Shown piece by piece: positions 1 to 64,000 of a stretch of DNA of 64,000 bases. Both the position numbers and the translations under genes were made by a program. Under the pieces are notes generated by a model. That model was not told the origin of the DNA. It did not search any database and saw only the letters and a program-made list of their open reading frames with translations. The stretch lies in NCBI GenBank assembly GCA_022606425.2, contig JAHDVF020001564.1, forward strand, positions 1,674,001 through 1,738,000, given 5' to 3'. The DNA is from Lepidostoma basale. Lineage: Eukaryota; Arthropoda; Insecta; Trichoptera; Lepidostomatidae. Within the stretch, counting starts at the first letter, position 1, and every line of letters starts with the position of its first letter.

Positions 1-1
1 A

Positions 2-226
2 AGAGGGTGTGAGCCAATAGGGACAAAATATCCTTGTCCAGAATATGACAAAGTCTGTGTCTGTGCAAATCAAAATTTTGACTATATAGCCACACCAGGT
101 GGCACAGAAGTCAGACCTTTTTATTTCTGTACTCATTTCTTCTCTTTCTGTACTTATGCTAGAAGTCAAGGGCAATGGGCATTTTACATGCTTTTGAACA
201 ACATACAATTTATTTTAAACTGTTAA
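2..226 (+). CDS. possible partial exon at window edge, cysteine-rich, unidentified
   Basis: One frame is open from base 2 to a TAA at 224-226 without needing an ATG. The first third has a spaced cysteine pattern (CEPIGTKYPCPEYDKVCVC). That could be the end of a small secreted-type domain exon from an upstream gene, or chance in a degraded repeat. The frame runs into the start of the PLE-F1 repeat at about 217, so its last codons are repeat. I see no clear donor site. Low confidence. Confidence 0.2.
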   Translation, partial: RGCEPIGTKYPCPEYDKVCVCANQNFDYIATPGGTEVRPFYFCTHFFSFCTYARSQGQWAFYMLLNNIQFILNC

Positions 227-271
227 AGTATAATAAATAATTTTGTTTTTGTATCACAATTGTATTTTATT

Positions 272-319
272 TTATGCAACAGCTGTTTCATCAACCTATG
301 TTTACATCATCAGGTATTA
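272..319 (-). ncRNA. hammerhead-ribozyme-like motif (PLE-F1, left arm)
   Basis: On the minus strand the CTGATGA box is at 313-307. A stem-loop ending in GTTGAT follows, then GAAA at 289-286, the palindrome ACAGCTGT at 286-279, and T at the cleavage position (278). Stem II has a G-U closing pair and a mismatch. Motif recognition only; activity is unknown. Confidence 0.4.
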
Positions 320-571
320 CAATAATATATCAAATGTCAAATTTTCGTGATTTTTCGAATCTTTATGGGTATTTGATCCTATGTCAATTTGAATAATTTC
401 ATTGATATAATTTTGAAGTTCTTGCTGAAATTGAGTTAGGTACCTAAATATTTTAATCAAAAGAACGGCTAGTTACTGTTTATAGGAGAAAATATTCAAG
501 GTAGAAAATAATAAAATAATAATAATAAAACAGTAATTAGAAGGAAAATTTGACATTTGATATATTATTTT

Positions 572-622
572 TAACACCTGATGATGTCAGCATAGGTTGA
601 TGAAACAGCTGTCGCATAAAAT
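572..622 (+). ncRNA. hammerhead-ribozyme-like motif (PLE-F1, right arm)
   Basis: The CTGATGA box is at 578-584, followed by one unpaired T. Stem II pairs 586-591 with 596-601 (six pairs including G-U). GAAA is at 602-605, the palindrome ACAGCTGT at 605-612, and C at 613 is the predicted cleavage nucleotide. It is the mirror image of the motif at 272-319. Confidence 0.45.
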
Positions 623-735
623 AAAATACAATTGTGATACAAAAACAAAAATATTTAATTTAATATTAAATGTTTAGGTATCATAGTGTATCGGCCAAAA
701 CAATGGACTATTATATAATTTATTGTATTATTTAG

Positions 736-1117
736 AAAAATAAACAAGGAAAGAGTGGATTCCGTATCCAGAAAAGGGATGACATGGACAGCGTATCATA
801 ACCTTAAATCAATTCACGCCTGGATGCATTCCCTACCGGACACATATCCAGGGAACGTGACTATCTTCAACTTCGGAACTTCGTACGAGACTAGGGCTAT
901 GAAAGCAGCGAAGATATCGTTCGGGAAAGGGCGAAGGGCGGTCTTCATCGAGGGAGGAATGCATGCGAGGGAGTGGATATCACCAGCAACTGTCACATAC
1001 TTGATCAACGAGCTCTTAACCAGTAAAGATCCAGCCTTTAGACAGGTGGCAGAGAGTTTCGATTGGTATATTCTACCAGTGGCTAATCCTGATGGATACG
1101 TCTATACACATACGGTG
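736..1117 (+). CDS. carboxypeptidase exon (first in window)
   Basis: The acceptor AG is at 734-735; the exon starts with the third base of a split codon and ends in phase 0 at the GTAAGT donor (1118-1123). It encodes the start of the catalytic domain (MTWTAYHNLKSIHAW), the zinc-binding HAREW and the conserved ANPDGYVYTHT. The GTG at 755 is not a start; the frame is open to the acceptor. Confidence 0.92.
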
Positions 1118-4100
1118 GTAAGTACAATTTTAATTCGCTTTTCCACCTGTGAATATTTGTTTATCATAATAAACTAAAACTAACTAACTAACCATCACGT
1201 CATCTCCCCGAAGGGATAGGTAGAAAGAATGGACTGCCACACTTTACTTTCCTGACATTTTTCTCTCACTTCCTCAACATTCATACATCGTGTCATGCAC
1301 GCGCGTCGATTTCTCTGACTCCTCACGTGGCCGACATTCAATATTTAATTTATTTGATCGTGCCACGTTTTTCTCGGTCTTCGTCTATTTCTAGTTCCAT
1401 TTACATTGTCAACATATATATATTTTTACCATTCTTTCATCATTCATTCATTCCATGGTTCCAAACCATCTTAATGATCCTTTCATTATTTTATTCATAA
1501 CAACAATATTCGCACCGCATTCAATTCTTATATTTTCATTCGACACTCATCATACACAGAGTATCCACACATTCGTCTTAAAGATCTAATTTCTACTGCA
1601 TTTATTCTACTTTCATCCTTCTTTTGCCAGTTCCATGCTTCGCTTCCATACATAAGGGCCGGTACAAGAACACCATTGTGCATTTCTATTATAGCTTTTT
1701 TGGATAGGTTTTTGTTTGCAATGACAACTTTAAGTGCATCATTCACTTTGTTGCCTGCCCCAACCCATTTTTCGATATCCCTCTCCACTCGCCCATCGTT
1801 TGTAAACATAATACCCAAATACACGAACTCATCTATATACTTGCTCCAAATTTTCACCGTTCACGCTAATGTTGCATGTCATGATTTCTCCTTTTTCAAA
1901 ATGAACCAATTCACATTCATCATCAGATCATTTCGCATGCATACCTCATATATACTATTCACCAGGACTTGTAGTTCATGCTCTTTGCCTGCAAGTAGGA
2001 CAGCGTCATCCGCATACAAGAGACAGGTTACTAACACTCTGCTCATTTTGGCACCTGCATCCAACCCTTTCAGCTCTTTCATCCACTTGTCCATATATAG
2101 ATTAAATAACCACGGGAATAATACGCAACCCTGTTTGACACTTTTATTGATATCAAACCAGGCTGTTTGATCTCCATTTACTCTGACACTAGCAGTGCTT
2201 TCCGTGTATAGCCACTTAATTGCCGTGATCAGTTTTTTAATTCCATATTCAGACAATATCTTCCACAACTTTACTCTATTTACCTAATTACTCTATTATC
2301 ATAATATAAAAGGCATAAACCCGAGTGTAATCAAATAGAGAACGAGAATATGTTGAATACAAGAGAGTGAGAGAGAAACACTTCGAATGCGCATGCCCGA
2401 TTCGAGTGCGTATGCTCAGTAACGTTATTTTGAAAGTTGTCGTTTGAAATTGACTGTCAGAAAACAAGTCAATAATCAAATTTTAAACGGGTTTAAAAAA
2501 AATTTATTAATTAAAAATTAAAACTCAAGGTTTTTAATAGTAAAAAAATTAAAACTCGAGGTTTTTAAGAGCCGTTCTCGGAGCACTAACCTCAAATTAA
2601 TTATTAAATGTTGAAATATAGAATGGTGACTTTTTCACGATGTCGGAAACGCGAACACATTAAAGTCAGTATATCTGAAACAAGTCTTCAGTTAAAACTT
2701 TATTGTAGATTTAAATTGAACAAAAGTAATGTATATATACACAACATCGTGTATAAAGAGATTTTAGACAATTAATTAAGTCTTTAAACATTAATGAACC
2801 CAAAAAACTTAAAACTGATCTTGCTCCTTTCGATATTTCTAAAATGTAGAATTTGGTTTGCATCCGTGAATATTTCACGGATTGCAACTAATCTTTTACT
2901 TTAACTTCTGATGTTGTCCACTGCTGGACATAGGTCTCTCTCATACTTCTCCACGTATTCCTGTCTTATGCCTTTCACATACAATCACCAGCAATTATTC
3001 GAATGTCATCAGAGCATCTTGAGGGGGTATCCGTCTGTTTAATTGAAAACTCCATATTTAATAATTAATGTGAATGAAAACGTCTGTTTTCTAGAAGTTT
3101 AATTATTTATGACGGGAATGACATATTTCACCTTGGTAAGGCGTTATCAAATGCATTTGATAATGCTTCAGCAATGATAACAGACGTTTCCAGTTATATA
3201 ATTATTATTTTTAATCATTCTTACATGACAAATGACAAAAGGTCTAGTCTACAAATTCAAGGTCGCCCAACGCGCCATGAAAAGAGCCATGCTTGGAATA
3301 ACCTTGAGGGACAGATTTAGATAAACGAATTTATTCGACAACATGAGGTGGCTTTGAGGATGGGCGATGAACTGGCCATATCTGTCGGAGAACCGACGGC
3401 CGACGGGGGAGACGGGTTCTGGAGTGGAGACCGTGTACAGGATTCCGCAGAGTTGGACGTCCCCCTGCCCGCTGGACCGACGATCTGAAGAGGATTGCAC
3501 GGCAATGGCAATGGATAGGGGGCGGTGGCGTGCTTTGGGAGAGGCCTACGTTCAGCAGTGGATGACAGACGGCTGATTATGACGATGAATCATTCTTGAG
3601 TGTTGGCTCAAAGTTTTACTTTTCATGCTAATGATATTATTTTAATTTTCAGAATAGATTGTGGAGAAAAACAAGAACAAACCATTCGTTCTTTTGTAGA
3701 GGAGCAGATCCCAACAGAAACTGGGACTTTGAATGGGGAAGTAAGTTTATCTTATACAGTAACTTCATATCATTATATAACCTAACTAACTAACCATCAC
3801 GCCGTCTCTCCGAAGGGGTAGGCAGAAAGAATGGACTACCACACTTTAACCTATGCGGACTCCATCTTTCTCTTTTCGGCCCGCGGGAGACGCGGTGTGA
3901 TGTGTGATTTTTATATTTCATTTTATAACTGTTAATTCAAAAACTTTGTTTTATATCACAAATTGTATTTATTTTACTTTACGACAGCTGTTTCATCAAC
4001 CAATGTTGACATCATCAGGTGTAACAAAAAATATATCAAATGTCAAATTTTTGTAATCTTTCGAATCTTTGTGTATTTGGACCTAAGTCAATTTTAATCA

Positions 4101-7100
4101 TTTATTTGATATAATTTTGAAGTTCTTGCTGAAATTGAGTTAGGTACCTAAATATTTTAATTTAAAGAACGGTTAGTTACTGTTTATGGGAGAACATATT
4201 GAAGGTAGAAAATATAATAAAAAATAGATAAAATAATAATAATAATAAACAATAATTAGAAGTATAGAGTCAAAAACAATAAAACATAATAAATTAAAAA
4301 CGATAAACAATAACAGGAAGTACATAGATTACATTAATAGGAAAGGTGACCAAAGTTGAAGGTAATATTATTATTTTTTAGCAAGATTGTACAGGGGAAA
4401 AGTTTTTAATGTACTATATACTAATGGGGAAGTGCAACTAAATCTACATAGATGGCTGACTGAAACTGCCACGTGAAGATAAATATGGATTTTGAAGTAT
4501 ATATACATCTTCCAAAAATTTGTCATGCATGATCACAAATAACAAAGGTGGAATGGGGAATGTTGTAATTACATAAAGCGTGCGCTTAACCCAACTAATG
4601 ACAGGTCATAAGTCCTGTAAACACCTCGATCATCCATGTTCAGTTTCCAGTTTACGTCTTCGTCTCTATTGAGATACAATTAAAATTTGAAAAAAAAGAA
4701 GGAATTTGGTTATTTATAACATTTAGTTTACATTTTTTGGCCTTTAAAATTTCAAAATTTTTTAATTTATCTAATTTTTGAGGATTATTTGCTATATGTA
4801 AAATTCACGCAATGATTGGCCATTTCCGATAAGATGTTTCTGTTTTTGTATGATATTTTGTGTTCGTATAACCTCTTCAAAAATGATCGACCCGTCTTTC
4901 CAATATACATGGCATCACAGTCACAATTAATCTGGTAGATTCCACTTTGATTGAAAATATTACGATTATCTTTAGAATTTTGAATTAACAGTTGTAAAAT
5001 GTTAAAATATCATAGTGTTTCGGCCAAAACAATGGACTATTTATATTTCATTGCTTAACCCTTAACGTACCGTGTTCAAAACAAAACGCTTGCTCCCATG
5101 TGGTAAGTTCAGTTTACCGCTAACTTTATCTAAATATCAAGCATATGACTAGATGAATCAAAATTTAATTTATGTCATCTTGTAGGGAATTTCATTAGGA
5201 ATAGATCGATATCTATAACATACATGGATTATTTGAAAAACATATCATTATTAATTTTTTTCTGGAACCATGCGATTTCTGATATGTAATGCGTCATAGC
5301 ATACGAATGACTGGACACGCAGGTAAAGACAAGCGCCGCGCGGCGGCCGGCGCGGCTAGACTTTACGAGATTTTAAGTATGATAAAGGCACCTAGGTATA
5401 GTACGTTCAAGACAACGAGTACGTATTAATATTTGTCCCTTTTGGTAAAGTGTTAATATTTTCACAGTTCTGATATTATTAAGTTACGTGGTGCGTTTTC
5501 ATCCAGTCGGTATTATTACGTACCTATTGAAAAGGTCAAAGATATAATTTATAATATGTTCAAAACAGCGAGTAAGTATTTGTCACTTTTGATAAAGTTG
5601 TGTGATAAAGTGAAGGTGAGGGCAGTCTTAGAAAATATTTTTTTTTGGGATGAAGGAAGTAATTTTTTGCTTTTTTTTTTATTACGAAATATTGAGAACA
5701 CTTCAATGGAGGATTACAATTTTTTTTATAATATTAGGGTCCATAGGTTTTAAGAAAATCAACTTTAAATTGGCAGTGGAAACTCAATTTACCACATGGC
5801 AACGCGACGGTTAAGATCAATTGAAAATGTATTAATATATTTCCTTTTTAGAGGAAGGATCGAGTAACCGTGTTTGTTCGGATATATATGCTGGACCATA
5901 TGCTTTTTCTGAAAGAGAAACCAATTACCTGGCCAACTTCTTGGAGACGATTGGAGATCAGCTAGATGTATACCTTTCATTCCACTCCTATTCGCAGCTT
6001 CTTCTCATGCCTTATGGACACACAACAGAGCATCTCGATAATTATAATGATGTCGTAAGTTTTCATGTAAAAACTAACTAACTAACTAACCATCACGCTG
6101 TCTGCTGAGGAAGGGGTAGCAGAAAGAATGGACTGCCACACTTTTATTTCCTGACAAATTTCTCTCGCTTCCTCAACATTCATACATCGTATCATGCACG
6201 CGCGTAGATTTCTCTGACTCCTCACGTGGCCGACATTCATGATTTGGTTTATTTGATCGTGCCACGTTTTCCTCGATTTCCCTCTATTTCTAGTTCTATT
6301 TACATCGTTAACATATATTTTTTTACCACTCTTTTTTCATTCATTCTTTCCATGTCTCCAAACCATCTTAATGATCCTTTCATTATTTAGTTCATAACAC
6401 CATCATTTGCACCGCATTCACTTCTTATATTTTCATTCGACACTCTATCATACACAGAGTATCCACACATTCGTCCAAGACATCTCATTTCTACTGCATT
6501 CATTCTACTTTCGTCCTTCTTTTGACAGTTCCATGCTTCGCTTCCATACATAATTTTTCCCTAGTCGACTACCTTTTTTAACTCGATAATACCGATTGAT
6601 TCGCGATTTAAGGAAAATATTGTCAGTCAATATTTAGGCGAACTTGAACGCATCGCGTGGTAAACACGAAATGATTACATTACATCTAAACATTCATACA
6701 TCGAGTCATGTACGCGCGTCAATTTCTTTGACTCCTCACGTGGCCGACTTTCAATATTTGGTTTATTTGATCGTGCCACGTTTTCCTCGGTCTTCCTCGA
6801 TTTCCAGTTCCATTTCCATTCCACGTTAACATATACTTTTTTACCATTAGTAACTTTTAAAACTTAAACGCTGCTATGGTATCACATTTTTTAATTATTT
6901 TTTTTCGCTACAGCCATTTCGCCAACCGATGTTGGCATCATCAGGTGTTTTTAAATTTATTTTATTTTTGAAAAAAATTGTGATATCATATCAACGTTTA
7001 AATTTTAACAGTTATCACAGTGTTTCGGCCCAAACAATGGACTATTTAAAAAAATGTGAATAAAGGACTTGTCAAGCTGTTAACTGTATTATTTTTTTTC

Positions 7101-8694
7101 CAGTATTCTATTGGTGTTAAGGCCGCAGAAGCACTGGCTGTGAAATATGGAACGAAATACAAAGTTGGAAACATTGCTGAAACTATCTGTGAGTAATGCC
7201 AAATGTTACATTTTTTCTATTGTTGAATTATTGTGAAAACATTACAATTCATATGTCACAACTTAAAAGAAAAAATTTCGTTAACAATAATGTATATATT
7301 ATTTAACTTCGAGACCCATTTTCGACATGTTCTCATTACCCACCTATATCAATGCCACTACCTCTAGACCTTATTGATTTCATTGAGATTAAAAGTAATG
7401 ATTTTGTTTCGTTGAATTGTTAAATTTTGTAAGCTAAAGATGGATTAGAACCACTTGAAACACGTCTGTACACAGTGTAATACTCGCCATAAGTTCGTCT
7501 TGTGGATTGACATTTAAATTACAATGAATTTTTACAACACTTTTAAGCACATTTCATGAAAACACATTGTAAATAATCAAAGTAACTCAAATGTGATTCC
7601 ACAACACAAAGTGATAACTTATATACAATAAATTCAAAGTATAATACAAGTGCACATCCAAAAGCTAAAGGGTATAAAAAATTTACAATTAAGGTGTCTG
7701 TGAAAAATACAAAATATTTATTAAAAGTTATTATATTGTTAAAATTTTAAACACTGTTATAATATCACGAAAATTGTGATATTATCAAATCAAATCAAAT
7801 TAGTTTATTACCTCAAAAGACATTACAAACAGGAAAATGTTTAAGGCATCAAATATTATAAAAATACAACATAGTACCAGGAACCCATTAGAGATGGTTC
7901 GACATAAGAAAGACAAGATACTTTCTAAAGTCAAGAGTATTTGTCTCCTGACGTACCTTCACTAATATGAAAGACGTCGATCTTCGAGGAGACCGCGTTC
8001 AGCAGATTAATTGCTCTTCCCAACGTTGTCACCAGAGGCAGATTGGTTCTGGGGGCCGGTAGGTAAAACAATCTGAGCTGTCGCTGCCGGAAACATCTAT
8101 CAGGGACAAAAAGACCAACACCCTTCACGCACGGCCGAATTCTCGAAATATCCTCTGATTAATTTAAAGAAATGGGTAATGAGATGCCTATCTCCTCGAA
8201 GCTGTAAAGAATTGGTTCCGAGCATTCCCAAAAGAAATGCCGAGAGCCACGGATAACTACCAAACTCCCTCATGTAGAGATTATTAAACCTTTATTCAAC
8301 CAACTGGATTTTAAGACAGAATTTTCTTTCCTACCCGATACATTGTTTTCCTTTATTTTATTCTTGAATACTCAAATGTAGCACTTCGTATTTTTTATTT
8401 CATAATGTGTCCGAAGGATTCTAGTTTCCTGCGCTTTAGGGTTATTATCTCAACATATTTATTAATGAACGTATTTTTTTGTTTATAGACAAAGCAAGCG
8501 GCAGCAGTATAGACTGGGTGAAGAGCAAATACAAGGTTCCTATTGTGTACACGTACGAACTCAGAGACACGGGAGATAACGGGTTCCTCCTCCCAGCGGA
8601 TCAGATTATCCCCAACTCCGAAGAAGTCATGGACTCCATTGTTGCGATGTTTCAGGAAGCTGCAAAACTGAACTACTTTACCCTCAGACAATAG
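736..8694 (+). CDS. zinc metallocarboxypeptidase, M14A (digestive carboxypeptidase A type), five exons, 5' incomplete
   Basis: Spliced exons 736-1117, 3653-3740, 5852-6054, 7104-7188 and 8489-8694 encode about 320 residues in one frame with GT-AG introns. The product should remove C-terminal residues from peptides and, in insects, usually acts in the gut lumen. Visible active-site features are zinc ligands His and Glu in HAREW (962-973), the substrate-binding NRNW arginine (3716-3718), the third zinc ligand in SFHSYSQ (5983-5985), a Tyr248-equivalent split across the last intron, and catalytic Glu in YELRDTG (8557-8559). Ile at the residue-255 position (ASGSSIDW) predicts preference for hydrophobic C-termini rather than Lys/Arg, though this rule is imperfect in insects. 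Signal peptide and prodomain are not in the window and should be upstream. All introns carry transposon debris. No frameshift or internal stop is seen. Confidence 0.93.
1173..2285 (-). mobile_element. LINE-A, 5'-truncated, antisense in intron 1
   Basis: The 3' end is at the left: AACTAACTAACC is the reverse of the GTTA tail. Reading the minus strand, 2268-1879 encodes the end of the reverse transcriptase with a KQGCV-like box and the catalytic YADD. After a frameshift, 1857-1528 continues through YLG, LMYGSEAW and ESRINAVE. Further shifts and stops follow. It is truncated at about 2285. Not functional. Confidence 0.8.
2310..2890. repeat. dispersed repeat shared with 20190-20545
   Basis: An AT-rich segment with GAATACAAGAGAGYGAGAGAG, a CATGCGC-rich stretch and a tail ending in CCGTGAATATTTCACGG, an exact palindrome at the centre. 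The same order of blocks recurs at 20190-20545. In both places a minus-strand LINE 3' end lies immediately to the right, so it may be its 3' flank or UTR. Confidence 0.4.
2915..2990 (-). mobile_element. RTE-B C-terminal remnant
   Basis: The minus strand reads NTWRSMRETYVQQWTTSE, the C-terminal signature of the RTE-B family (compare AYVQQW at 3245-3590). Only the last 25 codons or so remain. Confidence 0.55.
3045..3200. mobile_element. palindromic MITE-6 copy, degraded
   Basis: Contains AAAACGTCTGTTTTCTAGAAG and the inverted TTATCAAATG/CATTTGATAA core of the MITE at 9838-10025. The minus strand at 3150-3118 has TTGATAA, a five-pair stem-loop, GAAA and ATATGTC, that is, the variant hammerhead-like motif. 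Confidence 0.5.
3240..3590 (+). mobile_element. RTE-B non-LTR retrotransposon 3' fragment
   Basis: Encodes, with shifts and stops, MKRAMLGITLRDRF, a GHICRRTDGRW-equivalent region and finally RWRALGEAYVQQWMTDG followed by TGA. The 3' end is a short GATGA-type repeat. It lies in intron 1 of the carboxypeptidase gene in sense orientation. Confidence 0.75.
3653..3740 (+). CDS. carboxypeptidase exon 2
   Basis: Acceptor TTTTCAG at 3646-3652; donor GTAAGT at 3741-3746, phase 1. Encodes NRLWRKTR and the PNRNWDFEW motif with the Asn-Arg pair that binds the substrate carboxylate. Confidence 0.92.
3781..3910 (-). mobile_element. NA-A retroposon fragment (LINE-A tail plus unrelated body)
   Basis: Starts with the reversed LINE-A tail and the last LINE-A bases, then switches to CGGACTCCATCTTTCTCTTT and the CGGGAGACGC hairpin arm shared with 19508 and 27741. 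Truncated at about 3910, where PLE-F1 begins. Confidence 0.6.
3976..4026 (-). ncRNA. hammerhead-ribozyme-like motif (PLE-F1 3' region)
   Basis: Minus strand: CTGATGA at 4018-4012, stem GTCAAC/GTTGAT with loop ATTG, GAAAC at 3994-3990, palindrome ACAGCTGT, then C. It lies downstream of the GIY-YIG frame on the same strand. Confidence 0.42.
4425..4695 (-). repeat. PLE C-terminal/3' block shared with PLE-F2 repeats
   Basis: The same 260-bp block occurs at 35385-35645 and 11840-12090 (minus) and at 61878-62115 and 62890-63150 (plus). The coding strand reads YLNRDEDVN followed by VYRTYDLSLVGL. Here it sits just 3' of the GIY-YIG frame, so it is probably the C-terminus and 3' UTR of the Penelope-like ORF. 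Confidence 0.55.
4785..5008 (-). pseudogene. GIY-YIG endonuclease domain of a Penelope-like element
   Basis: An open frame on the minus strand ends at TAA 4787-4785. It contains the GIY half (SGIYQINCDCD), the YIG half (AMYIGKTGRS) with the arginine that follows, then FLKRLYEHK. The NCDCD cysteines match the Cys-rich linker typical of Penelope endonucleases. The reverse transcriptase that should precede it is missing, so it is a remnant. The family role is nicking target DNA during retrotransposition. Confidence 0.75.
5044..5851. other. intron 2 remainder, no recognisable gene
   Basis: AT-rich unique-looking sequence with one sharply GC-rich island at about 5331-5357 (repeated CCGCGCGGC). 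A 65-codon frame at 5556-5753 has no recognisable motif. Confidence 0.4.
5852..6054 (+). CDS. carboxypeptidase exon 3
   Basis: Acceptor TTTTTAG at 5845-5851; donor GTAAGT at 6055-6060, phase 0. Encodes YAGPYAFSERET and SFHSYSQLLLMPYG with the third zinc-ligand histidine (5983-5985). Confidence 0.92.
6068..6560 (-). mobile_element. LINE-A 3' fragment in intron 3
   Basis: Reversed GTTA tail at 6068-6086, followed by the complement of the LINE-A C-terminal region up to the ESRINAVE block. Multiple stops. Confidence 0.75.
6690..6848 (-). mobile_element. LINE-A internal fragment
   Basis: Matches the GRPRKTWHDQI to RRACM part of LINE-A on the minus strand, with no tail. Separated from the previous fragment by 130 bp of unrelated sequence. 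Confidence 0.6.
6850..7052. repeat. PLE-F1-related short copy with inverted ends
   Basis: Ends in the F1 tip CAAACAATGGACTAT after GTGTTTCGGCC; the left half carries a well-preserved hammerhead-like motif on the minus strand. It ends about 50 bp before exon 4. Confidence 0.55.
6903..6952 (-). ncRNA. hammerhead-ribozyme-like motif, best stem II
   Basis: Minus strand: CTGATGA at 6944-6938, unpaired T, perfect six-pair stem GCCAAC/GTTGGC around ATCG (6936-6921), GAAA at 6920-6917, then ATGGCTGT, self-complementary with wobble pairs, and A as the H17 base. Confidence 0.5.
7104..7188 (+). CDS. carboxypeptidase exon 4
   Basis: Acceptor CCAG at 7100-7103; donor GTGAGT at 7189-7194, phase 1. Encodes YSIGVKAAEALAVKYGTKYKVG and ends with the first base of the tyrosine codon equivalent to Tyr248. 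Confidence 0.9.
7195..7784. other. intron 4 start, no recognisable gene
   Basis: AT-rich. A weak PLE-F2-like word (CCACAACACAAAGTG) near 7600 and an imperfect TATCAC...GTGATA repeat near 7770 are the only landmarks. Confidence 0.3.
7785..8285 (-). mobile_element. LINE-C (jockey/CR1-like) 3' end, antisense in intron 4
   Basis: The left end is the reverse of the (GATTT)n tail. The minus strand encodes shifted parts of the family C-terminus (VKGVGLFVPDRCFRQRQ, then RAINLLNAVSSKIDVF), with the intact form at 28733-29337. Truncated at about 8285. Confidence 0.75.
8489..8694 (+). CDS. carboxypeptidase terminal exon
   Basis: Acceptor TTATAG at 8483-8488 completes the Tyr codon; stop TAG at 8692-8694. 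Encodes ASGSSIDW with Ile at the specificity position, the catalytic YELRDTG and the family-typical FLLPADQIIP end. Confidence 0.93.
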
Positions 8695-8933
8695 ATGCAA
8701 ATTAAAAAAAAAATACCTCTCTCACATTACAACCCTCGATGGGTCTTGGATTCCTACAAGAAACGTCTCTATCCTGTCCTATTTCTGGCTGCTAGAGTTC
8801 GTTCACGACAGGGAGATCGTTTGCAATAGTATGAATGACAGTGCGTTTACAAAAAATCTAGACGCTATTTTTATTTTATTTTTTTATGATTGGAAAACCA
8901 AAAAAAAATTTCAATCGTATATTCAAACATTGA

Positions 8934-8943
8934 AATAAATAAA
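8934..8943 (+). promoter_or_regulatory. overlapping AATAAA polyadenylation signals
   Basis: Two overlapping AATAAA hexamers about 240 bp after the carboxypeptidase stop, the first such signals downstream. Confidence 0.55.
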
Positions 8944-8944
8944 C

Positions 8945-9835
8945 ATGTTATTTTTATTAACAAAAAGGCTATCGGCTTAATTGTAATAATTATCAAAATT
9001 AAATTCCTTAAAATTGTAATTTGCTTATTATTTTTTTCTTGGAAAAGCGACTAAGGGTAGGACTAATAAAAATAATGATACTTTTTTCCTTTACTGGTTT
9101 TTATTATTACAATATTTGATCCTTGCAGGTGTTTATATCAAGTATATTATAAAATTTATTTCTGGATTATGTGTTTAAACTGCACAGAGCTGACTCAGTC
9201 AATATGGGATTAACCAAAAATAAAAATAATATTTCAAAAATACTCCTGCAAAACGAGTATTTTTCGAATCACCGAGTATACGAGATGCCAAATGCGTGCG
9301 GTTACCTCCATGTCTCGAAACGTACTGACGCCGCGCGGCCCGCGCGGCTCATTTGACTCGGCAACCAATCAAATTGCAAAAACTATCACCTCGATTACTC
9401 ACACATCGATTCGAGATCTTCAATTTGTGAAAGAACTCTACCTTTCAGTTTTGCTGTCACATGGTCTGAGTCACAACACCATCCAACCTTTACAGTCTCA
9501 GTTTGACGACCAAGCATCGCCTTCGATGGGCTTTTTCGCCATAAACGATCGTTAAACAACGTTCCAAAGATTAGAACAATAAGATCAGATAAAGATCGGG
9601 CTGGATTTCTTCATCGAAAATACTTTCTTATTAATTATGTGACATTTTGAAATAATTTAAATTAAATATATAAGTTACACCATACTCGCAAAATAAAAAT
9701 TGTTTCATTTTTTAGAAGGTCGATGATTTAAAAAAAAATGTATATTAAATTTTATAATTTTAAAAAATCTTGTGTTATTTTACCAAATCAAACATTATTA
9801 TTTATTGTTTCTTGAACAATCATGCAAAACTCCAC
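8945..9835. other. 3' flank of the carboxypeptidase gene, no recognised gene
   Basis: AT-rich sequence with a GC island at about 9322-9347. An 87-codon frame at 9292-9555 is fairly balanced in composition but has no motif I recognise. Confidence 0.3.
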
Positions 9836-9837
9836 AT

Positions 9838-10025
9838 TTAATAATTAATATAAAAGAAAACGTCTGTCTTCTAGGAGTTTTATAATGTTTTATATGGAAT
9901 GACATGTTTCGCCCATCTAAGGCATTATCAAATGTTTGATAATGCCTTAGAAGGGCGAAACATGTCATTCCATGTAGATAAAACTTATTAAAACTTCTAG
10001 AAGACGTTTTCATTTATATTAAACA
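9838..10025. mobile_element. MITE-6, near-perfect palindromic element
   Basis: About 190 bp folding as one hairpin: outer arms AAAACGTCTGTCTTCTAGGAG and its complement, inner arms GGAATGACATGTTTCGCCC and complement, centre near 9934. Related pieces lie at 3045, 12352, 13845, 15490, 19265, 19480 and 42205. Confidence 0.7.
9899..9970. ncRNA. variant hammerhead-like motifs in both MITE-6 arms
   Basis: Plus strand: TTGATAA (9936-9942), T, GCCTT/AGGGC stem-loop (9944-9956), GAAA (9957-9960), palindrome ACATGT, then C (9966). The minus strand mirrors it. The core box has U for C3 and A for G8, two changes at positions that pair in the folded hammerhead core. Confidence 0.35.
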
Positions 10026-10049
10026 TGTAATAATTATTGAATTAATTAA

Positions 10050-10860
10050 TAGTAAAAATCTGGAACAAGTGGGTGAATTAGTTTATTTAGGAAGTATGTT
10101 TACAAAGGATGGAAGAGCGCAGAAGGACATTGAAAGAAGGGTTGGGGTAGGCAGTAGAGTAAATGGTACACTTAAAGTTGTCATCGCAAAGAAAATCCTA
10201 TCCAAAAAAGCTAAGTTCTTGTGCCGACCCATATATATGGAAGTGAAGCATGAAACTGGCAAAAGAAGGATGAAAGTAGAATAAATGAGTAGAAATGAGG
10301 TCTCTATGAAATTTATCAATGAAAGCGAAAATGGCTATTCACAATGGAGTTCTGGTCCCAACCTTTATGTATAGAAGCGAAGCATGGAACTGGCAGAAGA
10401 AAGATGAGAGCAGAATAAATGCGGTAGAGGTGAGGTCCCTGAGACGTATACGAGTATGTGGTAGAAAGATGTACGACAGAATCTCAAATGCTGATATTAG
10501 AATCGAATGTAGAGCAAAATAAGGTATTATGAACAAAGTTATGAAAGGATCGCTGCGTTGCGCGTTGGTTCGGACACGTGGAGCGCATGGGTGAAGAAAG
10601 AATGGTTTAAAAAGTATACGTTAACGATGTAAAGGAGTACGGAGTCGAGGTAGACCGAGGAAAACATGGCATGACCATATTAATCAAATTTTAAAGGTTG
10701 GTGGTCATGTCAGAAGCCGGAAGAATTGACGTGCGTGTATGACTCGTTGTATGAATTTGGAGGAATCTAGAGAGGTTTGTCAGGATAGAGTAGTGTGGTG
10801 GTCCATTCTCTGTGCCTACCTCTGCGGGGAAACGACGTGATGGTTTGTTGTTGTTGTTTT
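10050..10860 (+). mobile_element. LINE-A copy with GTT-type tail
   Basis: From LEQVGELVYLGSMF through RDIERR-, NGTLKVVIAKK- and ESRINAVE-like blocks to the 3' end at 10840 with a TTTGTTGTTGTTG tail. Contains frameshifts and one short duplicated segment around 10230-10380. Confidence 0.75.
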
Positions 10861-10874
10861 CGGAAATAACATCA

Positions 10875-11112
10875 TTTTTTTTTGTATACAACAGGTCGTT
10901 TGAACCCAATTACTATATACAATTTATTTTAGCTATAACAATATATTGATTATCATGACACGTGATAGGTAGCCAATCTATCGTCATTTTATTGTCACGT
11001 GAATTCTACACTAGACCAAAGACAGTGTGACAATCACACTGCCATCGCCGGGAATTGAACCCGGGATCTTCGATATGAAAGTCAGAGCTCTTACTACTCT
11101 GCCACGAAGGTC
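10875..11112 (-). mobile_element. tRNA-derived SINE, full copy
   Basis: The poly-A end is at the left (10875-10882 as T). On the minus strand the tRNA-like head starts at 11112 (GACCTTCGTGGCAGAG), with the box B word GGTTCAATTCC. The body (GTCACGTG, TAGATTGGCTACC) matches 12107-12351. Confidence 0.8.
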
Positions 11113-11517
11113 TTGCCTTGCTGAGGTAAAGGCGTTTCATTAATGTGGCGGTCCATTATTTTTTGGTGCACAAGTTTCAGTAAGGTTTGTTACGTATAGA
11201 CTCGTCCGTAAATGTCGGGATAGTTTTGTTTTTCTTGTACTCGTATTTCTGCGCGCTTTATTCGCCTTAGGTAACACTTTTGAAACAATATCTGTCCTCC
11301 CAAGTTTCACAAAGTCCGATTCTTCTTTGTAAAGGCTTCCCAGATAGGTAAGGGTTGTCAATTTAGCACACGGTCGATGAAACTTCGATACAAGGGAACG
11401 TTTTTTTTTTGCATTGAATAAATGGACTGTTTAGTTTATTGTTTTTTGTTGAAGATAATATCAAATTATTAATTCGTATCAAAATATAAATACAAATGAA
11501 AACAACATTTTGAATGA
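11113..11517. other. no recognised gene
   Basis: A 73-codon minus-strand frame at 11361-11140 (TYLGSLYKEESDF) has a weak YLGS-type resemblance to non-LTR polymerases but is too short to assign. Confidence 0.3.
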
Positions 11518-12095
11518 ATACAAATTCTTGTAGACAAATACTGGATTTCACCCATTGCGGATAAATTATTTCTGTTCCCAGAAAACAATTTACATCTTCG
11601 TCTCTATTGAGATACAATTAATCCTTATAAAATAAAAATAATTTATCCGCAACGGGTGAAATCCAGTATTTGTCTACAAGAATTTGTATACATTCAAAAT
11701 GTTATTGTATAAAATAACTGGTCCAAGTAGGCATAAAATTGGAGAGACATCTCCAGGCGAAATCGTGTACTGTATGATTTGCAGAGACTTTCACAGTACA
11801 TTAATAAAGGTTTTATGCTTAATGCTTTCCAATCTTAATAGATGACGCTAGTGTAGAGTGAATTTAAAAATGTAAAGATAGGCGTGGAATCCTACCATAT
11901 ATACAAGTTCCAAAAAATTGTCAGACGTGGTGGTCGTAAGGAAGGCGGAATGGATAAGGTTGTTAAAACATAAAGCGATCGCTCCACCCAACCAATGAAA
12001 GGTCATAAGTCCTGTAAGCGCCTCGGCCACCACCTTCTGTTCCCAGAAAACAATTTACATCTTCGTCTCTATTGAGATACAATAAATCCTTATAA
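11518..12095. repeat. PLE-F2 repeat with inverted ends
   Basis: 11518-11610 and 11640-11705 are inverted copies of a block centred on GTATTTGTCTACAAG. 11840-12090 is the minus-strand YLNRDEDVN/TYDLS block. The family ORF remnant reads YLNRDEDVNCFLGTE on the minus strand (11617-11570). Confidence 0.6.
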
Positions 12096-12106
12096 AACAA
12101 ATTGAC

Positions 12107-12351
12107 GACCTTCGTGGCAGAGTGGTAAGAGCTCTGATTCCCATTCCGAAGGTTCTGGGTTCGATTCCCGGCGATGGCAGTGTGATTGTCACATTATCTT
12201 TGGTCTGGCATAGTATTCACGTGACAATAAAATGGCGATAGATTGGCTACCTGTCACATGTCACGAGAATCAATATATCAGCTTAAAAAAAATGTATACT
12301 GTAATTGGGTTCAAGCAACCTGTTGTATACGTAAAAAAAAAAAAAAAAAAA
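12107..12351 (+). mobile_element. tRNA-derived SINE, full copy
   Basis: The tRNA-like head has box A TGGCAGAGTGG at 12115-12125 and box B GGTTCGATTCC at 12158-12168, both matching the RNA polymerase III consensus. A 145-bp tRNA-unrelated body ends with GTTGTATAC and an 18-A run. About 245 bp, probably young relative to its neighbours. Confidence 0.85.
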
Positions 12352-12430
12352 TTAAAACGTCTGTTTTCTAGAAGTTTTTTAGTTTATTGAATGACATCTT
12401 TCAACTTTCTAAGGCATTATTAAATATAAG
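12352..12430. mobile_element. MITE-6 arm fragment
   Basis: AAAACGTCTGTTTTCTAGAAG followed by a degraded GACATCTTTC...AAGGCATTATT arm, abutting the SINE poly-A. Confidence 0.5.
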
Positions 12431-12599
12431 GAAAATCAAGTGTTTCGTTGTTTATACACGAGCTAGATGTGCAGAATATGGTAATTAAAGTAATTGATAT
12501 GGTTAATAATATTATTAAAAATAATTAAGGGATAAACTCCAAAATACTGAAAAGTATTACCTGGAACTTGTTAAATAAATTAAAATTAATAAAAACAAG

Positions 12600-12906
12600 T
12601 ATTTTCATTAAGATGGTTTGGACATATGGATAGAATGAATGAAGAAAAAATGATTAAAAAATTATATGTTCACGATGTAATTGAAGCAGAAATAGAGGAA
12701 GACCGAGGAAAACGTGGCACGATCAAATATATCAAATATTGAATGTCGGCCATGTGAGGAGTTAGAGAAATCGACGCGCGTGCATGACACGATGTATGAA
12801 TGTTGATGAAGCGAAAGAAATATGTCAGGAAAGAAAAGTGTGGCAGTCCATTCCTTTTGCCTACCCCTTCGGGGAGACGGCGTGATGGTTAGTTAGTTAG
12901 TTAGTT
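12600..12906 (+). mobile_element. LINE-A 3' fragment with GTTA tail
   Basis: From WFGHMDRMNEE through a RGRPRKTWHDQI-equivalent to QSIPFAYPFGETA, stop TGA, then GGTTAGTTAGTTAG. One frameshift. Confidence 0.75.
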
Positions 12907-13930
12907 TGTAATATTAATATATTATAATAATTATCATATATCACCATAAATAAAAAGGGTAATATTTTTTTTTTTGATAATAAAATAGTGTTTTCAATTT
13001 AACAGTGAATAATGTTAAACTATCAAAGTGTTTCCGCCAAAACAATGGATTTCCTATAAAAAAAAACATTAAAAATAACTATTTTATTATTTCCATTATT
13101 TACCATGAAATTTTAAGTAACCAAATTAATAAGAAAATGTAACAGGCGAAATATGGCATTCACATAAAATATAATAATACTTCTATAAAACATATCAGCA
13201 CGTTCAGATAAAATATGAATGTATTTTTTTATTTTTTTAGGATTTTCAGACGTTTCGGAGACGTTGCAACCTCTATTTTAAATTAGTAAAAACGCTGGTT
13301 ATAGATGATACTTCCAGATTCAGATATACTAATGAACCAATATAATAATAGAATTGAAAATTCTAAAAATCAAGAAAATTTACGTATTACAAAATGTTAG
13401 TTTTTCGTTTATTTCATTTCTTTACTTTGCTTTATTTTTTAAAAAATATTTTTTAAATTTAATTATACAAATAATAAATAAAGAACTCTTCCGGCAGTAA
13501 TACATTATCTAATGATGTGAACACAACTGTAGAATTTTCCTCTTCATTGCATCTCCGAGAAAATACATTATAACGTCTGAGAGGAAAGAGATTTATGAGG
13601 ACATAATTTATCACAATTAGGTGCGTTTGAAGACGTCATCAGATAACAGGGAGGAATTAGGTGAGCCGGGAAAATCGTGGGAAAATCGTAGTATTATTTT
13701 TCTCCACCAACAGAAAAAATAAAACGGTTTTCTTAAATAATTTAATATGTTTTCTTAGATTAATATTAGAAATCCTTAATTCCTGATTCGGACTTTGGAA
13801 CGTGTTGGCGAACAGACAAAATAATTATTAATTGTTCCTTGAACACATATGTAAAACTCTATATTATATCATTAATAAGCATGAAATCGTCTATTTTCTA
13901 TAAGTTATATTCTTCTAATAAATAATATAA
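12907..13930. other. no recognised gene; PLE-F1 tip remnant
   Basis: 12985-13056 holds a degraded F1 end (TTAACAGTG...GTTTCCGCC...AACAATGGAT). 13245-13275 has GAAACGTC on the minus strand, a possible further relic of the hammerhead-like motif. A MITE-6 scrap lies at 13845-13905. The rest is unassigned AT-rich sequence. Confidence 0.35.
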
Positions 13931-13934
13931 TCGA

Positions 13935-14365
13935 ATAATAAACTGAGAATACTCCTCACCAAGACCTATGTATGGAGTATCTTGATGTACGGCTGCGAGA
14001 CATGGTGCCTATCCGAAAGAGATAAACGGAGACTTGAGGCTTTTGAGATGTGGTCCTATAGAAGACTATTAGGAATTTCCTGGAGAAACCACATCACAAA
14101 TGAGGAGGTTCTCCAAATAATCGAAGGAGGAAGGCACCTGCTCAGGACCTTGTCCGAAAGGCGTGCAAGATGGATCGACCATGTAATACGACAAGAAGGC
14201 CTCTTGCATGCTCTAGGAGACGCCTACGGCGACAGTACCTGGAGGTCCTGTTGGTGGACGTGCGCTGCTCATCATATACAGATTTCAAAAGAGCCGCACA
14301 AGACAGGGAAGAATGTAAGAGAATAATAGAGGAAATTGCTGCAAACCAATCTCAGGATTAAAACC
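13935..14365 (+). mobile_element. RTE-C non-LTR C-terminal fragment
   Basis: Encodes SILMYGCETWCLSERDKRRLEA, RRLLGISWRNHITNEEVL and, after a frameshift, FKRAAQDREECKRIIEE. The latter part occupies an overlapping frame from about 14170. Confidence 0.75.
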
Positions 14366-14369
14366 AACA

Positions 14370-14882
14370 ACCTTATAATTTGAGTGCCATGTCAGGTCCC
14401 CCGACGTCGGCTATCACCCTGGCGTAGGTTTCTCTGTCCTGTGCCAGACGGAAGAACTCCCCCACTCCCCAAACTCTGGTCCATTCCTTGATATTCTCGA
14501 GCCAGGACATCCCTTTTATGATGAGGTGCAGAAGATCGTATTTATCGTGGCGGAGAATGTGTCCCAAATACGCCATCTTTCTAGACTTCACATCAGACAA
14601 CAATTCTCTTCCTACTCTGGTTCTTTGTAGCACCTCATTGTTGGTGACCATATCAGTCCATGAGATCCGCAACATTCTGCGATGGAGCCACATTTCAAGT
14701 GCTTCTATACGGTTTATTGTGTTTACTTTGAGGGTCCAGGTCTCGACTCCGTATGGACCAAATATAGCACTTTACCATCCTCTGTCTCAATTTGAAGTAG
14801 ATGTTATCATTGCAGAAGAATAGTCTCATCTTATTAAATGCGGCCCTCGCAATCTCTATTCTGCACCTTACTTCTTATTCGA
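14370..14882 (-). mobile_element. RTE-C family copy, head-to-tail inverse of its neighbour
   Basis: Minus strand 14693-14373 encodes RRMLRISWTDMVTNNEVL through AQDRETYARVIADVGGP. Upstream codons at 14880-14700 continue the polymerase with shifts. The 3' ends of this and the previous element meet at about 14367. Confidence 0.75.
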
Positions 14883-15130
14883 TATTACAATTAACTAACT
14901 GCCCAAAGCGCAGTCTCCCCGAAGGAGTAGGCAAAAATAATGGACTGTCATACTTTTCTTTCCTGACATACTTCTCTCGAATACTCAACATTCATACATC
15001 GTGTCAAGCACGCACGTCGATTTCTCCGACTCCTAACGTAGTCGACATTCAATATATGATTTATTTGATCGTTCATGTTTTCCTCGGTCTTCCCCTATTT
15101 CTATTTATAATTCTATTTTCATTGTTAACT
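14883..15130 (-). mobile_element. LINE-A 3' fragment
   Basis: Reversed tail and C-terminal region to the KTWHDQI block, inserted at the 5' edge of the RTE-C copy. Confidence 0.65.
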
Positions 15131-15309
15131 GAATGAAAAAAAAATTGATACCAAATTTTTTAATTTTATTATTTAAAAAAAAAATGTTGTTTTCATTATT
15201 TAAAATGAACTTCTACCAAGAAATTTCAATTAAAAACATTAATTATCGTAAACTTTTCATTCATTCTCTCCATGAGTCTAAACAATCTAAATGATTAAAT
15301 TTTATTATA

Positions 15310-15482
15310 TTTAATGGAATGTGTCGACCATGTGAGGAGTCGAAGAAATCGACGTGCGTGTATGACACGATATATGAATATTGAGGAATCTACAGAAGTA
15401 TTTCAGGAAAGAATAGTATGGCAGTCCATTCTTTCTGTTTACCCCTTCGAGGAGACTGCGTGTTAGTTAGTTAGTTAGTTAT
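15310..15482 (+). mobile_element. LINE-A 3' end with GTTA tail
   Basis: Starts at the ECRPCEESKKS region and ends in the (GTTA)3 tail at 15482; missing one or two bases around the stop. Confidence 0.65.
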
Positions 15483-15554
15483 AATGAAACTTCTAGAAAA
15501 TAAACGTTTTAATCCGTGTTAATATGAGAAAATATTCTTGAGAAAATCAAAGAC

Positions 15555-15975
15555 GCTAACTAACTAACCATCAACCAGAGAGGATGGATCGCCATATTGT
15601 TATATCCTGACATAACTCTCGCGCCTCTTCTACATTTACACATCGTGACATGCAAACTTGTAGATTGTTCCTACTTCGAACATGGCCGCCTTTCAGTAAT
15701 TAATTAATTTGGTCATGCCATATCTTCCTTGGCCTTCCTCGACTTAATTTCCCATTCACACTTCTTGTATATATTTTCTTAACCATTCTTTCCTCATCCA
15801 TTCGTTCCATATGTCCAAACCATCTCAGGGACCCTTTCATAATTTTATTTATCACGCAATAATACGCCTTACATTCTTTTCTTAATTCATCATTAGTTAT
15901 TCTATCATACATTGATTTTCCGCACATCCTTCTTAGTGACCTTATTTCTATGGTTTTTATCCTACTTTTATTTCA
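15555..15975 (-). mobile_element. LINE-A subfamily 3' fragment
   Basis: The minus strand encodes MCGKSMYDRITNDELRKECKAYYCVINKIMKGSLRWFGHMERM and RGRPRKIWHDQIN in one 75-codon frame (15927-15700). A diverged subfamily with the tail CTCTGGTTGATGGTTAG. Confidence 0.7.
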
Positions 15976-16084
15976 TTCATTAAAAAAAAATCACAAACAT
16001 TACAGACATATAATTCCAGATCGTTTGTAATTGCATTATAAGAATTTAAAAGAGAAGCCTAAAAATTAAGCTTAAGAATTAGAA

Positions 16085-16330
16085 ACAATCATAACATTGA
16101 TATTGCATCCCTGAGGCAACTCACACTATCACGAAATATGTCCAGACCACAGTGAGGCGACCCGATTAAGCAATAAGATTGCTCTACCCACAGGCATAAC
16201 CATTGGCAGGTTGGTTCTGCAGCGCGGCAAATAAAACAATCTGTGCTGTCTTTGACGAAGATCAGGGACAAATAGACCTACATCTCTCAGGACATCCGAA
16301 TTTTGTATACGGCCGCCTATCAGCTGAAAG
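16085..16330 (-). mobile_element. LINE-C-type C-terminal fragment
   Basis: Minus strand reads DVGLFVPDLRQRQHRLFYLPRCRTNLPMVMPVGRAI. It is flanked on the right by LINE-A scraps (16368-16412 and 16600-16760). Confidence 0.65.
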
Positions 16331-16599
16331 AAGTGAACTCCCAAGTGGATATTTCTCCTTCTCTCCAATTTCATTATTCTTCTGCCAACTCCAAGATTCA
16401 CTTCCATTCATAATTAAATTGTAAATAAAACACTTGTTTTTCACCAAACTAGTTTATATTTAAACCTGTAGATAGAAGCATTTGTAGTTTCCGAAACTAA
16501 TCGTGTAAAATATAATACTCAAGTGGTGAAAAATAAGTGTTTTATTTACAATTTAATCATGTCCTACCACAAAGTGAATGCCGAAACAATAAATAACAT

Positions 16600-16800
16600 C
16601 CATTCATAAAATCGGCACTAGAACTCCATTGTGCACTGCCATCTTTGCTTCAGTCGATATACGAGTATTTCTATTTGCGGTAATGACTTTAAGTGCACCA
16701 TTTATTTTGTTTCCAGCTACAACCCTTCTTCCTATATCTTTCTCAATTTTTTCCATCTCTTGTTAATATGCTTCCTAGGTAGACAAAGATGTTGAAGTCG
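16600..16800 (-). mobile_element. LINE-A internal fragment
   Basis: Complement of the GNKINGALKVITANR...AKMAVHNGVLVP block. Confidence 0.55.
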
Positions 16801-17094
16801 CGAATTTGGTAACGGCCTTCACGATGGAAAGTATTATCTTAACGAAAGGCGCTGTGATCGCAAAATGGAGGCCTTCCTCTTCAAGCGTCGCTAATTACCC
16901 GCCAATAAAAGTGTCACATATGACAAAATGGCCGGCGCGCTTCACACCAGCAATAACCGTTCCGATCCCAGTCATTAGGACTAGCCCGCACCTGACTCCC
17001 CATTGGTCGCACCTGAGACGCCCGTCCAATGAGAATCGCTGATCGGAAAATCGAATTCTAAAGATCGGTTCTCATTTATTTTCGAACAAATAAC
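16801..17094. other. GC-richer stretch with CCAAT-type words, no gene
   Basis: Contains CATTGG and CCAATGAG near 17000 and a GCCGGCGCGC run near 16930. It may be part of an element promoter or UTR; nothing else is identifiable. Confidence 0.25.
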
Positions 17095-17109
17095 GAAATT
17101 AAATCATTT

Positions 17110-17448
17110 CATTTTAAAATGGTCCATTGTTTTGGGCGAAACACTATGATAAACTGTTAAATCAAAAAACTTTGTTTTATGTATCCACAACTGTAATTTA
17201 TTTTACGCGACAGCTGTTTCATCAACCTATGTTGACACCTACGTTACAATAATATATCAAATGTCAAATTTTCGTGATTTTTCGAATCTTTATGTGTTTT
17301 GTTCCTGTGTCAATTTGAAAAAAAAATAGTATATAAATAAATAAATAAAATAAAATAAAATACAATTGTGATACAAAAAACAAAGTTAATTCATTAACAG
17401 TTTGAAATGTTAAGGTATCATGGTGTTTCGGCCAAAACAATGGACTAT
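17110..17448. mobile_element. PLE-F1 short copy with flanking 15-bp direct repeats
   Basis: Inverted tips (CCATTGTTTTGGGCGAAACA at left, complement at right) and ACAGCTGTTTCATCAACC. The ribozyme-like core box is deleted. GAAATTAAATCATTT flanks both ends (17095-17109, 17449-17463), consistent with a target-site duplication. Confidence 0.65.
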
Positions 17449-17464
17449 GAAATTAAATCATTTT

Positions 17465-18191
17465 TGGGCGAGTGTTGAGGGTTGAACACACGTGGACGTC
17501 GGAGTAACTTCACGGGGTGTCGATAGATCAGAAGGTTGCGTTGCGTGTGTTCGTCGGGTGTCACCACTTTGGGGTGACAGGCCGTCATCGGGGTCACCAC
17601 TTTGGGGATTGTGGTGAGAGATAAAAGCAGTGGAGGTTCCAGCGTTTATTACAGGTCACAAATAATCATACGTTAACAGTATTATGTACTCGTGATAGAG
17701 CGTGCGCCTGGGCGTCGGTAGCGTCGGTCGGCGGGAGCAAAGACTCGTCGGAAGTTACGTGGCGTAGCAGTGTAGACAGTTGCGTAGCTCGGTAGGAGGG
17801 TCGGAGGTTTCTCGTACGTAGACTTGACGGCGTAGGCTCGTGTCGGCTAGAAGTCACAAGAAGGAATGACGTAGTAGCGTGGCTTCGTAGGTAGACGGGA
17901 GAGGGAGTCCGAGATCCCTCGTGGCGTAGACTTATTAACGTAGACTCGTGTCTGTTAGAAGCCGTAATACTGACTGACGTATTGGGTGGTCGGAAGTACC
18001 GCTTTTATATGCTTAGCTTCCATTTTCACACGATGCTCTGCTCTAGTGACCTAGTGACCATACTGAATAAATCTGGGCCTTCGACTCATCAGTTTTGATA
18101 AGTAGGTCCTGAGTCAGGCGTTTTTCGGTTATTAGTGTCATATATTTCATCATTAAATATGCTTATCTGGGTTATGCATTTAACCTCGACA
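17465..18191 (-). mobile_element. solo LTR of an LTR retrotransposon
   Basis: On the minus strand it starts TGTCGAGG (18191) and ends CGCCCA (17465), the TG...CA form of LTRs. It is flanked by CATTTT at 17459-17464 and 18192-18197. It has a TATA-like ATATAAAAGC (18010-18001) and AATAAA (17650-17645) in promoter-to-polyadenylation order. No internal coding region remains. A partial relative is at 25830-26150. The superfamily (BEL/Pao or Gypsy) cannot be decided from the LTR alone. Confidence 0.7.
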
Positions 18192-18214
18192 CATTTTTTT
18201 TTTAACCGGTAGCC

Positions 18215-18325
18215 GTACCAACTTCTTCTTCTTCTGCTTTATTTAGGACTGTGTCCTGTTTTTTCTCGGAGCCTGTTCCTGGGATGCAGATTTCCAACTG
18301 TCTCGTCATCTTTTAGGTGGTTTTC
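18215..18325 (-). mobile_element. LINE-D 3' end with GAA tail
   Basis: Minus strand encodes PKRWRDSWTFV-type residues and a CCAGGAACAGGCTCCGAG word, ending in (GAAGAA)n. It is near-identical to 21440-21640. Confidence 0.6.
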
Positions 18326-18329
18326 AGGT

Positions 18330-18720
18330 CGCTTTCTCAACATTAATGCATCGTATCATGCACGCGCGTCGATTTCTCTGACTCCTCACGTGGCCGACAT
18401 TCAATATTTGATTTATTTGATCGCGCCACGGTTTCCTCGGTCTTCCTCTATTTCTGGTTCTATTTACAACATTGACATAATTTTTTTTTACCATTCTTTC
18501 ATCATTCATTCTTTCCATGTGTCTTAACCATCTAAATGATCCTTTCATTATTTTGTTCATAACACCATCATTCGCACCGCATTCACTTTTTGTAGTTTTA
18601 TTCGACACTCTTTCATAAAAGAATATCCACACATTCGTCTAAGAGATCTCATTTCTACTGCATTTATTCTACTTTCATCCTTCTTTTGCCAGTTCCATAC
18701 TTCGCCTCCATAGATATATT
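18330..18720 (-). mobile_element. LINE-A fragment
   Basis: Minus strand 18632-18324 encodes the NKIMKGSFRWLRHMERMNDERMVKK and RGRPRKPWRDQINQI run in one frame. The 3' tail is missing where it joins LINE-D. Confidence 0.7.
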
Positions 18721-19264
18721 GCTTCTATACAGAAGCTACTACGACTTTAAAAAAATAATCAGTTTCCTAGGGCCTTTATTTAAGGGTTAAAAAACAACCT
18801 TGATTTAAATTAAAATTATGGTATTTTCTAGTATAAGATACGTAAGTACTTATTTGACCACTGTGTGAACGCGGCTTAACTTATCCGAGTGCAATAAATT
18901 CGGTTTTATAGGCGGTAATAAGTGGGTATATTTTCATTGCGGATTCCGCCAACTGCAAAGAGGGGCCCGGATTAAAATAAGATCATATTTGGGTGGGCCC
19001 CCTTACCGGCCGCTGCGGGGAGATCGGCCGTGATTATAAATCGGGTACTTGGCTTCCCCCGCTGTTCGCTCCCAAGCCTGCACCATATCCCACAGTGCAC
19101 TTGGCTTCAATTCTAAGTTCCGAAAAACAAAACATCTAACAATCACCAAAACCAAGGATTAGGCAGAAATAATGGATCGCCACCCTTTACTTTCCTGATA
19201 TATTTATTTCGCTTCCTCTACATTCAAACATCGTGTTATGAACAAACCTCGATTTCTCAGATTT
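18721..19264. other. no recognised gene
   Basis: A moderately GC-rich stretch at 18940-19090 (GGGCCC and CCGGCCG words) is unlike its surroundings but has no coding signal. A LINE-A 3' scrap lies at 19155-19260 on the minus strand. Confidence 0.3.
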
Positions 19265-19505
19265 GATAAAGCATTATTAAATGATTGATAATGCCTTAGT
19301 ACAGAAAGGCGAAACACGTAATTTCCATAAACTAGGTAAAATGAAACTTTTAGTAAACAGATGTTTTCATTCGTATTAAGTTTTATTATATCTATTATAT
19401 TAAGAGAGACATGATCGCCATGTACTTAATCCACATTTAATAAAACCTAGCAAGACGAAACATATCACTCCCATAAATATAAAAAAAACTCCTAGGAAAC
19501 GGACA
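19265..19505. mobile_element. MITE-6 fragments, two degraded arms
   Basis: TTGATAATGCCTTAG...GGCGAAACACG at 19290-19325 and AAGACGAAACATATC at 19450 are recognisable arms of the 9838 element. Confidence 0.45.
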
Positions 19506-19507
19506 TT

Positions 19508-19985
19508 AAAATAACTAACTAATTAACTAACCATCACGCCGTCTCCCCAAAAGGGTAGGCAGAAAGAATGGACTGTCACACTTTATCCGATGCGCCACTC
19601 CATCCTTCTCTTTTCGCCCCGCGGGAGACGCAGTGTGATGGGTTGCGAACCTCATCGCCACCAAAAGGCATCTCCCGCGCACACTTCGATCTTCCAACAT
19701 CCACAAAATAAATCTCAAACAAATAATATAAAATACAATGATATAAAATAAAATAACAAAATAAAAATAATTTAACACAAAATGTTATTTTTAGATGTTG
19801 CACATATTGTTTATTATATGATTTAATTAATGTTCCACGTATCCACCTTTTTTTTAAAATTAGCAGTAATTAAGCACTTAAAACCAACTAACACCAGCAA
19901 GAACTTGAAAAGAACGTTGAAGAAATTATTCAAATTGTCATTGGAACAAATGAATAATTTATTTTTGCACCTGTCAAAATTCTTT
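19508..19985 (-). mobile_element. NA-A non-autonomous retroposon, long copy
   Basis: The left 60 bp is the LINE-A 3' end with GTTA tail. Beyond that lies an unrelated body containing a 9-bp inverted repeat CGCGGGAGA (19620-19628) / TCTCCCGCG (19671-19679), an AT-rich AATAAAATA stretch and a distal part shared with 28010-28255. It has no ORF of its own. It is best explained as a passenger using LINE-A retrotransposition proteins. Confidence 0.65.
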
Positions 19986-20189
19986 ATATAAACGAAAAAA
20001 CGTGTATAATTTTTACATCAAAACAGTACAAACGTATTGCGTGTCACAATTAACTATTATAAAGTGCGGCAACAATCAAATTGACCAAAACGATTCACTT
20101 ATACACGAAATTTCTCCAAATTTACGGGAGCACCGCACCACATGAACCAAAGCAAATTTTCAAAATCGAACGATTAGCCGAACATTAAA

Positions 20190-20545
20190 ATAAATTGGCA
20201 AAAACTCGAATGTCGTCAAGAAAGAGTATGAGAGTATTTGAATACAAGAGAGCGAGAGAGGCTACTTCTCCCCGAAATTAATTCGAAAAATTCGAAATGC
20301 ACACGATTCGCATGCGCGAGTACGTTTCTGGATTATTTAGAATTCTGTTCTGATTATTGTTGAATTACAGTTATGTAGAAAAATAGGAGAATAATTAGTA
20401 TTGTTAAATATGAAATTTTTAACGTGTTAAAAAAAAATTAAAAGTTAAAACTTATTACTGATTACGACTGTACGTACAGTGAACCAAGTTTTTAAGTGTG
20501 GAAAATCTTAATTTCCGTGAATATTTCACGAGTTGCAACTAGTAT
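20190..20545. repeat. dispersed repeat shared with 2310-2890
   Basis: Same block order as the first copy, ending GTGAATATTTCACG and GTTGCAACTAGT next to a minus-strand LINE end. Confidence 0.4.
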
Positions 20546-20552
20546 ACTCGTA

Positions 20553-20765
20553 TAGTCCTGTAAACTATTAACCATGGCACGCCATGCGCTCCTGTCATCC
20601 GTCAGTCTACAGGCTGCAACTAATGAGAGTCCAGTCAGATCCCTGATTTGATCGGACCAGCTACTCCCACCACTTTGCCCATGATGATGATCTTTTCTAG
20701 GTTGTCCTGATCTCTCCGGGCTATGTGTCCAAAATATTTCAGCACTCTCAATTTACATTAAAACT
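20553..20765 (-). mobile_element. LINE-F C-terminal fragment
   Basis: Minus strand reads SWSDQIRDLTGLSLVAACR, then DDRSAWRAMVNSLQD. Upstream codons give LKYFGHIARRDQDNLEK. This is the usual C-terminus of RTE-type non-LTR elements. A second copy is at 55560-55690. Confidence 0.65.
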
Positions 20766-21200
20766 AAAACCTCCCTGTGACTAATAAGAACAAACACAGA
20801 ATTTTTCAGCGAAATCGGTTTATAATTTTCGAGAAAATCAAGGACAGACACACAGACAGACAGACAAATATTAATTTATATATAAATGGATTGGTTGAGG
20901 TTGATGTTTAAAAATAAAGAATCAGAAAAATCTCTATCTGACTTGAGTTCAATTATAAAACGAAATTATTTATCGGTTTATCAAAAGAATTTCTGTTGAT
21001 TCTACTACGTTTCTCCAAAGATAGCGTATTCAGTTTGGAGATTATTCGGTTCCGGGTGCCCGTTTAATAGAATACGTTGTATTCACTTATTGCCCCCATT
21101 TAAGAGACTTCTCACGTCTTCTCCACTCTTGAGAATATCCATAGATTTGTTTGGAGAGAAATTTCAGATAATTTTTCACATCATATGAGAATTATTATAA
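20766..21200. other. no gene; repeat-like AAATCGGTTTATAATTTTCGAG word
   Basis: 20800-20880 resembles the AAATCGGTT...ACAGACAGACA tails common in insect repeats. The remainder is unassigned. Confidence 0.3.
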
Positions 21201-21207
21201 ACTAACT

Positions 21208-21404
21208 AACTAACCAATGGAAAGAGCCATGTTTAGAAGAACCTTGAGGGACAGATTTAGAAACGAATTTATGACAACAAACCAAGGTGACTGAGGTGGC
21301 TTTGCGGATAGGCGGGTTGAAGTGGCGGTGGGCTGGCCATATGTGTCGGAGAACCGATGGGGAAGACGGGTTCTGGAGTGGAGACCGCGTACAGGATTCC
21401 GTCA
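21208..21404 (+). mobile_element. RTE-B fragment joined to a LINE-A tail scrap
   Basis: AACTAACTAACCAATGG at 21200-21216 switches into RTE-B sequence (ERAMFRRTLRDRF to a GRRVLEWRP-equivalent). It ends abruptly at the PLE-F1 tip at 21404. Confidence 0.65.
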
Positions 21405-21640
21405 AAACAATGGACTATGAAATTAAATCATTTATATTTTTTTAACCGGTAAGCCGTGCCAACTTCTTCTTCTTTATTAAGGACTGTGTCCTGTTATTTC
21501 TCAGAGCCTGTTCCTGGGATGTAGATGTCCAACTGTCTCTCCAACTTTTTAGGTGGTCTTCCTGCAGGTCGATTTCCTGTTGGTACTATATTTGCGGCTA
21601 TATTCATCATTTCTTCAGAACATGTTCTTTCTCTCAAAAA
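21405..21640 (-). mobile_element. LINE-D 3' end; paralogue of 17433-18325 lacking the solo LTR
   Basis: The F1 tip plus GAAATTAAATCATTT (21418-21432) runs directly into TTTTTTTAACCGG and the LINE-D 3' end. At 17449-18215 the same two parts are separated by the solo LTR. Confidence 0.65.
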
Positions 21641-22602
21641 AAATCTTTAAACTGTTAATGAAAAAACTTTGTTTTTTGTATCACAATTGTATTTTATTTT
21701 ACGCGACAGCTGTTTCATTACCTATCTTGACATCATCAGGTGTTTCAATAATATATCAAATGTCAAATTTTCGTGATTTTTCGAATCTTTATGTGTATTT
21801 GTTCCTATGTCAATTTGAATAATTTCTTTGATATAATTTTGAAGTTCTTGCTGAAATTGAGTTAGGTACCTAAATATTTTAATTAAAAGAATGGTGAGTC
21901 ACTATTTATAGGATAAAAAACATTAAAGGTGTAAAATATAATAATAAAATAATAATATTTATTTATTTATTTATTTATTTATCCATTATACACAAATGAG
22001 ACATTACAAACGATAAAACATTAAGGCGACTCATTTGGACACAAAACAGTATTACAAAGATAAAATAAAACAAAACAACATGAGACCAAAAAAATCATGC
22101 ATGTCAGAAGGAATCCAAATATTTCGACGTCAGTGAGGCAGTACTCTTTCCAGAGTTTGCAATATTTTTTTATGATTACTGCCTCACTGACACTGAAAAT
22201 GTCAAAATCCGAGATGATTAGATTCAGCGTCCGGATTGCTCTTCCTACTGGCATCACCAAAGACAGGTTGGTTCTGCGTTAAATTAAAGCAGTAATTAGA
22301 AGGAACTATTACACACAGTATAGAGTCAAAAACGATCAAACATAATCAATTAAAAACGAAAAACAATAACAGAAAGTAGATTACATTAATAGGAAAGGTG
22401 ACAAAAGTTGAAAGTGGTTTAATTATTTTTTTAGCTAGATTGTAAAGAGGAATTATGTACTATATATGTCAATTTGGGTTGATGAAACAGCTGTTGCGTA
22501 AAATAAAATACAATTGTGATACAAAAAACAAGTTAATTAATTTAACAGTTTAAAATGTTAAGGTATCATAGTGTTTCGGCCAAAACAATAGACTATATAA
22601 TA
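21640..22602. mobile_element. PLE-F1 copy with inverted ends, interrupted by LINE-C2
   Basis: The left arm (21645-21955) and right arm (22470-22600) are inverted. The middle 22285-22440 matches 4250-4400 of the GIY-YIG copy. LINE-C2 occupies 21957-22284. The hammerhead-like motif at 21746-21699 (minus) is weakened by stem changes, and the right arm has lost its core box. Confidence 0.6.
21957..22284 (-). mobile_element. LINE-C2 3' end (AAATA tail) nested in PLE-F1
   Basis: (ATTT)n at 21957-21980 is the reversed tail. The minus strand encodes LVMPVGRAIRTLNLIISDFDIFSVSE and related text, as at 53140-53500. Confidence 0.7.
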
Positions 22603-22784
22603 CATTGTTAAAATTTGAAGGAATTAGTTTTTTTAAATTTAATTACGAGTATTTCAAATATCTGGTGTCCCGGCTAATGCTGTCTGGAAAATCATATATT
22701 CTGGAAAATTTGTGGTGTTATTGGAAATTCAAAAATTAAACCACAAACACAATCGTGTTCTTCCACCGTTAATATTTATTAAAA

Positions 22785-23335
22785 ACTAACCAATTATCAC
22801 GCCATTTCCCCGGAGGGGTAGGCATAGAGGATGGATCGCCACAATGCTCTGTCCTGGCATACCTCTCGGGCTTCCTCTACATTCATACATCGTAACATGC
22901 ACGCACATCGATTATTCCGACTTCGAATGTGGCCGCCTTTTAGTAATTGATTAATTTGGTCATGCCATATTTTCCTCGGACGTCCTCAGCTTCTTTTTTC
23001 ATTCGCGCCGCTTGTGTACAACTTTTTAACCATTCTTCTCTCATCCATTCGTTCCATATGTCCAAACCATCTCAGGGATCCTTTTTTAATTTTATCATTG
23101 ATGCAGTCATCTGCCTTACATTTCTCTCTTATTTATTCTATCATATAACGTTTTCCCGCACATTCTTCTTAGTGATCTCATTTCTACGGCGTTTATCCTG
23201 CTTTCATCCTTCTTTTGCCAGCTCCAAGCTTCACTTCCATACATGAGAGTTGGCACTAGTACTTCATTGTGTACTGCCATTTTTACTTCTGTGGATATAT
23301 TTCTATTTGCAGTAATGACTTTTAATATTAATATA
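22785..23335 (-). mobile_element. LINE-A subfamily 3' fragment
   Basis: Reversed GTTA tail and C-terminal codons up to the ALKVITANRNIS block. It resembles the 49366-49998 subfamily. Confidence 0.75.
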
Positions 23336-23389
23336 ATAATTTATTTTTCCTAATTTTAACTTTTATCCTTTTAATATTAATTTATTTTT

Positions 23390-23670
23390 CCTAATTTTGA
23401 TCGGTCACACTCTGAGACGGAACCCAGCCTGCTCCAGCAACGCTCAGGGTGCACTAGACTGGTGCCCTATGGGGGGAAAGAGAAAGCGAGGCAGACCTAG
23501 AGCCACCTGGAGAACAACCCTGCAGGACGAGGCTAAGGCAGCAGGCCTCACTTGGGATGATGTTAGGCATCAGGCATGCGATAGAGTCGGGTGGAGAAGA
23601 TTCCTTGAGGCCCTATACACCACGGAGGTGTGACAAGACAAAAATAAGAAGAAGTAGAAGAATTTTGAGT
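23390..23670 (+). mobile_element. LINE-E (RTE-type) C-terminal fragment
   Basis: Encodes IGHTLRRNPACSSNAQ, GKRKRGRPRATWRTTL and CDRVGWRRFLEALYTTEV, then stop, then an AAGAAG-rich tail. A typical non-LTR C-terminus of a family not otherwise present in the window. Confidence 0.75.
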
Positions 23671-23954
23671 AGTAGAAATTTTCTTATCACAGAGTATTTT
23701 AGAAGCTAAAGCCGTATACTCCGCCTAGTAAGACCTAGAAACCAATCAGATAGGATTCTACAACAATTTATGAGGTGTTATGAACACCATTGCAAATCAT
23801 CTCCCTGAAATAAATAAGTTATACTACAATCCTCCAAAATACCACCTCGAAATCAATTTCCTTTGTCCTATCTTCTCCTTGTTAGATGAGAAAAAGATGA
23901 TTCTAATGGAACAACCTTCTCTTTGAAGATCAACCACTATTGAGATTAATAAAA

Positions 23955-24690
23955 ACGTAATACTGGCAGAAAGTGAAGACGATCTACAAAGAATGCTTTA
24001 TAGGTTCCATCTTGTGTCTGAGAGATATAATATGATGATATCCGTCGCAAAAACCAAATGTCTAACAATATCCAGACAGCCTCTCAGATGCAAATTGGTT
24101 GTAGACGATAAACCCATAGAACAGATCATGAAAATCAGATATCTGGGTGTGGAGATATCTAGTTGCAACCATCTATATAATGAAGTTAAAAACAGACTGA
24201 TAAATCTGCGGTTATCTCCGTATGTCTAAGGGACACTGTCTGGGACAATAAGCATATGCTAGTGGAAAGCAAAGTTAGAATTTATAAAACATGCATCAGG
24301 CCCATAATGACATACGGAATCGAAGCAAGAGCAGACACTGTCAGAATCAAAGATCTCTTAAGAATAGCAGAAATGAGAACATTGCGACCTTTTGTCGGGA
24401 GAACCCTTAGAGATTGGATACCCAATGAAACAATTCGCAAATCCTGCAAAATTGAAGACATAGTGAGATGGAGTAGGCAGAGAAGACGATTCTAAAGGGA
24501 CCTCATCGAGAGAATGGATCCAGCAAGAATTCCTAATATCGTGATTCACGAGACTCCAGAGGGCCGTCGACCACCAGGACAACCACCAAAGAGGCGGAGA
24601 GAAGGCTGGTTGTCTTCGTTACAGGCAGAAAGTTGATATCCTGCATAAACAGATCGCAAGATCTACAAACAGAAGAAGAAGAAGAAGTAT
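23955..24690 (+). mobile_element. LINE-D fragment with GAA tail
   Basis: SERYNMMISVAKTKCLTISR, IMKIRYLGVEISS, MTYGIEARADTVRIK and RTLRPFVGRTLRDWIPN in adjacent frames. Ends in AGAAGAAGAAGAAG at 24672-24687. Confidence 0.75.
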
Positions 24691-24984
24691 GTAATACAAA
24701 AAAAATTACCAACCCTCAAATATAATAAATTCTATGAACGTTTTTTATATCCCCGAATTAAATGAATAGAAATTATTGTATTATAAAGATGGTTTGAAAT
24801 AATGAATTTCCTCGTCACTTGAAAAATATTACTTTCTTTCCTTTCCCGATAAACTTTTAGGAGCATATGATCTTTGAATTACTTGGACCAGGGTGTTCAA
24901 CGGTAAGAAATTTAAAATTAGAACAAAATGAAATTGCCGCGACACGATACTCGTACATTCAAAAATTAAAATATGCTATGAGCT

Positions 24985-25203
24985 TCTATTTCCACCGTAG
25001 TCCACCGGAGGTTTTGCCTGGAATGAAGCGTAGGGTTCGCATTTCTGCTACTCTAAGTAGGTTCTTAGTTTTGTTGGTATCGGCTCTGACTTCTATTCCA
25101 TACGTCATGATGGGGCGAACGCATGCCTTGTATATCTTGACTATACTTTCGGTTAGCATGTATTTGTTCCTCCATATGGTGTCGCGCAAGCAGCCAGCCA
25201 TAA
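24985..25203 (-). mobile_element. LINE-D internal fragment
   Basis: Minus strand: [48 protein letters not shown]. Cut at the TA microsatellite. Confidence 0.7.
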
Positions 25204-25204
25204 C

Positions 25205-25710
<506 letters not shown>

Positions 25711-25829
25711 TGTATTTTGATAAATAACATATTTTATACATATTGTATTTTGATCCGATTCGAAACCCGGACATGAAGATCAGCAGCAAAGTAAGGATTT
25801 ATAAGACTTGTCTGCGATCCATCACGATT

Positions 25830-26150
25830 CCGACTTCTAACCGACACTAGTCTACGTTATCAAGTCTCGTCACGAGGGATCTTGGACTCTCTCCCGCCGA
25901 CCTACGAAGCCACTCGACTACGTCACGCAGCTTCTGGCGAGTCTTCGCTTCAGCTGACCGACACTACCGCCCAGCGTAACATCGTCCTCAGCTGCTCGCC
26001 GCCCGGACTCCGCCCCGCTGCTATTGACATCCACCACGCTCTATTACGAGTACATAATACTATTAATGTATAATTTCTTGTGATCGAAAATAAACGTTGA
26101 AACCTCCTACGCCTTTCAACCCTCTATCCACCACCCCCAAAGAAACTTGC
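25830..26150 (+). mobile_element. partial LTR related to the solo LTR at 17465-18191
   Basis: Matches the central and 3' part of that LTR in opposite orientation (AGTCTACG, CACGAGGGATC, TACATAATACT), including the polyadenylation signal AATAAA at 26089-26094. The 5' end is missing. Confidence 0.65.
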
Positions 26151-26164
26151 TTTATTCGTTCTGA

Positions 26165-26365
26165 CTGGAATTGTTGATGTTCATGTGTTACAATGACACA
26201 GGAATAAATTCATATAAAGATTTGAAAAATCACCAAAATTTGACATTTGATATATTTTTGTAACGTCTGATGATGTCAGCATAAGTTGACGAAACAGCTG
26301 TCGCGGAAATAAAAATACAATTGTGATACCTAAAACAAAGTTATTTAATTTAACAGTTTATTTGT
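26165..26365 (+). repeat. PLE-F1 right-arm fragment
   Basis: AAATCACCAAAATTTGACATTTGATATA, the hammerhead-like motif and the ACAATTGTGATACC arm; the tip is degraded after 26360. Confidence 0.6.
26261..26310 (+). ncRNA. hammerhead-ribozyme-like motif (PLE-F1)
   Basis: CTGATGA at 26267-26273; stem II GTCAG/TTGAC (26275-26279 with 26286-26290) closed by G-C; GAAA at 26291-26294; palindrome ACAGCTGT 26294-26301; C at 26302. The flanks pair CGT with GCG as a three-pair stem I. Confidence 0.5.
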
Positions 26366-27289
26366 TTATTATGTATCATTTGTGTAATAGGAAATAAAAT
26401 AAAATAAAATTGCTGGCAGGGAGAAGGCGTATGTCGTATCTTCACCTGCTAAAGGAAGGTACCGTAAGAGAAAATCATTGGAAAATGCAATTAAAACTAC
26501 TCCAGTAACAAGAAAGCCTAGATTTGCAAGAATAATCAAAGATTTTTCATTTTGTAAACAAATTCAACATATTTTTTTTATCACAGAGTTATAATATATA
26601 CACAAGATATTTACAAAATATTTTGGTGCACGATTCTTATTAGGGTATTAGTTAAAATGGCGAATTTCCCGGTAGAAGATGTACCCCATTGCAACCCTAC
26701 TCTCTATGAAATAAAACTTTGATGATGATAACTTTCTTCCCTTACTTTTGTATTATTTATTTGCTCCGGAGTTTCTCATTTATTTTTTCTACCCTCCCAA
26801 ATCCTCCCTGCGTCTTCTTCCTCACCTCGCCCCTCCGCCGGCCTCCTCGCACTTCGCTGAAGTTTACCGGTGTGTAAATAAGTCCGGCCAAGTTTTTGAG
26901 GGATTGCAAAATTGAAAGAATTCCTGAAATATGTACTCTCCTCGGGATTTTAGTCCCATGGGCGATTCGTGATATTAGAATTTAATATTTTTTTAAAAAC
27001 AAAAATGCACTGCACTGGATGCAGGATCAATTGAGGGGTGGCGAAAAATGACTTGTTTGCTCCCATCCCAATAATAATAATAATAATAAAATTAGAATAT
27101 TTATTGTTTCATTTGGTATATGAAAAAGGTGGGTTTTCAGCTTAGATATGAAATATGTCGGATCATTTATGCATCTAAGGTATGAAGGGAGATTGCTCCA
27201 AGCTGATGGGCCGGCTACTGCAAAGGCTCGATCACCGTAATTTGTACTAGGTTAACGCTTCGGCTCAACTCATCTTCTTATTGCAGAGG
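26366..27289. other. no recognised gene
   Basis: A basic stretch near 26440-26540 (SPAKGRYRKRKSLENAIK) is open for about 60 codons but unidentified. 26800-26900 is pyrimidine and GC rich. 27085-27245 is a compositionally distinct block of unknown identity. Confidence 0.3.
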
Positions 27290-27432
27290 AGTTTGCCAAG
27301 CGAAGTGTGGTGTCGTCTCCTGCGGGGGCGAAAAGCGAAGGATGGAGTGCCACATCGGTTAAAGTGTGACAGTCGATTATTTCTGCCTACCCCTTCGAGG
27401 AGACGGCGTGATGGTTAGTTAGTTAGTTAGTA
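27290..27432 (+). mobile_element. NA-A retroposon 3' part
   Basis: GTCGTCTCCTGCGGGGGCGAAAAGCGAAGG followed by the LINE-A 3' end, stop-equivalent TGA and (GTTA)n tail. The part before GTGTGACAGTC is unrelated to LINE-A. Confidence 0.65.
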
Positions 27433-27469
27433 TTTTGAAAGGACCCCTGCGGACGTATGGATATACAAA

Positions 27470-27722
27470 TAATGGTTTAGAAAGTATACGTTAACAATGT
27501 GAATGGAGTACGGATTCGAGGAAGACCGATGAAAACATGGCATAACTAAATTTTGATTTCGGTATTTTCAGAAGTCGGATAAATCGATGTGCGCGTATGA
27601 CTCACTAAATGAATGTGGAGAAATCTAGAAACGTTCGGAAGGATAGAAAAGTGTGGCGGTCGTTTTTCTCAATCTTCTCTTCCGGGGGAACAGTGAAACG
27701 GTATGATGGTTTGTTGTTTTTT
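27470..27722 (+). mobile_element. LINE-A fragment, GTTT-tail subfamily
   Basis: Matches 10610-10855, ending GTGAAACGGTATGATGGTTTG. Confidence 0.65.
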
Positions 27723-27740
27723 TGTAATGAAATAATGGAT

Positions 27741-28260
27741 GTAACTAACTAACTAACCATCACGCCGTCTCCCCGAAAGGGTAGGCAGAAAGTATGGACT
27801 GTCACACTTTACTGATGCGACACTCCATCCTTCTCTTTTCGCTCCGCGGGAGACGCGGTGTGATGGGTTGCGAACCTCATCGCCACCAAAAGGCATCTCC
27901 CGCGCACACTTCGATCGTGCAACACCCACAAAATAAATCTAATATAAAATACAATGATATAAAATAAAATAACAAAATAAAAATAATTTAAAACAAAATG
28001 TTCTTTTAAGATGGTGCACATATTGTCTATTTAATTTATTTTCCACGAATCCACCGTTTTTTTAATTTAGCACATAACGCATAATGTTTTTTTCGATGTT
28101 GCACATGTTGACATGGACGATTCGGACTTTTGTGTTTATTTAATTTATGCTACACGTATCCACCGTTTATAAAATAAGCTGTAATTAGGCACTTAACCAG
28201 CAATAACTTTATAATAACATTGAAGAAATTATTCAAATTGTCATTGGAACAAAAAATGGA
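27741..28260 (-). mobile_element. NA-A retroposon, long copy
   Basis: Same organisation as 19508-19985, with the CGCGGGAGA (27845-27853) / TCTCCCGCG (27896-27904) inverted repeat. The distal part contains an extra near-duplicate of the GATGTTGCACAT / CGTATCCACCG block at 28085-28170. Confidence 0.65.
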
Positions 28261-28668
28261 TGTATCAATATATTAATCTGTTTTTGCTATTTAGAATTTC
28301 ATTACACATTTTACAAACTTGATAATGTAAAGAGCGATTCAACAAAATAATAATAAATTAAGTTTTGGCACAAAAATGATAAATGAAAAGCCTTAAATGT
28401 TGTCTATGCACTTCAGCGTTCGAAATAAGAAAAAAGTGGGCAGAGAGAAATTATAAACCACCCTTGGTATATAATGATATCTACACACAAGCCCGCCTAA
28501 AAAGTAGGAATACATATCTATGTGTATACAGATGTTACAAAATGATTTATAATGCATACTAAGAAATTATGTGTTTCAGTACTTTAAGAAGACACTATTT
28601 CGGACACGAATTTGAGTGTAGTGGAATAGAATGTTATCGGATAATGGGGTGCACACAATAATTATATA
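28261..28668. other. no recognised gene
   Basis: AT-rich, no repeat family assigned. Confidence 0.3.
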
Positions 28669-28669
28669 A

Positions 28670-28732
28670 CTAACTAACCATTACGCCGTCTCCCCGAATG
28701 GGTAGGCAGAAAGAATGGACTACCACACTGTG
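28670..28732 (-). mobile_element. LINE-A 3' stub
   Basis: Only the last 55 bp or so of LINE-A plus tail, joined directly to the next LINE-C copy. Confidence 0.6.
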
Positions 28733-29337
28733 GTCGAAAGTGGTTCTGTGATATGGAGTCCTCACGAGGCGAGATATTCCGTTATGCTGGAGAGGGTTCA
28801 GAAAAAATTTCTGAGGTATCTCTACACGAGGGAGTATGGTAGCTTTCCTTGGCTCTATCCCACGGCATTTCTTTTGGGAATGCTCGGAATCAATTCTTTA
28901 CAGCTTCGAAGAGATGGACATCTAATTACCCATTTATTTAGATTAATTAGGGGATACTTCGAGAACTCGGCCGTACTGGAGGGTGTTCGGCTTTTTGTCC
29001 CCGATAGATATCTCCGACAGCGACAGCACAGATTGTTTTACCTACCGGCCGCCAGAATCAATCTGCCTCTGGTGACACCGGTGGGAAGAGCAATTAGTCT
29101 GCTGAACGCAGTCTCCTCGGAGATCGACGTCTTTCGTGTTAGTGAAAGTACGTTCAGAAGGCAAATACTCTTAATTCTGGAGAGTATCCTGTCTTCCTAA
29201 TGTTGAACCATCTCTTATGCGTTTCTGGTAGTATACTATATTTAATATATTATTTTACCTGTTCTCAATAGATGTCTTAAAAATAAATTTTGTAATATCT
29301 GTTAATGAAATAAACTGAATTGATTTGATTTGTTTTA
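28733..29337 (+). mobile_element. LINE-C (jockey/CR1-like) intact C-terminus with 3' UTR and GATTT tail
   Basis: A single open frame to TAA at 29198-29200 contains VIWSPHEARYSVMLERVQKKFLRYLYTREYG, LQLRRDGHLITH, RLFVPDRYLRQRQHR and RAISLLNAVSSEIDVF. The ERVQKKFLRYL and R-LFYLP blocks are characteristic of jockey/CR1-clade polymerases after the RT domain. The 3' UTR of about 120 bp ends in (TTGAT)n. Reference copy for the family. Confidence 0.85.
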
Positions 29338-29830
29338 ATTTACTTTCCTGACATATTTCTCTCGCTTCCTTAACATTTATAAATCGTGTCATGCACGCGT
29401 CGATTTCCCTGACTCCTCACATGGCGGACATTCAATATTTGATTTATTTGATCGTGCCACGATTTCCTCGGTCTTCCTCTATTTCTAGTTCCATTTACAT
29501 CGTTAACATATACTTTTTTACTTTTTTATTATTTCCAGGTGTCCAAACCATCTTAATGATCCTTTCATGTTTTTGTTCATAATACACACCGCATTCACTT
29601 CTTATAGTTCCATGCTTCGCTTCCATACATAAGGGTCGGTAGAAGAACACCATTGTGCACTGCCATTCTAGCTTTTTTGGATAGGTTTTTGTTTGCGATG
29701 ACAACTTTAAGTGCACCATTCACTTTGTTGCCTGGCCCAACCCTTCTTTCAATATCCCTCTCCACATCTACTTGGTCTAAATTTTCACCATTCACGCTTA
29801 TGTTTCAGACTGTCATGATTTATTATTTTT
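29338..29830 (-). mobile_element. LINE-A fragment lacking its tail
   Basis: Minus strand from the NGENLDQVDVERDIERR block to the 3' region; an internal deletion removes the LRWFGH to LMYGSEAW middle part. It abuts LINE-C. Confidence 0.7.
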
Positions 29831-29869
29831 CAAAAATCGTTTACTTGGACTTTTTAATTTTTTTTTATG

Positions 29870-29975
29870 TAGATTTAGTTAAAATCCACCAATGTTTGAG
29901 GCAGCTTGTTTCCATTTTCTGGACAGACCAGAACCAAACTAGAGCAGAAAATGTGGATACATAAGTGGATTTTAA
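29870..29975. repeat. short inverted-repeat element
   Basis: GTTAAAATCCACCAATGTTTGAG at left and an AAGTGGATTTTAATTT arm at right; the same outer arms occur at 61005-61115. Confidence 0.45.
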
Positions 29976-30064
29976 TTTAAAATAATTTTTCGTTATTTAT
30001 TATACAATTAAATTTTACCGTGATATTTAAAAAAAAAAAATTAATTTTTTACTTTTATTAATTA

Positions 30065-30230
30065 AAATAATGGCCACATTCGATGTCGGAAAAATCGACG
30101 AGCATGCATGTTACGATGTATTAATGTAGAAGAAACTCGAGAGGTGTGTCAGGACAGTGCAGTATGGCTGTTCATCCTCTCTGCCTACACCTTCGGGAAA
30201 CGGCGTGATGGTATGTTAATTAGTTAGTTT
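30065..30230 (+). mobile_element. LINE-A 3' end
   Basis: AATGGCCACATTCGATGTCGG to GGCGTGATGGTATG, diverged subfamily. Confidence 0.6.
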
Positions 30231-30299
30231 AATTAAATGTCTTTGTCTTTTTATTGAAGAATTCTAGCATGCTGCATCCTGCTTACAATTTCTACATCT

Positions 30300-30725
30300 G
30301 AGCGGCCATCTTGAGTACCTCTTCTTCTTCTTCTTCCTTGCTGTAGACCTACGTGGTCTGTTCTCCAAAGGGTTGCTCCTTTTGTGAGGTGGATTCCCAA
30401 CCATCTTGAAGGAGGTCTTCCACGAAGTCCCGTGAGGATGACATGTAGTTCAATATAGGGGAGTCTAGTGGTGTCCATTCTTTAGACATGACTGCTTCAG
30501 TCCATCCTGCGATGTCTTCTCTATCTGATAACATCCTTTGTCTCACATATCTCTCTTATTCTGGTGTTCCTTACGCAATATACCTGCTATCATCCTCAGT
30601 GTCTTCATCTCCGAAGTTCTTAAAACTTGTTCGGTCCTGACTGTGTTTCCCTTGCTTCTACGCCATATGTTATTATTGGTGTTACACATGATTTTTAAAT
30701 TCTCATCTTACTCTTTATGAGTAAT
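30300..30725 (-). mobile_element. LINE-D C-terminal fragment
   Basis: (CTT)n at 30321-30339 is the reversed GAA tail; the minus strand encodes VEDLLQDGWES, MSKEWTPLDSP and RTEQVLRTSEMKTLR-like residues. Confidence 0.7.
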
Positions 30726-30744
30726 TCTGTATATTAAATTTAAT

Positions 30745-30930
30745 TAAATATTGAATGTCGGCCATGTGAGGAGTCAGAAAAATCGACGCGCGTGCATGAC
30801 ACGATGTATGAATGTTGAGAAACCGAGAGAAATATGTCAGGAAAGAAAAGTGTGGCAGTCCATTCTTTCTGCCTACCCCTTCGGGGAGACGGCGTGATGG
30901 TAAGTAAGTTATTTGGTTAGTTAGTTTAAT
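30745..30930 (+). mobile_element. LINE-A 3' end
   Basis: ILNVGHVRSQKNRRACMTRCMN to FGETA, TGA, then GGTAAGTAAGTT. Confidence 0.7.
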
Positions 30931-31565
30931 TTAATTTAATTCAAAATATAATTTGAGAAAGAATTTTTATTTTTCCAATCATTACAAAATATACACCCTA
31001 TTTGTCTCCTTGAAATTTTAAGCTGAAAATAGCGGCGATCCATATTTTTGTACATATTTAACCACCGCAAAAGAAGGGTAGGAACAGAAACGCTAAGGGC
31101 AGTTTTTAAAGTGTCATTCCACATTTCAACCCCTGCTTATTTCTTAGAAACAAGAAATAAGTTAGCAGATATAGGCTCGGGTAAAATACTGAACGGGAAT
31201 AACGGAAGAATAACCTAACTTATAATAAAAAAATCATCTGTTCTATAACTTGGAGAGTGAAATTTTAATACAATAAATTGTTTGACATCAAAAAGTACTT
31301 TGCCAATATAAAGATTTTTTTAAATATTAAAACAAATAAAATATTCGATCTTTATTGGTAATTGGTATTACAACTGATTATTTTATCTTATCTTCTTAAA
31401 GTCTTCCTAAATTATATATTGTATTTTTTTCTATATTCGCCTTCACTTTGTGTTGTGGATTCATATTTGAATAAACATAATTACACTTAATATAACAACA
31501 CCTTATTTCATGTTTCGGTTATAACCGTATGTGTAAAGTGAAACAAAGTATTGTAATAATAGGTG
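30931..31565. other. no recognised gene; PLE-F2 scrap
   Basis: 31430-31520 matches the PLE-F2 5' region on the minus strand (CACAACACAAAGTGAAGGCG). The rest is unassigned. Confidence 0.35.
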
Positions 31566-31567
31566 TC

Positions 31568-31835
31568 TCTAACTAACTAACTAACGATCACGCCGTTTCC
31601 CCGAAGGGGTAGGCAGATAGGATTGACCGCAATACCGATCTGTCCTGGACATACCTCTCTTGCTTCCTCCATATTCATACATCGTGACATGCACTTCGTC
31701 GATTTTACCGACTTCGAATGTGGCCGCCTTTCAGTATTTGATTATTTTGGTCGTGCCATGCTTTCTTTGGTCTTCCACGATTTCTCTTTCCACTCACACT
31801 GCTTACCTCTAAAATACCACAATGCCTCAAGACTA
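31568..31835 (-). mobile_element. LINE-A subfamily 3' end
   Basis: Reversed GTTA tail (31569-31586) and C-terminal codons; joined to RTE-B at about 31838. Confidence 0.65.
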
Positions 31836-31837
31836 AA

Positions 31838-32268
31838 GTCTTCAACCAGTGCGTCTTGTCAGTCATGACGTACGGACAAAAGGTCTAGTCTCCAGATTCA
31901 TGATCTCCCAACGCGCCATGGAAAGAGCCATGCTTGGAATAACCTTGAGGGACAGATTTAGAATAGAATTTATTTGACAACAAACCAAGGTGACTGAGGT
32001 GGCTCTGAAAACGGGTGGGTTGAAGTGGCGATGGACTGGCCATATCTGTTGGAGAACCGATGGCCGATGGAGAAGACGGGTTCTGGAGTGGAGACCGCGT
32101 ACAGGATTCCACAGGCTTGGATGTCCCCCTGCCCGTTGGACCGAAAATGAAGAGGATTATTGGACATGGATGGATGGGAGCGGCAATGGATAAGTGGCGG
32201 TGGCGTGCTTTCGAAGAGGCCCACGTTCAGCAGTGGATGACAGACGGCTGATGATGATGATGATTTAT
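31838..32268 (+). mobile_element. RTE-B C-terminal fragment
   Basis: ERAMLGITLRDRF, TEVALKTGGLKWRWTGHICWRTDGRW, RRVLEWRPRTG and RWRAFEEAHVQQWMTDG across two shifted frames, ending TGATGATGATGATG. Confidence 0.8.
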
Positions 32269-32774
32269 TACAAATCTATGTTTGTTTTTATAGAAAATTT
32301 AATTCAGTAAAACATTTCTTTTTAAGGGGAAAATTAGAATAAATAATCCAATTAAATCATCTTACTTTTGAAATATACGCCACCCCTGATGGTGTGTTCA
32401 CGATTGCACATAAAAAATGCAATGGCTGACGTGGATTAATGTGCAATATTAACTTTTCCCCTCAATTAAAATATTTCTCTGTTCCTGTATGTAAATTGAA
32501 ACACGCAGTAATTAATTAAAGAAGAATCCTCATCAATTATGAGTTAATTTCTTGGACGATATAATAAGAATTCATTTTTTTTTTATAAATACAAGCTATG
32601 AAAGAACGGAAGCAGAATTCCAATCAAACATCATAGTTATTTTTAGTATAGAGTGTTTTTTTTAGAGGTTTGGTTTTAAATCTGGCAATATTGTTTCTAC
32701 AGACTGTCAATTCAACAGTTGATAGTTGATTTGTAGTCAGAACGTTTTGCCATTTTATCACAAATAGACTGACG

Positions 32775-33060
32775 TCAGAACAGCGCTTGAAAATTGTGCA
32801 AATTTATTTTGAAAATCGTGGTTCGGTTCGCCAAACTTATCGTGCACTGCGTCCACTTTACGGTCAACATAATCGTCCATCCGCGCAAGTTATTCGGAAA
32901 GCTATCGATCGTTTTCGCACCATGTACACTCTAGTGGATAATACGCATCCACAAAGACGACAATTGTCGAAAATTGTACTTCACGATTGCGCTTCATTCG
33001 AGCTAGCCGTGGCGCTTAAGTGCCCGAAATTATATTTAAACAATAATGGCATCAAATTAT
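32775..33060 (+). pseudogene. transposase N-terminal HTH domain, truncated
   Basis: Frame 32787-33062 (an upstream CTG/ACG context also open from about 32770) holds the HTH region, then QVIRKAIDRFRTMYTLVD and loses similarity after THPQRRQ. Confidence 0.6.
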
Positions 33061-33453
33061 AACCAACTAACCATCACGCCGTCTCCCCGAAGGGGTAGGC
33101 AGAATTTTTGGACTGCCACACTTTTCTTTCCTGACATATTTCTCTCGATTCCTCAACATTCATACATCGTGTCATGCACGCGCGTCGATTTCTCTGACTA
33201 CTCACATTCTTTCTTCATTTATTCTTTCCATATGTCCAAACCATATTAATGATCCTTTTATTATTTTGTTCATAACACCATCATTCGCACCGCATTCACT
33301 TCTTATATTTTCATTCGACACTCTAACATACACAGAATATCCACACATTCGTCTAAGAGATCTCATTTCTACTGCATTTATTCTACTTTCATCCTTCTTT
33401 TGCCAGTTCCATGTTTTGCTTCCATTCATAAGGGTCGGTAGAAGAACACCATA
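33061..33453 (-). mobile_element. LINE-A insertion with AAATTAT target duplication
   Basis: Tail at the left, 5' truncation at the right within LMYGS. AAATTAT flanks both sides (33054-33060, 33454-33460). An internal deletion removes the RNRRACM to KTWHDQ part. Confidence 0.7.
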
Positions 33454-33554
33454 AAATTATCTATTTAATAAAGCCAATATTATAGACATTAACATTATTT
33501 TTATTTATTTATTTATTTTGAATATGTATTGTATACCTTTAAAAAAACACCCTA

Positions 33555-34027
33555 TATAAACGTGGGGAAAATGTATATTTTGAATGCGTAATCTCCATGA
33601 ATTATAATATTATTTGATGGACCATATTAATAGAAATACGAGAATATTTTGAAATGTGTGCTGTGGATGAACGGAAGTAAAATTCGAATTGAATAATGTA
33701 AGAGTTATTTTAACTATGATTGATTAATCTAAATGTTTAATTTAAATCACCCTTCAGAGATATCTCAAAGGGTCTTTGATAGGTACGCTTCATTTTTAAT
33801 CGCTCGTGCGGAATGTCCATAGTGGCGTGCGCTGTTTATACGTGGCACCCTCTTGTTGAAATAATATTGTTCAGAACAACGGAAGAAGTTCTGCTCACTG
33901 CTGCTCATTTCTTTATTTATATATAAAAAAAATTGTCACTACTGTATTTATATATTTATATACGTACATACTCGTATAAATAAATATATGCTAAACCAAA
34001 AAAGTAATCACGCTTTCATAATACAAC
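33555..34027. other. no recognised gene
   Basis: 33655-33720 (GAACGGAAGTAAAATTCG) resembles 32595-32640 left of the transposon, perhaps an old duplication. Otherwise unassigned. Confidence 0.3.
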
Positions 34028-34284
34028 TATATATCGCACCGTGAGTGTAAAACCGACGTAAGTGCAAATATACATTTTGGAGATATGGGAGTTTAAAGAT
34101 TTCATATTGCTTGGAAAAACTGTTTTTTTTTTTAAATAAACCAATGATTTTCGGTTTATAGGTATATTACTATAAACCGAAAATCAGTAGTTTATTTAAA
34201 AAAAACAGTTTTTCCAAGCAATATGAAATCTTTAAACTCCCATATCCCCAAACTGTATATTTGCACTCACGGTGCGATATATAT
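34028..34284. mobile_element. palindromic MITE with TA-rich tips
   Basis: Outer arms TATATCGCACCGTGAGTG and its complement, inner arms from ATATGGGAGTTTAAAGATTT to the centre at about 34166 and back. Nearly perfect over more than 100 bp per arm, apart from an extra 15 bp or so in the left arm. Only one copy in the window. Confidence 0.75.
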
Positions 34285-34782
34285 AACAAAGTTAGAGTTT
34301 TACCAAAATAAAACCGCAAAAATCAAAAGGTTGAAAACATCTTGACTGTAAAAAAGTATGAAAACAGATATCTTCATCTTCTTCTGTTAAGCGTTTTGAT
34401 GATTTCCGGAGACGCTGGGTGTTATATTTTCATAAAAAACCACACGTGGAGGCACATAGTATTATAACATTTTTATTTGTTTATCAAAACGAACATCACA
34501 CGTACATATTTGCTTAATTCGTTACCCAGATTTTGACACTAATGACGCTTTCGGTGCAGTTCGACGCTCCTTGTTCTAAGTTGGCAACATTCCAACTGCG
34601 CATCGCGACGGAGAGAATTGATTACAGAAATCAGCCAACAATGGATGCTGCATATCATTATCTCCTGGGACTGATTCATTATCTCGGAAGTTCCCACATC
34701 TTGGATGACGCAGGATAAAATATAGCTTGTAGTACTAAGTTCTCTACTATCTTTATTTATACAAGTATAATTCTTCTGTCTT
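34285..34782. other. no recognised gene
   Basis: A 61-codon frame (34533-34718) and an opposing 104-codon frame have no recognisable motif. Confidence 0.3.
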
Positions 34783-34890
34783 TTGGAAGAGATTAATAGG
34801 AGAATACAGCTCGATTGGTCTGCATTCGGAAGGCTGGCCAACAAGTCGGACATGCCACAAAATTTAAAAACAAAAGTGCTGGACTATTTT
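34783..34890 (+). mobile_element. RTE-B internal fragment
   Basis: EEINRRIQLDWSAFGRL...LKTKVLD is the segment that in RTE elements lies just before VLPVMTYGCETW (present at 36045). It is followed by a GC-rich unassigned stretch to 34990. Confidence 0.5.
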
Positions 34891-35094
34891 TATGGCCGAG
34901 CAATAGAGGGCTCCCTCCGCTTACCCGGAGCTGTTATAGGCGCAGCGGCGCCTTTCGTCAGCTTCACTCGTGCACTCCCTAGTCTCGCCCCCGTCCATGC
35001 GGGACTTACGTTAAAAAAATAATAATATATGTATATTTACAACCAAGGGGGACCCAGACCACATTTAAGTTACGCTACTCTTAATTAGATACAA

Positions 35095-35390
35095 TTAAAA
35101 TTTTATACAATTAATTAGATACAATTAAAATTTGAATTAACCACCCTTTGGTGTAAATCCAGAATTTCGTATACAGGTATAAGTATACATTCACAAATAT
35201 TTGTTCTTCAAATATTCTGGTCAAATTCTTTGGCATGTAGAATGGAATAATACTCCTAGCGGCTTCTAACAATATGTTAGGCGACAGCCTTCGCATTGTG
35301 TTAATAAGGTAGTTTGCTAAATGCCGAAAATCATTCTCCATAGATGGCGTTAGTGGGTCGGTTGTATAGGTTAATTCTTGAAAAAATTCA
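35095..35390 (-). other. unidentified minus-strand reading frame next to the PLE-F2 block
   Basis: A 119-codon frame (35470-35111) includes MENDFRHLANYLINTMRRLSP and AARSIIPFYMPKNLTRIFEEQ. These are protein-like and distinct from the other element families here. It starts inside the PLE 3' block, so it may be another gene's exon or element piece captured beside it. Confidence 0.3.
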
Positions 35391-35648
35391 CAAGTGCAAC
35401 CAAATCTACATAGATGGCTGACTGAAACTGACACGTGAAGATAAATATGGATTTTGAAGTATATATACATCTTCCAAAAAATTTGTCATGCATGATCACA
35501 ATAACAAAGGTGGAATGGGGAATGTTGTAATTACATAAAGCGTGCGCTTAACCCAACCAATGACAGGTCATAAGTCCTGTAAACACCTTGATCATCCATG
35601 TTCAGTTTCCAGTTTGCGTCTTCGTCTCTATTGAGATACAATTAAAAT
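35385..35648 (-). repeat. PLE C-terminal/3' block
   Basis: Close match to 4425-4695 over its whole length, including the reversed YLNRDED codons at the right edge. Confidence 0.6.
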
Positions 35649-36000
35649 ACGCTACTCTTGCTCGATGTCCCGCCGTACACAAATAACAATACAATAGCAA
35701 AAGAAAATACACAATTGATATATAAATAACATATGTTAGAGAAAAAATAAAAAAATAATAATGAACATCAGGAGGCACAGGAGGGAGGGAGGAGACAAAA
35801 TGCAGGAGGGGGAAAATAAGGAAATTTATTTAATATGTGGAATAGGGAAGGTAACATAGGAAATTTAAACTATATATATTAAAGAGAAGAAAAATAATGC
35901 AATTGAACTAAGAAGGAGGAGGACGAGGTCCAGCATGGCGGATCAGTCTCCCCTCCCCCAGCAAGATAATAGGCACCCCCTCAAAGGGGCGAGAGACTTC
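35649..36000. other. no recognised gene
   Basis: Purine-rich AT sequence with GGAGG-rich text near 35780-35820. Confidence 0.3.
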
Positions 36001-36480
36001 ACAAAACGGCAACGTCCAGTCGAGACGATTGGCCGAGGTTAAAAAAAAGTGCTGGACCAGTGTGTGTTACCTGTGATGACCTATGGATGCGAGACATGGA
36101 CGTTAACTAAAGAAGCAATGCACAAAATCAAAGATGCACAACGGGCCATGAAAAGATCCATGTTGGGTATCACGCTTAGAGACCATATATCCAACATGGA
36201 GATAAGAAGACGCACTAGGGTCATCGATGTAGGATACGCATTGCGAGGATGAAATGGCGGTGGGCTGGTCATGTGTGTGGACGGTATGATGGAAGATTGA
36301 GCCAGAAGGTTACTGAATAGAGGCCAAGGTTGGGCTGGAGAAGTGTGAGCGATGGTATTGTGCGGACGGCGGGAAGGGCCTGAAGAACACTGGCGAGAGA
36401 CCGAGAGAGATGGCGTGGGGGTGGAGAGGTTTACGTCCAGCAGTGGATGGAGACAAGTTGACGAAGAATTCTTCTGTACG
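36001..36480 (+). mobile_element. RTE-B fragment
   Basis: VLDQCVLPVMTYGCETWTLTKEA, QRAMKRSMLGITLRDHISNMEIRRRTRV, then shifted KWRWAGHVCGR-like codons and VYVQQWMETS. The last 20 codons are near the family end. Confidence 0.75.
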
Positions 36481-36624
36481 GACGTATGTACTTGAACTCC
36501 TCCTAAACGGCTAGACCGATTTTGATGATTTTTTTTGTATGTTTGAGTGGGTCCCTGGATGGTTTGGATCGCGATATTGAGAACAGATAAAATAATATAT
36601 TGTGTATAGTACGAGTATACTACC

Positions 36625-37240
36625 AAAAACGCATGAGAGATGGTTTCACATTAGGAAGACAGGATACTCTCCAGAATTAAGAGTTTTTGCGTTCTGAACG
36701 TACTTTCACAAATATAAAACACGTCGATCTCCAAGGAGACGGCGTTCAGCAGATTAATTGCTCTTCCCATCGGTGTCACCAGAGGCAGGTTGGTTCTGGC
36801 GGCCGGTAGGTAAAACAATCTATGCTGTCGCTGTCGGAGATATCTATCAGGGACAAAAAGCTGAACATCCTCTAGCACGGCCGAGTTCTCGAAATATCCC
36901 CTGAGTAATCTAAAGAAATGGGTTATGAGATGCCCCCATCTCTTCGAAGCTGCAGAGAGTTGGCCCCAAGCATTCCCAAAAGAAAAGCTGTGGGATAGAG
37001 CCACGGATAGCTACCATACTCCCTCATATAGAGATACCTCAGAATTTTTTTCCGAACCCTCTCCAGCGTAACGGAATATCTCGCCTCGTGAGGACTCCAT
37101 ATCACAGAATAACTTTCGAGTTTGCTCCAAACCAATGCGTTGTATAGAACTCTGAGCATATGAGGATCCCTGAAAACTCTTCCGGTCTGGACGATGAAGC
37201 CCAACATCCTCAGTGCAGTGCCACGAATACTCTCAATATG
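36625..37240 (-). mobile_element. LINE-C fragment
   Basis: Minus-strand frames 37207-36923 and 37004-36651 overlap and together give LERVRKKILRYLYMREYGSYPWLYP to RAINLLNAVSLEIDVF and the stop. One frameshift near 36950; the tail is missing. Confidence 0.8.
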
Positions 37241-37505
37241 TGCATGATGTGTTGTTTGTTGCTATTGTTGTTCACAGCAGTTTTTTATTTAATATTGTGA
37301 GTACATTAATTTGATATAATGACTTTGTTTGTATTAAATGTTCAGATATTAAAATTTTAATTAAACAACATGAAACACGCACAGGGACTATTAAAATGCA
37401 ATTTCCATTTATGGCTATTGTTACAATGGTTGTTAAATGGTGGCTCGTATAATTGCTTCAATTGAGCTTCCCAATTTAACCCAATAGTGGCTGATGATTG
37501 AATTA
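37241..37505. other. no recognised gene
   Basis: Short AT-rich spacer. Confidence 0.3.
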
Positions 37506-37507
37506 AA

Positions 37508-37752
37508 CAAAAAAAATGTATTTGTATAGTATAAATGATGTCGCTAGAGCTGCAGACGAAGGATGCACCAAAATGCTGCTGAATTGGAGACCGAGAGATA
37601 CGAGAAGAAGAGTAGGAAGACCACAAATGAGGTGGAGGGATGACCTAGAACGATACTCTGGGGTGCTATGGATGCAGACTGCGCAGGAGAGATCGACATG
37701 GAGGGACATGGAGGAGGCTTTCTTCCAGGAGTGGACGGCGATAAGCTGAAGG
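37508..37752 (+). mobile_element. RTE-type C-terminal fragment
   Basis: LLNWRPRDTRRRVGRPQMRWRDDL, then AQERSTWRDMEEAFFQEWTAIS and stop: an intact C-terminus related to RTE-B and 40745-41045. Confidence 0.75.
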
Positions 37753-37862
<110 letters not shown>

Positions 37863-37914
37863 GATACCATAAGAATTGGAAAACTACACTGTTCATATCA
37901 TTTTTATTGCATAG

Positions 37915-38085
37915 AAACTAACTAACTAACTTACCATCACGACGATTTTCCGGAGGGGTAAGCAGAAAGAATGGACTGCCATACATACGACAGACTAGTG
38001 GTCACCAGTCTGTCGATGCCAGCGAGCCTGGCGAAACCAGCCCCTGTCGAAATAAAGACAAAAGTGGAAGTAATTAAAAAAACAT
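37915..38085. repeat. LINE-A 3' stub plus PLE-like repeat with hammerhead-like motif
   Basis: 37915-37985 is a reversed LINE-A tail. 37988-38050 (plus) has CTGTCGA, T, a perfect GCCAG/CTGGC stem and GAAACC. A6 of the core is T, so the motif is probably inactive. Related to 62225-62340. Confidence 0.4.
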
Positions 38086-38454
38086 CGTTTTATTTCATTA
38101 TTATTTAAAATGAGCTTCCATCAAGAGATTTCAGTAATATCATTTGATTATCATAATAATTTATATTAAATAATGAAATTAAATTAAACAAAGTTATTTT
38201 TAATTTCATAAGTACATTAATTTTTATTTTATTTTTTATAATCGATGTAATGATGGTTCGCTCTCAAAGGGTTAAATATCTTTTGATGTCTTCATCGCAA
38301 GCTGTCAGGGTGGAGTAAAAATACACTTAAGAGTGACATTCGCATGTTCTTAGCCGCCCAGAGAAGGTAATGAATTAATTTGGCCCTCGAGTCCAGTGGC
38401 GTGCGATGGCGGGTTTAAAATAAACCATTATGTTTTAAAATAATTTAATAGTGA

Positions 38455-38612
38455 GGAGTCGAAAATTCGACGTGCATGCAGAACACGATTTATGAATGCT
38501 GAGGAAGATAGAAAAGTATGCCAGGAAAGAAAAGAGTGGCAGTTCATTATTTCTGCCTACCCCTTCTGCGAGACGGTGTTGACATAAATTAGTTAGTTAG
38601 TATAAATAAATA
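38455..38612 (+). mobile_element. LINE-A 3' end
   Basis: EESKIRRACRTRFMNAEEDRKVCQERKEWQ to a disrupted stop and TTAGTTAGTTAG tail. Confidence 0.65.
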
Positions 38613-38619
38613 TTTTTTA

Positions 38620-38935
38620 CGTTAGGAATGTAAGGCAGATGATTGGATCTTAAGTCAAATGAAAATCAGACCACTAAGATGGTTTAAACAAATGGAACGA
38701 ATGGATGTGAAAAAATATTAAAAAATTTATGGAGTTTAATAGTTATAAATTTTAAGTTAAATGTGGAATCTCGACTTCTTTTTTCACACTACTTGTATAC
38801 ATATTTACAACCATTCTTCTCCCATCCATTCGTTCCATACGTCCAAACCATCTTAGTGTCCAAACCATAATTTTTACTAAGTGACCTAATTTCTACGGCA
38901 TTTATCCTACTTTCATCCTTCTTCCATTTTTTATA
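38620..38935. mobile_element. LINE-A fragments in opposite orientations
   Basis: 38625-38720 plus strand (CKADDWILSQMK...LRWFKQMERMD) and 38770-38930 minus strand (NHSSPIRSIR... complement), a scrambled copy. Confidence 0.5.
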
Positions 38936-39069
38936 TATTTTTTATATTTTTTAATATATTATCATCATGTATTATTTAATATTATTTATTAGTTCCTGAT
39001 AAAAAAAATAATTATGAGTACTTATAACAAATAGCCCAGGTTGATTTTTAAAATTGAATCATTGTATCG

Positions 39070-39215
39070 AATTTTGAATGCGTTTTTATATTAGTCTTTG
39101 TTTGTTTAGTTTTTATTATATTTTTACACCTAAAGATGGAGGTATCCTCCGAAACACATTGTATTTTTTAATATTTTGTGGATTAAACAAAGTTATTTTC
39201 AATTTCCTAAGTATA
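39070..39215 (+). repeat. PLE-F3 terminal repeat with degraded hammerhead-like motif
   Basis: Matches 46235-46400 (minus) and 50590-50800 (plus). The stem GGAGG/CCTCC is intact at 39137-39150 but the core box is CTAAAGA. Confidence 0.5.
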
Positions 39216-39595
39216 AAATTATTTAAGTATTTTTTTAATAACATAACTTATACGCCGCCACTGTCAGTTTGAAACGTGGATTCCTTTGCTCGTTTTTGGG
39301 AGAATGACGGGATAATGATTGCCAGACATCTGTATTTCTTCTTCAAAACTCTCTCTGGAGCAATCGAGCAGAGAAGGAGGAATTCAGCAGTGACTCTGTT
39401 TTAGAATCGTAGTTTTCTTAGAATTAACTTAGTGGAAATATTAGATGCGATGAAAACCCGGTGAAAATTATACTCGTATATACCTATATCAAGTGCCATG
39501 GACCTAGTCATTTTGCTGATGTTTTCTGTTTGCGTCTGTCGGAGATAAGATGTCGAATATTAATACGTATCATATTTTAACATCTCATTAAACAA
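39216..39595. other. no recognised gene
   Basis: No repeat family or coding motif seen. Confidence 0.3.
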
Positions 39596-39596
39596 A

Positions 39597-40395
39597 ATAA
39601 ATGGCACTCTCAAAGTCATTACTGCAAATAGATGTATATCCACTAATGCAAAGATGGCAATACATAATGGAGCTCTAGTGCCAACCCTTATGTATGTAAC
39701 TAAAGCCTAGAGCTGGCAAAAGAATGTGCGAAAACGATTTATGGTAGAATATCTAACGACGAAATAAGGTAGAAATGTAAGGCAGATGATTGCACCAAGT
39801 AAAATTAAAAAAAGGATCCCGTAGATGGTTTGGATATATGGAACGAATGGACGAAAGAAGAATTGTTAAAATGTTGTATACAAGCAGTGTGAGTGGAAAA
39901 AGAAACCGCGGAAGACCAAGGAAACCATGGCATGACCAAATTAATCAAATACTGAAAGACGGCCATTTTCATAGCAAACAAAGAAAGCATAATGCAAAGA
40001 TTGTAATACATAATGGAGTTCTAGTGCCAACCCTTATGTATGGAAGTGAAGTTAGAAGCTGGGAAAAATGATTGAATAAGGATAAATGCTGTAGAAATGA
40101 GATCACTGAAAAGAACGTGCGGGAAAACGATATATGATAGAATATAGAACAACGAAATACGGAAGAAATATAAGACAGATGATTGCAACAAATAAAATTA
40201 AAAAAGGATCCCTGAGATGGTTTGTATATATAAAACGAATGGACGGAAGAAGAATGGTTAAAATGTTGATACAAGCAGTGTGAGTGAAAAATGAAGCTGT
40301 GGAAGACCAAAGAAAGCATGGTATGGCCAAATTTATCAAAGACTAAAAGGCGGACACATTAGAAGTCGGAAAAATCGACCAACAGTATTTGCGAA
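39597..40395 (+). mobile_element. two tandem LINE-A subfamily fragments
   Basis: 39597-39975 and 39975-40395 both contain the MAIHNGVLVPTLMYGSE...WFGYMERMDERR...RGRPRKPWHDQINQIL series, each with deletions. The second starts within CKQRKHNAKI where the first reads HSK. Confidence 0.65.
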
Positions 40396-40489
40396 CATAG
40401 AGATTTCTGAAAACTAGGAGTTTGGAGAATAAATCCCATCAATTTCAATTCAACTCCACATATTTTCCCGATGTTAGCATAAATAATTT

Positions 40490-41055
40490 AGTCACTTTAT
40501 TAAACAATACAAAAATCTTAGAAGAAAGTAGAATAAATGCAGTAGAATTGAGATCTCTAAGACGAATGTGTGGAAAATCTGTGTACGATAGAGTCTCGAA
40601 TGAATATAATGCAGTGCGAATGAAAGTGTTATGAACAAAATAATGAAAATAACTCTTAGATAGTTTGGACACATCTTAAGAATGATAAAAACGTATATGT
40701 TAACGTTGTAAATGGAAATTAAAATAGAGAAAAACTGAGGAAAACGTGTAACCCACAGAGCCATGTTAGGATTAAGCCTAAGAGACAGAGTCAGAAACGA
40801 GACGGTGAGAAAAAAAACAAAGGTCATTGACATCATCCACCAGGTGGCAACTCTAAATTGGCGATGGGCAGGTCACGTAGTCAGAAGCTCAGACGAAAAA
40901 TAGACAAGAAAATTGCTGACTTGGTGACCGTAGACGGCAAAGAGAAGTGTAGGGCGATCGCAACTGCACAAGACAGAGTAACATGGAAGCGAATGGAGGA
41001 GACCTTTGTCCAGGAGTGGACGGGAATAGGCTGTGGAAGAAGAAGAGTAAAACGT
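40490..41055 (+). mobile_element. LINE-A fragment fused to an RTE-type fragment
   Basis: 40510-40745 encodes ESRINAVELRSLRRMCGKSVYDRVSNE. From 40748 it switches to HRAMLGLSLRDRVRNETVRKKTKVIDI, NWRWAGHVVRSSDEK and KRMEETFVQEWTGIG. At 41047 LINE-A resumes at KTWHD, so the RTE piece looks nested in LINE-A. Confidence 0.7.
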
Positions 41056-41250
41056 GGCACGATTAAATTAATCAAATATTGAATGTCGTCCACACGAGTA
41101 GTCGGAGAAATCGACGTGCGTGCTTGACACGATGTATGAATGTTGAGAAATCGAGAGAATTATATCGGGAAATAAATGTGTGGCTGTCCAGTCTTTCTGT
41201 CTGCCCCTTAGAAAAGACGGCGTGATGGTTAGTTAATTAGTTGGTTAAGA
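41047..41250 (+). mobile_element. LINE-A 3' end, continuation after the RTE insertion
   Basis: KTWHDQINQILNVVHTSSRRN to the stop and GGTTAGTTAATTAG tail. Confidence 0.65.
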
Positions 41251-41820
41251 TCTTGTATGGTTATCTTGTATTGGTTATCCATTGTGTATCTGTAATAAAC
41301 AGAACACAATGCTCTTGTTAACTATAAAATTACGTACTTGGATGAAATCAAATTGATTGACTTTACTCCAGAATATGCGCATTGTTGGATATAGGCTTCT
41401 TTAAGTTGTTAAAATGGAGTTTTATATCGTTGTTCAAGAAACAATAAATAAACATAAAACGCTGGTTCATCTTATAAGAAGTATAGCGTTGGTCGGGTAT
41501 GAGGATTATTGGAGATCGCTTGTTATGAAGCCCACTCGGCTGAAGATGCGATCAGGGGACACTGAAGGCAAGATGTATCCTCGGAACAAATCACGCAGTA
41601 TATTAGAGGATTACATCCAGGAGACACGGCGCGTTCCATAAGAGAAGATGTTCATGAACATAGCTGAAGGCTGAACACTCTGCCATGCGCTTCATAACCG
41701 ATAACAAATTATTAATACGAATGAAAACGTAGGCTGTGAAATACGAATGAAAACGTGTCATCCCAATCATTTGACTTGCATTTGACACTCTATCGTACGC
41801 AAATTTACCTCACTGTAGTA
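41251..41820. other. no recognised gene; small RTE-B scrap
   Basis: 41355-41405 on the minus strand reads EAYIQQCAYSGVK, an RTE-B end. A 75-codon frame at 41414-41641 is unidentified. Confidence 0.3.
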
Positions 41821-41821
41821 A

Positions 41822-42208
41822 ATCTATATATGATAGAGTATCAAATGCAAGTATGAGAAGTGAATGCGGTGCGAATGAAAGTGTTATGAATAAAATAATG
41901 AAAGGGTCGTTTAGATGGTTTGGACACATGAAAAGAATGAGTGAAGACAGAATGGTGGAGAAGATATATGTAAACGACGTGAACGGAGCTAGAAATAGAG
42001 GAAGACCGAGGAAAACGTGGCACGATCAAATCAATCAAATATCAAATGTCGGTCACGTGAGGAGTCGGCGAAATCGACGTGCGTGCATAACAAGACATAT
42101 GAATGTAGAGGAAGCGAGAGAAATATGTCAGGACAGAACAGTGTGGCGTTCCATTCTTTCTGCCTACCCCTCCAGAGAGACGGCGTGATGGTTAGTTAGT
42201 TAGTTTTG
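41822..42208 (+). mobile_element. LINE-A 3' end, clean frame
   Basis: One frame (41853-42188) reads SECGANESVMNKIMKGSFRWFGHM through RGRPRKTWHDQINQI to ILSAYPSRETA and TGA, then GGTTAGTTAGTTAG. The family lacks a 3' UTR, as this shows well. Confidence 0.8.
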
Positions 42209-42429
42209 AAAACGCATGTTTTCTAGAAGTTTTATTATATTTTTCATGTGTATGACATGTTTCACATTATTATCTTTATTTTGTTGAATTGCTCTTTACA
42301 TCATGACAGCGCGAGCCAAATCAATGTAATGATTGAAAAAAAAAACTTTTTTAATTGTATCTTCTTCTCTTCTTCTCCCTCAGCCTATTTCCGCCCGCAC
42401 CTGGACAAAGGCCTCCTCTTGTGCAGACC

Positions 42430-42625
42430 CCAATTTTTTTTTAGATGGTGCACATATTGTCTATAATACACTTTTAGTAATTTGTATAAACACCACTTTA
42501 TTTGGTATGTAATACCAACCGGTTTCGCTCTCGCCGGAGCTTCGTCAGGGTCAGAGAGTAAACTAAATATAAAATCACAGAACAACCTATGAAGAAATAA
42601 AAATAATAGATAGAGTGGGGGTACG
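42430..42625 (-). repeat. PLE-like repeat F4 with hammerhead-like motif
   Basis: Minus strand 42556-42505: CTGACGA (42548-42542), A, stem GCTC/GAGC, GAAA, palindrome ACCGGT (42523-42518), U at the H17 position. ACC/GGT pair as stem I. The right flank (42440-42475) shares GATGGTGCACATATTGTCTAT with NA-A. Confidence 0.5.
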
Positions 42626-42789
42626 AGAAATTGGGCACGAGGACGAATAGACTGTTAAGACGGTGAGTCATGCTCATTACGGAAAAATTATGGAGAATTT
42701 CTACTTAAAATTTTGGTGGCGGGCAGGGGAGTTAAATTATTTTTATGGGTCTATTTAAAATCAGTTTGATTATTAATTAAGGGAAGATT

Positions 42790-43205
42790 ATTGTTAAGGG
42801 CTTTCTAAATTATATATAAAACCTGCATAAGGCCTATACTGACATATCATTGAGACCAGAGCGGATACCACAAGAACGAAGTACGGGTGGCAGAGATGAG
42901 GACGCTGAGGATGATAGCAGGAAAGACTATGCGCGATAGGGTGAGGAACACGGCCACCCGCGAGATCTGCAAGGTGAAGGATGTCGTGAGATGGGGCAGA
43001 CAACTCGGAAGATTCTGGAATGCGCACTTGCAGAGGATGGATCCCACCAAAATCCCACACGCTGTGGCGCATCAGATTCTTGCCGGCTGCCGTCCCCGGA
43101 AGACTGCCGAAGAGATGGAGAGATAGTTGAGAGTCAACCTCCCAAGAGAGGCCAGCCTGATTTCAGTAACAGACCCAAATGTCTATAAGGAGAAGAAGAA
43201 GCTTT
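42790..43205 (+). mobile_element. LINE-D fragment with GAA tail
   Basis: [40 protein letters not shown], then HLQRMDPTKIP and RRPRKTAEEM; tail GGAGAAGAAGAAG at 43189. Confidence 0.8.
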
Positions 43206-43920
43206 CTTAATTTTTAATGCTTCCGAATTATGTAATTTTTGATCCGGGGAATTTTCGTGAAGCATTTTCAGGCCAGAAAATTAAGATATGTGTGGTTTGG
43301 TTCTAGCAAATAATTGGTGAACTCAGAGAAAACGTTACTATTTAGACATCTGAGATGTTCCTTTACCCTTACGTTTACATACAAATAAGTGATATTCGAA
43401 ATGGTTTGTGGGACTGCCTCGTTTTAAAGTGGCGGACGCATCTGTTGCGCCCTTTCCAGTATTATTTATTACGACCGTAATGTTCTCATGTCTATGTGTC
43501 TGTCTGGATGTTTGTTCGCGTAGACGTGGATGACTTTATCTTGGTGAATTCTTAACCAACCCATAATTAATCAGCTGCAAGAACTTCGTCTTTTAAATAT
43601 TTTATACGCGAGTTTAAACGAGATCTCGGGGTTTAATTCCACGTGTTCATTGTGTATAATAAAATAAATAATTTTAATATCATCTATTGTTTTTCATCAT
43701 TTAATATTATATATTATAATAAAACCATATTATTGATGGTTGAGATAAAAGTTAAGTAAAACTCCATTATTATAAATAATCAAATAAATTTATCGTCAAG
43801 AACAATCTTTGATTTATTTCCTTTGTTGTAAGTAATTATCTGAACCCCAATAAGAACTTTAAATTATTATTAAAATTTTACATGCATTCATAATATTTGT
43901 TATAACAAAAGCATAAACGT
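43206..43920. other. no recognised gene
   Basis: No motif recognised in either strand. Confidence 0.3.
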
Positions 43921-43924
43921 TCCG

Positions 43925-44395
43925 AAATAATTCTTTATAACATCTGTCAAAATTGGTCATATTTGTAAACAATTTTATAATTCGAGTATTTTAAATATAA
44001 TATCTTTAAAATAGGACTGAGGAAGGACCGGGTCGTCCGTAACATGTAGGATATAATTTTTTTTTTTTAAGTTAGTTTTGTATATACAAAGTACATAAAA
44101 AAGAAAAAGACAAATTAAACATCTAAAACATAAAGTATGGCGAATATAGATGTAATTATATTTATTCAAATATAAATCCACCACACAAAGTGAAAGCGAA
44201 TATAGAAGAAATTTTGACACAATTCTTCAAGAAATTAAAAATTATAAATATAACAAATATCTCTTTGTTGAATGTTACTAATATTTGTAGACAAATACTG
44301 GATTTTACCCATTGCGGGTTAATCATTTTTAAGGATTGGTTGTATCTCAATAGAGACGAAGATGTCAATTTTTTTTTTTGAGACAATATGATGGT
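43925..44395 (+). repeat. PLE-F2 copy with degraded hammerhead-like motif and YLNRDED block
   Basis: 43997-44058 has CTGAGGA, A, GGAC/GTCC stem, then GTAA in place of GAAA, and ACATGTA. Further on, the plus strand encodes FKDWLYLNRDEDVN (44330-44371). Similar to 54837-55160. Confidence 0.55.
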
Positions 44396-44533
44396 CGAGG
44401 TGTTATCTCTTTGTTGTTTGTATCGTTAGGGTATTCGCGAACAAGGTCTATCTTAGTTGCCACCTCCTTTAGGAGACAGGAGAACTTCCAAGAACTTCTG
44501 GGCGGGAATTTGGAGCATAATATTCGCATTATT

Positions 44534-45225
44534 TTAAGTCTTCTTCTTTTTCTTCCTTATTGTAGACCTATGTGGTCTGTTCTCCAGAGTGTTGCTCCTC
44601 CTGTGAGGTAGATTCCCAGCTATCCTTCCATCTTTTAAGAGGTCTTCCACGAGGATGATTATGGCTGATGGACGACGGAGTTTGGTGGTGTCCATTCTTT
44701 GAACATGACCGTACCAGTCTCTTTTTTGCTGTCTGCTCCATTTTATAATATCCTCAACCTCACATATCTCTCTTATTCTGGTGTTCCTCACGCAATCTCT
44801 CAGTTTCTTCATTTCGGAAGTCCTCAAAACTTGTTTGGTTCTTACTGTGTCTGCCCTTGCTTCGATGCCATATGTTATCTTTGGTCTTACGCATGCTTTA
44901 TAGATTCTGATCTTACTCTTAATGGCCATGTCTTTGTTTTTCCATATTGTGGATTTTAGAGCCCCAGAGATTGCAGCTGCCTTGTTTACTTGGGCTTGTA
45001 TTTCTTCCCGCAGATCAGCTCCCCCCACCAGGTCTATGCCTAGATACTTGAAGGTCCTACCCTTGTCTAGGGGTGTATTTTCTATAACCAGTTTACATGT
45101 TTTGGGTGTTTTGGAAAAAGTCATACATTTTGTTTTTTCAATAGAGATCGTCATGTTGTGTTTCTTACAAGCGTGATTCAGCTATAATTATAGCGTCGTC
45201 TGCATAACAGACCACATTGACAATT
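44534..45225 (-). mobile_element. LINE-D, longest copy
   Basis: A 206-codon minus-strand frame (45154-44534): [84 protein letters not shown]. Reference copy for LINE-D. The reversed GAA tail is at 44542-44560. Confidence 0.85.
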
Positions 45226-45227
45226 TG

Positions 45228-45642
45228 TTTTAAGTCTTCTGCTTTATTTAGGACTGTGTCCTGTTATTTCTCGGAGCCTGTTCCTGGGATACAAATGTCC
45301 AACTGTCTCGCCATCTTTTAGGTGGTCTTCCTGCCTGTCAATTTCCTGTTGGTACTTTATTTGCGGCTATATTGATCACTCTTTCAGAACATGCTCTTTC
45401 CACATGATCTCTCCAGTAGCGTCTTCTCAGTCTTCCCTATCGCATGACATCTTCTACATTGCAGATCTTTCTTATTTCAGAATTTCTTATTTTTCTCAGA
45501 GTGTCGTTCCCACAACGGATGGGAGAGTCTTTATTTCTGTGGTTCTTAGGAGACTTTTTGTTCTGATGGTGTCAGCTCTCGTTTCTATTCCATATGTCAT
45601 TATAGGACGTACGCATGTCTTGTAGGTCTTGTTTTAAGTGTT
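45228..45642 (-). mobile_element. second LINE-D-type fragment
   Basis: The minus strand reads YGIETRADTIRTKSLLRTTEIK, NVEDVMR and PKRWRDSWTFV; its 3' end matches 18215 and 21440. It abuts the upstream end of the preceding copy. Confidence 0.65.
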
Positions 45643-46234
45643 TTTTTATTAATTTAATTAATAAAAATACTCGTATATACCAAGCTAAGTCGCGTTCTCT
45701 GTACACACCGCCTTCCGCCATGTTATTTTCCATTTTGAATTTATCCCGCGGACACCGCTAATTTAATGTGACCAGAAACTACATATTGTGAGTCCCTCGA
45801 AATAGTATCATCTCTTCGCTTCAAAACAAAGCGGCGTAATAAAGTTGACCTAATCTCAGCGCCCGCTCCAAGAGAATCGAGAATTTCGATCGTACAGCAC
45901 ATAAAATTGTGGCGAATGCTGCGAGTCGACTATACCGCTTTTCCGTTTGTGTATATTTTGTAAATTTTCATGATATGTCTTGGTAAATATAATGTTCCAC
46001 TACCATATGTTTTGAAGTCAATCCACGTATTTTATTGGCATCGTAAAATTTTAAAACCTAGATATTTCAACAGTGTTTGATCTATAAATTTTCATTCTAA
46101 ATAAATTTATTAAAACAAGATCAAAATGTTGCGCGTCCCTTTGACCTATATGGACAGTCGACAGTTCTTCAAAGAGCCAGAGCTGATAGATAATTGTTGA
46201 TCAGTATAAAAGCCTGTATGGTGTCATATGAACC
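45643..46234. other. no recognised gene
   Basis: Mixed composition, no repeat family assigned. Confidence 0.3.
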
Positions 46235-46570
46235 CCTTTATAACTCAGGAAATTGAAAAACTTTGTTTAATCCACTATTTAATAAAAAAATATTTAAAAA
46301 AACACGACATGTTTCGGAGGATACCTCCATCTTCAGGTGTAAAAATATAATAAAAACTAAACAAAGAAAAACTAATAAAAAGCGCATTTAAAATTCGATA
46401 CAATAATTCAAATTTAAAAATTAACCTGTGCTATTTTTTATAAGTAGTTACTAACATATTTTTTTAACAGTAAGAACTAATTAATAATATAAAATAATAA
46501 AAATATATGATGATAATGTAAAAAAAAATTGTAATATAGAAAAAACATACATTTGAAAATACATAATTTA
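46235..46570 (-). repeat. PLE-F3 repeat copy
   Basis: Complement of the 39070-39215 block with additional upstream sequence. Contains the best-formed F3 hammerhead-like motif. Confidence 0.55.
46300..46342 (-). ncRNA. hammerhead-ribozyme-like motif (F3)
   Basis: Minus strand: stem I ACAC (46340-46337) pairs with GTGT (46305-46302). CTGAAGA at 46336-46330, T, perfect GGAGG/CCTCC stem around TAT, GAAA at 46315-46312, palindrome ACATGT, and GTC cleavage triplet with C at 46306. Confidence 0.55.
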
Positions 46571-46599
46571 TATAGAAATTAATAAATGATTAATTTGCA

Positions 46600-46882
46600 T
46601 TTGATTGGGAATGGGTGCTTGGGAGATTAAATGTAGACAAAGTCTATATAACTCTTCAGTCAGAAGCAGGTTCGAGGGAGGTGCCATGATATGGAGTCCT
46701 CATGAGGCTCAGTATTCTCTCTTGTTGGAGAGGGTTCAAAAAAAATTCTTGAGAGCCCTCTTCACGAGAGAGTACGAGGTATATCCTTGGCTTTATCCAA
46801 CGGCATTTCTCTTGGGTATGCTGGTGTATAACTCCCTCGAACTGAGGAGGGAAGGATTAATGGCAACATTTTGATTTGATTA
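46600..46882 (+). mobile_element. LINE-C fragment
   Basis: AMIWSPHEAQYSLLLERVQKKFLRALFTREYEVYPWLYPTAFLLGML in one frame; TTTTGATTTGATT follows directly, so the element is internally deleted to its tail. Confidence 0.75.
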
Positions 46883-46914
46883 GAAACGAAAAACTACGAA
46901 TAAAATAAAAACAT

Positions 46915-47110
46915 TTAAAAAAGAGCGAAGAAGAAATAATGGACACCACCAAAAACCCCTTTAATGCCCTATATAATCAGCCTGACGAGATTCAGCCTCA
47001 TGTAAGACTTCCTAAAAGATAGAAGGATTGCTGGGAATCCACCTCACAAGAGGAAAAACCCTATTGTAGAGATGTAGAAGAGCTTAAGAAGGAAGAAGTA
47101 GAAAAATAAT
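46915..47110 (+). mobile_element. LINE-D 3' scrap
   Basis: NNGHHQKPL... and a GWDGWLGIHLTRG-type region ending AAGGAAGAAGTAG, strongly degraded. Confidence 0.45.
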
Positions 47111-47464
47111 AATTTAAAATAATAATGTTCGAAGATAGTTCCAGTAATTGAAAAAATATTTATGGTAATCACTGACAGAAAAAGTCCTTTAAATAAACCT
47201 AACCGAAGTCATAATATAAAGCCCCAGTTTAGACACTCCTCCATTCTCCACGTGACCCGAGTCAAACTTTATGACGGGGGTGACATGTGACATCATTTTT
47301 TCACCACCGCGTGTCATCTTTTGACAGATGACAATCGTTGAATCCATGTAGTGATATTTTGGGAACACATTACTTTAATTTATCAAAGCAGCAGTATTTA
47401 TTTCCAGAAACACATCAATATATAAAATATCAATTCGAACAGCACATTAGATAAAAAAAATTAA
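47111..47464. other. no recognised gene
   Basis: GC-richer near 47220-47330; no repeat or motif assigned. Confidence 0.3.
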
Positions 47465-47466
47465 AT

Positions 47467-48465
47467 AACTAACGATAACGCCGTCTAACCGAAGGGATAG
47501 GCAGTAATGGACTACCATACTTTTTTTCCTGACATACTTATCTCCCTTCCTCAACATTCATACATCGTGTCATGTCATCTTATGTGGCTGACATTCAATA
47601 TTTGATTTATTTAATCGTACCACGATTTCCTCGGTCTTCCTCTATTTCTGGTTCCATTTACATCGTTAACATATATTTTTTTACCATCCTTTCTTCATTT
47701 ATTCTTTCCGTATCTCCAAGCCATCTTAATGATCCTCTTATTATTTTGTTCATAACACCACCATTCGCACCGCATTCACTTCTTATATTTTCATTCGACA
47801 CACAGAGTATCCACACATTCGTCTAAGAGATCTCATTTCTACTGCATTTATTCTACTTTCATCCTTATTTTGCCAGTCCATGCTTAGCTTCCATACATAA
47901 GGGTCGGTAGAAGAACACCATTGTGCACTGCCATTTTAGATTTTTTGGATAGGTTTTTGGTTGCGATGACAACTTTAAGTGCACCATTCACTTTGTTGCC
48001 TGCCCCAACCGTTCTTTCAATATCCCTCTCCACTCGCCCATCTCTTTTAAACATACTATCTAAATACACAAACTCATCTACTTGCTCCAAATTTTCACCA
48101 GAGTGTCAGAATCAATGGAGATCTTACCGCCTGGTTTGATATCAATAAAGGTGTCAAACAGGGTTGCGTAATGTCCCCGTGGTTATTTAATCTATATATG
48201 AACAAGGGTATGAAAGGGTTGGATGTAGGTGCCAAAATGAGCGGAGTGTCAGTAAGCTGTCTCATGTATGCGGATGACGCTGTCTTACTTGCAGACAACG
48301 AGCTTGAACTACAAGTCCTGGTGAATTGTATGTATGAAATATGCATGAGAAATGATCAGATGATGAATGTTAATAAGTCCAAGGTAATGATTTTTGAAAA
48401 GGAAGAAATCATGACAGTCTGCAACATTAGAGTGAATGGTGAAAACAATATGTTTCTGACTTAAA
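47467..48465 (-). mobile_element. LINE-A with inverted 5' segment (twin-priming structure)
   Basis: 48100-47467 (minus) runs from LEQVDEFVYLDSMF to the 3' tail. 48101-48465 (plus) runs from the SVRINGDL region through QGCVMSPWLFNLYM and YADDAVLLA to VNGEN. The two parts meet in opposite orientation, yet their element coordinates are contiguous at NGEN/LEQ, as expected for one insertion with an inverted 5' part. Confidence 0.7.
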
Positions 48466-48999
48466 TTAATAAAGGGCTAAATGGAGTATACATTGAATAT
48501 TTAGATACCTGTATATTGAGAGATTGTATGTATGTTGATATAGAAGAGGTTGGTGTTACATTCTCGCTGCAGACCGCTTCGGAGAAACGGCGTGATGATT
48601 AGTACGTTTGTTAGTTAGTCTGGTCTGCATGAATGCGAGCTGATTCCTCACTCCCACGTCAACCAACGTATTCATTATTCCAGCAAGCGAAATAATGTTC
48701 TCTCTCCGTTAGACGGGATCCTTCCTTGAAACATAATAATTATAATGCATTTAGAAACTAATTTATAACATGTTTCCTTGATGTGGTTCAGACGACAGGG
48801 GTACTCAACCGTTACACAAGAATGATCTATTATTTAAAGATATAAAATATCATTCTTGTGTAACGGTTAAGTTTTTTTTTGACGGTTAATAGATCTATGA
48901 AGATATTAAATTTTCAAAATTGATAATTTATTAAGATAAATAATAAATTTTCTTCTATTTGTGTTGTAGATGCTTTACCTCTCTTTTTCTTTTTTATAT
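48466..48999. other. LINE-A tail scrap, 20-bp inverted repeat and unassigned sequence
   Basis: 48550-48622 is a degraded LINE-A 3' end (GGCGTGATGATTAG). 48807-48826 and 48849-48868 form a perfect 20-bp inverted repeat with a 22-base loop. 48950-49010 resembles PLE-F2 on the minus strand. Confidence 0.4.
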
Positions 49000-49009
49000 A
49001 CTTTCGAAA

Positions 49010-49125
49010 AGGCGAAAAGAGAAGGATGGAGTGCCGCATCAGTAAAAGTGTGACAGTCCATTCTTTCTGCCTACCCTTTCGGGGAGACGGCGTGATGGTT
49101 AGTTAGTTAGTTTTTAGTTAGTTAT
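49010..49125 (+). mobile_element. NA-A retroposon 3' part
   Basis: GCGAAAAGAGAAGGATGGAG, then GTGTGACAGTCC and the LINE-A 3' end with GTTA tail. Confidence 0.65.
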
Positions 49126-49365
49126 ATACTTTCGACGAGTTTTATTACCAATCCATACATCATCAATGATGTATGGAAGTGAATCATGGGACTGTTAGAG
49201 TAAGGATGATATCAAATTTCTCCATTTACATCTTTCTCCTTAAATACCCTTTCTACTTTTAGTCTTCTAAGCTCTCATTCTTAATAATATTTTCAACGCA
49301 AATTAATCAATTATTATAATATCTAGACAAAATATGTATTTTCAAATGTATGTTTTCTTCCATGT

Positions 49366-50162
49366 ATGTTTTCTTCCTTAGTGTCAAGGATGTATGAGGC
49401 ATGCAAAAATAGTGACTTGGTGATGAATGTGTCTAAATCTAAAGTGATGGTTTTCGTGAAAGAAGAATGTATGACGATTTGTGATATAAGTGCGATGGGC
49501 GAGAAATTGGAGCAAGTTACTGAATATCTGGGAAGCATGTTTACAAGGGACGAAAAAATGGAGAAAGACATCGAAAGGAGGGTTGGTGCTGGGAATAAAA
49601 TAAATGGCGCACTCAAAGTCATTACTGCAAATAGAAATATATCCACAGAAGCAAAGATGGCAGTACACAATGGAGTTCTAGTGCCAACCCTCATGTATGG
49701 AAGTGAAGCTTGGAGCTGGCAAAAGAAGGATGAAAGCAGGATAAACGCCGTAGAAATGAGATCACTGAGAAGAATGTGCAGGAAAACGTTGTATGATAGA
49801 ATACCGAACGATGAAATAAGAAAGAAATGTAAGGCAGATGACTGCATCATGAATAAAATTAAAAAAGGATCCCTGAGGTGGTTCGGACATATGGAACGAA
49901 TGGATGTGAGTAGAATGGTTAAAAAGTTGTACACAAGCAGCGTGAGTGGGAAAAGAAGCCGAGGACGACCGAGGAAAACCAAATTAATCAATTACTAAAA
50001 GGCAGCCACATTCGAAGTCGGAACAATCGACGTGCGTGCATGGTAAGATGTATGGATGTAGAGGAAGCTCGAGAGGTATGCCAGGACAGGCCAGTGTGGC
50101 GATCCATCCTCTCTGCCTACCCCTCCGGGGAAATGGCGTGATGGTTAGTTAGTTAGTTAGTT
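49366..50162 (+). mobile_element. LINE-A subfamily copy with 210-codon frame
   Basis: Frame 49366-49998 covers MYEACKNSDLVMNVSKSKVMVF, YLGSMFTRDEKMEKDIERR, LMYGSEAWSWQKKDESRINAVE and LRWFGHMERMD; a frameshift at the GRPRKT block precedes the C-terminus. Ends GGTTAGTTAGTTAGTTAG. Confidence 0.82.
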
Positions 50163-50254
50163 GTTTTCTTCCAAATTACATTGTTACATTATCACTTATA
50201 ATTATTATGTATTATTACTGTTAAAAATGAATTTTATTTTAAAAATAATTATTA

Positions 50255-50582
50255 GTACATAAAGCAATTAGTGACGAACACAGAAGTCCTGAATCGTGCA
50301 GGAGTAAATAGAGAGCTGCTGACATTGATCAAAGTCCGCAAGATTTCATATCTGGGTCACGTTCTACGAGGAGAGAAATATCGCCTGCTGCATCTGATTT
50401 TGAAGGGAAGATTGGAGGGCCACAGGGGGCAGGGAGAAGGCGGATCTCTTGTCTGCGCAATGTGAGGGAATGGACGGGAATCGAAACTGTGGAGGAGCTA
50501 TTCCGGACAGCGCAGGATAGGGAAGAGTTTACCAAAGTGATCGCCAACGTCGGGGGGACCTGACAGGGCACTTTAAGTAGAA
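50255..50582 (+). mobile_element. RTE-C C-terminal fragment
   Basis: VTNTEVLNRAGVNRELLTLIKVRKISYLGHVLRGEKYRLLHLIL; after a frameshift LRNVREWTGIETVEELFRTAQDREEF and VIANVGGT, stop. Confidence 0.8.
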
Positions 50583-50589
50583 GAAGAAA

Positions 50590-50800
50590 GCAATTAGTCC
50601 AAGTTATTATTTTTTTATTTCAAATGTGTTGTACTTTTGTATTGTATCGATTTTATATGCCCTTTAATAAGTCTTTCATTGTTTAGTTTTTTGTTATATG
50701 TTGCACCTGAACATGGAGGTCTCCTCCGAAACATGTTATGATATTTAATATTAAAGTGGATAATGAACAACGTTATATTTTTATTTCCAAAATGTATAAC
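50590..50800 (+). repeat. PLE-F3 terminal repeat copy
   Basis: CACCTGAACATGGAGGTCTCC, then CTCCGAAACATGTT: stem and palindrome preserved, core box changed at G8 (CTGAACA). Confidence 0.5.
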
Positions 50801-51389
50801 ATAAAATATTAACAACTAATCAAAATAGGTTTTCTACCCCTGCCCCCTAACTCAGAGCTTTCAGTGAATGCAGAGCTTTGACATCCCGGCTGAAATGTGA
50901 CATTCATATATCATAATTCCGGCATGTTGTGATGCTTTCGAAATGCACCCAGATTTCAACGCGGATAACCACTAAAACAAAGACACGACATAAAAGAAGC
51001 AATTCAGCCTTCAAGCCAATAAAATCTACCATCAAAATAAAAAATACACTTTTACAAATTTTCACAAACCTATTAAATGTACAGAAATAATTTTCGGTGT
51101 TCGGAGTAAAAAGGCTTGTTATTTTTGTATCATTATTATTTTAGGTGGGTTTATTAATAAGTATTTTTATTGTAGTGTCTCGTGTTTTTGATAATTGGTA
51201 TAGCGTTTTCCTTAATGATCACGGCTAAATTTTTTAATTGGGGAAAGGAAGTACATAAAAACCGTCAGTATATAAAAGTATAAATATGCACAGGGAGTTT
51301 CCAAAATACGTAGATATGAGTGAACGATTAAGGTCATTTCTTTCTTTTTGTTATTCTCCACTTTTGAGTAGTGTCGGCACTCCTAATAT
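50801..51389. other. no recognised gene
   Basis: No element family assigned. Confidence 0.3.
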
Positions 51390-51595
51390 CAATCTTCTTT
51401 TTCTTCTTCCTCGTTGTGGATTTATGTGGTCTGTTCTCTAGAGTGTTGCTCCTCCTGTGAGATAGACTCCCAGCTGTCCTTCCATTTTTCAAGAGGTCTT
51501 CCACGAGGACGAGTCCCATGAGGCTGATTATGTAGTTCAATATAGGGTAGTCTGGTGGTGTCCATTCTTTAAACATGACTGTACCAGTCCCTTTT
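51390..51595 (-). mobile_element. LINE-D 3' fragment
   Basis: Reversed GAA tail at 51391-51407; the minus strand gives VEDLLKNGRTAGSLSHRRSNTLENRPHKS and MFKEWTPPDYP. Confidence 0.7.
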
Positions 51596-52225
51596 CAGAT
51601 CATATCAATCAATCAAATCAAATCAGATTATTTTCTCAATTGATATTACAAACAACCATTATAGTTAAAGTTTATTGAGAACAGGTTAAACATAAAAAAT
51701 ATATATAATACCGGGAACGCATGAGAGATGGTTCCACATTAGGAATACATAATACTTTCCAATGTCAAGATTATCTGTCTTCTGAACGTACTTTCACGAG
51801 TATAAAAGACGTCGATCTCTGAAGCGATCATGTTCAGCAATTTGATTGCTCTCCCCACCGGCATCACCAGAGGCAGGTTGGTTCTGCATGTTGGGAGATA
51901 AAACAGTTTGTGCTGATCCTGTCAAAGATAACCATCATGAACATAAAGATGGATACCCTCCAAGATGACGGAATTCTCAAAGAATCCCCTGATAAGTATG
52001 GAGATATTGGTAAGTGTGAATCCATTATGTGTAGATTATTGGTCCCCAGCATGCCCAAGAGGAATGCAGTGGGATAAAGCCACGGATAGCTACCAAACTC
52101 CCTCATGTAGAGATATCTCAGAAATATTTTCTGAACCCTCTCTAACATGAGCAAGTATCTCGCCTCGTGGGGACTCCATATCACCGAACACACTGGAGCC
52201 AGCTCCAGACCAATGAGTTATACGG
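51596..52225 (-). mobile_element. LINE-C fragment with GATTT tail
   Basis: Tail at 51605-51630; the minus strand 52193-51864 gives VIWSPHEARYLLMLERVQKIFLRYLYMREFGSYPWLYP. Its tail abuts or interrupts the LINE-D copy. Confidence 0.75.
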
Positions 52226-52259
52226 TATTCGCAAATCATAGAAATTCCTGAAAACTCTA

Positions 52260-52392
52260 TCAGTTCAAAGAATAAATCGATGTTTGAATTTTGAGGAAGC
52301 TAGAGAAGTATGTCAAGAATGAACAGCATGGCGGTCCTTTATCTCTGCCTACCTCTTCGAGGAGATACATGATGGTTAGTTAGTTAATTATT
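52260..52392 (+). mobile_element. LINE-A 3' end
   Basis: RINRCLNFEEAREVCQE to a disrupted stop and GGTTAGTTAGTTAATT. Confidence 0.6.
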
Positions 52393-52914
52393 TTCGTACC
52401 AGTAATTCAAACAGTGTAAGAAGTTTGAAGAAGATTTTTTCTAGAGAATACATGGTACAATGAAATAAATTCTGATGCAAGAGCGAATATTTTTTTTTGC
52501 AACATTGCCAAGCAAATTCAAAAATTGTGTCACTAGTTTTGGAACCCCCGGTACGTCGCTAATGAACAGATTGACGACAGGGGCGTAGAATAAATTTTTT
52601 TCTCGGAATTTTTTTATTAACTTGAAATGAAAGGAAAAAGCCGCTCCGTTACTTTTTAACATTATTATGATTAATTGCACGCTGTTTTCAAGAATTGCGA
52701 CAATATGATAAAGATAAGAGAATTCAGACGATCACAATAGTTCTTGTCTGTCTGGAACTGATATTGCCTTAGTTTCACAGAAACCAGGCAGAAGATAAAA
52801 GAACGCAAGCATGTCGATTGTGCTGTTTACGTACGAATTGGGCTCATTTGATCAAACCGTGTTTTTATCTGTCTTCCTCGACTTTTAACTCCGACTTACA
52901 TTGCTTTTCCAACA
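52393..52914. other. no recognised gene
   Basis: A 79-codon minus-strand frame (52680-52441) is unidentified. Confidence 0.3.
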
Positions 52915-52916
52915 TT

Positions 52917-52998
52917 TTATTTGTATACAACAGATCGTTTGAACCCAATTACTGTGTACTTTTTTTTAAAACTATGATATTAATTCCCATGACATGTG
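52917..52998 (-). mobile_element. SINE 3' part
   Basis: TTGTATACAACAGATCG, CCCAATTACTG and CATGACATGTGA match the 3' end of the tRNA-derived SINE; truncated where the LINE-A subfamily begins. Confidence 0.65.
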
Positions 52999-52999
52999 A

Positions 53000-53655
53000 G
53001 TAAAATTAAAAAAGATCCCAGATATGGTTTGGACATATGGAACGAATGGACGAAAGAAACATGGTTAAAATGTTGTACAAGCAGTGTGAGTGGAAAGAGA
53101 TGCCGAGAAAAACCAAGGAAAGCATGGCATGGCATGATCTTTGGTGATGCCAGTAGGAAGAGCAATTCAGACGCTGAATTTAATCATCTCGGATTTGGAC
53201 ATTTTCAGTGTCAGTGAGGCAGTATTCATAAAAAAAATATTGCAAATTCTGGAAAGAGAGAAGGAGACTGACGTCGACATATTTGGATTCCTTCTGATAT
53301 GTATAATTTTTTTGGTCTCATGTTGTTTTGTTTTATTTTGTCTTTGTAATACCGTTTTGTGTCCAAATGAGTCGCCTAAATGTTTTATCGTTTGTAATGT
53401 CTCATTTGTGTATAATGTATAAATAAATAAATAAACAAATATATAAATAAATAATTAATTAAAAAACAAATGAATAAATAAACAAATAAATGAATAAATA
53501 AATGACCAAATTAATCAAATACTGAAAGGCGGCATGTTACGATGTACTCGTATAAATGTGGAGGAAGCTTGAGAGGTGTGTCAGGATAGAACCGTATGGC
53601 GGTTTATCCTCTCTGCCTACTAAACTAAATGGTGTGATGATTAGTTAGTTAGTTT
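53000..53655 (+). mobile_element. LINE-A subfamily copy interrupted by LINE-C2
   Basis: 53000-53137 encodes KIKKDPRYGLDIWNEWTKE and CREKPRKAWH (shifted). LINE-A resumes at 53503 with CCAAATTAATCAAATACTG and continues to the GTTA tail at 53655. Confidence 0.7.
53138..53502 (+). mobile_element. LINE-C2 3' end with AAATA tail, nested in LINE-A
   Basis: VMPVGRAIQTLNLIISDLDIFSVSEAVFIKK and a 3' UTR matching 22020-22200, ending in (AATAAATA)n. It separates two adjoining parts of one LINE-A copy. Confidence 0.75.
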
Positions 53656-53689
53656 AATTATAATTTTAAAAAAATGTTAGGAGCGTCAG

Positions 53690-54397
53690 ATCGAAGCGGA
53701 CGACAGAGTAGGCTGACTTTTCGTGCACAAATCTAGAGAATTTTTGACATTGCACTGAGGATGTTGGGTTTCATCATTTGAACCCAATGTGCTCAGAGTC
53801 CTATGCAACGCGTTGGTTCGGAGTAGACTCGAAAGTGGTTCTGTGATATGGAGTCCTCACGAGGCGAGATATTCCGTTATGCTGGAGAGGGTTCAGAAAA
53901 AATGGTAGTTATACGTGGCTCTATCCCACGGCATTTCTTTAAGGAATGCTCGGAACCAATTCTTTACAGCTTCGAAGAAATGGTCATCTCATAACCCATT
54001 TCTTTAAATTAATCGGGGGATATTTCGAGAACTCGGCCGTGCTAGAGGGTGTTTGTCTTTTTGTCCCTGATAGATTTCTCCGACACAGCACAGATTGTTT
54101 TACCTACCGGTCACCAGAACCAATCTGCCTCTGGTGACACCGGTGGGAAGAGCAATTAGTCTGCTGGACGCGGTATCCTCGAAGATCGACGTCTTTCATA
54201 TTAGTGAAGGTACGTTCAGGGGACAAATACTCTTGACTTTAGAAAGTATCTTGTCTTCCTAATGTCGAACCATCTCTAATGCGTTCCTGGTATTATGTTG
54301 TATTTTTATAATATTTTACCTGTACTCAATAGATGCCTTAAACATTTTGCGGTTTGTAATGTCTTTTGAGTTAATAAACTGATTTGATTTGATTTGA
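53690..54397 (+). mobile_element. LINE-C copy with GATTT tail
   Basis: SVIWSPHEARYSVMLERVQKKW..., LQLRRNGHLITHFFKLIGGYFENSAVLEGVCLFVPDRF and, after a shift, TPVGRAISLLDAVSSKIDVF; 3' UTR and TTGATTTGATTTG tail. Confidence 0.8.
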
Positions 54398-54399
54398 CA

Positions 54400-54836
54400 G
54401 AAGGAGTTGGAGGCTAAGGTTCGATATGGACTGTAGGGCCATCGAAGAAGATGAAGAAGAAGATAATAAATACTTTTAATGGTGAAAATTATAATAGAAT
54501 TTTGAAAGCCAACAGCTCTAGGCGAACAGTTAATAAAGCATCTTATTCAACACTATGAGAATAAATTAATTTTAATTGGACTTTTTTATAATGGAAATCT
54601 GGCTACGTCTCCACCTCGATTTCGTTTCAAATTTTCACAAAGAAAATGGCGAAAGGGATTTATTCTTATTTTCTTCTGGGCACAGCCGTCACAGACATCT
54701 TCAATGGAGGTGCAATCCAAAGAACAAAACGATAACGACAAACAGTTTTGCTATCAACTTATTTAAAGTTAAAGCATTAACATTGTGGAATTCCATAGTA
54801 ATATACTTTGAAAATTAAAAAAAAAAAAGTTTTTTT
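54400..54836. other. element 3' scrap, then unassigned sequence
   Basis: 54400-54470 (TTCGATATGGACTGTAGGGCC, GAAGAAG-rich tail) looks like a non-LTR 3' end. An 80-codon frame at 54576-54818 is unidentified. Confidence 0.35.
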
Positions 54837-55160
54837 TTGTATACAAATACTTGTAGACGACTACAGGATTTTTACCCATTACGGGTGTATAGTTTTTTAA
54901 GGAAGAATGTTTACAAATATTATCATTTTGACAGTTCTGTCAAAACTGATCATATTTGTAAACAATTTTATAATATTTTAAATATGTATCTTTATAATAT
55001 TACTGAGGAAGGAACGGTTGTCCGAAATATGTCTGATATGTAATTCTAATTTTTTTTATGTTAGTGTTGTATATACAAAGTATATTAAAAAGAAAAAGAA
55101 TAAATAAAACATCTACAACACAAAGTATGGCGAACATAGAAGAAAAAGTGTTGAAATGCT
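54837..55160 (+). repeat. PLE-F2 terminal repeat copy
   Basis: Shares TTGTAAACAATTTTATAATA, the hammerhead-like motif and GTATATACAAAGTA with 43925-44160. Confidence 0.55.
54990..55042 (+). ncRNA. hammerhead-ribozyme-like motif (F2), with six-pair stem I
   Basis: Stem I pairs 54997-55002 (ATATTA) with 55034-55039 (TGATAT). CTGAGGA at 55003-55009, A, stem GGA(A)C/GTCC, GAAA at 55024-55027, ATATGT self-pairing, C at 55033 as cleavage nucleotide. Confidence 0.55.
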
Positions 55161-55559
55161 TTATTTATATAAAAATAAGGGTTTTATGATATTATTTTTA
55201 TTTACTTTTTTATTCTGAAATATGTGGAGATGTGAGACTTGGAACCCGTTCAAGTACCTAGGCCTTTTCTAAAGGAATAACTCGCCAGAAGCCTCCTCTA
55301 GGCAGTTGTGCCGACACATCTCCAGTACAAACTGTTAGATTTCACCCCCTCAAGCTAAAGAGGTCGCCATTACTTACGTGTAAAATATAGCCTTGTCTTT
55401 ACCCGACCAGAGACAATAACTTATTCACAGCCCTGTAGATTGAATTTCCACAATTTTTGATTATCTATCTGCAATAATATGGGAAAATACAAAGAGATTT
55501 AAACCGATGATTAATAGACACATTACTATACAATATCTCTATTGTATCATGGCTTATCA
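55161..55559. other. no recognised gene
   Basis: No element family assigned. Confidence 0.3.
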
Positions 55560-55690
55560 TGACTGCAGGTCATGTCCATCCTGTAGACTATCCACCATGG
55601 CTCGTTATGTGCTCCTGACAATGGTCATTCTCCAAGCTTCAGCTGTTGAGAGGTCAGTCAGCGCCCTGATTTGATTGGGCCAGCGGCAAC
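55560..55690 (-). mobile_element. LINE-F C-terminal fragment
   Basis: Minus strand RWPNQIRALTDLSTAEAWRMTI, stop, RAMVDSLQDG; parallels 20553-20765. Confidence 0.65.
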
Positions 55691-56340
55691 ATTCGGACGG
55701 CGTGACTGCAGTGGGTCAGTATTGCATTTGGACGGTCGTAACGTTGAAAGGGTGGAAACCTTTAAATACCTAGGCAGCATACTACTAGACCCAGATGTAG
55801 AGATAAAATGCAGAATTGAGGCAGCAAGAGCTACGTTTAATAAAATGAAATCACTCTTCTGCAATGATAACATAAACTTGAAACTCCACCAGAGAATGAT
55901 CAAATGCTATGTGTGATCTGTTTTATTGTATGGATGTGAAACGTGGACCTTGAAAGTCAACTCAATGAACTCCAAGCATTTGAAATGTGGCTCCATCGCC
56001 GAATGCTCAGAATTCCCTGAACATATATGGTTACCAATACCGAAGTCCTGAGGCGAGCTAGCGAGTTGACAGGGAGCTGTTATTAACTATCAGGGTTGGG
56101 AAGCTTTCACATCTGAGTCAATATACTGGGTGGGGAAAAGTACCACCTTCTTCAACTGATATTGGAGGGGAAAATTGAGGACGCCGAGGGCCCGGTAGGA
56201 GACAAATATCCTGACTGCGAAACATGAGGGAGTGGACCTGACCCTGTTGAGGAGCTGTACCGAGCGGCGTAGGACAGAGAGAGGTTCGTTGAGGTGATCG
56301 CCAACGTTGGAAAGACCCGACAGGGCACTTAAAGAAGAAG
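55691..56340 (+). mobile_element. RTE-C family copy
   Basis: VERVETFKYLGSILLDPDVEIKCRIEAARATFNKMKSLFCNDN, then CETWTLKVNS, MWLHRRMLRIP and shifted C-terminal codons; frame broken at 55914. Confidence 0.78.
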
Positions 56341-56810
56341 ATGAAGATGTCATGATAGTGTGGCGGTCTATCCTCACTGCCTATCCCTTCGGAAAACGGC
56401 GTGATGGTAATCTAGAAACACTAAACCTAAATTCTTTTAAAGATGTCAGATTTTTGTTCTGGAGGACTCCCGTAATAAATCTAAAGAAATGGGTACGTGT
56501 GGATTCATCCAAGTCCATGAGGAATGCGGTTGTATAAAGCCGCGAAGAGTTAACAAATTCCTTAGTAATTAATAATTGAATTCCTCGTACGGACTCAACG
56601 TTCGCAAACCGCGTTTGAGCCTGCTTCGAACCAATGAGATGTAGGTTCAGTATGCCCAGAATTTAAGGACTCTTGAAAACGGGAAAGTTAAGGGAATCCT
56701 CGATATCAGGGCGCAATATTTTTAACAAGTTAAAATAACGGAGCCAATGATGACGACAACATTTCGATAAGATACTTTTTTATTGTTTCTTAAATAATGA
56801 ATTTAAACAC
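56341..56810. mobile_element. LINE-A 3' stub and diverged LINE-C fragment
   Basis: 56350-56412 is a LINE-A end (plus). 56440-56700 on the minus strand matches the LINE-C RDG...GYFENS and ERV regions weakly. Confidence 0.45.
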
Positions 56811-57002
56811 CATATTAACAAATCAAAATAGATATCTCCGACGGCGACAGTACAGATTGTTTTACCGACCGGCAGTCAGAAACAACCTGTCTCTGGTGAC
56901 ACCGGTGGGAAGAGCAATTAGTCTGCGATATAATAAGACAAATACTCATGACTTTAAATCAGATCAGTCTATTTTCTCAATAGACACAACAAATTAAAAT
57001 TA
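56811..57002 (+). mobile_element. LINE-C fragment
   Basis: RYLRRRQYRLFYRPAVRNNLSLVTPVGRAISL, then tail-proximal text. Confidence 0.7.
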
Positions 57003-58280
57003 ACTACCTAACTAACCATTACACCGTCTCTCCGAAGAGGTAGGCAGAAATAATGGACTGCCACACTTTTCTTTCCTGACATATTTATCTCACTTCCTTA
57101 ACATTCATACATTGTGTCATGCACGCGCGTCGATTTCTCTGACTCCTCGCGTGGTCGACATTCAATATTTGAATTATTTGATCGTGTTACCTTTTCCTCG
57201 GTCTTTCTCTATTTCTAGTTCCATTTAAATCGTTAACATATATATTTTTACTATTCTTTTTTATTAAATGAGCGGAAAGTCAGTAAGCTGTCTCTTGTAT
57301 GCGGATGACGCTGTCCTACTTGCTGACAACGAGCATGAACTACAAGTCCTGGTGAATTGTATGTATGAGGTATGCATGCGAAATGATCTGATGATGAATG
57401 TTAATAAGTCCAAGAAAATGATTTTTGAAAAGGAAGAAACCATGACAGTCTGCAACATTAGCGTGAATGGTGAAAATTTGGAGCAAGTAGTTGAGTTTGT
57501 GTATTTAGGTAGTATGTTTACAAGAGATGGGAGAGTGGAGAGGGATATTGAAAGAAGGGTTGGGGCAGGCAACAAAGTGAATGGTACACTTAAAGTTGTC
57601 ATCGCAAACAAAAACCTATCCAAAAAAGCTAGAATGGCAGTGCACAATGGTGTTCTTCTACCGACCCTTATGTATGGAAGCGAATCATGGAATTGGCAAA
57701 GGAAGGATGAAAGTAGAATAAATGCAGTAGAAATGAGATCTCTTAGACGAATCTGTGGATATTCTGTGTATGATAGAGTGTCGAATGAAAATATAAGAAG
57801 TGAATGCGGTGCGAATGATGGTGTCATGAACAAAATAATGAAAGGATCATTAAGATGGTTTGGACATATGGAAAGAATGAATGAAGAAAGAATGGTAAAA
57901 AAATTAAATGTTAATGATGTAAATGGTACCAGAAATAGAGGAAGACCGAGGAAAACGTGGCACGATCAAATAAATCAAATATTGAATGTCGGCCATGTGA
58001 GGAGTCAGAGAAATCGACGCGCGTGCATGACACGATGTATGAATGTTGAGGAAGCGAGAGAAATATGTCAGGAAAGAAAGGTGTGGCAGTCCATTCTTTC
58101 TGCCTACCCCTTCGGGGAGACGGCGTGATGGTTAGTTAGTTAGTTTTCTTTATTCTTTCATTCTTTCCATGTGTCCAAACCATCTTAATGATCCTTTCAT
58201 TATTTTGTTCATAACACCATTATTCGCACCGCATTCACTTCTTATATTTTCATTCGACACTATCATACACAGAAGTACTT
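57003..58280 (-). mobile_element. older LINE-A copy, split by a younger LINE-A
   Basis: 57259-57003 carries the 3' end and tail on the minus strand. 58151-58280 carries the adjoining upstream part (SNENIRSECGA to FGHMERMNE). The parts join when the plus-strand copy and one TATTCTTT duplicate are removed. Confidence 0.75.
57260..58150 (+). mobile_element. LINE-A, best-preserved copy, with 8-bp target duplication
   Basis: One 286-codon frame (57268-58128) runs from SCLLYADDAVLLADNEHELQ (RT catalytic box) through YLGSMFTRDGRVERDIERR, LMYGSESWNWQRKDESRINAVE, LRWFGHMERMNEE and RGRPRKTWHDQI to ILSAYPFGETA. Stop TGA at 58126-58128, then TGGTTAGTTAG. TATTCTTT flanks it at 57252-57259 and 58151-58158. 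The RT N-terminus and any endonuclease are lost by 5' truncation. Confidence 0.88.
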
Positions 58281-59172
58281 TCACCAATATGAAAGACGAT
58301 ATCAACCTTGAAATAACTTAAGTATGAATCATGTGTCATAGTTTTTAACACTTTAATTATCTTAAAAACCACGATGAAACATGACCAGAAAAATAGACTC
58401 ATAAGTAGAAATCAAAATGTTGAGTCGAGTATTATGTTGTGGATAGAAACAGTGTGGCAATCCATTTTTACTGCCTGCCTTTTCGGCGAGACAGCGTGAT
58501 GGTAATATAGTTAGTTAGGAATTTTTTGTATTTGAAATTATATTCCTTTTTTGTACTCGTATCTTCATTCGTAATTTTATCATACAATGTTTTTAACGCA
58601 TTCTTCTAGGTGGTCTATTCTTTACGGTATCTGTTCTGCTTGATTTTGCGTTTGAATTGTTTTTGGATTTGGTATTACACATTATTCTGTTACTCTGCGA
58701 AAAGGTCGTATTTCGGTATCCATTTGACCTGATAATTATGAAACTAGACAAATATCCCAGTAAGAACATCTGAGGTACCTCAAGGGCCCGATTGGGGTCC
58801 CTTCCATGTTGATTTATGGCTTGGGGGAGCTCTGATCGGCCCAAATTCTGTCTCCTAATCACAATAAATCCTTTAAACTCAGTCCCAGATGCTGAAAATT
58901 CAGGTAGGACTATTGTCTGGATAAACATTAAAACAACTTCAAAGACAAAGGCATTGCCTTTTTCCTTCTATTCATGTATTCACCATTACACTAAATTGCG
59001 GATTCATAATTAAATTATATTTTAATTCTTCCAAATTGACTTTGTTTTTTGGATTCATATTTGAATAAATATAACTATGCTTAGTATTTTAAAGACACTA
59101 CGAGACACTCGTATATAAAATTTTTGACAGACATGTTTCGCTTGTGCTTTCACCCAACCTTTTCAAAGTACA
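58281..59172. other. no recognised host gene; LINE-A and PLE scraps
   Basis: 58430-58522 is a LINE-A 3' end (plus). A 111-codon minus-strand frame (58928-58593) is unidentified. 59040-59170 is PLE-F2-like on the minus strand with GAAACATGTC at 59138-59129 and a TTGAAAA box, a weak variant hammerhead-like motif. Confidence 0.35.
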
Positions 59173-60035
59173 AATTTAACTAACTAACCATCACGCCTTC
59201 TCCCCGAAGGGGTGGGCAGAAGGAGTGGACTGCCACACTTTTCTTTTATTTCATATTTTCCTAGCTTCCTCAACATTCATACATCGGTTCATGCGCGCGC
59301 GTCGGTTTCTCTGACTCCTCACATGGCCAACATGGCACAATAATTCAATATTTGATTTATTTTATCGAGCTACGATTTTCTCGGTCCTCCTCTATTTTTA
59401 GTTCCATTTAAATCTTTTCATGAGTCCATACCATCTTAAATATCATTTCATTATTTTGTTCGTAACACTATCATTTGCACCGTATTCAATTATTATATTT
59501 TCATTTGAAACTCCATCATACACAGATTTTCTAAACATTCGTCTAAGGCCTAGGTTCTCAAAGTGGGTGATAACGCCCCCTTGTGGGCGTTTGAGACTTT
59601 CAGGTGGGCAGTAGAAGACACAGAAAAAATAAAGAGCGTGGAAAGATAAAAAATGTAGTCTAAAAAGACAAAAATACACGCTAATCATTTCTTCCTTTTC
59701 TTCGTTCGGTATTCTACATTTGTCGTTTTCAGATACATAAAAGATTTAATAATATTTTAAAATTCAACTACATATGTGTTTCTAAATATTTGGAATAACT
59801 TTTATGGGAAGGGGGCGTTGTAAAGGGGACGTTTATTTTTCTTGTAAAGGGGACGGTGGTCCAGAAAAGATTGGAAACCTATGGTCTAAGGGATCTCATT
59901 TCAACTGCATTTATTATACATTCATCCTTTGTTTGTCAGTTCCATCATAAGGATTTCGCGAATAAGGAGTTTCGCTTCCGTAAATAAGGGTCGATACAAG
60001 AACACCCTCGTGAACTGCCATTTAAGCTAAAGATA
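59173..60035 (-). mobile_element. LINE-A copy interrupted by a hAT-type MITE
   Basis: 59173-59548 and 59892-60035 are consecutive parts of one minus-strand LINE-A copy (3' tail to the ESRINAVE/LMYGS region). The MITE interrupts it between them. Confidence 0.75.
59549..59883. mobile_element. hAT-type MITE with 8-bp target duplication
   Basis: 335 bp with tips CCTAGGTTCTCAAAG and CATAGGTTTCCAATC (complement of right end), flanked by GTCTAAGG at 59541-59548 and 59884-59891. Removing the element and one GTCTAAGG restores the LINE-A sequence. Eight-bp duplications and TAGGTT-type tips fit hAT. No transposase. Confidence 0.8.
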
Positions 60036-60534
60036 TTAAAATTTGAACCCACAAATAGTCTATAAAGTGTTGTAAAAATACGAAGTTTAATTATATTATA
60101 TTTTATAGTAGAATGGTTCTGCATGTTGGAAGTTAAAACATTTGTCCTATCTTCAACTTCTTTCTCTTTTGTCATTGAACTTATCGTCATAATTACGGTA
60201 CTGGGTGGCAGTAAGTAAAAAAAAAAATAGTTAAAAATAAACATACCTGTATTTATAATGGCTGCAACTGACAGAGTCCATCAACATGTAATGTTTGTGA
60301 TTATTATCAAAATCAAATAAATGAAATGAAATGAAAACCTTTTCATGAGGATGCGTTTTGAGTCTCTCTCTCTCTCTCTATCTCGTATAAATCTTGCTCG
60401 ATCTAAACTCTGAAGTATTCTCAATGCACTTGAGGTCTGGAGGAAGATTGTTTTAGGTAGGCAGGGCCGGATATCGCATATTTTCTGAAACAGAAAAACT
60501 TAAGTTAGAACTCATTCTATTTTATATTTGTATA
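60036..60534. other. no recognised gene
   Basis: AT-rich with a (CT)n run at 60363-60379; no motif assigned. Confidence 0.3.
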
Positions 60535-61005
60535 GTAAGGACCACCAGAGAATTATCAAATGCTATGTGTGTTTTTTTAGTGTATGGATGTGAAACGTGG
60601 ACCTTGAAAGTCAACTCAATGAACAGACTGGAAGCATTTGAAATGTGGTTCCATCGCCAAATGCTCAGACTTCCCTGGACAGACATGGTTACCAATACCG
60701 AAGTCCTGAAGCAATCTAGAGTTGACGGGGAACTGTTATCAACTATCAAGGTTCGGACGATTTCACATCTGGCTCATATACTGCGTGGGGAAAAATACCA
60801 CCTTCTCGAACTGATATTTGAAGGAAAAATTGAGGGACGCCGAGGGCCCTGTAGGAGACAAATGTCTTGGCTGCGAAACGTGAGGGAGTGGACCGGCATC
60901 CGATTGGTAGAGGAGCTGTTCCAACCGGCGCCAGACAGGGACAGTTTCCACGAGGTGATCGCCAACGTTGGGGGGACCCGACAGGTCGAAGAAGAAGAAG
61001 ATTGA
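60535..61005 (+). mobile_element. RTE-C, intact C-terminus
   Basis: A 146-codon frame (60565-61005): YGCETWTLKVNSMNRLEAFEMW, RQMLRLPWTDMVTNTEVLKQSRVDGELLSTI, HILRGEKYHLLELI, WLRNVREWTGI, VIANVGGTRQ, stop after a Glu run that is the translated GAAGAA tail. Reference copy for RTE-C. Confidence 0.85.
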
Positions 61006-61115
61006 ATTAAAATCCACTAATGTTTGTGTCTTTGACCGGTTTCGCCAGCTCGCTGCCGTCTTGTCCCAGTCGAAACTGGTCAAAGACACAAACATTAGTG
61101 AATTTTAACTAAATA
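61006..61115. repeat. inverted-repeat element with GAAACCGGTC
   Basis: Outer arms TTTGTGTCTTTGACC and complement form a perfect hairpin. The minus strand inner part has a GCAGCGAGCTGGC stem followed by GAAACCGGTC, but the core box is not recognisable. Confidence 0.5.
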
Positions 61116-61380
61116 TACATTTAATTTTTTTTTACAATTACACTCACTTTAATGAATTGACTGAACCTGTTCAACCCTTCCCTGCAAGACTAAAGCATAA
61201 AAGTGCAGTGTTAATTAGATCCCAAATTTTTGTTGAGACTCCTTTTTTATTTCGTAATAAACCTTGATTCTGTGGGGTCCTGTAATAAAGTTCATTCGAA
61301 TCAATCATTATTCCGGTATTAAAGATTTGAAAAAAGAACTTCGTAGATTTTAACGGAAACAATTTGAATTTAGGGAAATA

Positions 61381-61528
61381 TATTTTAGAGAACAACAACA
61401 ACACCATCACGCTGTTTCCTGGGAAGGGTAGGCAGATAAAATGGACAGCCACACTACTCTACTATTCTGACACACGTCTCTACCTTCCACCACATTCATA
61501 CACGTCGATTCTTCTGACTTCCAAAATT
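61381..61528 (-). mobile_element. LINE-A, GTT-tail subfamily 3' end
   Basis: (AAC)n at 61390-61401 is the tail reversed, then the C-terminal codons. It adjoins the SINE poly-T. Confidence 0.6.
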
Positions 61529-61529
61529 A

Positions 61530-61765
61530 TTTTTTTTGTGTACACACAGGTTGTTTGGACCCAATGACTGAATACAATTTTTATTTTTGAGCTATTCTAT
61601 TGATTCTCGTGACATGGGATAAGTAGCCAATCCATCTCCATTTTATTGTCACGTGAATTCTACACCAGACCAAAGACAGTGTAACAATCACACTGCCATC
61701 GCCGGGAATCGAACCCTGGACCTTCGGCATGGAAGACAAGCTCTTACCACTATGCCACGAAGGTC
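61530..61765 (-). mobile_element. tRNA-derived SINE, full copy
   Basis: Poly-A at left (as T); head at 61765 (GACCTTCGTGGCATAG) with box B GGTTCGATTCC (complement of 61709-61719 region). About 236 bp. Confidence 0.8.
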
Positions 61766-61877
61766 GTCCATGGTCCAATTAGATTAATTTGATCATCCCA
61801 AGTCAATACATCCTTCCGCTCTGCATTTCTTCCTGATTACAAAAATAATTTAGAGAAATAATGTTTTTTTTTTATTA

Positions 61878-62115
61878 ATTGATTCTCAATAGAGACGAAG
61901 ATGCAAACTGGAAACTGAATATGGTGATCGAGGTGTTTACAGGACTTATGACCTGTCATTGGTTTAGTTAAGCGCACGCTTTATGTACTACAACATTCCC
62001 CATTCCTCCTTTCTTATGACCACCATGTCTGCCAATTTTTTGGAAGTTGTATATATGTTAATATCTAACACCACAATTCACATGTCAGTCTCAATTTACG
62101 GACCAGCGCCATCTA
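61878..62115 (+). repeat. PLE-F2 C-terminal/3' block
   Basis: CTCAATAGAGACGAAGATGC, then GACTTATGACCTGTCATTGG, as in the other copies; open in no frame for its whole length. Confidence 0.6.
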
Positions 62116-62224
62116 TGAAGATTAGCTTTTTTTTGTTTTTTTTTATGCAAAAATTTGTATTTTAAATCTTCTAAGAACTAAGAAAAGAATACATACATTG
62201 TTCGGTTTCTCTAGAATCTCTGGC

Positions 62225-62340
62225 CACGACAGACTGGTCACTAGTCTGTTGATGACAGCGAAACTGGCGTAACCGGTCGCATTCTAAACAATGACGAATG
62301 TTTAAATTGTTATTAAAAAACGTCGCTTTATTTAATGATG
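62225..62340 (+). repeat. PLE-like repeat F5 with degraded hammerhead-like motif
   Basis: CTGTTGA, TGACAGC...CTGGC, GTAACCGGTC at 62244-62278, and a downstream AAAACGTCGCTTTATTTAA region shared with 38070-38110. Confidence 0.4.
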
Positions 62341-62344
62341 AAAA

Positions 62345-62572
62345 TGGGGTATGGAGTCGAGGCAGACCGAGAAAAACATGGCATGAACAAATTAATCAAA
62401 TTTTAAAGGTTGGTCATGTTAGAAGTCGGAGGAATCGACGTGCGTGTATGACTCGTTGTATGAATGTGAAGGAAGCTCGAGAGGTTTGCCAGGATAGAGT
62501 AGTGTGGCGGTTCATTCTCTCTGCCTACCCCTACGGGGAAACGGCGTGATGGTTTGTTTGTTTGTACAAGGT
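62345..62572 (+). mobile_element. LINE-A, GTTT-tail subfamily 3' end
   Basis: RGRPRKTWHEQINQILKVGHVRSRRNRRACMTRCMNVKEAREVCQ to ILSAYPYGETA, TGA, GGTTTGTTTGTTTG. Confidence 0.8.
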
Positions 62573-62889
62573 ATAACGACTATCCTTTTCTGTATCCATA
62601 ACTAGTTCTCATAGAAATGTTGGATAAATAACCCTCTTGAAACAAAAGGAAGCATTTTTTAAACTGTTATCCGGGAATATTTACAATCCAGGAACACTGA
62701 GAGAGTGACATCCCTTCTGGACACTGTCCACCTGGAAGACCACCTAAGAGATGAAGGAACAGTTGGATTTCATCATATCAAACATAATTCCTATGTCATA
62801 ATCTCTGCCTACCCATGCGGGGAAACGGCGTGATGGTTTGTTTGCTTGTTTGTTTGTCGCTTTATTAAATTATTATTTTTATTTTATAA
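62573..62889. other. LINE-D-like scrap and LINE-A tail stub
   Basis: 62690-62775 resembles a LINE-D 3' end (complement words of the GTCCAACTG type); 62800-62862 is a LINE-A end with GTTTG tail. Confidence 0.35.
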
Positions 62890-63245
62890 GGATTAATTGT
62901 ATATCAATAGAGACGAAGATGTAAATTGTTTTCTGGGAACAGAAGGTGGTGGCCGAGGCGCTTACAGGACTTATGACCTGTCATTGGTTGGGTTGGGCGA
63001 TCGCTTTATGTTTAACAACATTCCCCATTCCGCCTTATGGCTACCACGTCTGACAAATTTTTGGAACTTGTATATATGGTAGGTTTCCACGCCTATCTTT
63101 AGATTTTTAAGTTCACTCTACACTAGCGTCATCTATTAAGATTATTATTGATTATCCGCATTATATTATTATATATATCGATATTATGATTTATCCGCAA
63201 TGAGTGAAATGCAGTATTTGTCTACAAGAATTTGTATACATTCAA
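62890..63245 (+). repeat. PLE-F2 block with inverted GTATTTGTCTACAAG end
   Basis: YINRDEDVNCFLGTE frame at 62897, GACTTATGACCTGTCATTGG, and the 63200-63245 end that also terminates 11518-11705. Confidence 0.6.
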
Positions 63246-63769
63246 AACGTTTTTATTATTTTTAATTGCTTTTAACAATAAAGGTCCGATGGCGCCATAT
63301 AATAAATATTTCCGATTACATCTATCAGGTGTAATAATGTTAAACCAAATTCGATATTCATTAATAATAATATCATCAGCATTCCAGCGTGGATTTCGCG
63401 GACCGGTGATCAGTCACGGCTCACCCCTGACCCTCACTGGATCTTGGCGTGTCCAGCCGAGGTCAGGTATGATCGATGTCTTCATCTTGCAGGGATCGGA
63501 GGAATTTCGGCTGTCATTAACTTAGGTACGGGCTATTAATACAATTGACAGAATGTATTTATATTATGTCTTAACATGACGGTTGGTTCGTAAAGAACCG
63601 CCGACGAAATCAAATCAAATGTACTCTTGAGTATTCCTTGTTATAAGAACTCCGTGCAAAAAGAAAATATTAAATTTTTGAACGATTTGTGCAGCATACT
63701 CGTATTCACCTCAAAGGCGCTGAAAATTTTTGCGAATTTTTCAATTTTTTTTTGTATACAACATTTATA
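63246..63769. other. no recognised gene
   Basis: A 97-codon frame at 63232-63525 has no motif I know. 63380-63480 is GC-richer than its surroundings. Confidence 0.3.
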
Positions 63770-63875
63770 ACTCACTAACCATCACGCCGTCTCCCCGAAG
63801 GGGTAGGCAGAAATGGACTGCCACACGTTTTTTTCCTGACATTCATACATTCATATCATCTCATCATGTACATCA
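63770..63875 (-). mobile_element. LINE-A 3' stub
   Basis: AACTCACTAACCATCACGCC, then the last LINE-A codons; truncated near 63875. The remaining 125 bp are unassigned. Confidence 0.6.
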
Positions 63876-64000
63876 TCCGGTCACATATTGGACTGGTAAA
63901 TTACCATCACTTTGTTTCTTTACTGTTGTTTTTTTTCGTAATTTCTAATTTCTATCATGTTATGTTCTTTTCAATCCTATGCATGTAAATTCTAATTTAT

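What the first reader, a model, noticed from the sequence alone, without database searches (positions are those of the whole stretch)
46300..46342. Hammerhead-ribozyme-like motif with a proper stem I in repeat family F3
Minus strand: ACAC, CTGAAGA, T, GGAGG-TAT-CCTCC, GAAA, palindrome ACATGT, GTC, GTGT. All three helices can form and the cleavage triplet GTC is present. The only departures from the textbook core are one extra base after the CTGANGA box and a stem III that is a loopless palindrome, which would favour cleavage as a dimer. Hammerheads are known in Penelope-like elements and animal retrozymes.
Basis: partly seen in the sequence, partly recalled or inferred. Interest (0 to 1): 0.85.

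Follow-up and report, generated by a model that had tools for sequence, protein, structure and literature searches.

The report
Penelope retroelement hammerhead with extra base
The spot is a copy of a small hammerhead-like self-cutting RNA motif that sits in the end repeat of a Penelope-like jumping gene; the kind is already known, but in this genome motifs of this form match at more than twenty thousand places, and the copies examined nearly always carry one extra A or U in the core.

Summary
On the minus strand, 46302-46340 is a complete type I hammerhead core (CTGAAGA, 5-bp stem II, GAA, A..U stem III ends, GTC, 4-bp stem I) with one extra U after A9 and a loopless palindromic stem III. It is not chance. 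In 264 kb of this genome, 22 of 25 descriptor hits have exactly one extra base and none has zero; shuffles give 0.7 and 0.5. A genome-wide pattern gives 21,737 hits against 1 for the reversed control. Stem II changes compensate in a second family. F3 is the end repeat plus tail of a Penelope-like element: one copy carries a GIY-YIG remnant upstream, and 18 of 28 loci are head-to-head pairs, 12 of these 18 sharing 9-14 bp at their outer ends, as published for Penelope (PMC3846280, PMC11167929). The extra base is A or T in 99 of 100 listed hits, which fits a viroid hammerhead with an extra A10 where U is tolerated but not C or G (PMC3705267). Verdict: a member of the known minimal, dimer-type Penelope hammerheads. 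Catalysis is untested.

The parts
46302..46340 (-). Hammerhead-like motif (F3 copy): stem I ACAC/GTGT, CTGAAGA, extra U, stem II GGAGG-TAT-CCTCC, GAA, palindromic stem III ACATGT, cleavage site after C46306
   Evidence: Read directly; descriptor hit; F3 loci compared
46329..46329 (-). The extra base (U10) between A9 and G10.1 of stem II
   Evidence: T in 44 of 48 F3 copies (C 1, A 1, gap 2)
46240..46643 (-). F3 repeat copy: 5'-truncated Penelope pseudo-LTR ending in the hammerhead and a short tail (approximate ends)
   Evidence: Extent of similarity to other F3 loci, upstream limit inferred; short-tail end as
39126..39164 (+). Second F3 copy of the motif; core damaged (CTAAAGA) and stem III broken
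50703..50741 (+). Third F3 copy of the motif; G8 changed (CTGAACA), stem I and triplet altered
578..613 (+). Motif of a second family (F_A): CTGATGA-T-GTCAGC ATAG GTTGAT-GAA-ACAGCTGT-C (C of CTGA to H17)
26267..26302 (+). F_A family motif
3983..4018 (-). F_A family motif
6909..6944 (-). F_A family motif with changed stem III; stem II carries a compensatory C-G pair
278..313 (-). F_A family motif with one broken stem II pair; head-to-head partner of the motif at 578
21705..21739 (-). F_A family motif with a deletion in stem II (left out of the alignment)
42517..42548 (-). Single motif of another family: CTGACGA-A-GCTC..GAGC-GAA-ACCGGT-T, extra base A

Best explanation
The motif is the minimal, dimer-type hammerhead of an endonuclease-bearing Penelope-like element (PLE). 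It lies near the 3' end of the pseudo-LTR (pLTR), just upstream of the tail where reverse transcription starts. Shown here: the core, the helices, covariation of stem II in a sister family, the extra A/U, a GIY-YIG remnant upstream in one copy, and head-to-head insertions with outward tails and shared outer ends that look like target-site duplications. Inferred: because stem III is a loopless palindrome, one RNA cannot close it, so two motifs (from tandem pLTRs in one transcript or from two RNAs) pair through stem III and stem I and cleave after the GUC. Inferred: the extra A/U bulges between A9 and stem II and is tolerated, as in the plus hammerhead of chrysanthemum chlorotic mottle viroid. 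In vivo it probably trims or marks tandem PLE transcripts, perhaps only when the PLE protein is bound. The window copy is a 5'-truncated insertion and is probably not itself in use.
For: Sequence and descriptor. Offset scan of 264 kb (200 kb sampled from one contig plus the window): 25 hits, 22 with one extra base (16 outside the window), 0 with none, 1 with two, 2 with three; 17 of the 22 have a palindromic stem III; shuffles 0.7 and 0. Genome-wide pattern 10,949 + 10,788 hits against control 1 + 0. In the first 100 listed hits 82 have stem II >=4 bp against 20.5 after shuffling the interior, and the extra base is A 63, T 36, C 1, G 0. F_A copies chosen by similarity alone, with no demand on stem II: 20 copies, 113 of 118 cells paired, two pairs changing on both sides, extra base T in 20 of 20. 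GIY-YIG, 30.2 bits against a cut-off of 22.6, in L076 about 490 nt upstream of its motif. Head-to-head pairs in 18 of 28 loci, one long and one short tail in 12 of 18, shared outer ends of 9-14 bp in 12 of 18 against 1.9% for random places. Co-folding two F3 RNAs gives -24.7 kcal/mol against -8.2 for one, so -16.4 for two apart (no shuffle control). PLE hammerheads in print: PMC7761336 and PMC6155905 (passages), PMC11167929 (passages and part 1 of 2 of the main text).
Against: No cleavage was tested. Rfam hammerhead models do not match, though the attempted control also gave none. Within F3 the motif is no better conserved than the sequence upstream of it (0.956 against 0.955) and shows almost no compensatory change, as expected for dead copies, so F3 alone shows no constraint. 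Stem I is weak: 72.9% of cells paired, where one slid control also reaches 9 cells with changes on both sides against 11 observed; F_A and the GGAC family form few stem I pairs. The rows were hand-picked, mostly from descriptor hits that already had 4 bp of stem II. Insertions contain both sides of the cleavage site, so the reverse-transcribed RNA was uncut; PMC11167929 likewise found cleavage unnecessary for insertion in vitro, no cleavage without protein, and no RNA reads at the site. F3 neighbours are head-to-head, so a transcript through them would not carry two motifs in tandem; tandem pLTRs one element length apart were not looked for.
Confidence: 0.88

Rival explanations
1. A structural relic or RNA-binding fold: the hammerhead shape is kept in PLEs as a binding or priming landmark for the PLE protein, and the extra base shows that cleavage is no longer selected.
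For: Insertions carry the uncut motif. In PMC11167929 (passages) the hammerhead did not cleave without protein and its mutants did not affect insertion. Stem I is weak in several families.
Against: The catalytic residues recur with many stem II sequences (the searches themselves asked for these residues), and the extra base is A or T in 99 of 100, the two bases a viroid hammerhead tolerates.
Confidence: 0.3
2. A retrozyme: a small non-autonomous tandem repeat processed by its own hammerhead into circular RNA.
For: Short repeat length (about 0.3-0.4 kb) and a type I layout.
Against: 18 of 18 neighbouring copies within 700 bp are head-to-head and none tandem; a GIY-YIG remnant is attached to one copy; loop II is only 3-6 nt in the window's motifs and stem I has no loop, so the loop-loop contacts of canonical type I hammerheads are not apparent.
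Confidence: 0.05
3. A chance palindrome cluster or terminal inverted repeat of a DNA transposon that only mimics a hammerhead.
For: Copies form inverted pairs with shared outer ends, which a DNA transposon would also give.
Against: Variable 5' truncation at the inner ends, two alternative outer ends, a GIY-YIG remnant, and several families with the same core and spacing.
Confidence: 0.03

Closest known systems
[quoted passage not shown] Lunse, Weinberg and Breaker 2017; neither held, known here through citing papers and recall)
   Same: Type I layout, missing helix III, dimer action proposed, place in the pLTR of PLEs, thousands of copies per genome (PMC7761336 passages)
   Different: Whether the published members carry the extra A/U between A9 and stem II could not be checked. 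From recall, animal repeats of the form CTGATGAAG...CGAAACG suggest that they often do
Hammerhead of Poseidon from Anolis carolinensis (PAc), PMC11167929
   Same: [quoted passage not shown] in F3 A9-U-G spell ATG and the cut is 25 nt from its A. The protein cleaves and extends both target strands, which could give head-to-head insertions (inference)
   Different: In F3 the frame from that ATG stops after 12 codons; another ATG opens in the long tail (read by eye). The PAc sequence itself was not seen
Plus hammerhead of chrysanthemum chlorotic mottle viroid, PMC3705267 (passage)
   Same: One extra base (A10) between A9 and G10.1; A10U was faster, A10C and A10G were harmful
   Different: A viroid ribozyme, not a retroelement
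Penelope families of Adineta vaga, PMC3846280 (passages)
   Same: Head-to-head inverted pLTRs, a short tail optionally on one of them, 8-10 bp target-site duplications
   Different: The listing counts no mention of hammerhead; the paper describes low Penelope copy number

Membership tests
Hammerhead ribozyme (type I) | Conserved core C3-U-G-A-N-G-A9 and G12-A-A | tested here: met
Hammerhead ribozyme (type I) | A15.1-U16.1 at stem III and an NUH cleavage triplet | tested here: met
   ACATGT then C: GUC
Hammerhead ribozyme (type I) | Three helices around the core | tested here: inconclusive
   Stems I and II form in one strand; stem III only between two strands. Dimer-acting hammerheads are accepted members (PMC6155905 passage)
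Hammerhead ribozyme (type I) | Stem II follows A9 directly (textbook spacing; not strictly defining, since the CChMVd plus hammerhead has an extra base there, PMC3705267) | tested here: not met
   One extra U here; 22 of 25 hits in 264 kb have one extra base, none has zero
Hammerhead ribozyme (type I) | Match to Rfam hammerhead models (a recognition test, not a definition) | tested here: inconclusive
   No match; the control gave no hammerhead match either, so the test lacks proven power
Hammerhead ribozyme (type I) | Self-cleavage after H17 | not testable with these tools
   Needs in vitro transcription
Penelope-like element | GIY-YIG endonuclease | tested here: met
   PF01541 above cut-off in one of 28 F3 loci, L076; a C-terminal coding remnant also in L061 (by eye). 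The other loci were not scanned
Penelope-like element | Telomerase-like reverse transcriptase | not tested
   No full-length copy was sought or fetched
Penelope-like element | Head-to-head pLTRs, tail on one of them, short target-site duplications | tested here: met
   18 of 28 loci paired, 12 of 18 long/short, 12 of 18 with shared ends of 9-14 bp
Retrozyme (animal, non-LTR) | Tandem short repeats | tested here: not met
   0 of 18 neighbouring F3 pairs within 700 bp in tandem

The most novel reading that the evidence does not exclude
The palindromic stem III acts as a dimerisation site that holds two template RNAs in one PLE ribonucleoprotein, much as retroviral genomes are paired. Each template is then reverse transcribed from one of the two nicked target strands, one starting at the near site and one at the far site. 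This would explain in one step why insertions are head-to-head with one short and one long tail, and why the hammerhead fold and palindrome are kept although the inserted RNA is uncut.
Probability: 0.12. Interest if true: 0.8.

Novelty: new member of a known kind. Interest (0 to 1): 0.38.

Why it matters
A review seen in passages (PMC7761336) calls the role of hammerheads in Penelope-like elements unknown. This genome offers a large natural experiment: over 21,000 pattern hits in several stem II families, with a near-fixed extra A/U that in a viroid is tolerated only as A or U. It makes two questions testable: whether PLE hammerheads are still selected for cleavage, and whether pairing of two template RNAs through the palindrome shapes the head-to-head insertions.

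Tried and rejected
Rfam search as a test of identity: no hammerhead match, but the attempted control also gave none, so it was not used as evidence against.

Viral contig scan for related motifs: 56 stretches. Stem II of 4 bp or more at zero extra bases in 2 (L007, L027) and at one extra base in 6; of these eight only L027 has stem I of 3 bp or more. The pattern itself asked for a G..C pair at offset 1, so it says nothing on spacing. They look like chance or phage hammerheads; I recognised no PLE-type copy.

Idea that the extra U is simply the U of a start codon: rejected as a general cause, because 63 of the 100 listed genome hits have A there and so no ATG.

Constraint inside F3: no excess conservation of the motif over its upstream flank, and only 1 of 48 copies changes both sides of a stem II pair.

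Pattern with two extra bases: 2,312 + 2,252 hits against control 1 + 1, but by my own eye count 85 of the 100 listed also read as one extra base with a GGG stem; not evidence for two. The matching zero-extra pattern was asked ten times and never answered, so the comparison of offsets rests on the 264 kb scan.

Family search for GIY-YIG over the genome did not complete.

Added after the first attempt to file: a pair count on copies chosen by similarity alone, because the rows had been picked partly for an intact stem II.

Full report
What is there. The minus strand at 46302-46340 reads ACAC-CTGAAGA-T-GGAGG-TAT-CCTCC-GAA-ACATGT-C-GTGT. Read as a type I hammerhead, it has the full conserved core, a 5-bp stem II, a 4-bp stem I, A15.1 and U16.1, and a GUC triplet with the cut after C46306. 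Two more F3 copies in the window are damaged.

More than chance. A descriptor allowing 0-2 extra bases found four hits in the window, each with exactly one extra base; shuffles gave almost none. I then scanned 264 kb, made of 20 stretches of 10 kb spaced along one contig plus the window, asking for exact CTGANGA and GAAA, stem II of at least 4 bp and 0-3 extra bases. It gave 25 hits: 22 with one extra base (16 of them outside the window; 17 with a palindromic stem III), 0 with none, 1 with two and 2 with three, those last three without a palindrome. Twenty shuffles of the same length gave on average 0.5 hits for zero, 0.7 for one, 0.5 for two and 0.35 for three. The motifs fall into several families: GGAGG/CCTCC (F3), GTCAAC-type with palindrome ACAGCTGT (F_A), GGAC/GTCC, and GCTC/GAGC-like. 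A genome-wide pattern with one extra base and a GG..CC stem gave 10,949 and 10,788 hits on the two strands against 1 and 0 for the reversed control, in 769 Mb. That pattern fixes the offset, so it shows abundance, not spacing. Among the first 100 listed hits, 82 have stem II of 4 bp or more against 20.5 after shuffling the interior, and the extra base is A in 63, T in 36, C in 1 and G in 0. These copies are not independent; by eye the list holds about nine or ten stem II families.

Base-pair covariation. Copies chosen by sequence similarity alone, with no demand on stem II: in F_A, 20 copies, 113 of 118 stem II cells pair, two pairs change on both sides (U-A and C-G), and the extra base is T in 20 of 20; in F3, 48 copies, 217 of 231 cells pair, one copy changes both sides of a pair, and the extra base is T in 44, C in 1, A in 1 and missing in 2. 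Two hand-picked alignments, made mostly of copies that the descriptor had found, agree: 11 F_A copies with 65 of 66 cells paired and slid controls at most 43.9% (one F_A copy of the window was left out for a deletion), and 12 F3 and GGAC-family copies with 84.1% of cells in stems I and II paired and 11 cells changed on both sides (4.1 shuffled), where one slid control reaches 9 and stem I pairs in only 72.9% of cells. So stem II is well supported; stem I is supported for F3 and weak elsewhere. Within F3 the motif is not better conserved than its upstream flank (0.956 against 0.955, 45 copies).

What carries it. The window lies in an unnamed 769-Mb assembly. A 151-bp F3 query gave 40 scored matches from 381 candidates. 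I compared 28 loci (8, the window's own place among them, and 20; the other 12 scored matches were not fetched). The 5' ends vary and the 3' ends are mostly of two kinds: a short tail ending near CTAAGT and a long tail ending near AATAAGTT. In 18 of 28 loci two copies lie head-to-head within 700 bp, with tails outward; no tandem or tail-to-tail neighbours within 700 bp were found. Tandem copies a full element apart would have escaped this test. Of the 18 pairs, 12 have one short and one long tail, none has two of the same kind, and 6 have an end that fits neither class. 12 of 18 share 9-14 bp at their outer ends, against 1.9% for random places. In L076 a GIY-YIG endonuclease remnant (30.2 bits, cut-off 22.6) and the end of its frame lie about 490 nt upstream of the motif, and the whole is bounded by a shared 12-mer. 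Some F_A copies show the same head-to-head layout; one pair at 17111-17448 shares a 15-mer at its ends, while most F_A pairs in that call showed no shared end of note.

Match with what is known. PMC3846280 (passages) describes Penelope insertions bounded by inverted, head-to-head pLTRs, with a tail optionally present on one of them and target-site duplications of 8-10 bp. PMC11167929 (passages and part 1 of 2 of the main text) reports that a Penelope-like protein cleaves and extends both target strands, starts reverse transcription internally, and carries a hammerhead whose G8 precedes the start codon, with the cut 26 bp after the start codon. In F3 the letters A9-U-G spell an ATG and the cut lies 25 nt from its A; that frame stops after 12 codons (by eye). 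Reviews seen in passages state that many animal genomes hold thousands of minimal type I hammerheads lacking helix III, that some map to pLTRs of PLEs, and that they may act as dimers, with unknown role (PMC7761336; PMC6155905). The two primary papers (2014, 2017) are not held.

The extra base. PMC3705267 (passage) states that the plus hammerhead of chrysanthemum chlorotic mottle viroid has an extra A10 between A9 and G10.1, that changing it to U raised the trans-cleaving rate 3-4 fold, and that C or G were harmful. The A/T preference seen here, with almost no C or G, agrees with that. A 2011 survey of natural core variants (PMC3088659, passages) mentions insertions after A6, in GAAA and near C3, but none after A9 in the passages seen. 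I found no statement in the held library that PLE hammerheads carry the extra base, but the decisive alignments were not available, so I do not claim it as new.

How it likely works. A single RNA can form stems I and II but not stem III; two RNAs, or two pLTRs in one tandem transcript, can share stem III and stem I. Co-folding two F3 motifs gives -24.7 kcal/mol against -8.2 for one (no shuffle control). Cleavage after the GUC is inferred from the core alone. Inserted copies contain both sides of the site, so cleavage is not required of the inserted template. That leaves room for a second role of the palindrome: pairing two template RNAs so that both target strands are copied, which would give the head-to-head products. 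This is conjecture.

Verdict. The finding is real and correctly read. The window's motif is complete, in a truncated insertion, and belongs to a known kind of element-borne hammerhead, with a spacing quirk that is the rule among the copies examined in this genome.

Noticed in passing
L057-L084 (F3 loci): F3 insertions are often head-to-head pairs (18 of 28 loci) with one short and one long tail (12 of 18, none same-same) and shared 9-14 bp ends (12 of 18).
   Followed up: yes
window 216-742, 3934-4262, 17111-17448, 21657-21957: F_A family repeats with the same hammerhead layout; several are in head-to-head pairs, one with a 15-bp shared end.
   Followed up: partly
window 719-1174 (+): Zinc carboxypeptidase (PF00246) coding stretch, probably an exon or gene remnant.
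   Followed up: no
window 1170-1500 and many similar places in the window: A very abundant dispersed repeat of about 330 bp in BLAST of the window against itself.
   Followed up: no
window 57268-58125 (+): Open frame with a sub-threshold reverse transcriptase match (PF00078, 26.8 bits, cut-off 29.6).
   Followed up: no
window 12108-12179 (+) and 11040-11111 (-): Two weak tRNA matches just above the Rfam gathering score, possibly tRNA-derived repeats.
   Followed up: no
L062 91(-), L062 1013(-), L065 2380(+), L081 1968(-), L102 8956(+): Further hammerhead-like motifs of other stem II families, extra base A, met in flanks and samples; the stem II of L081 is doubtful.
   Followed up: partly
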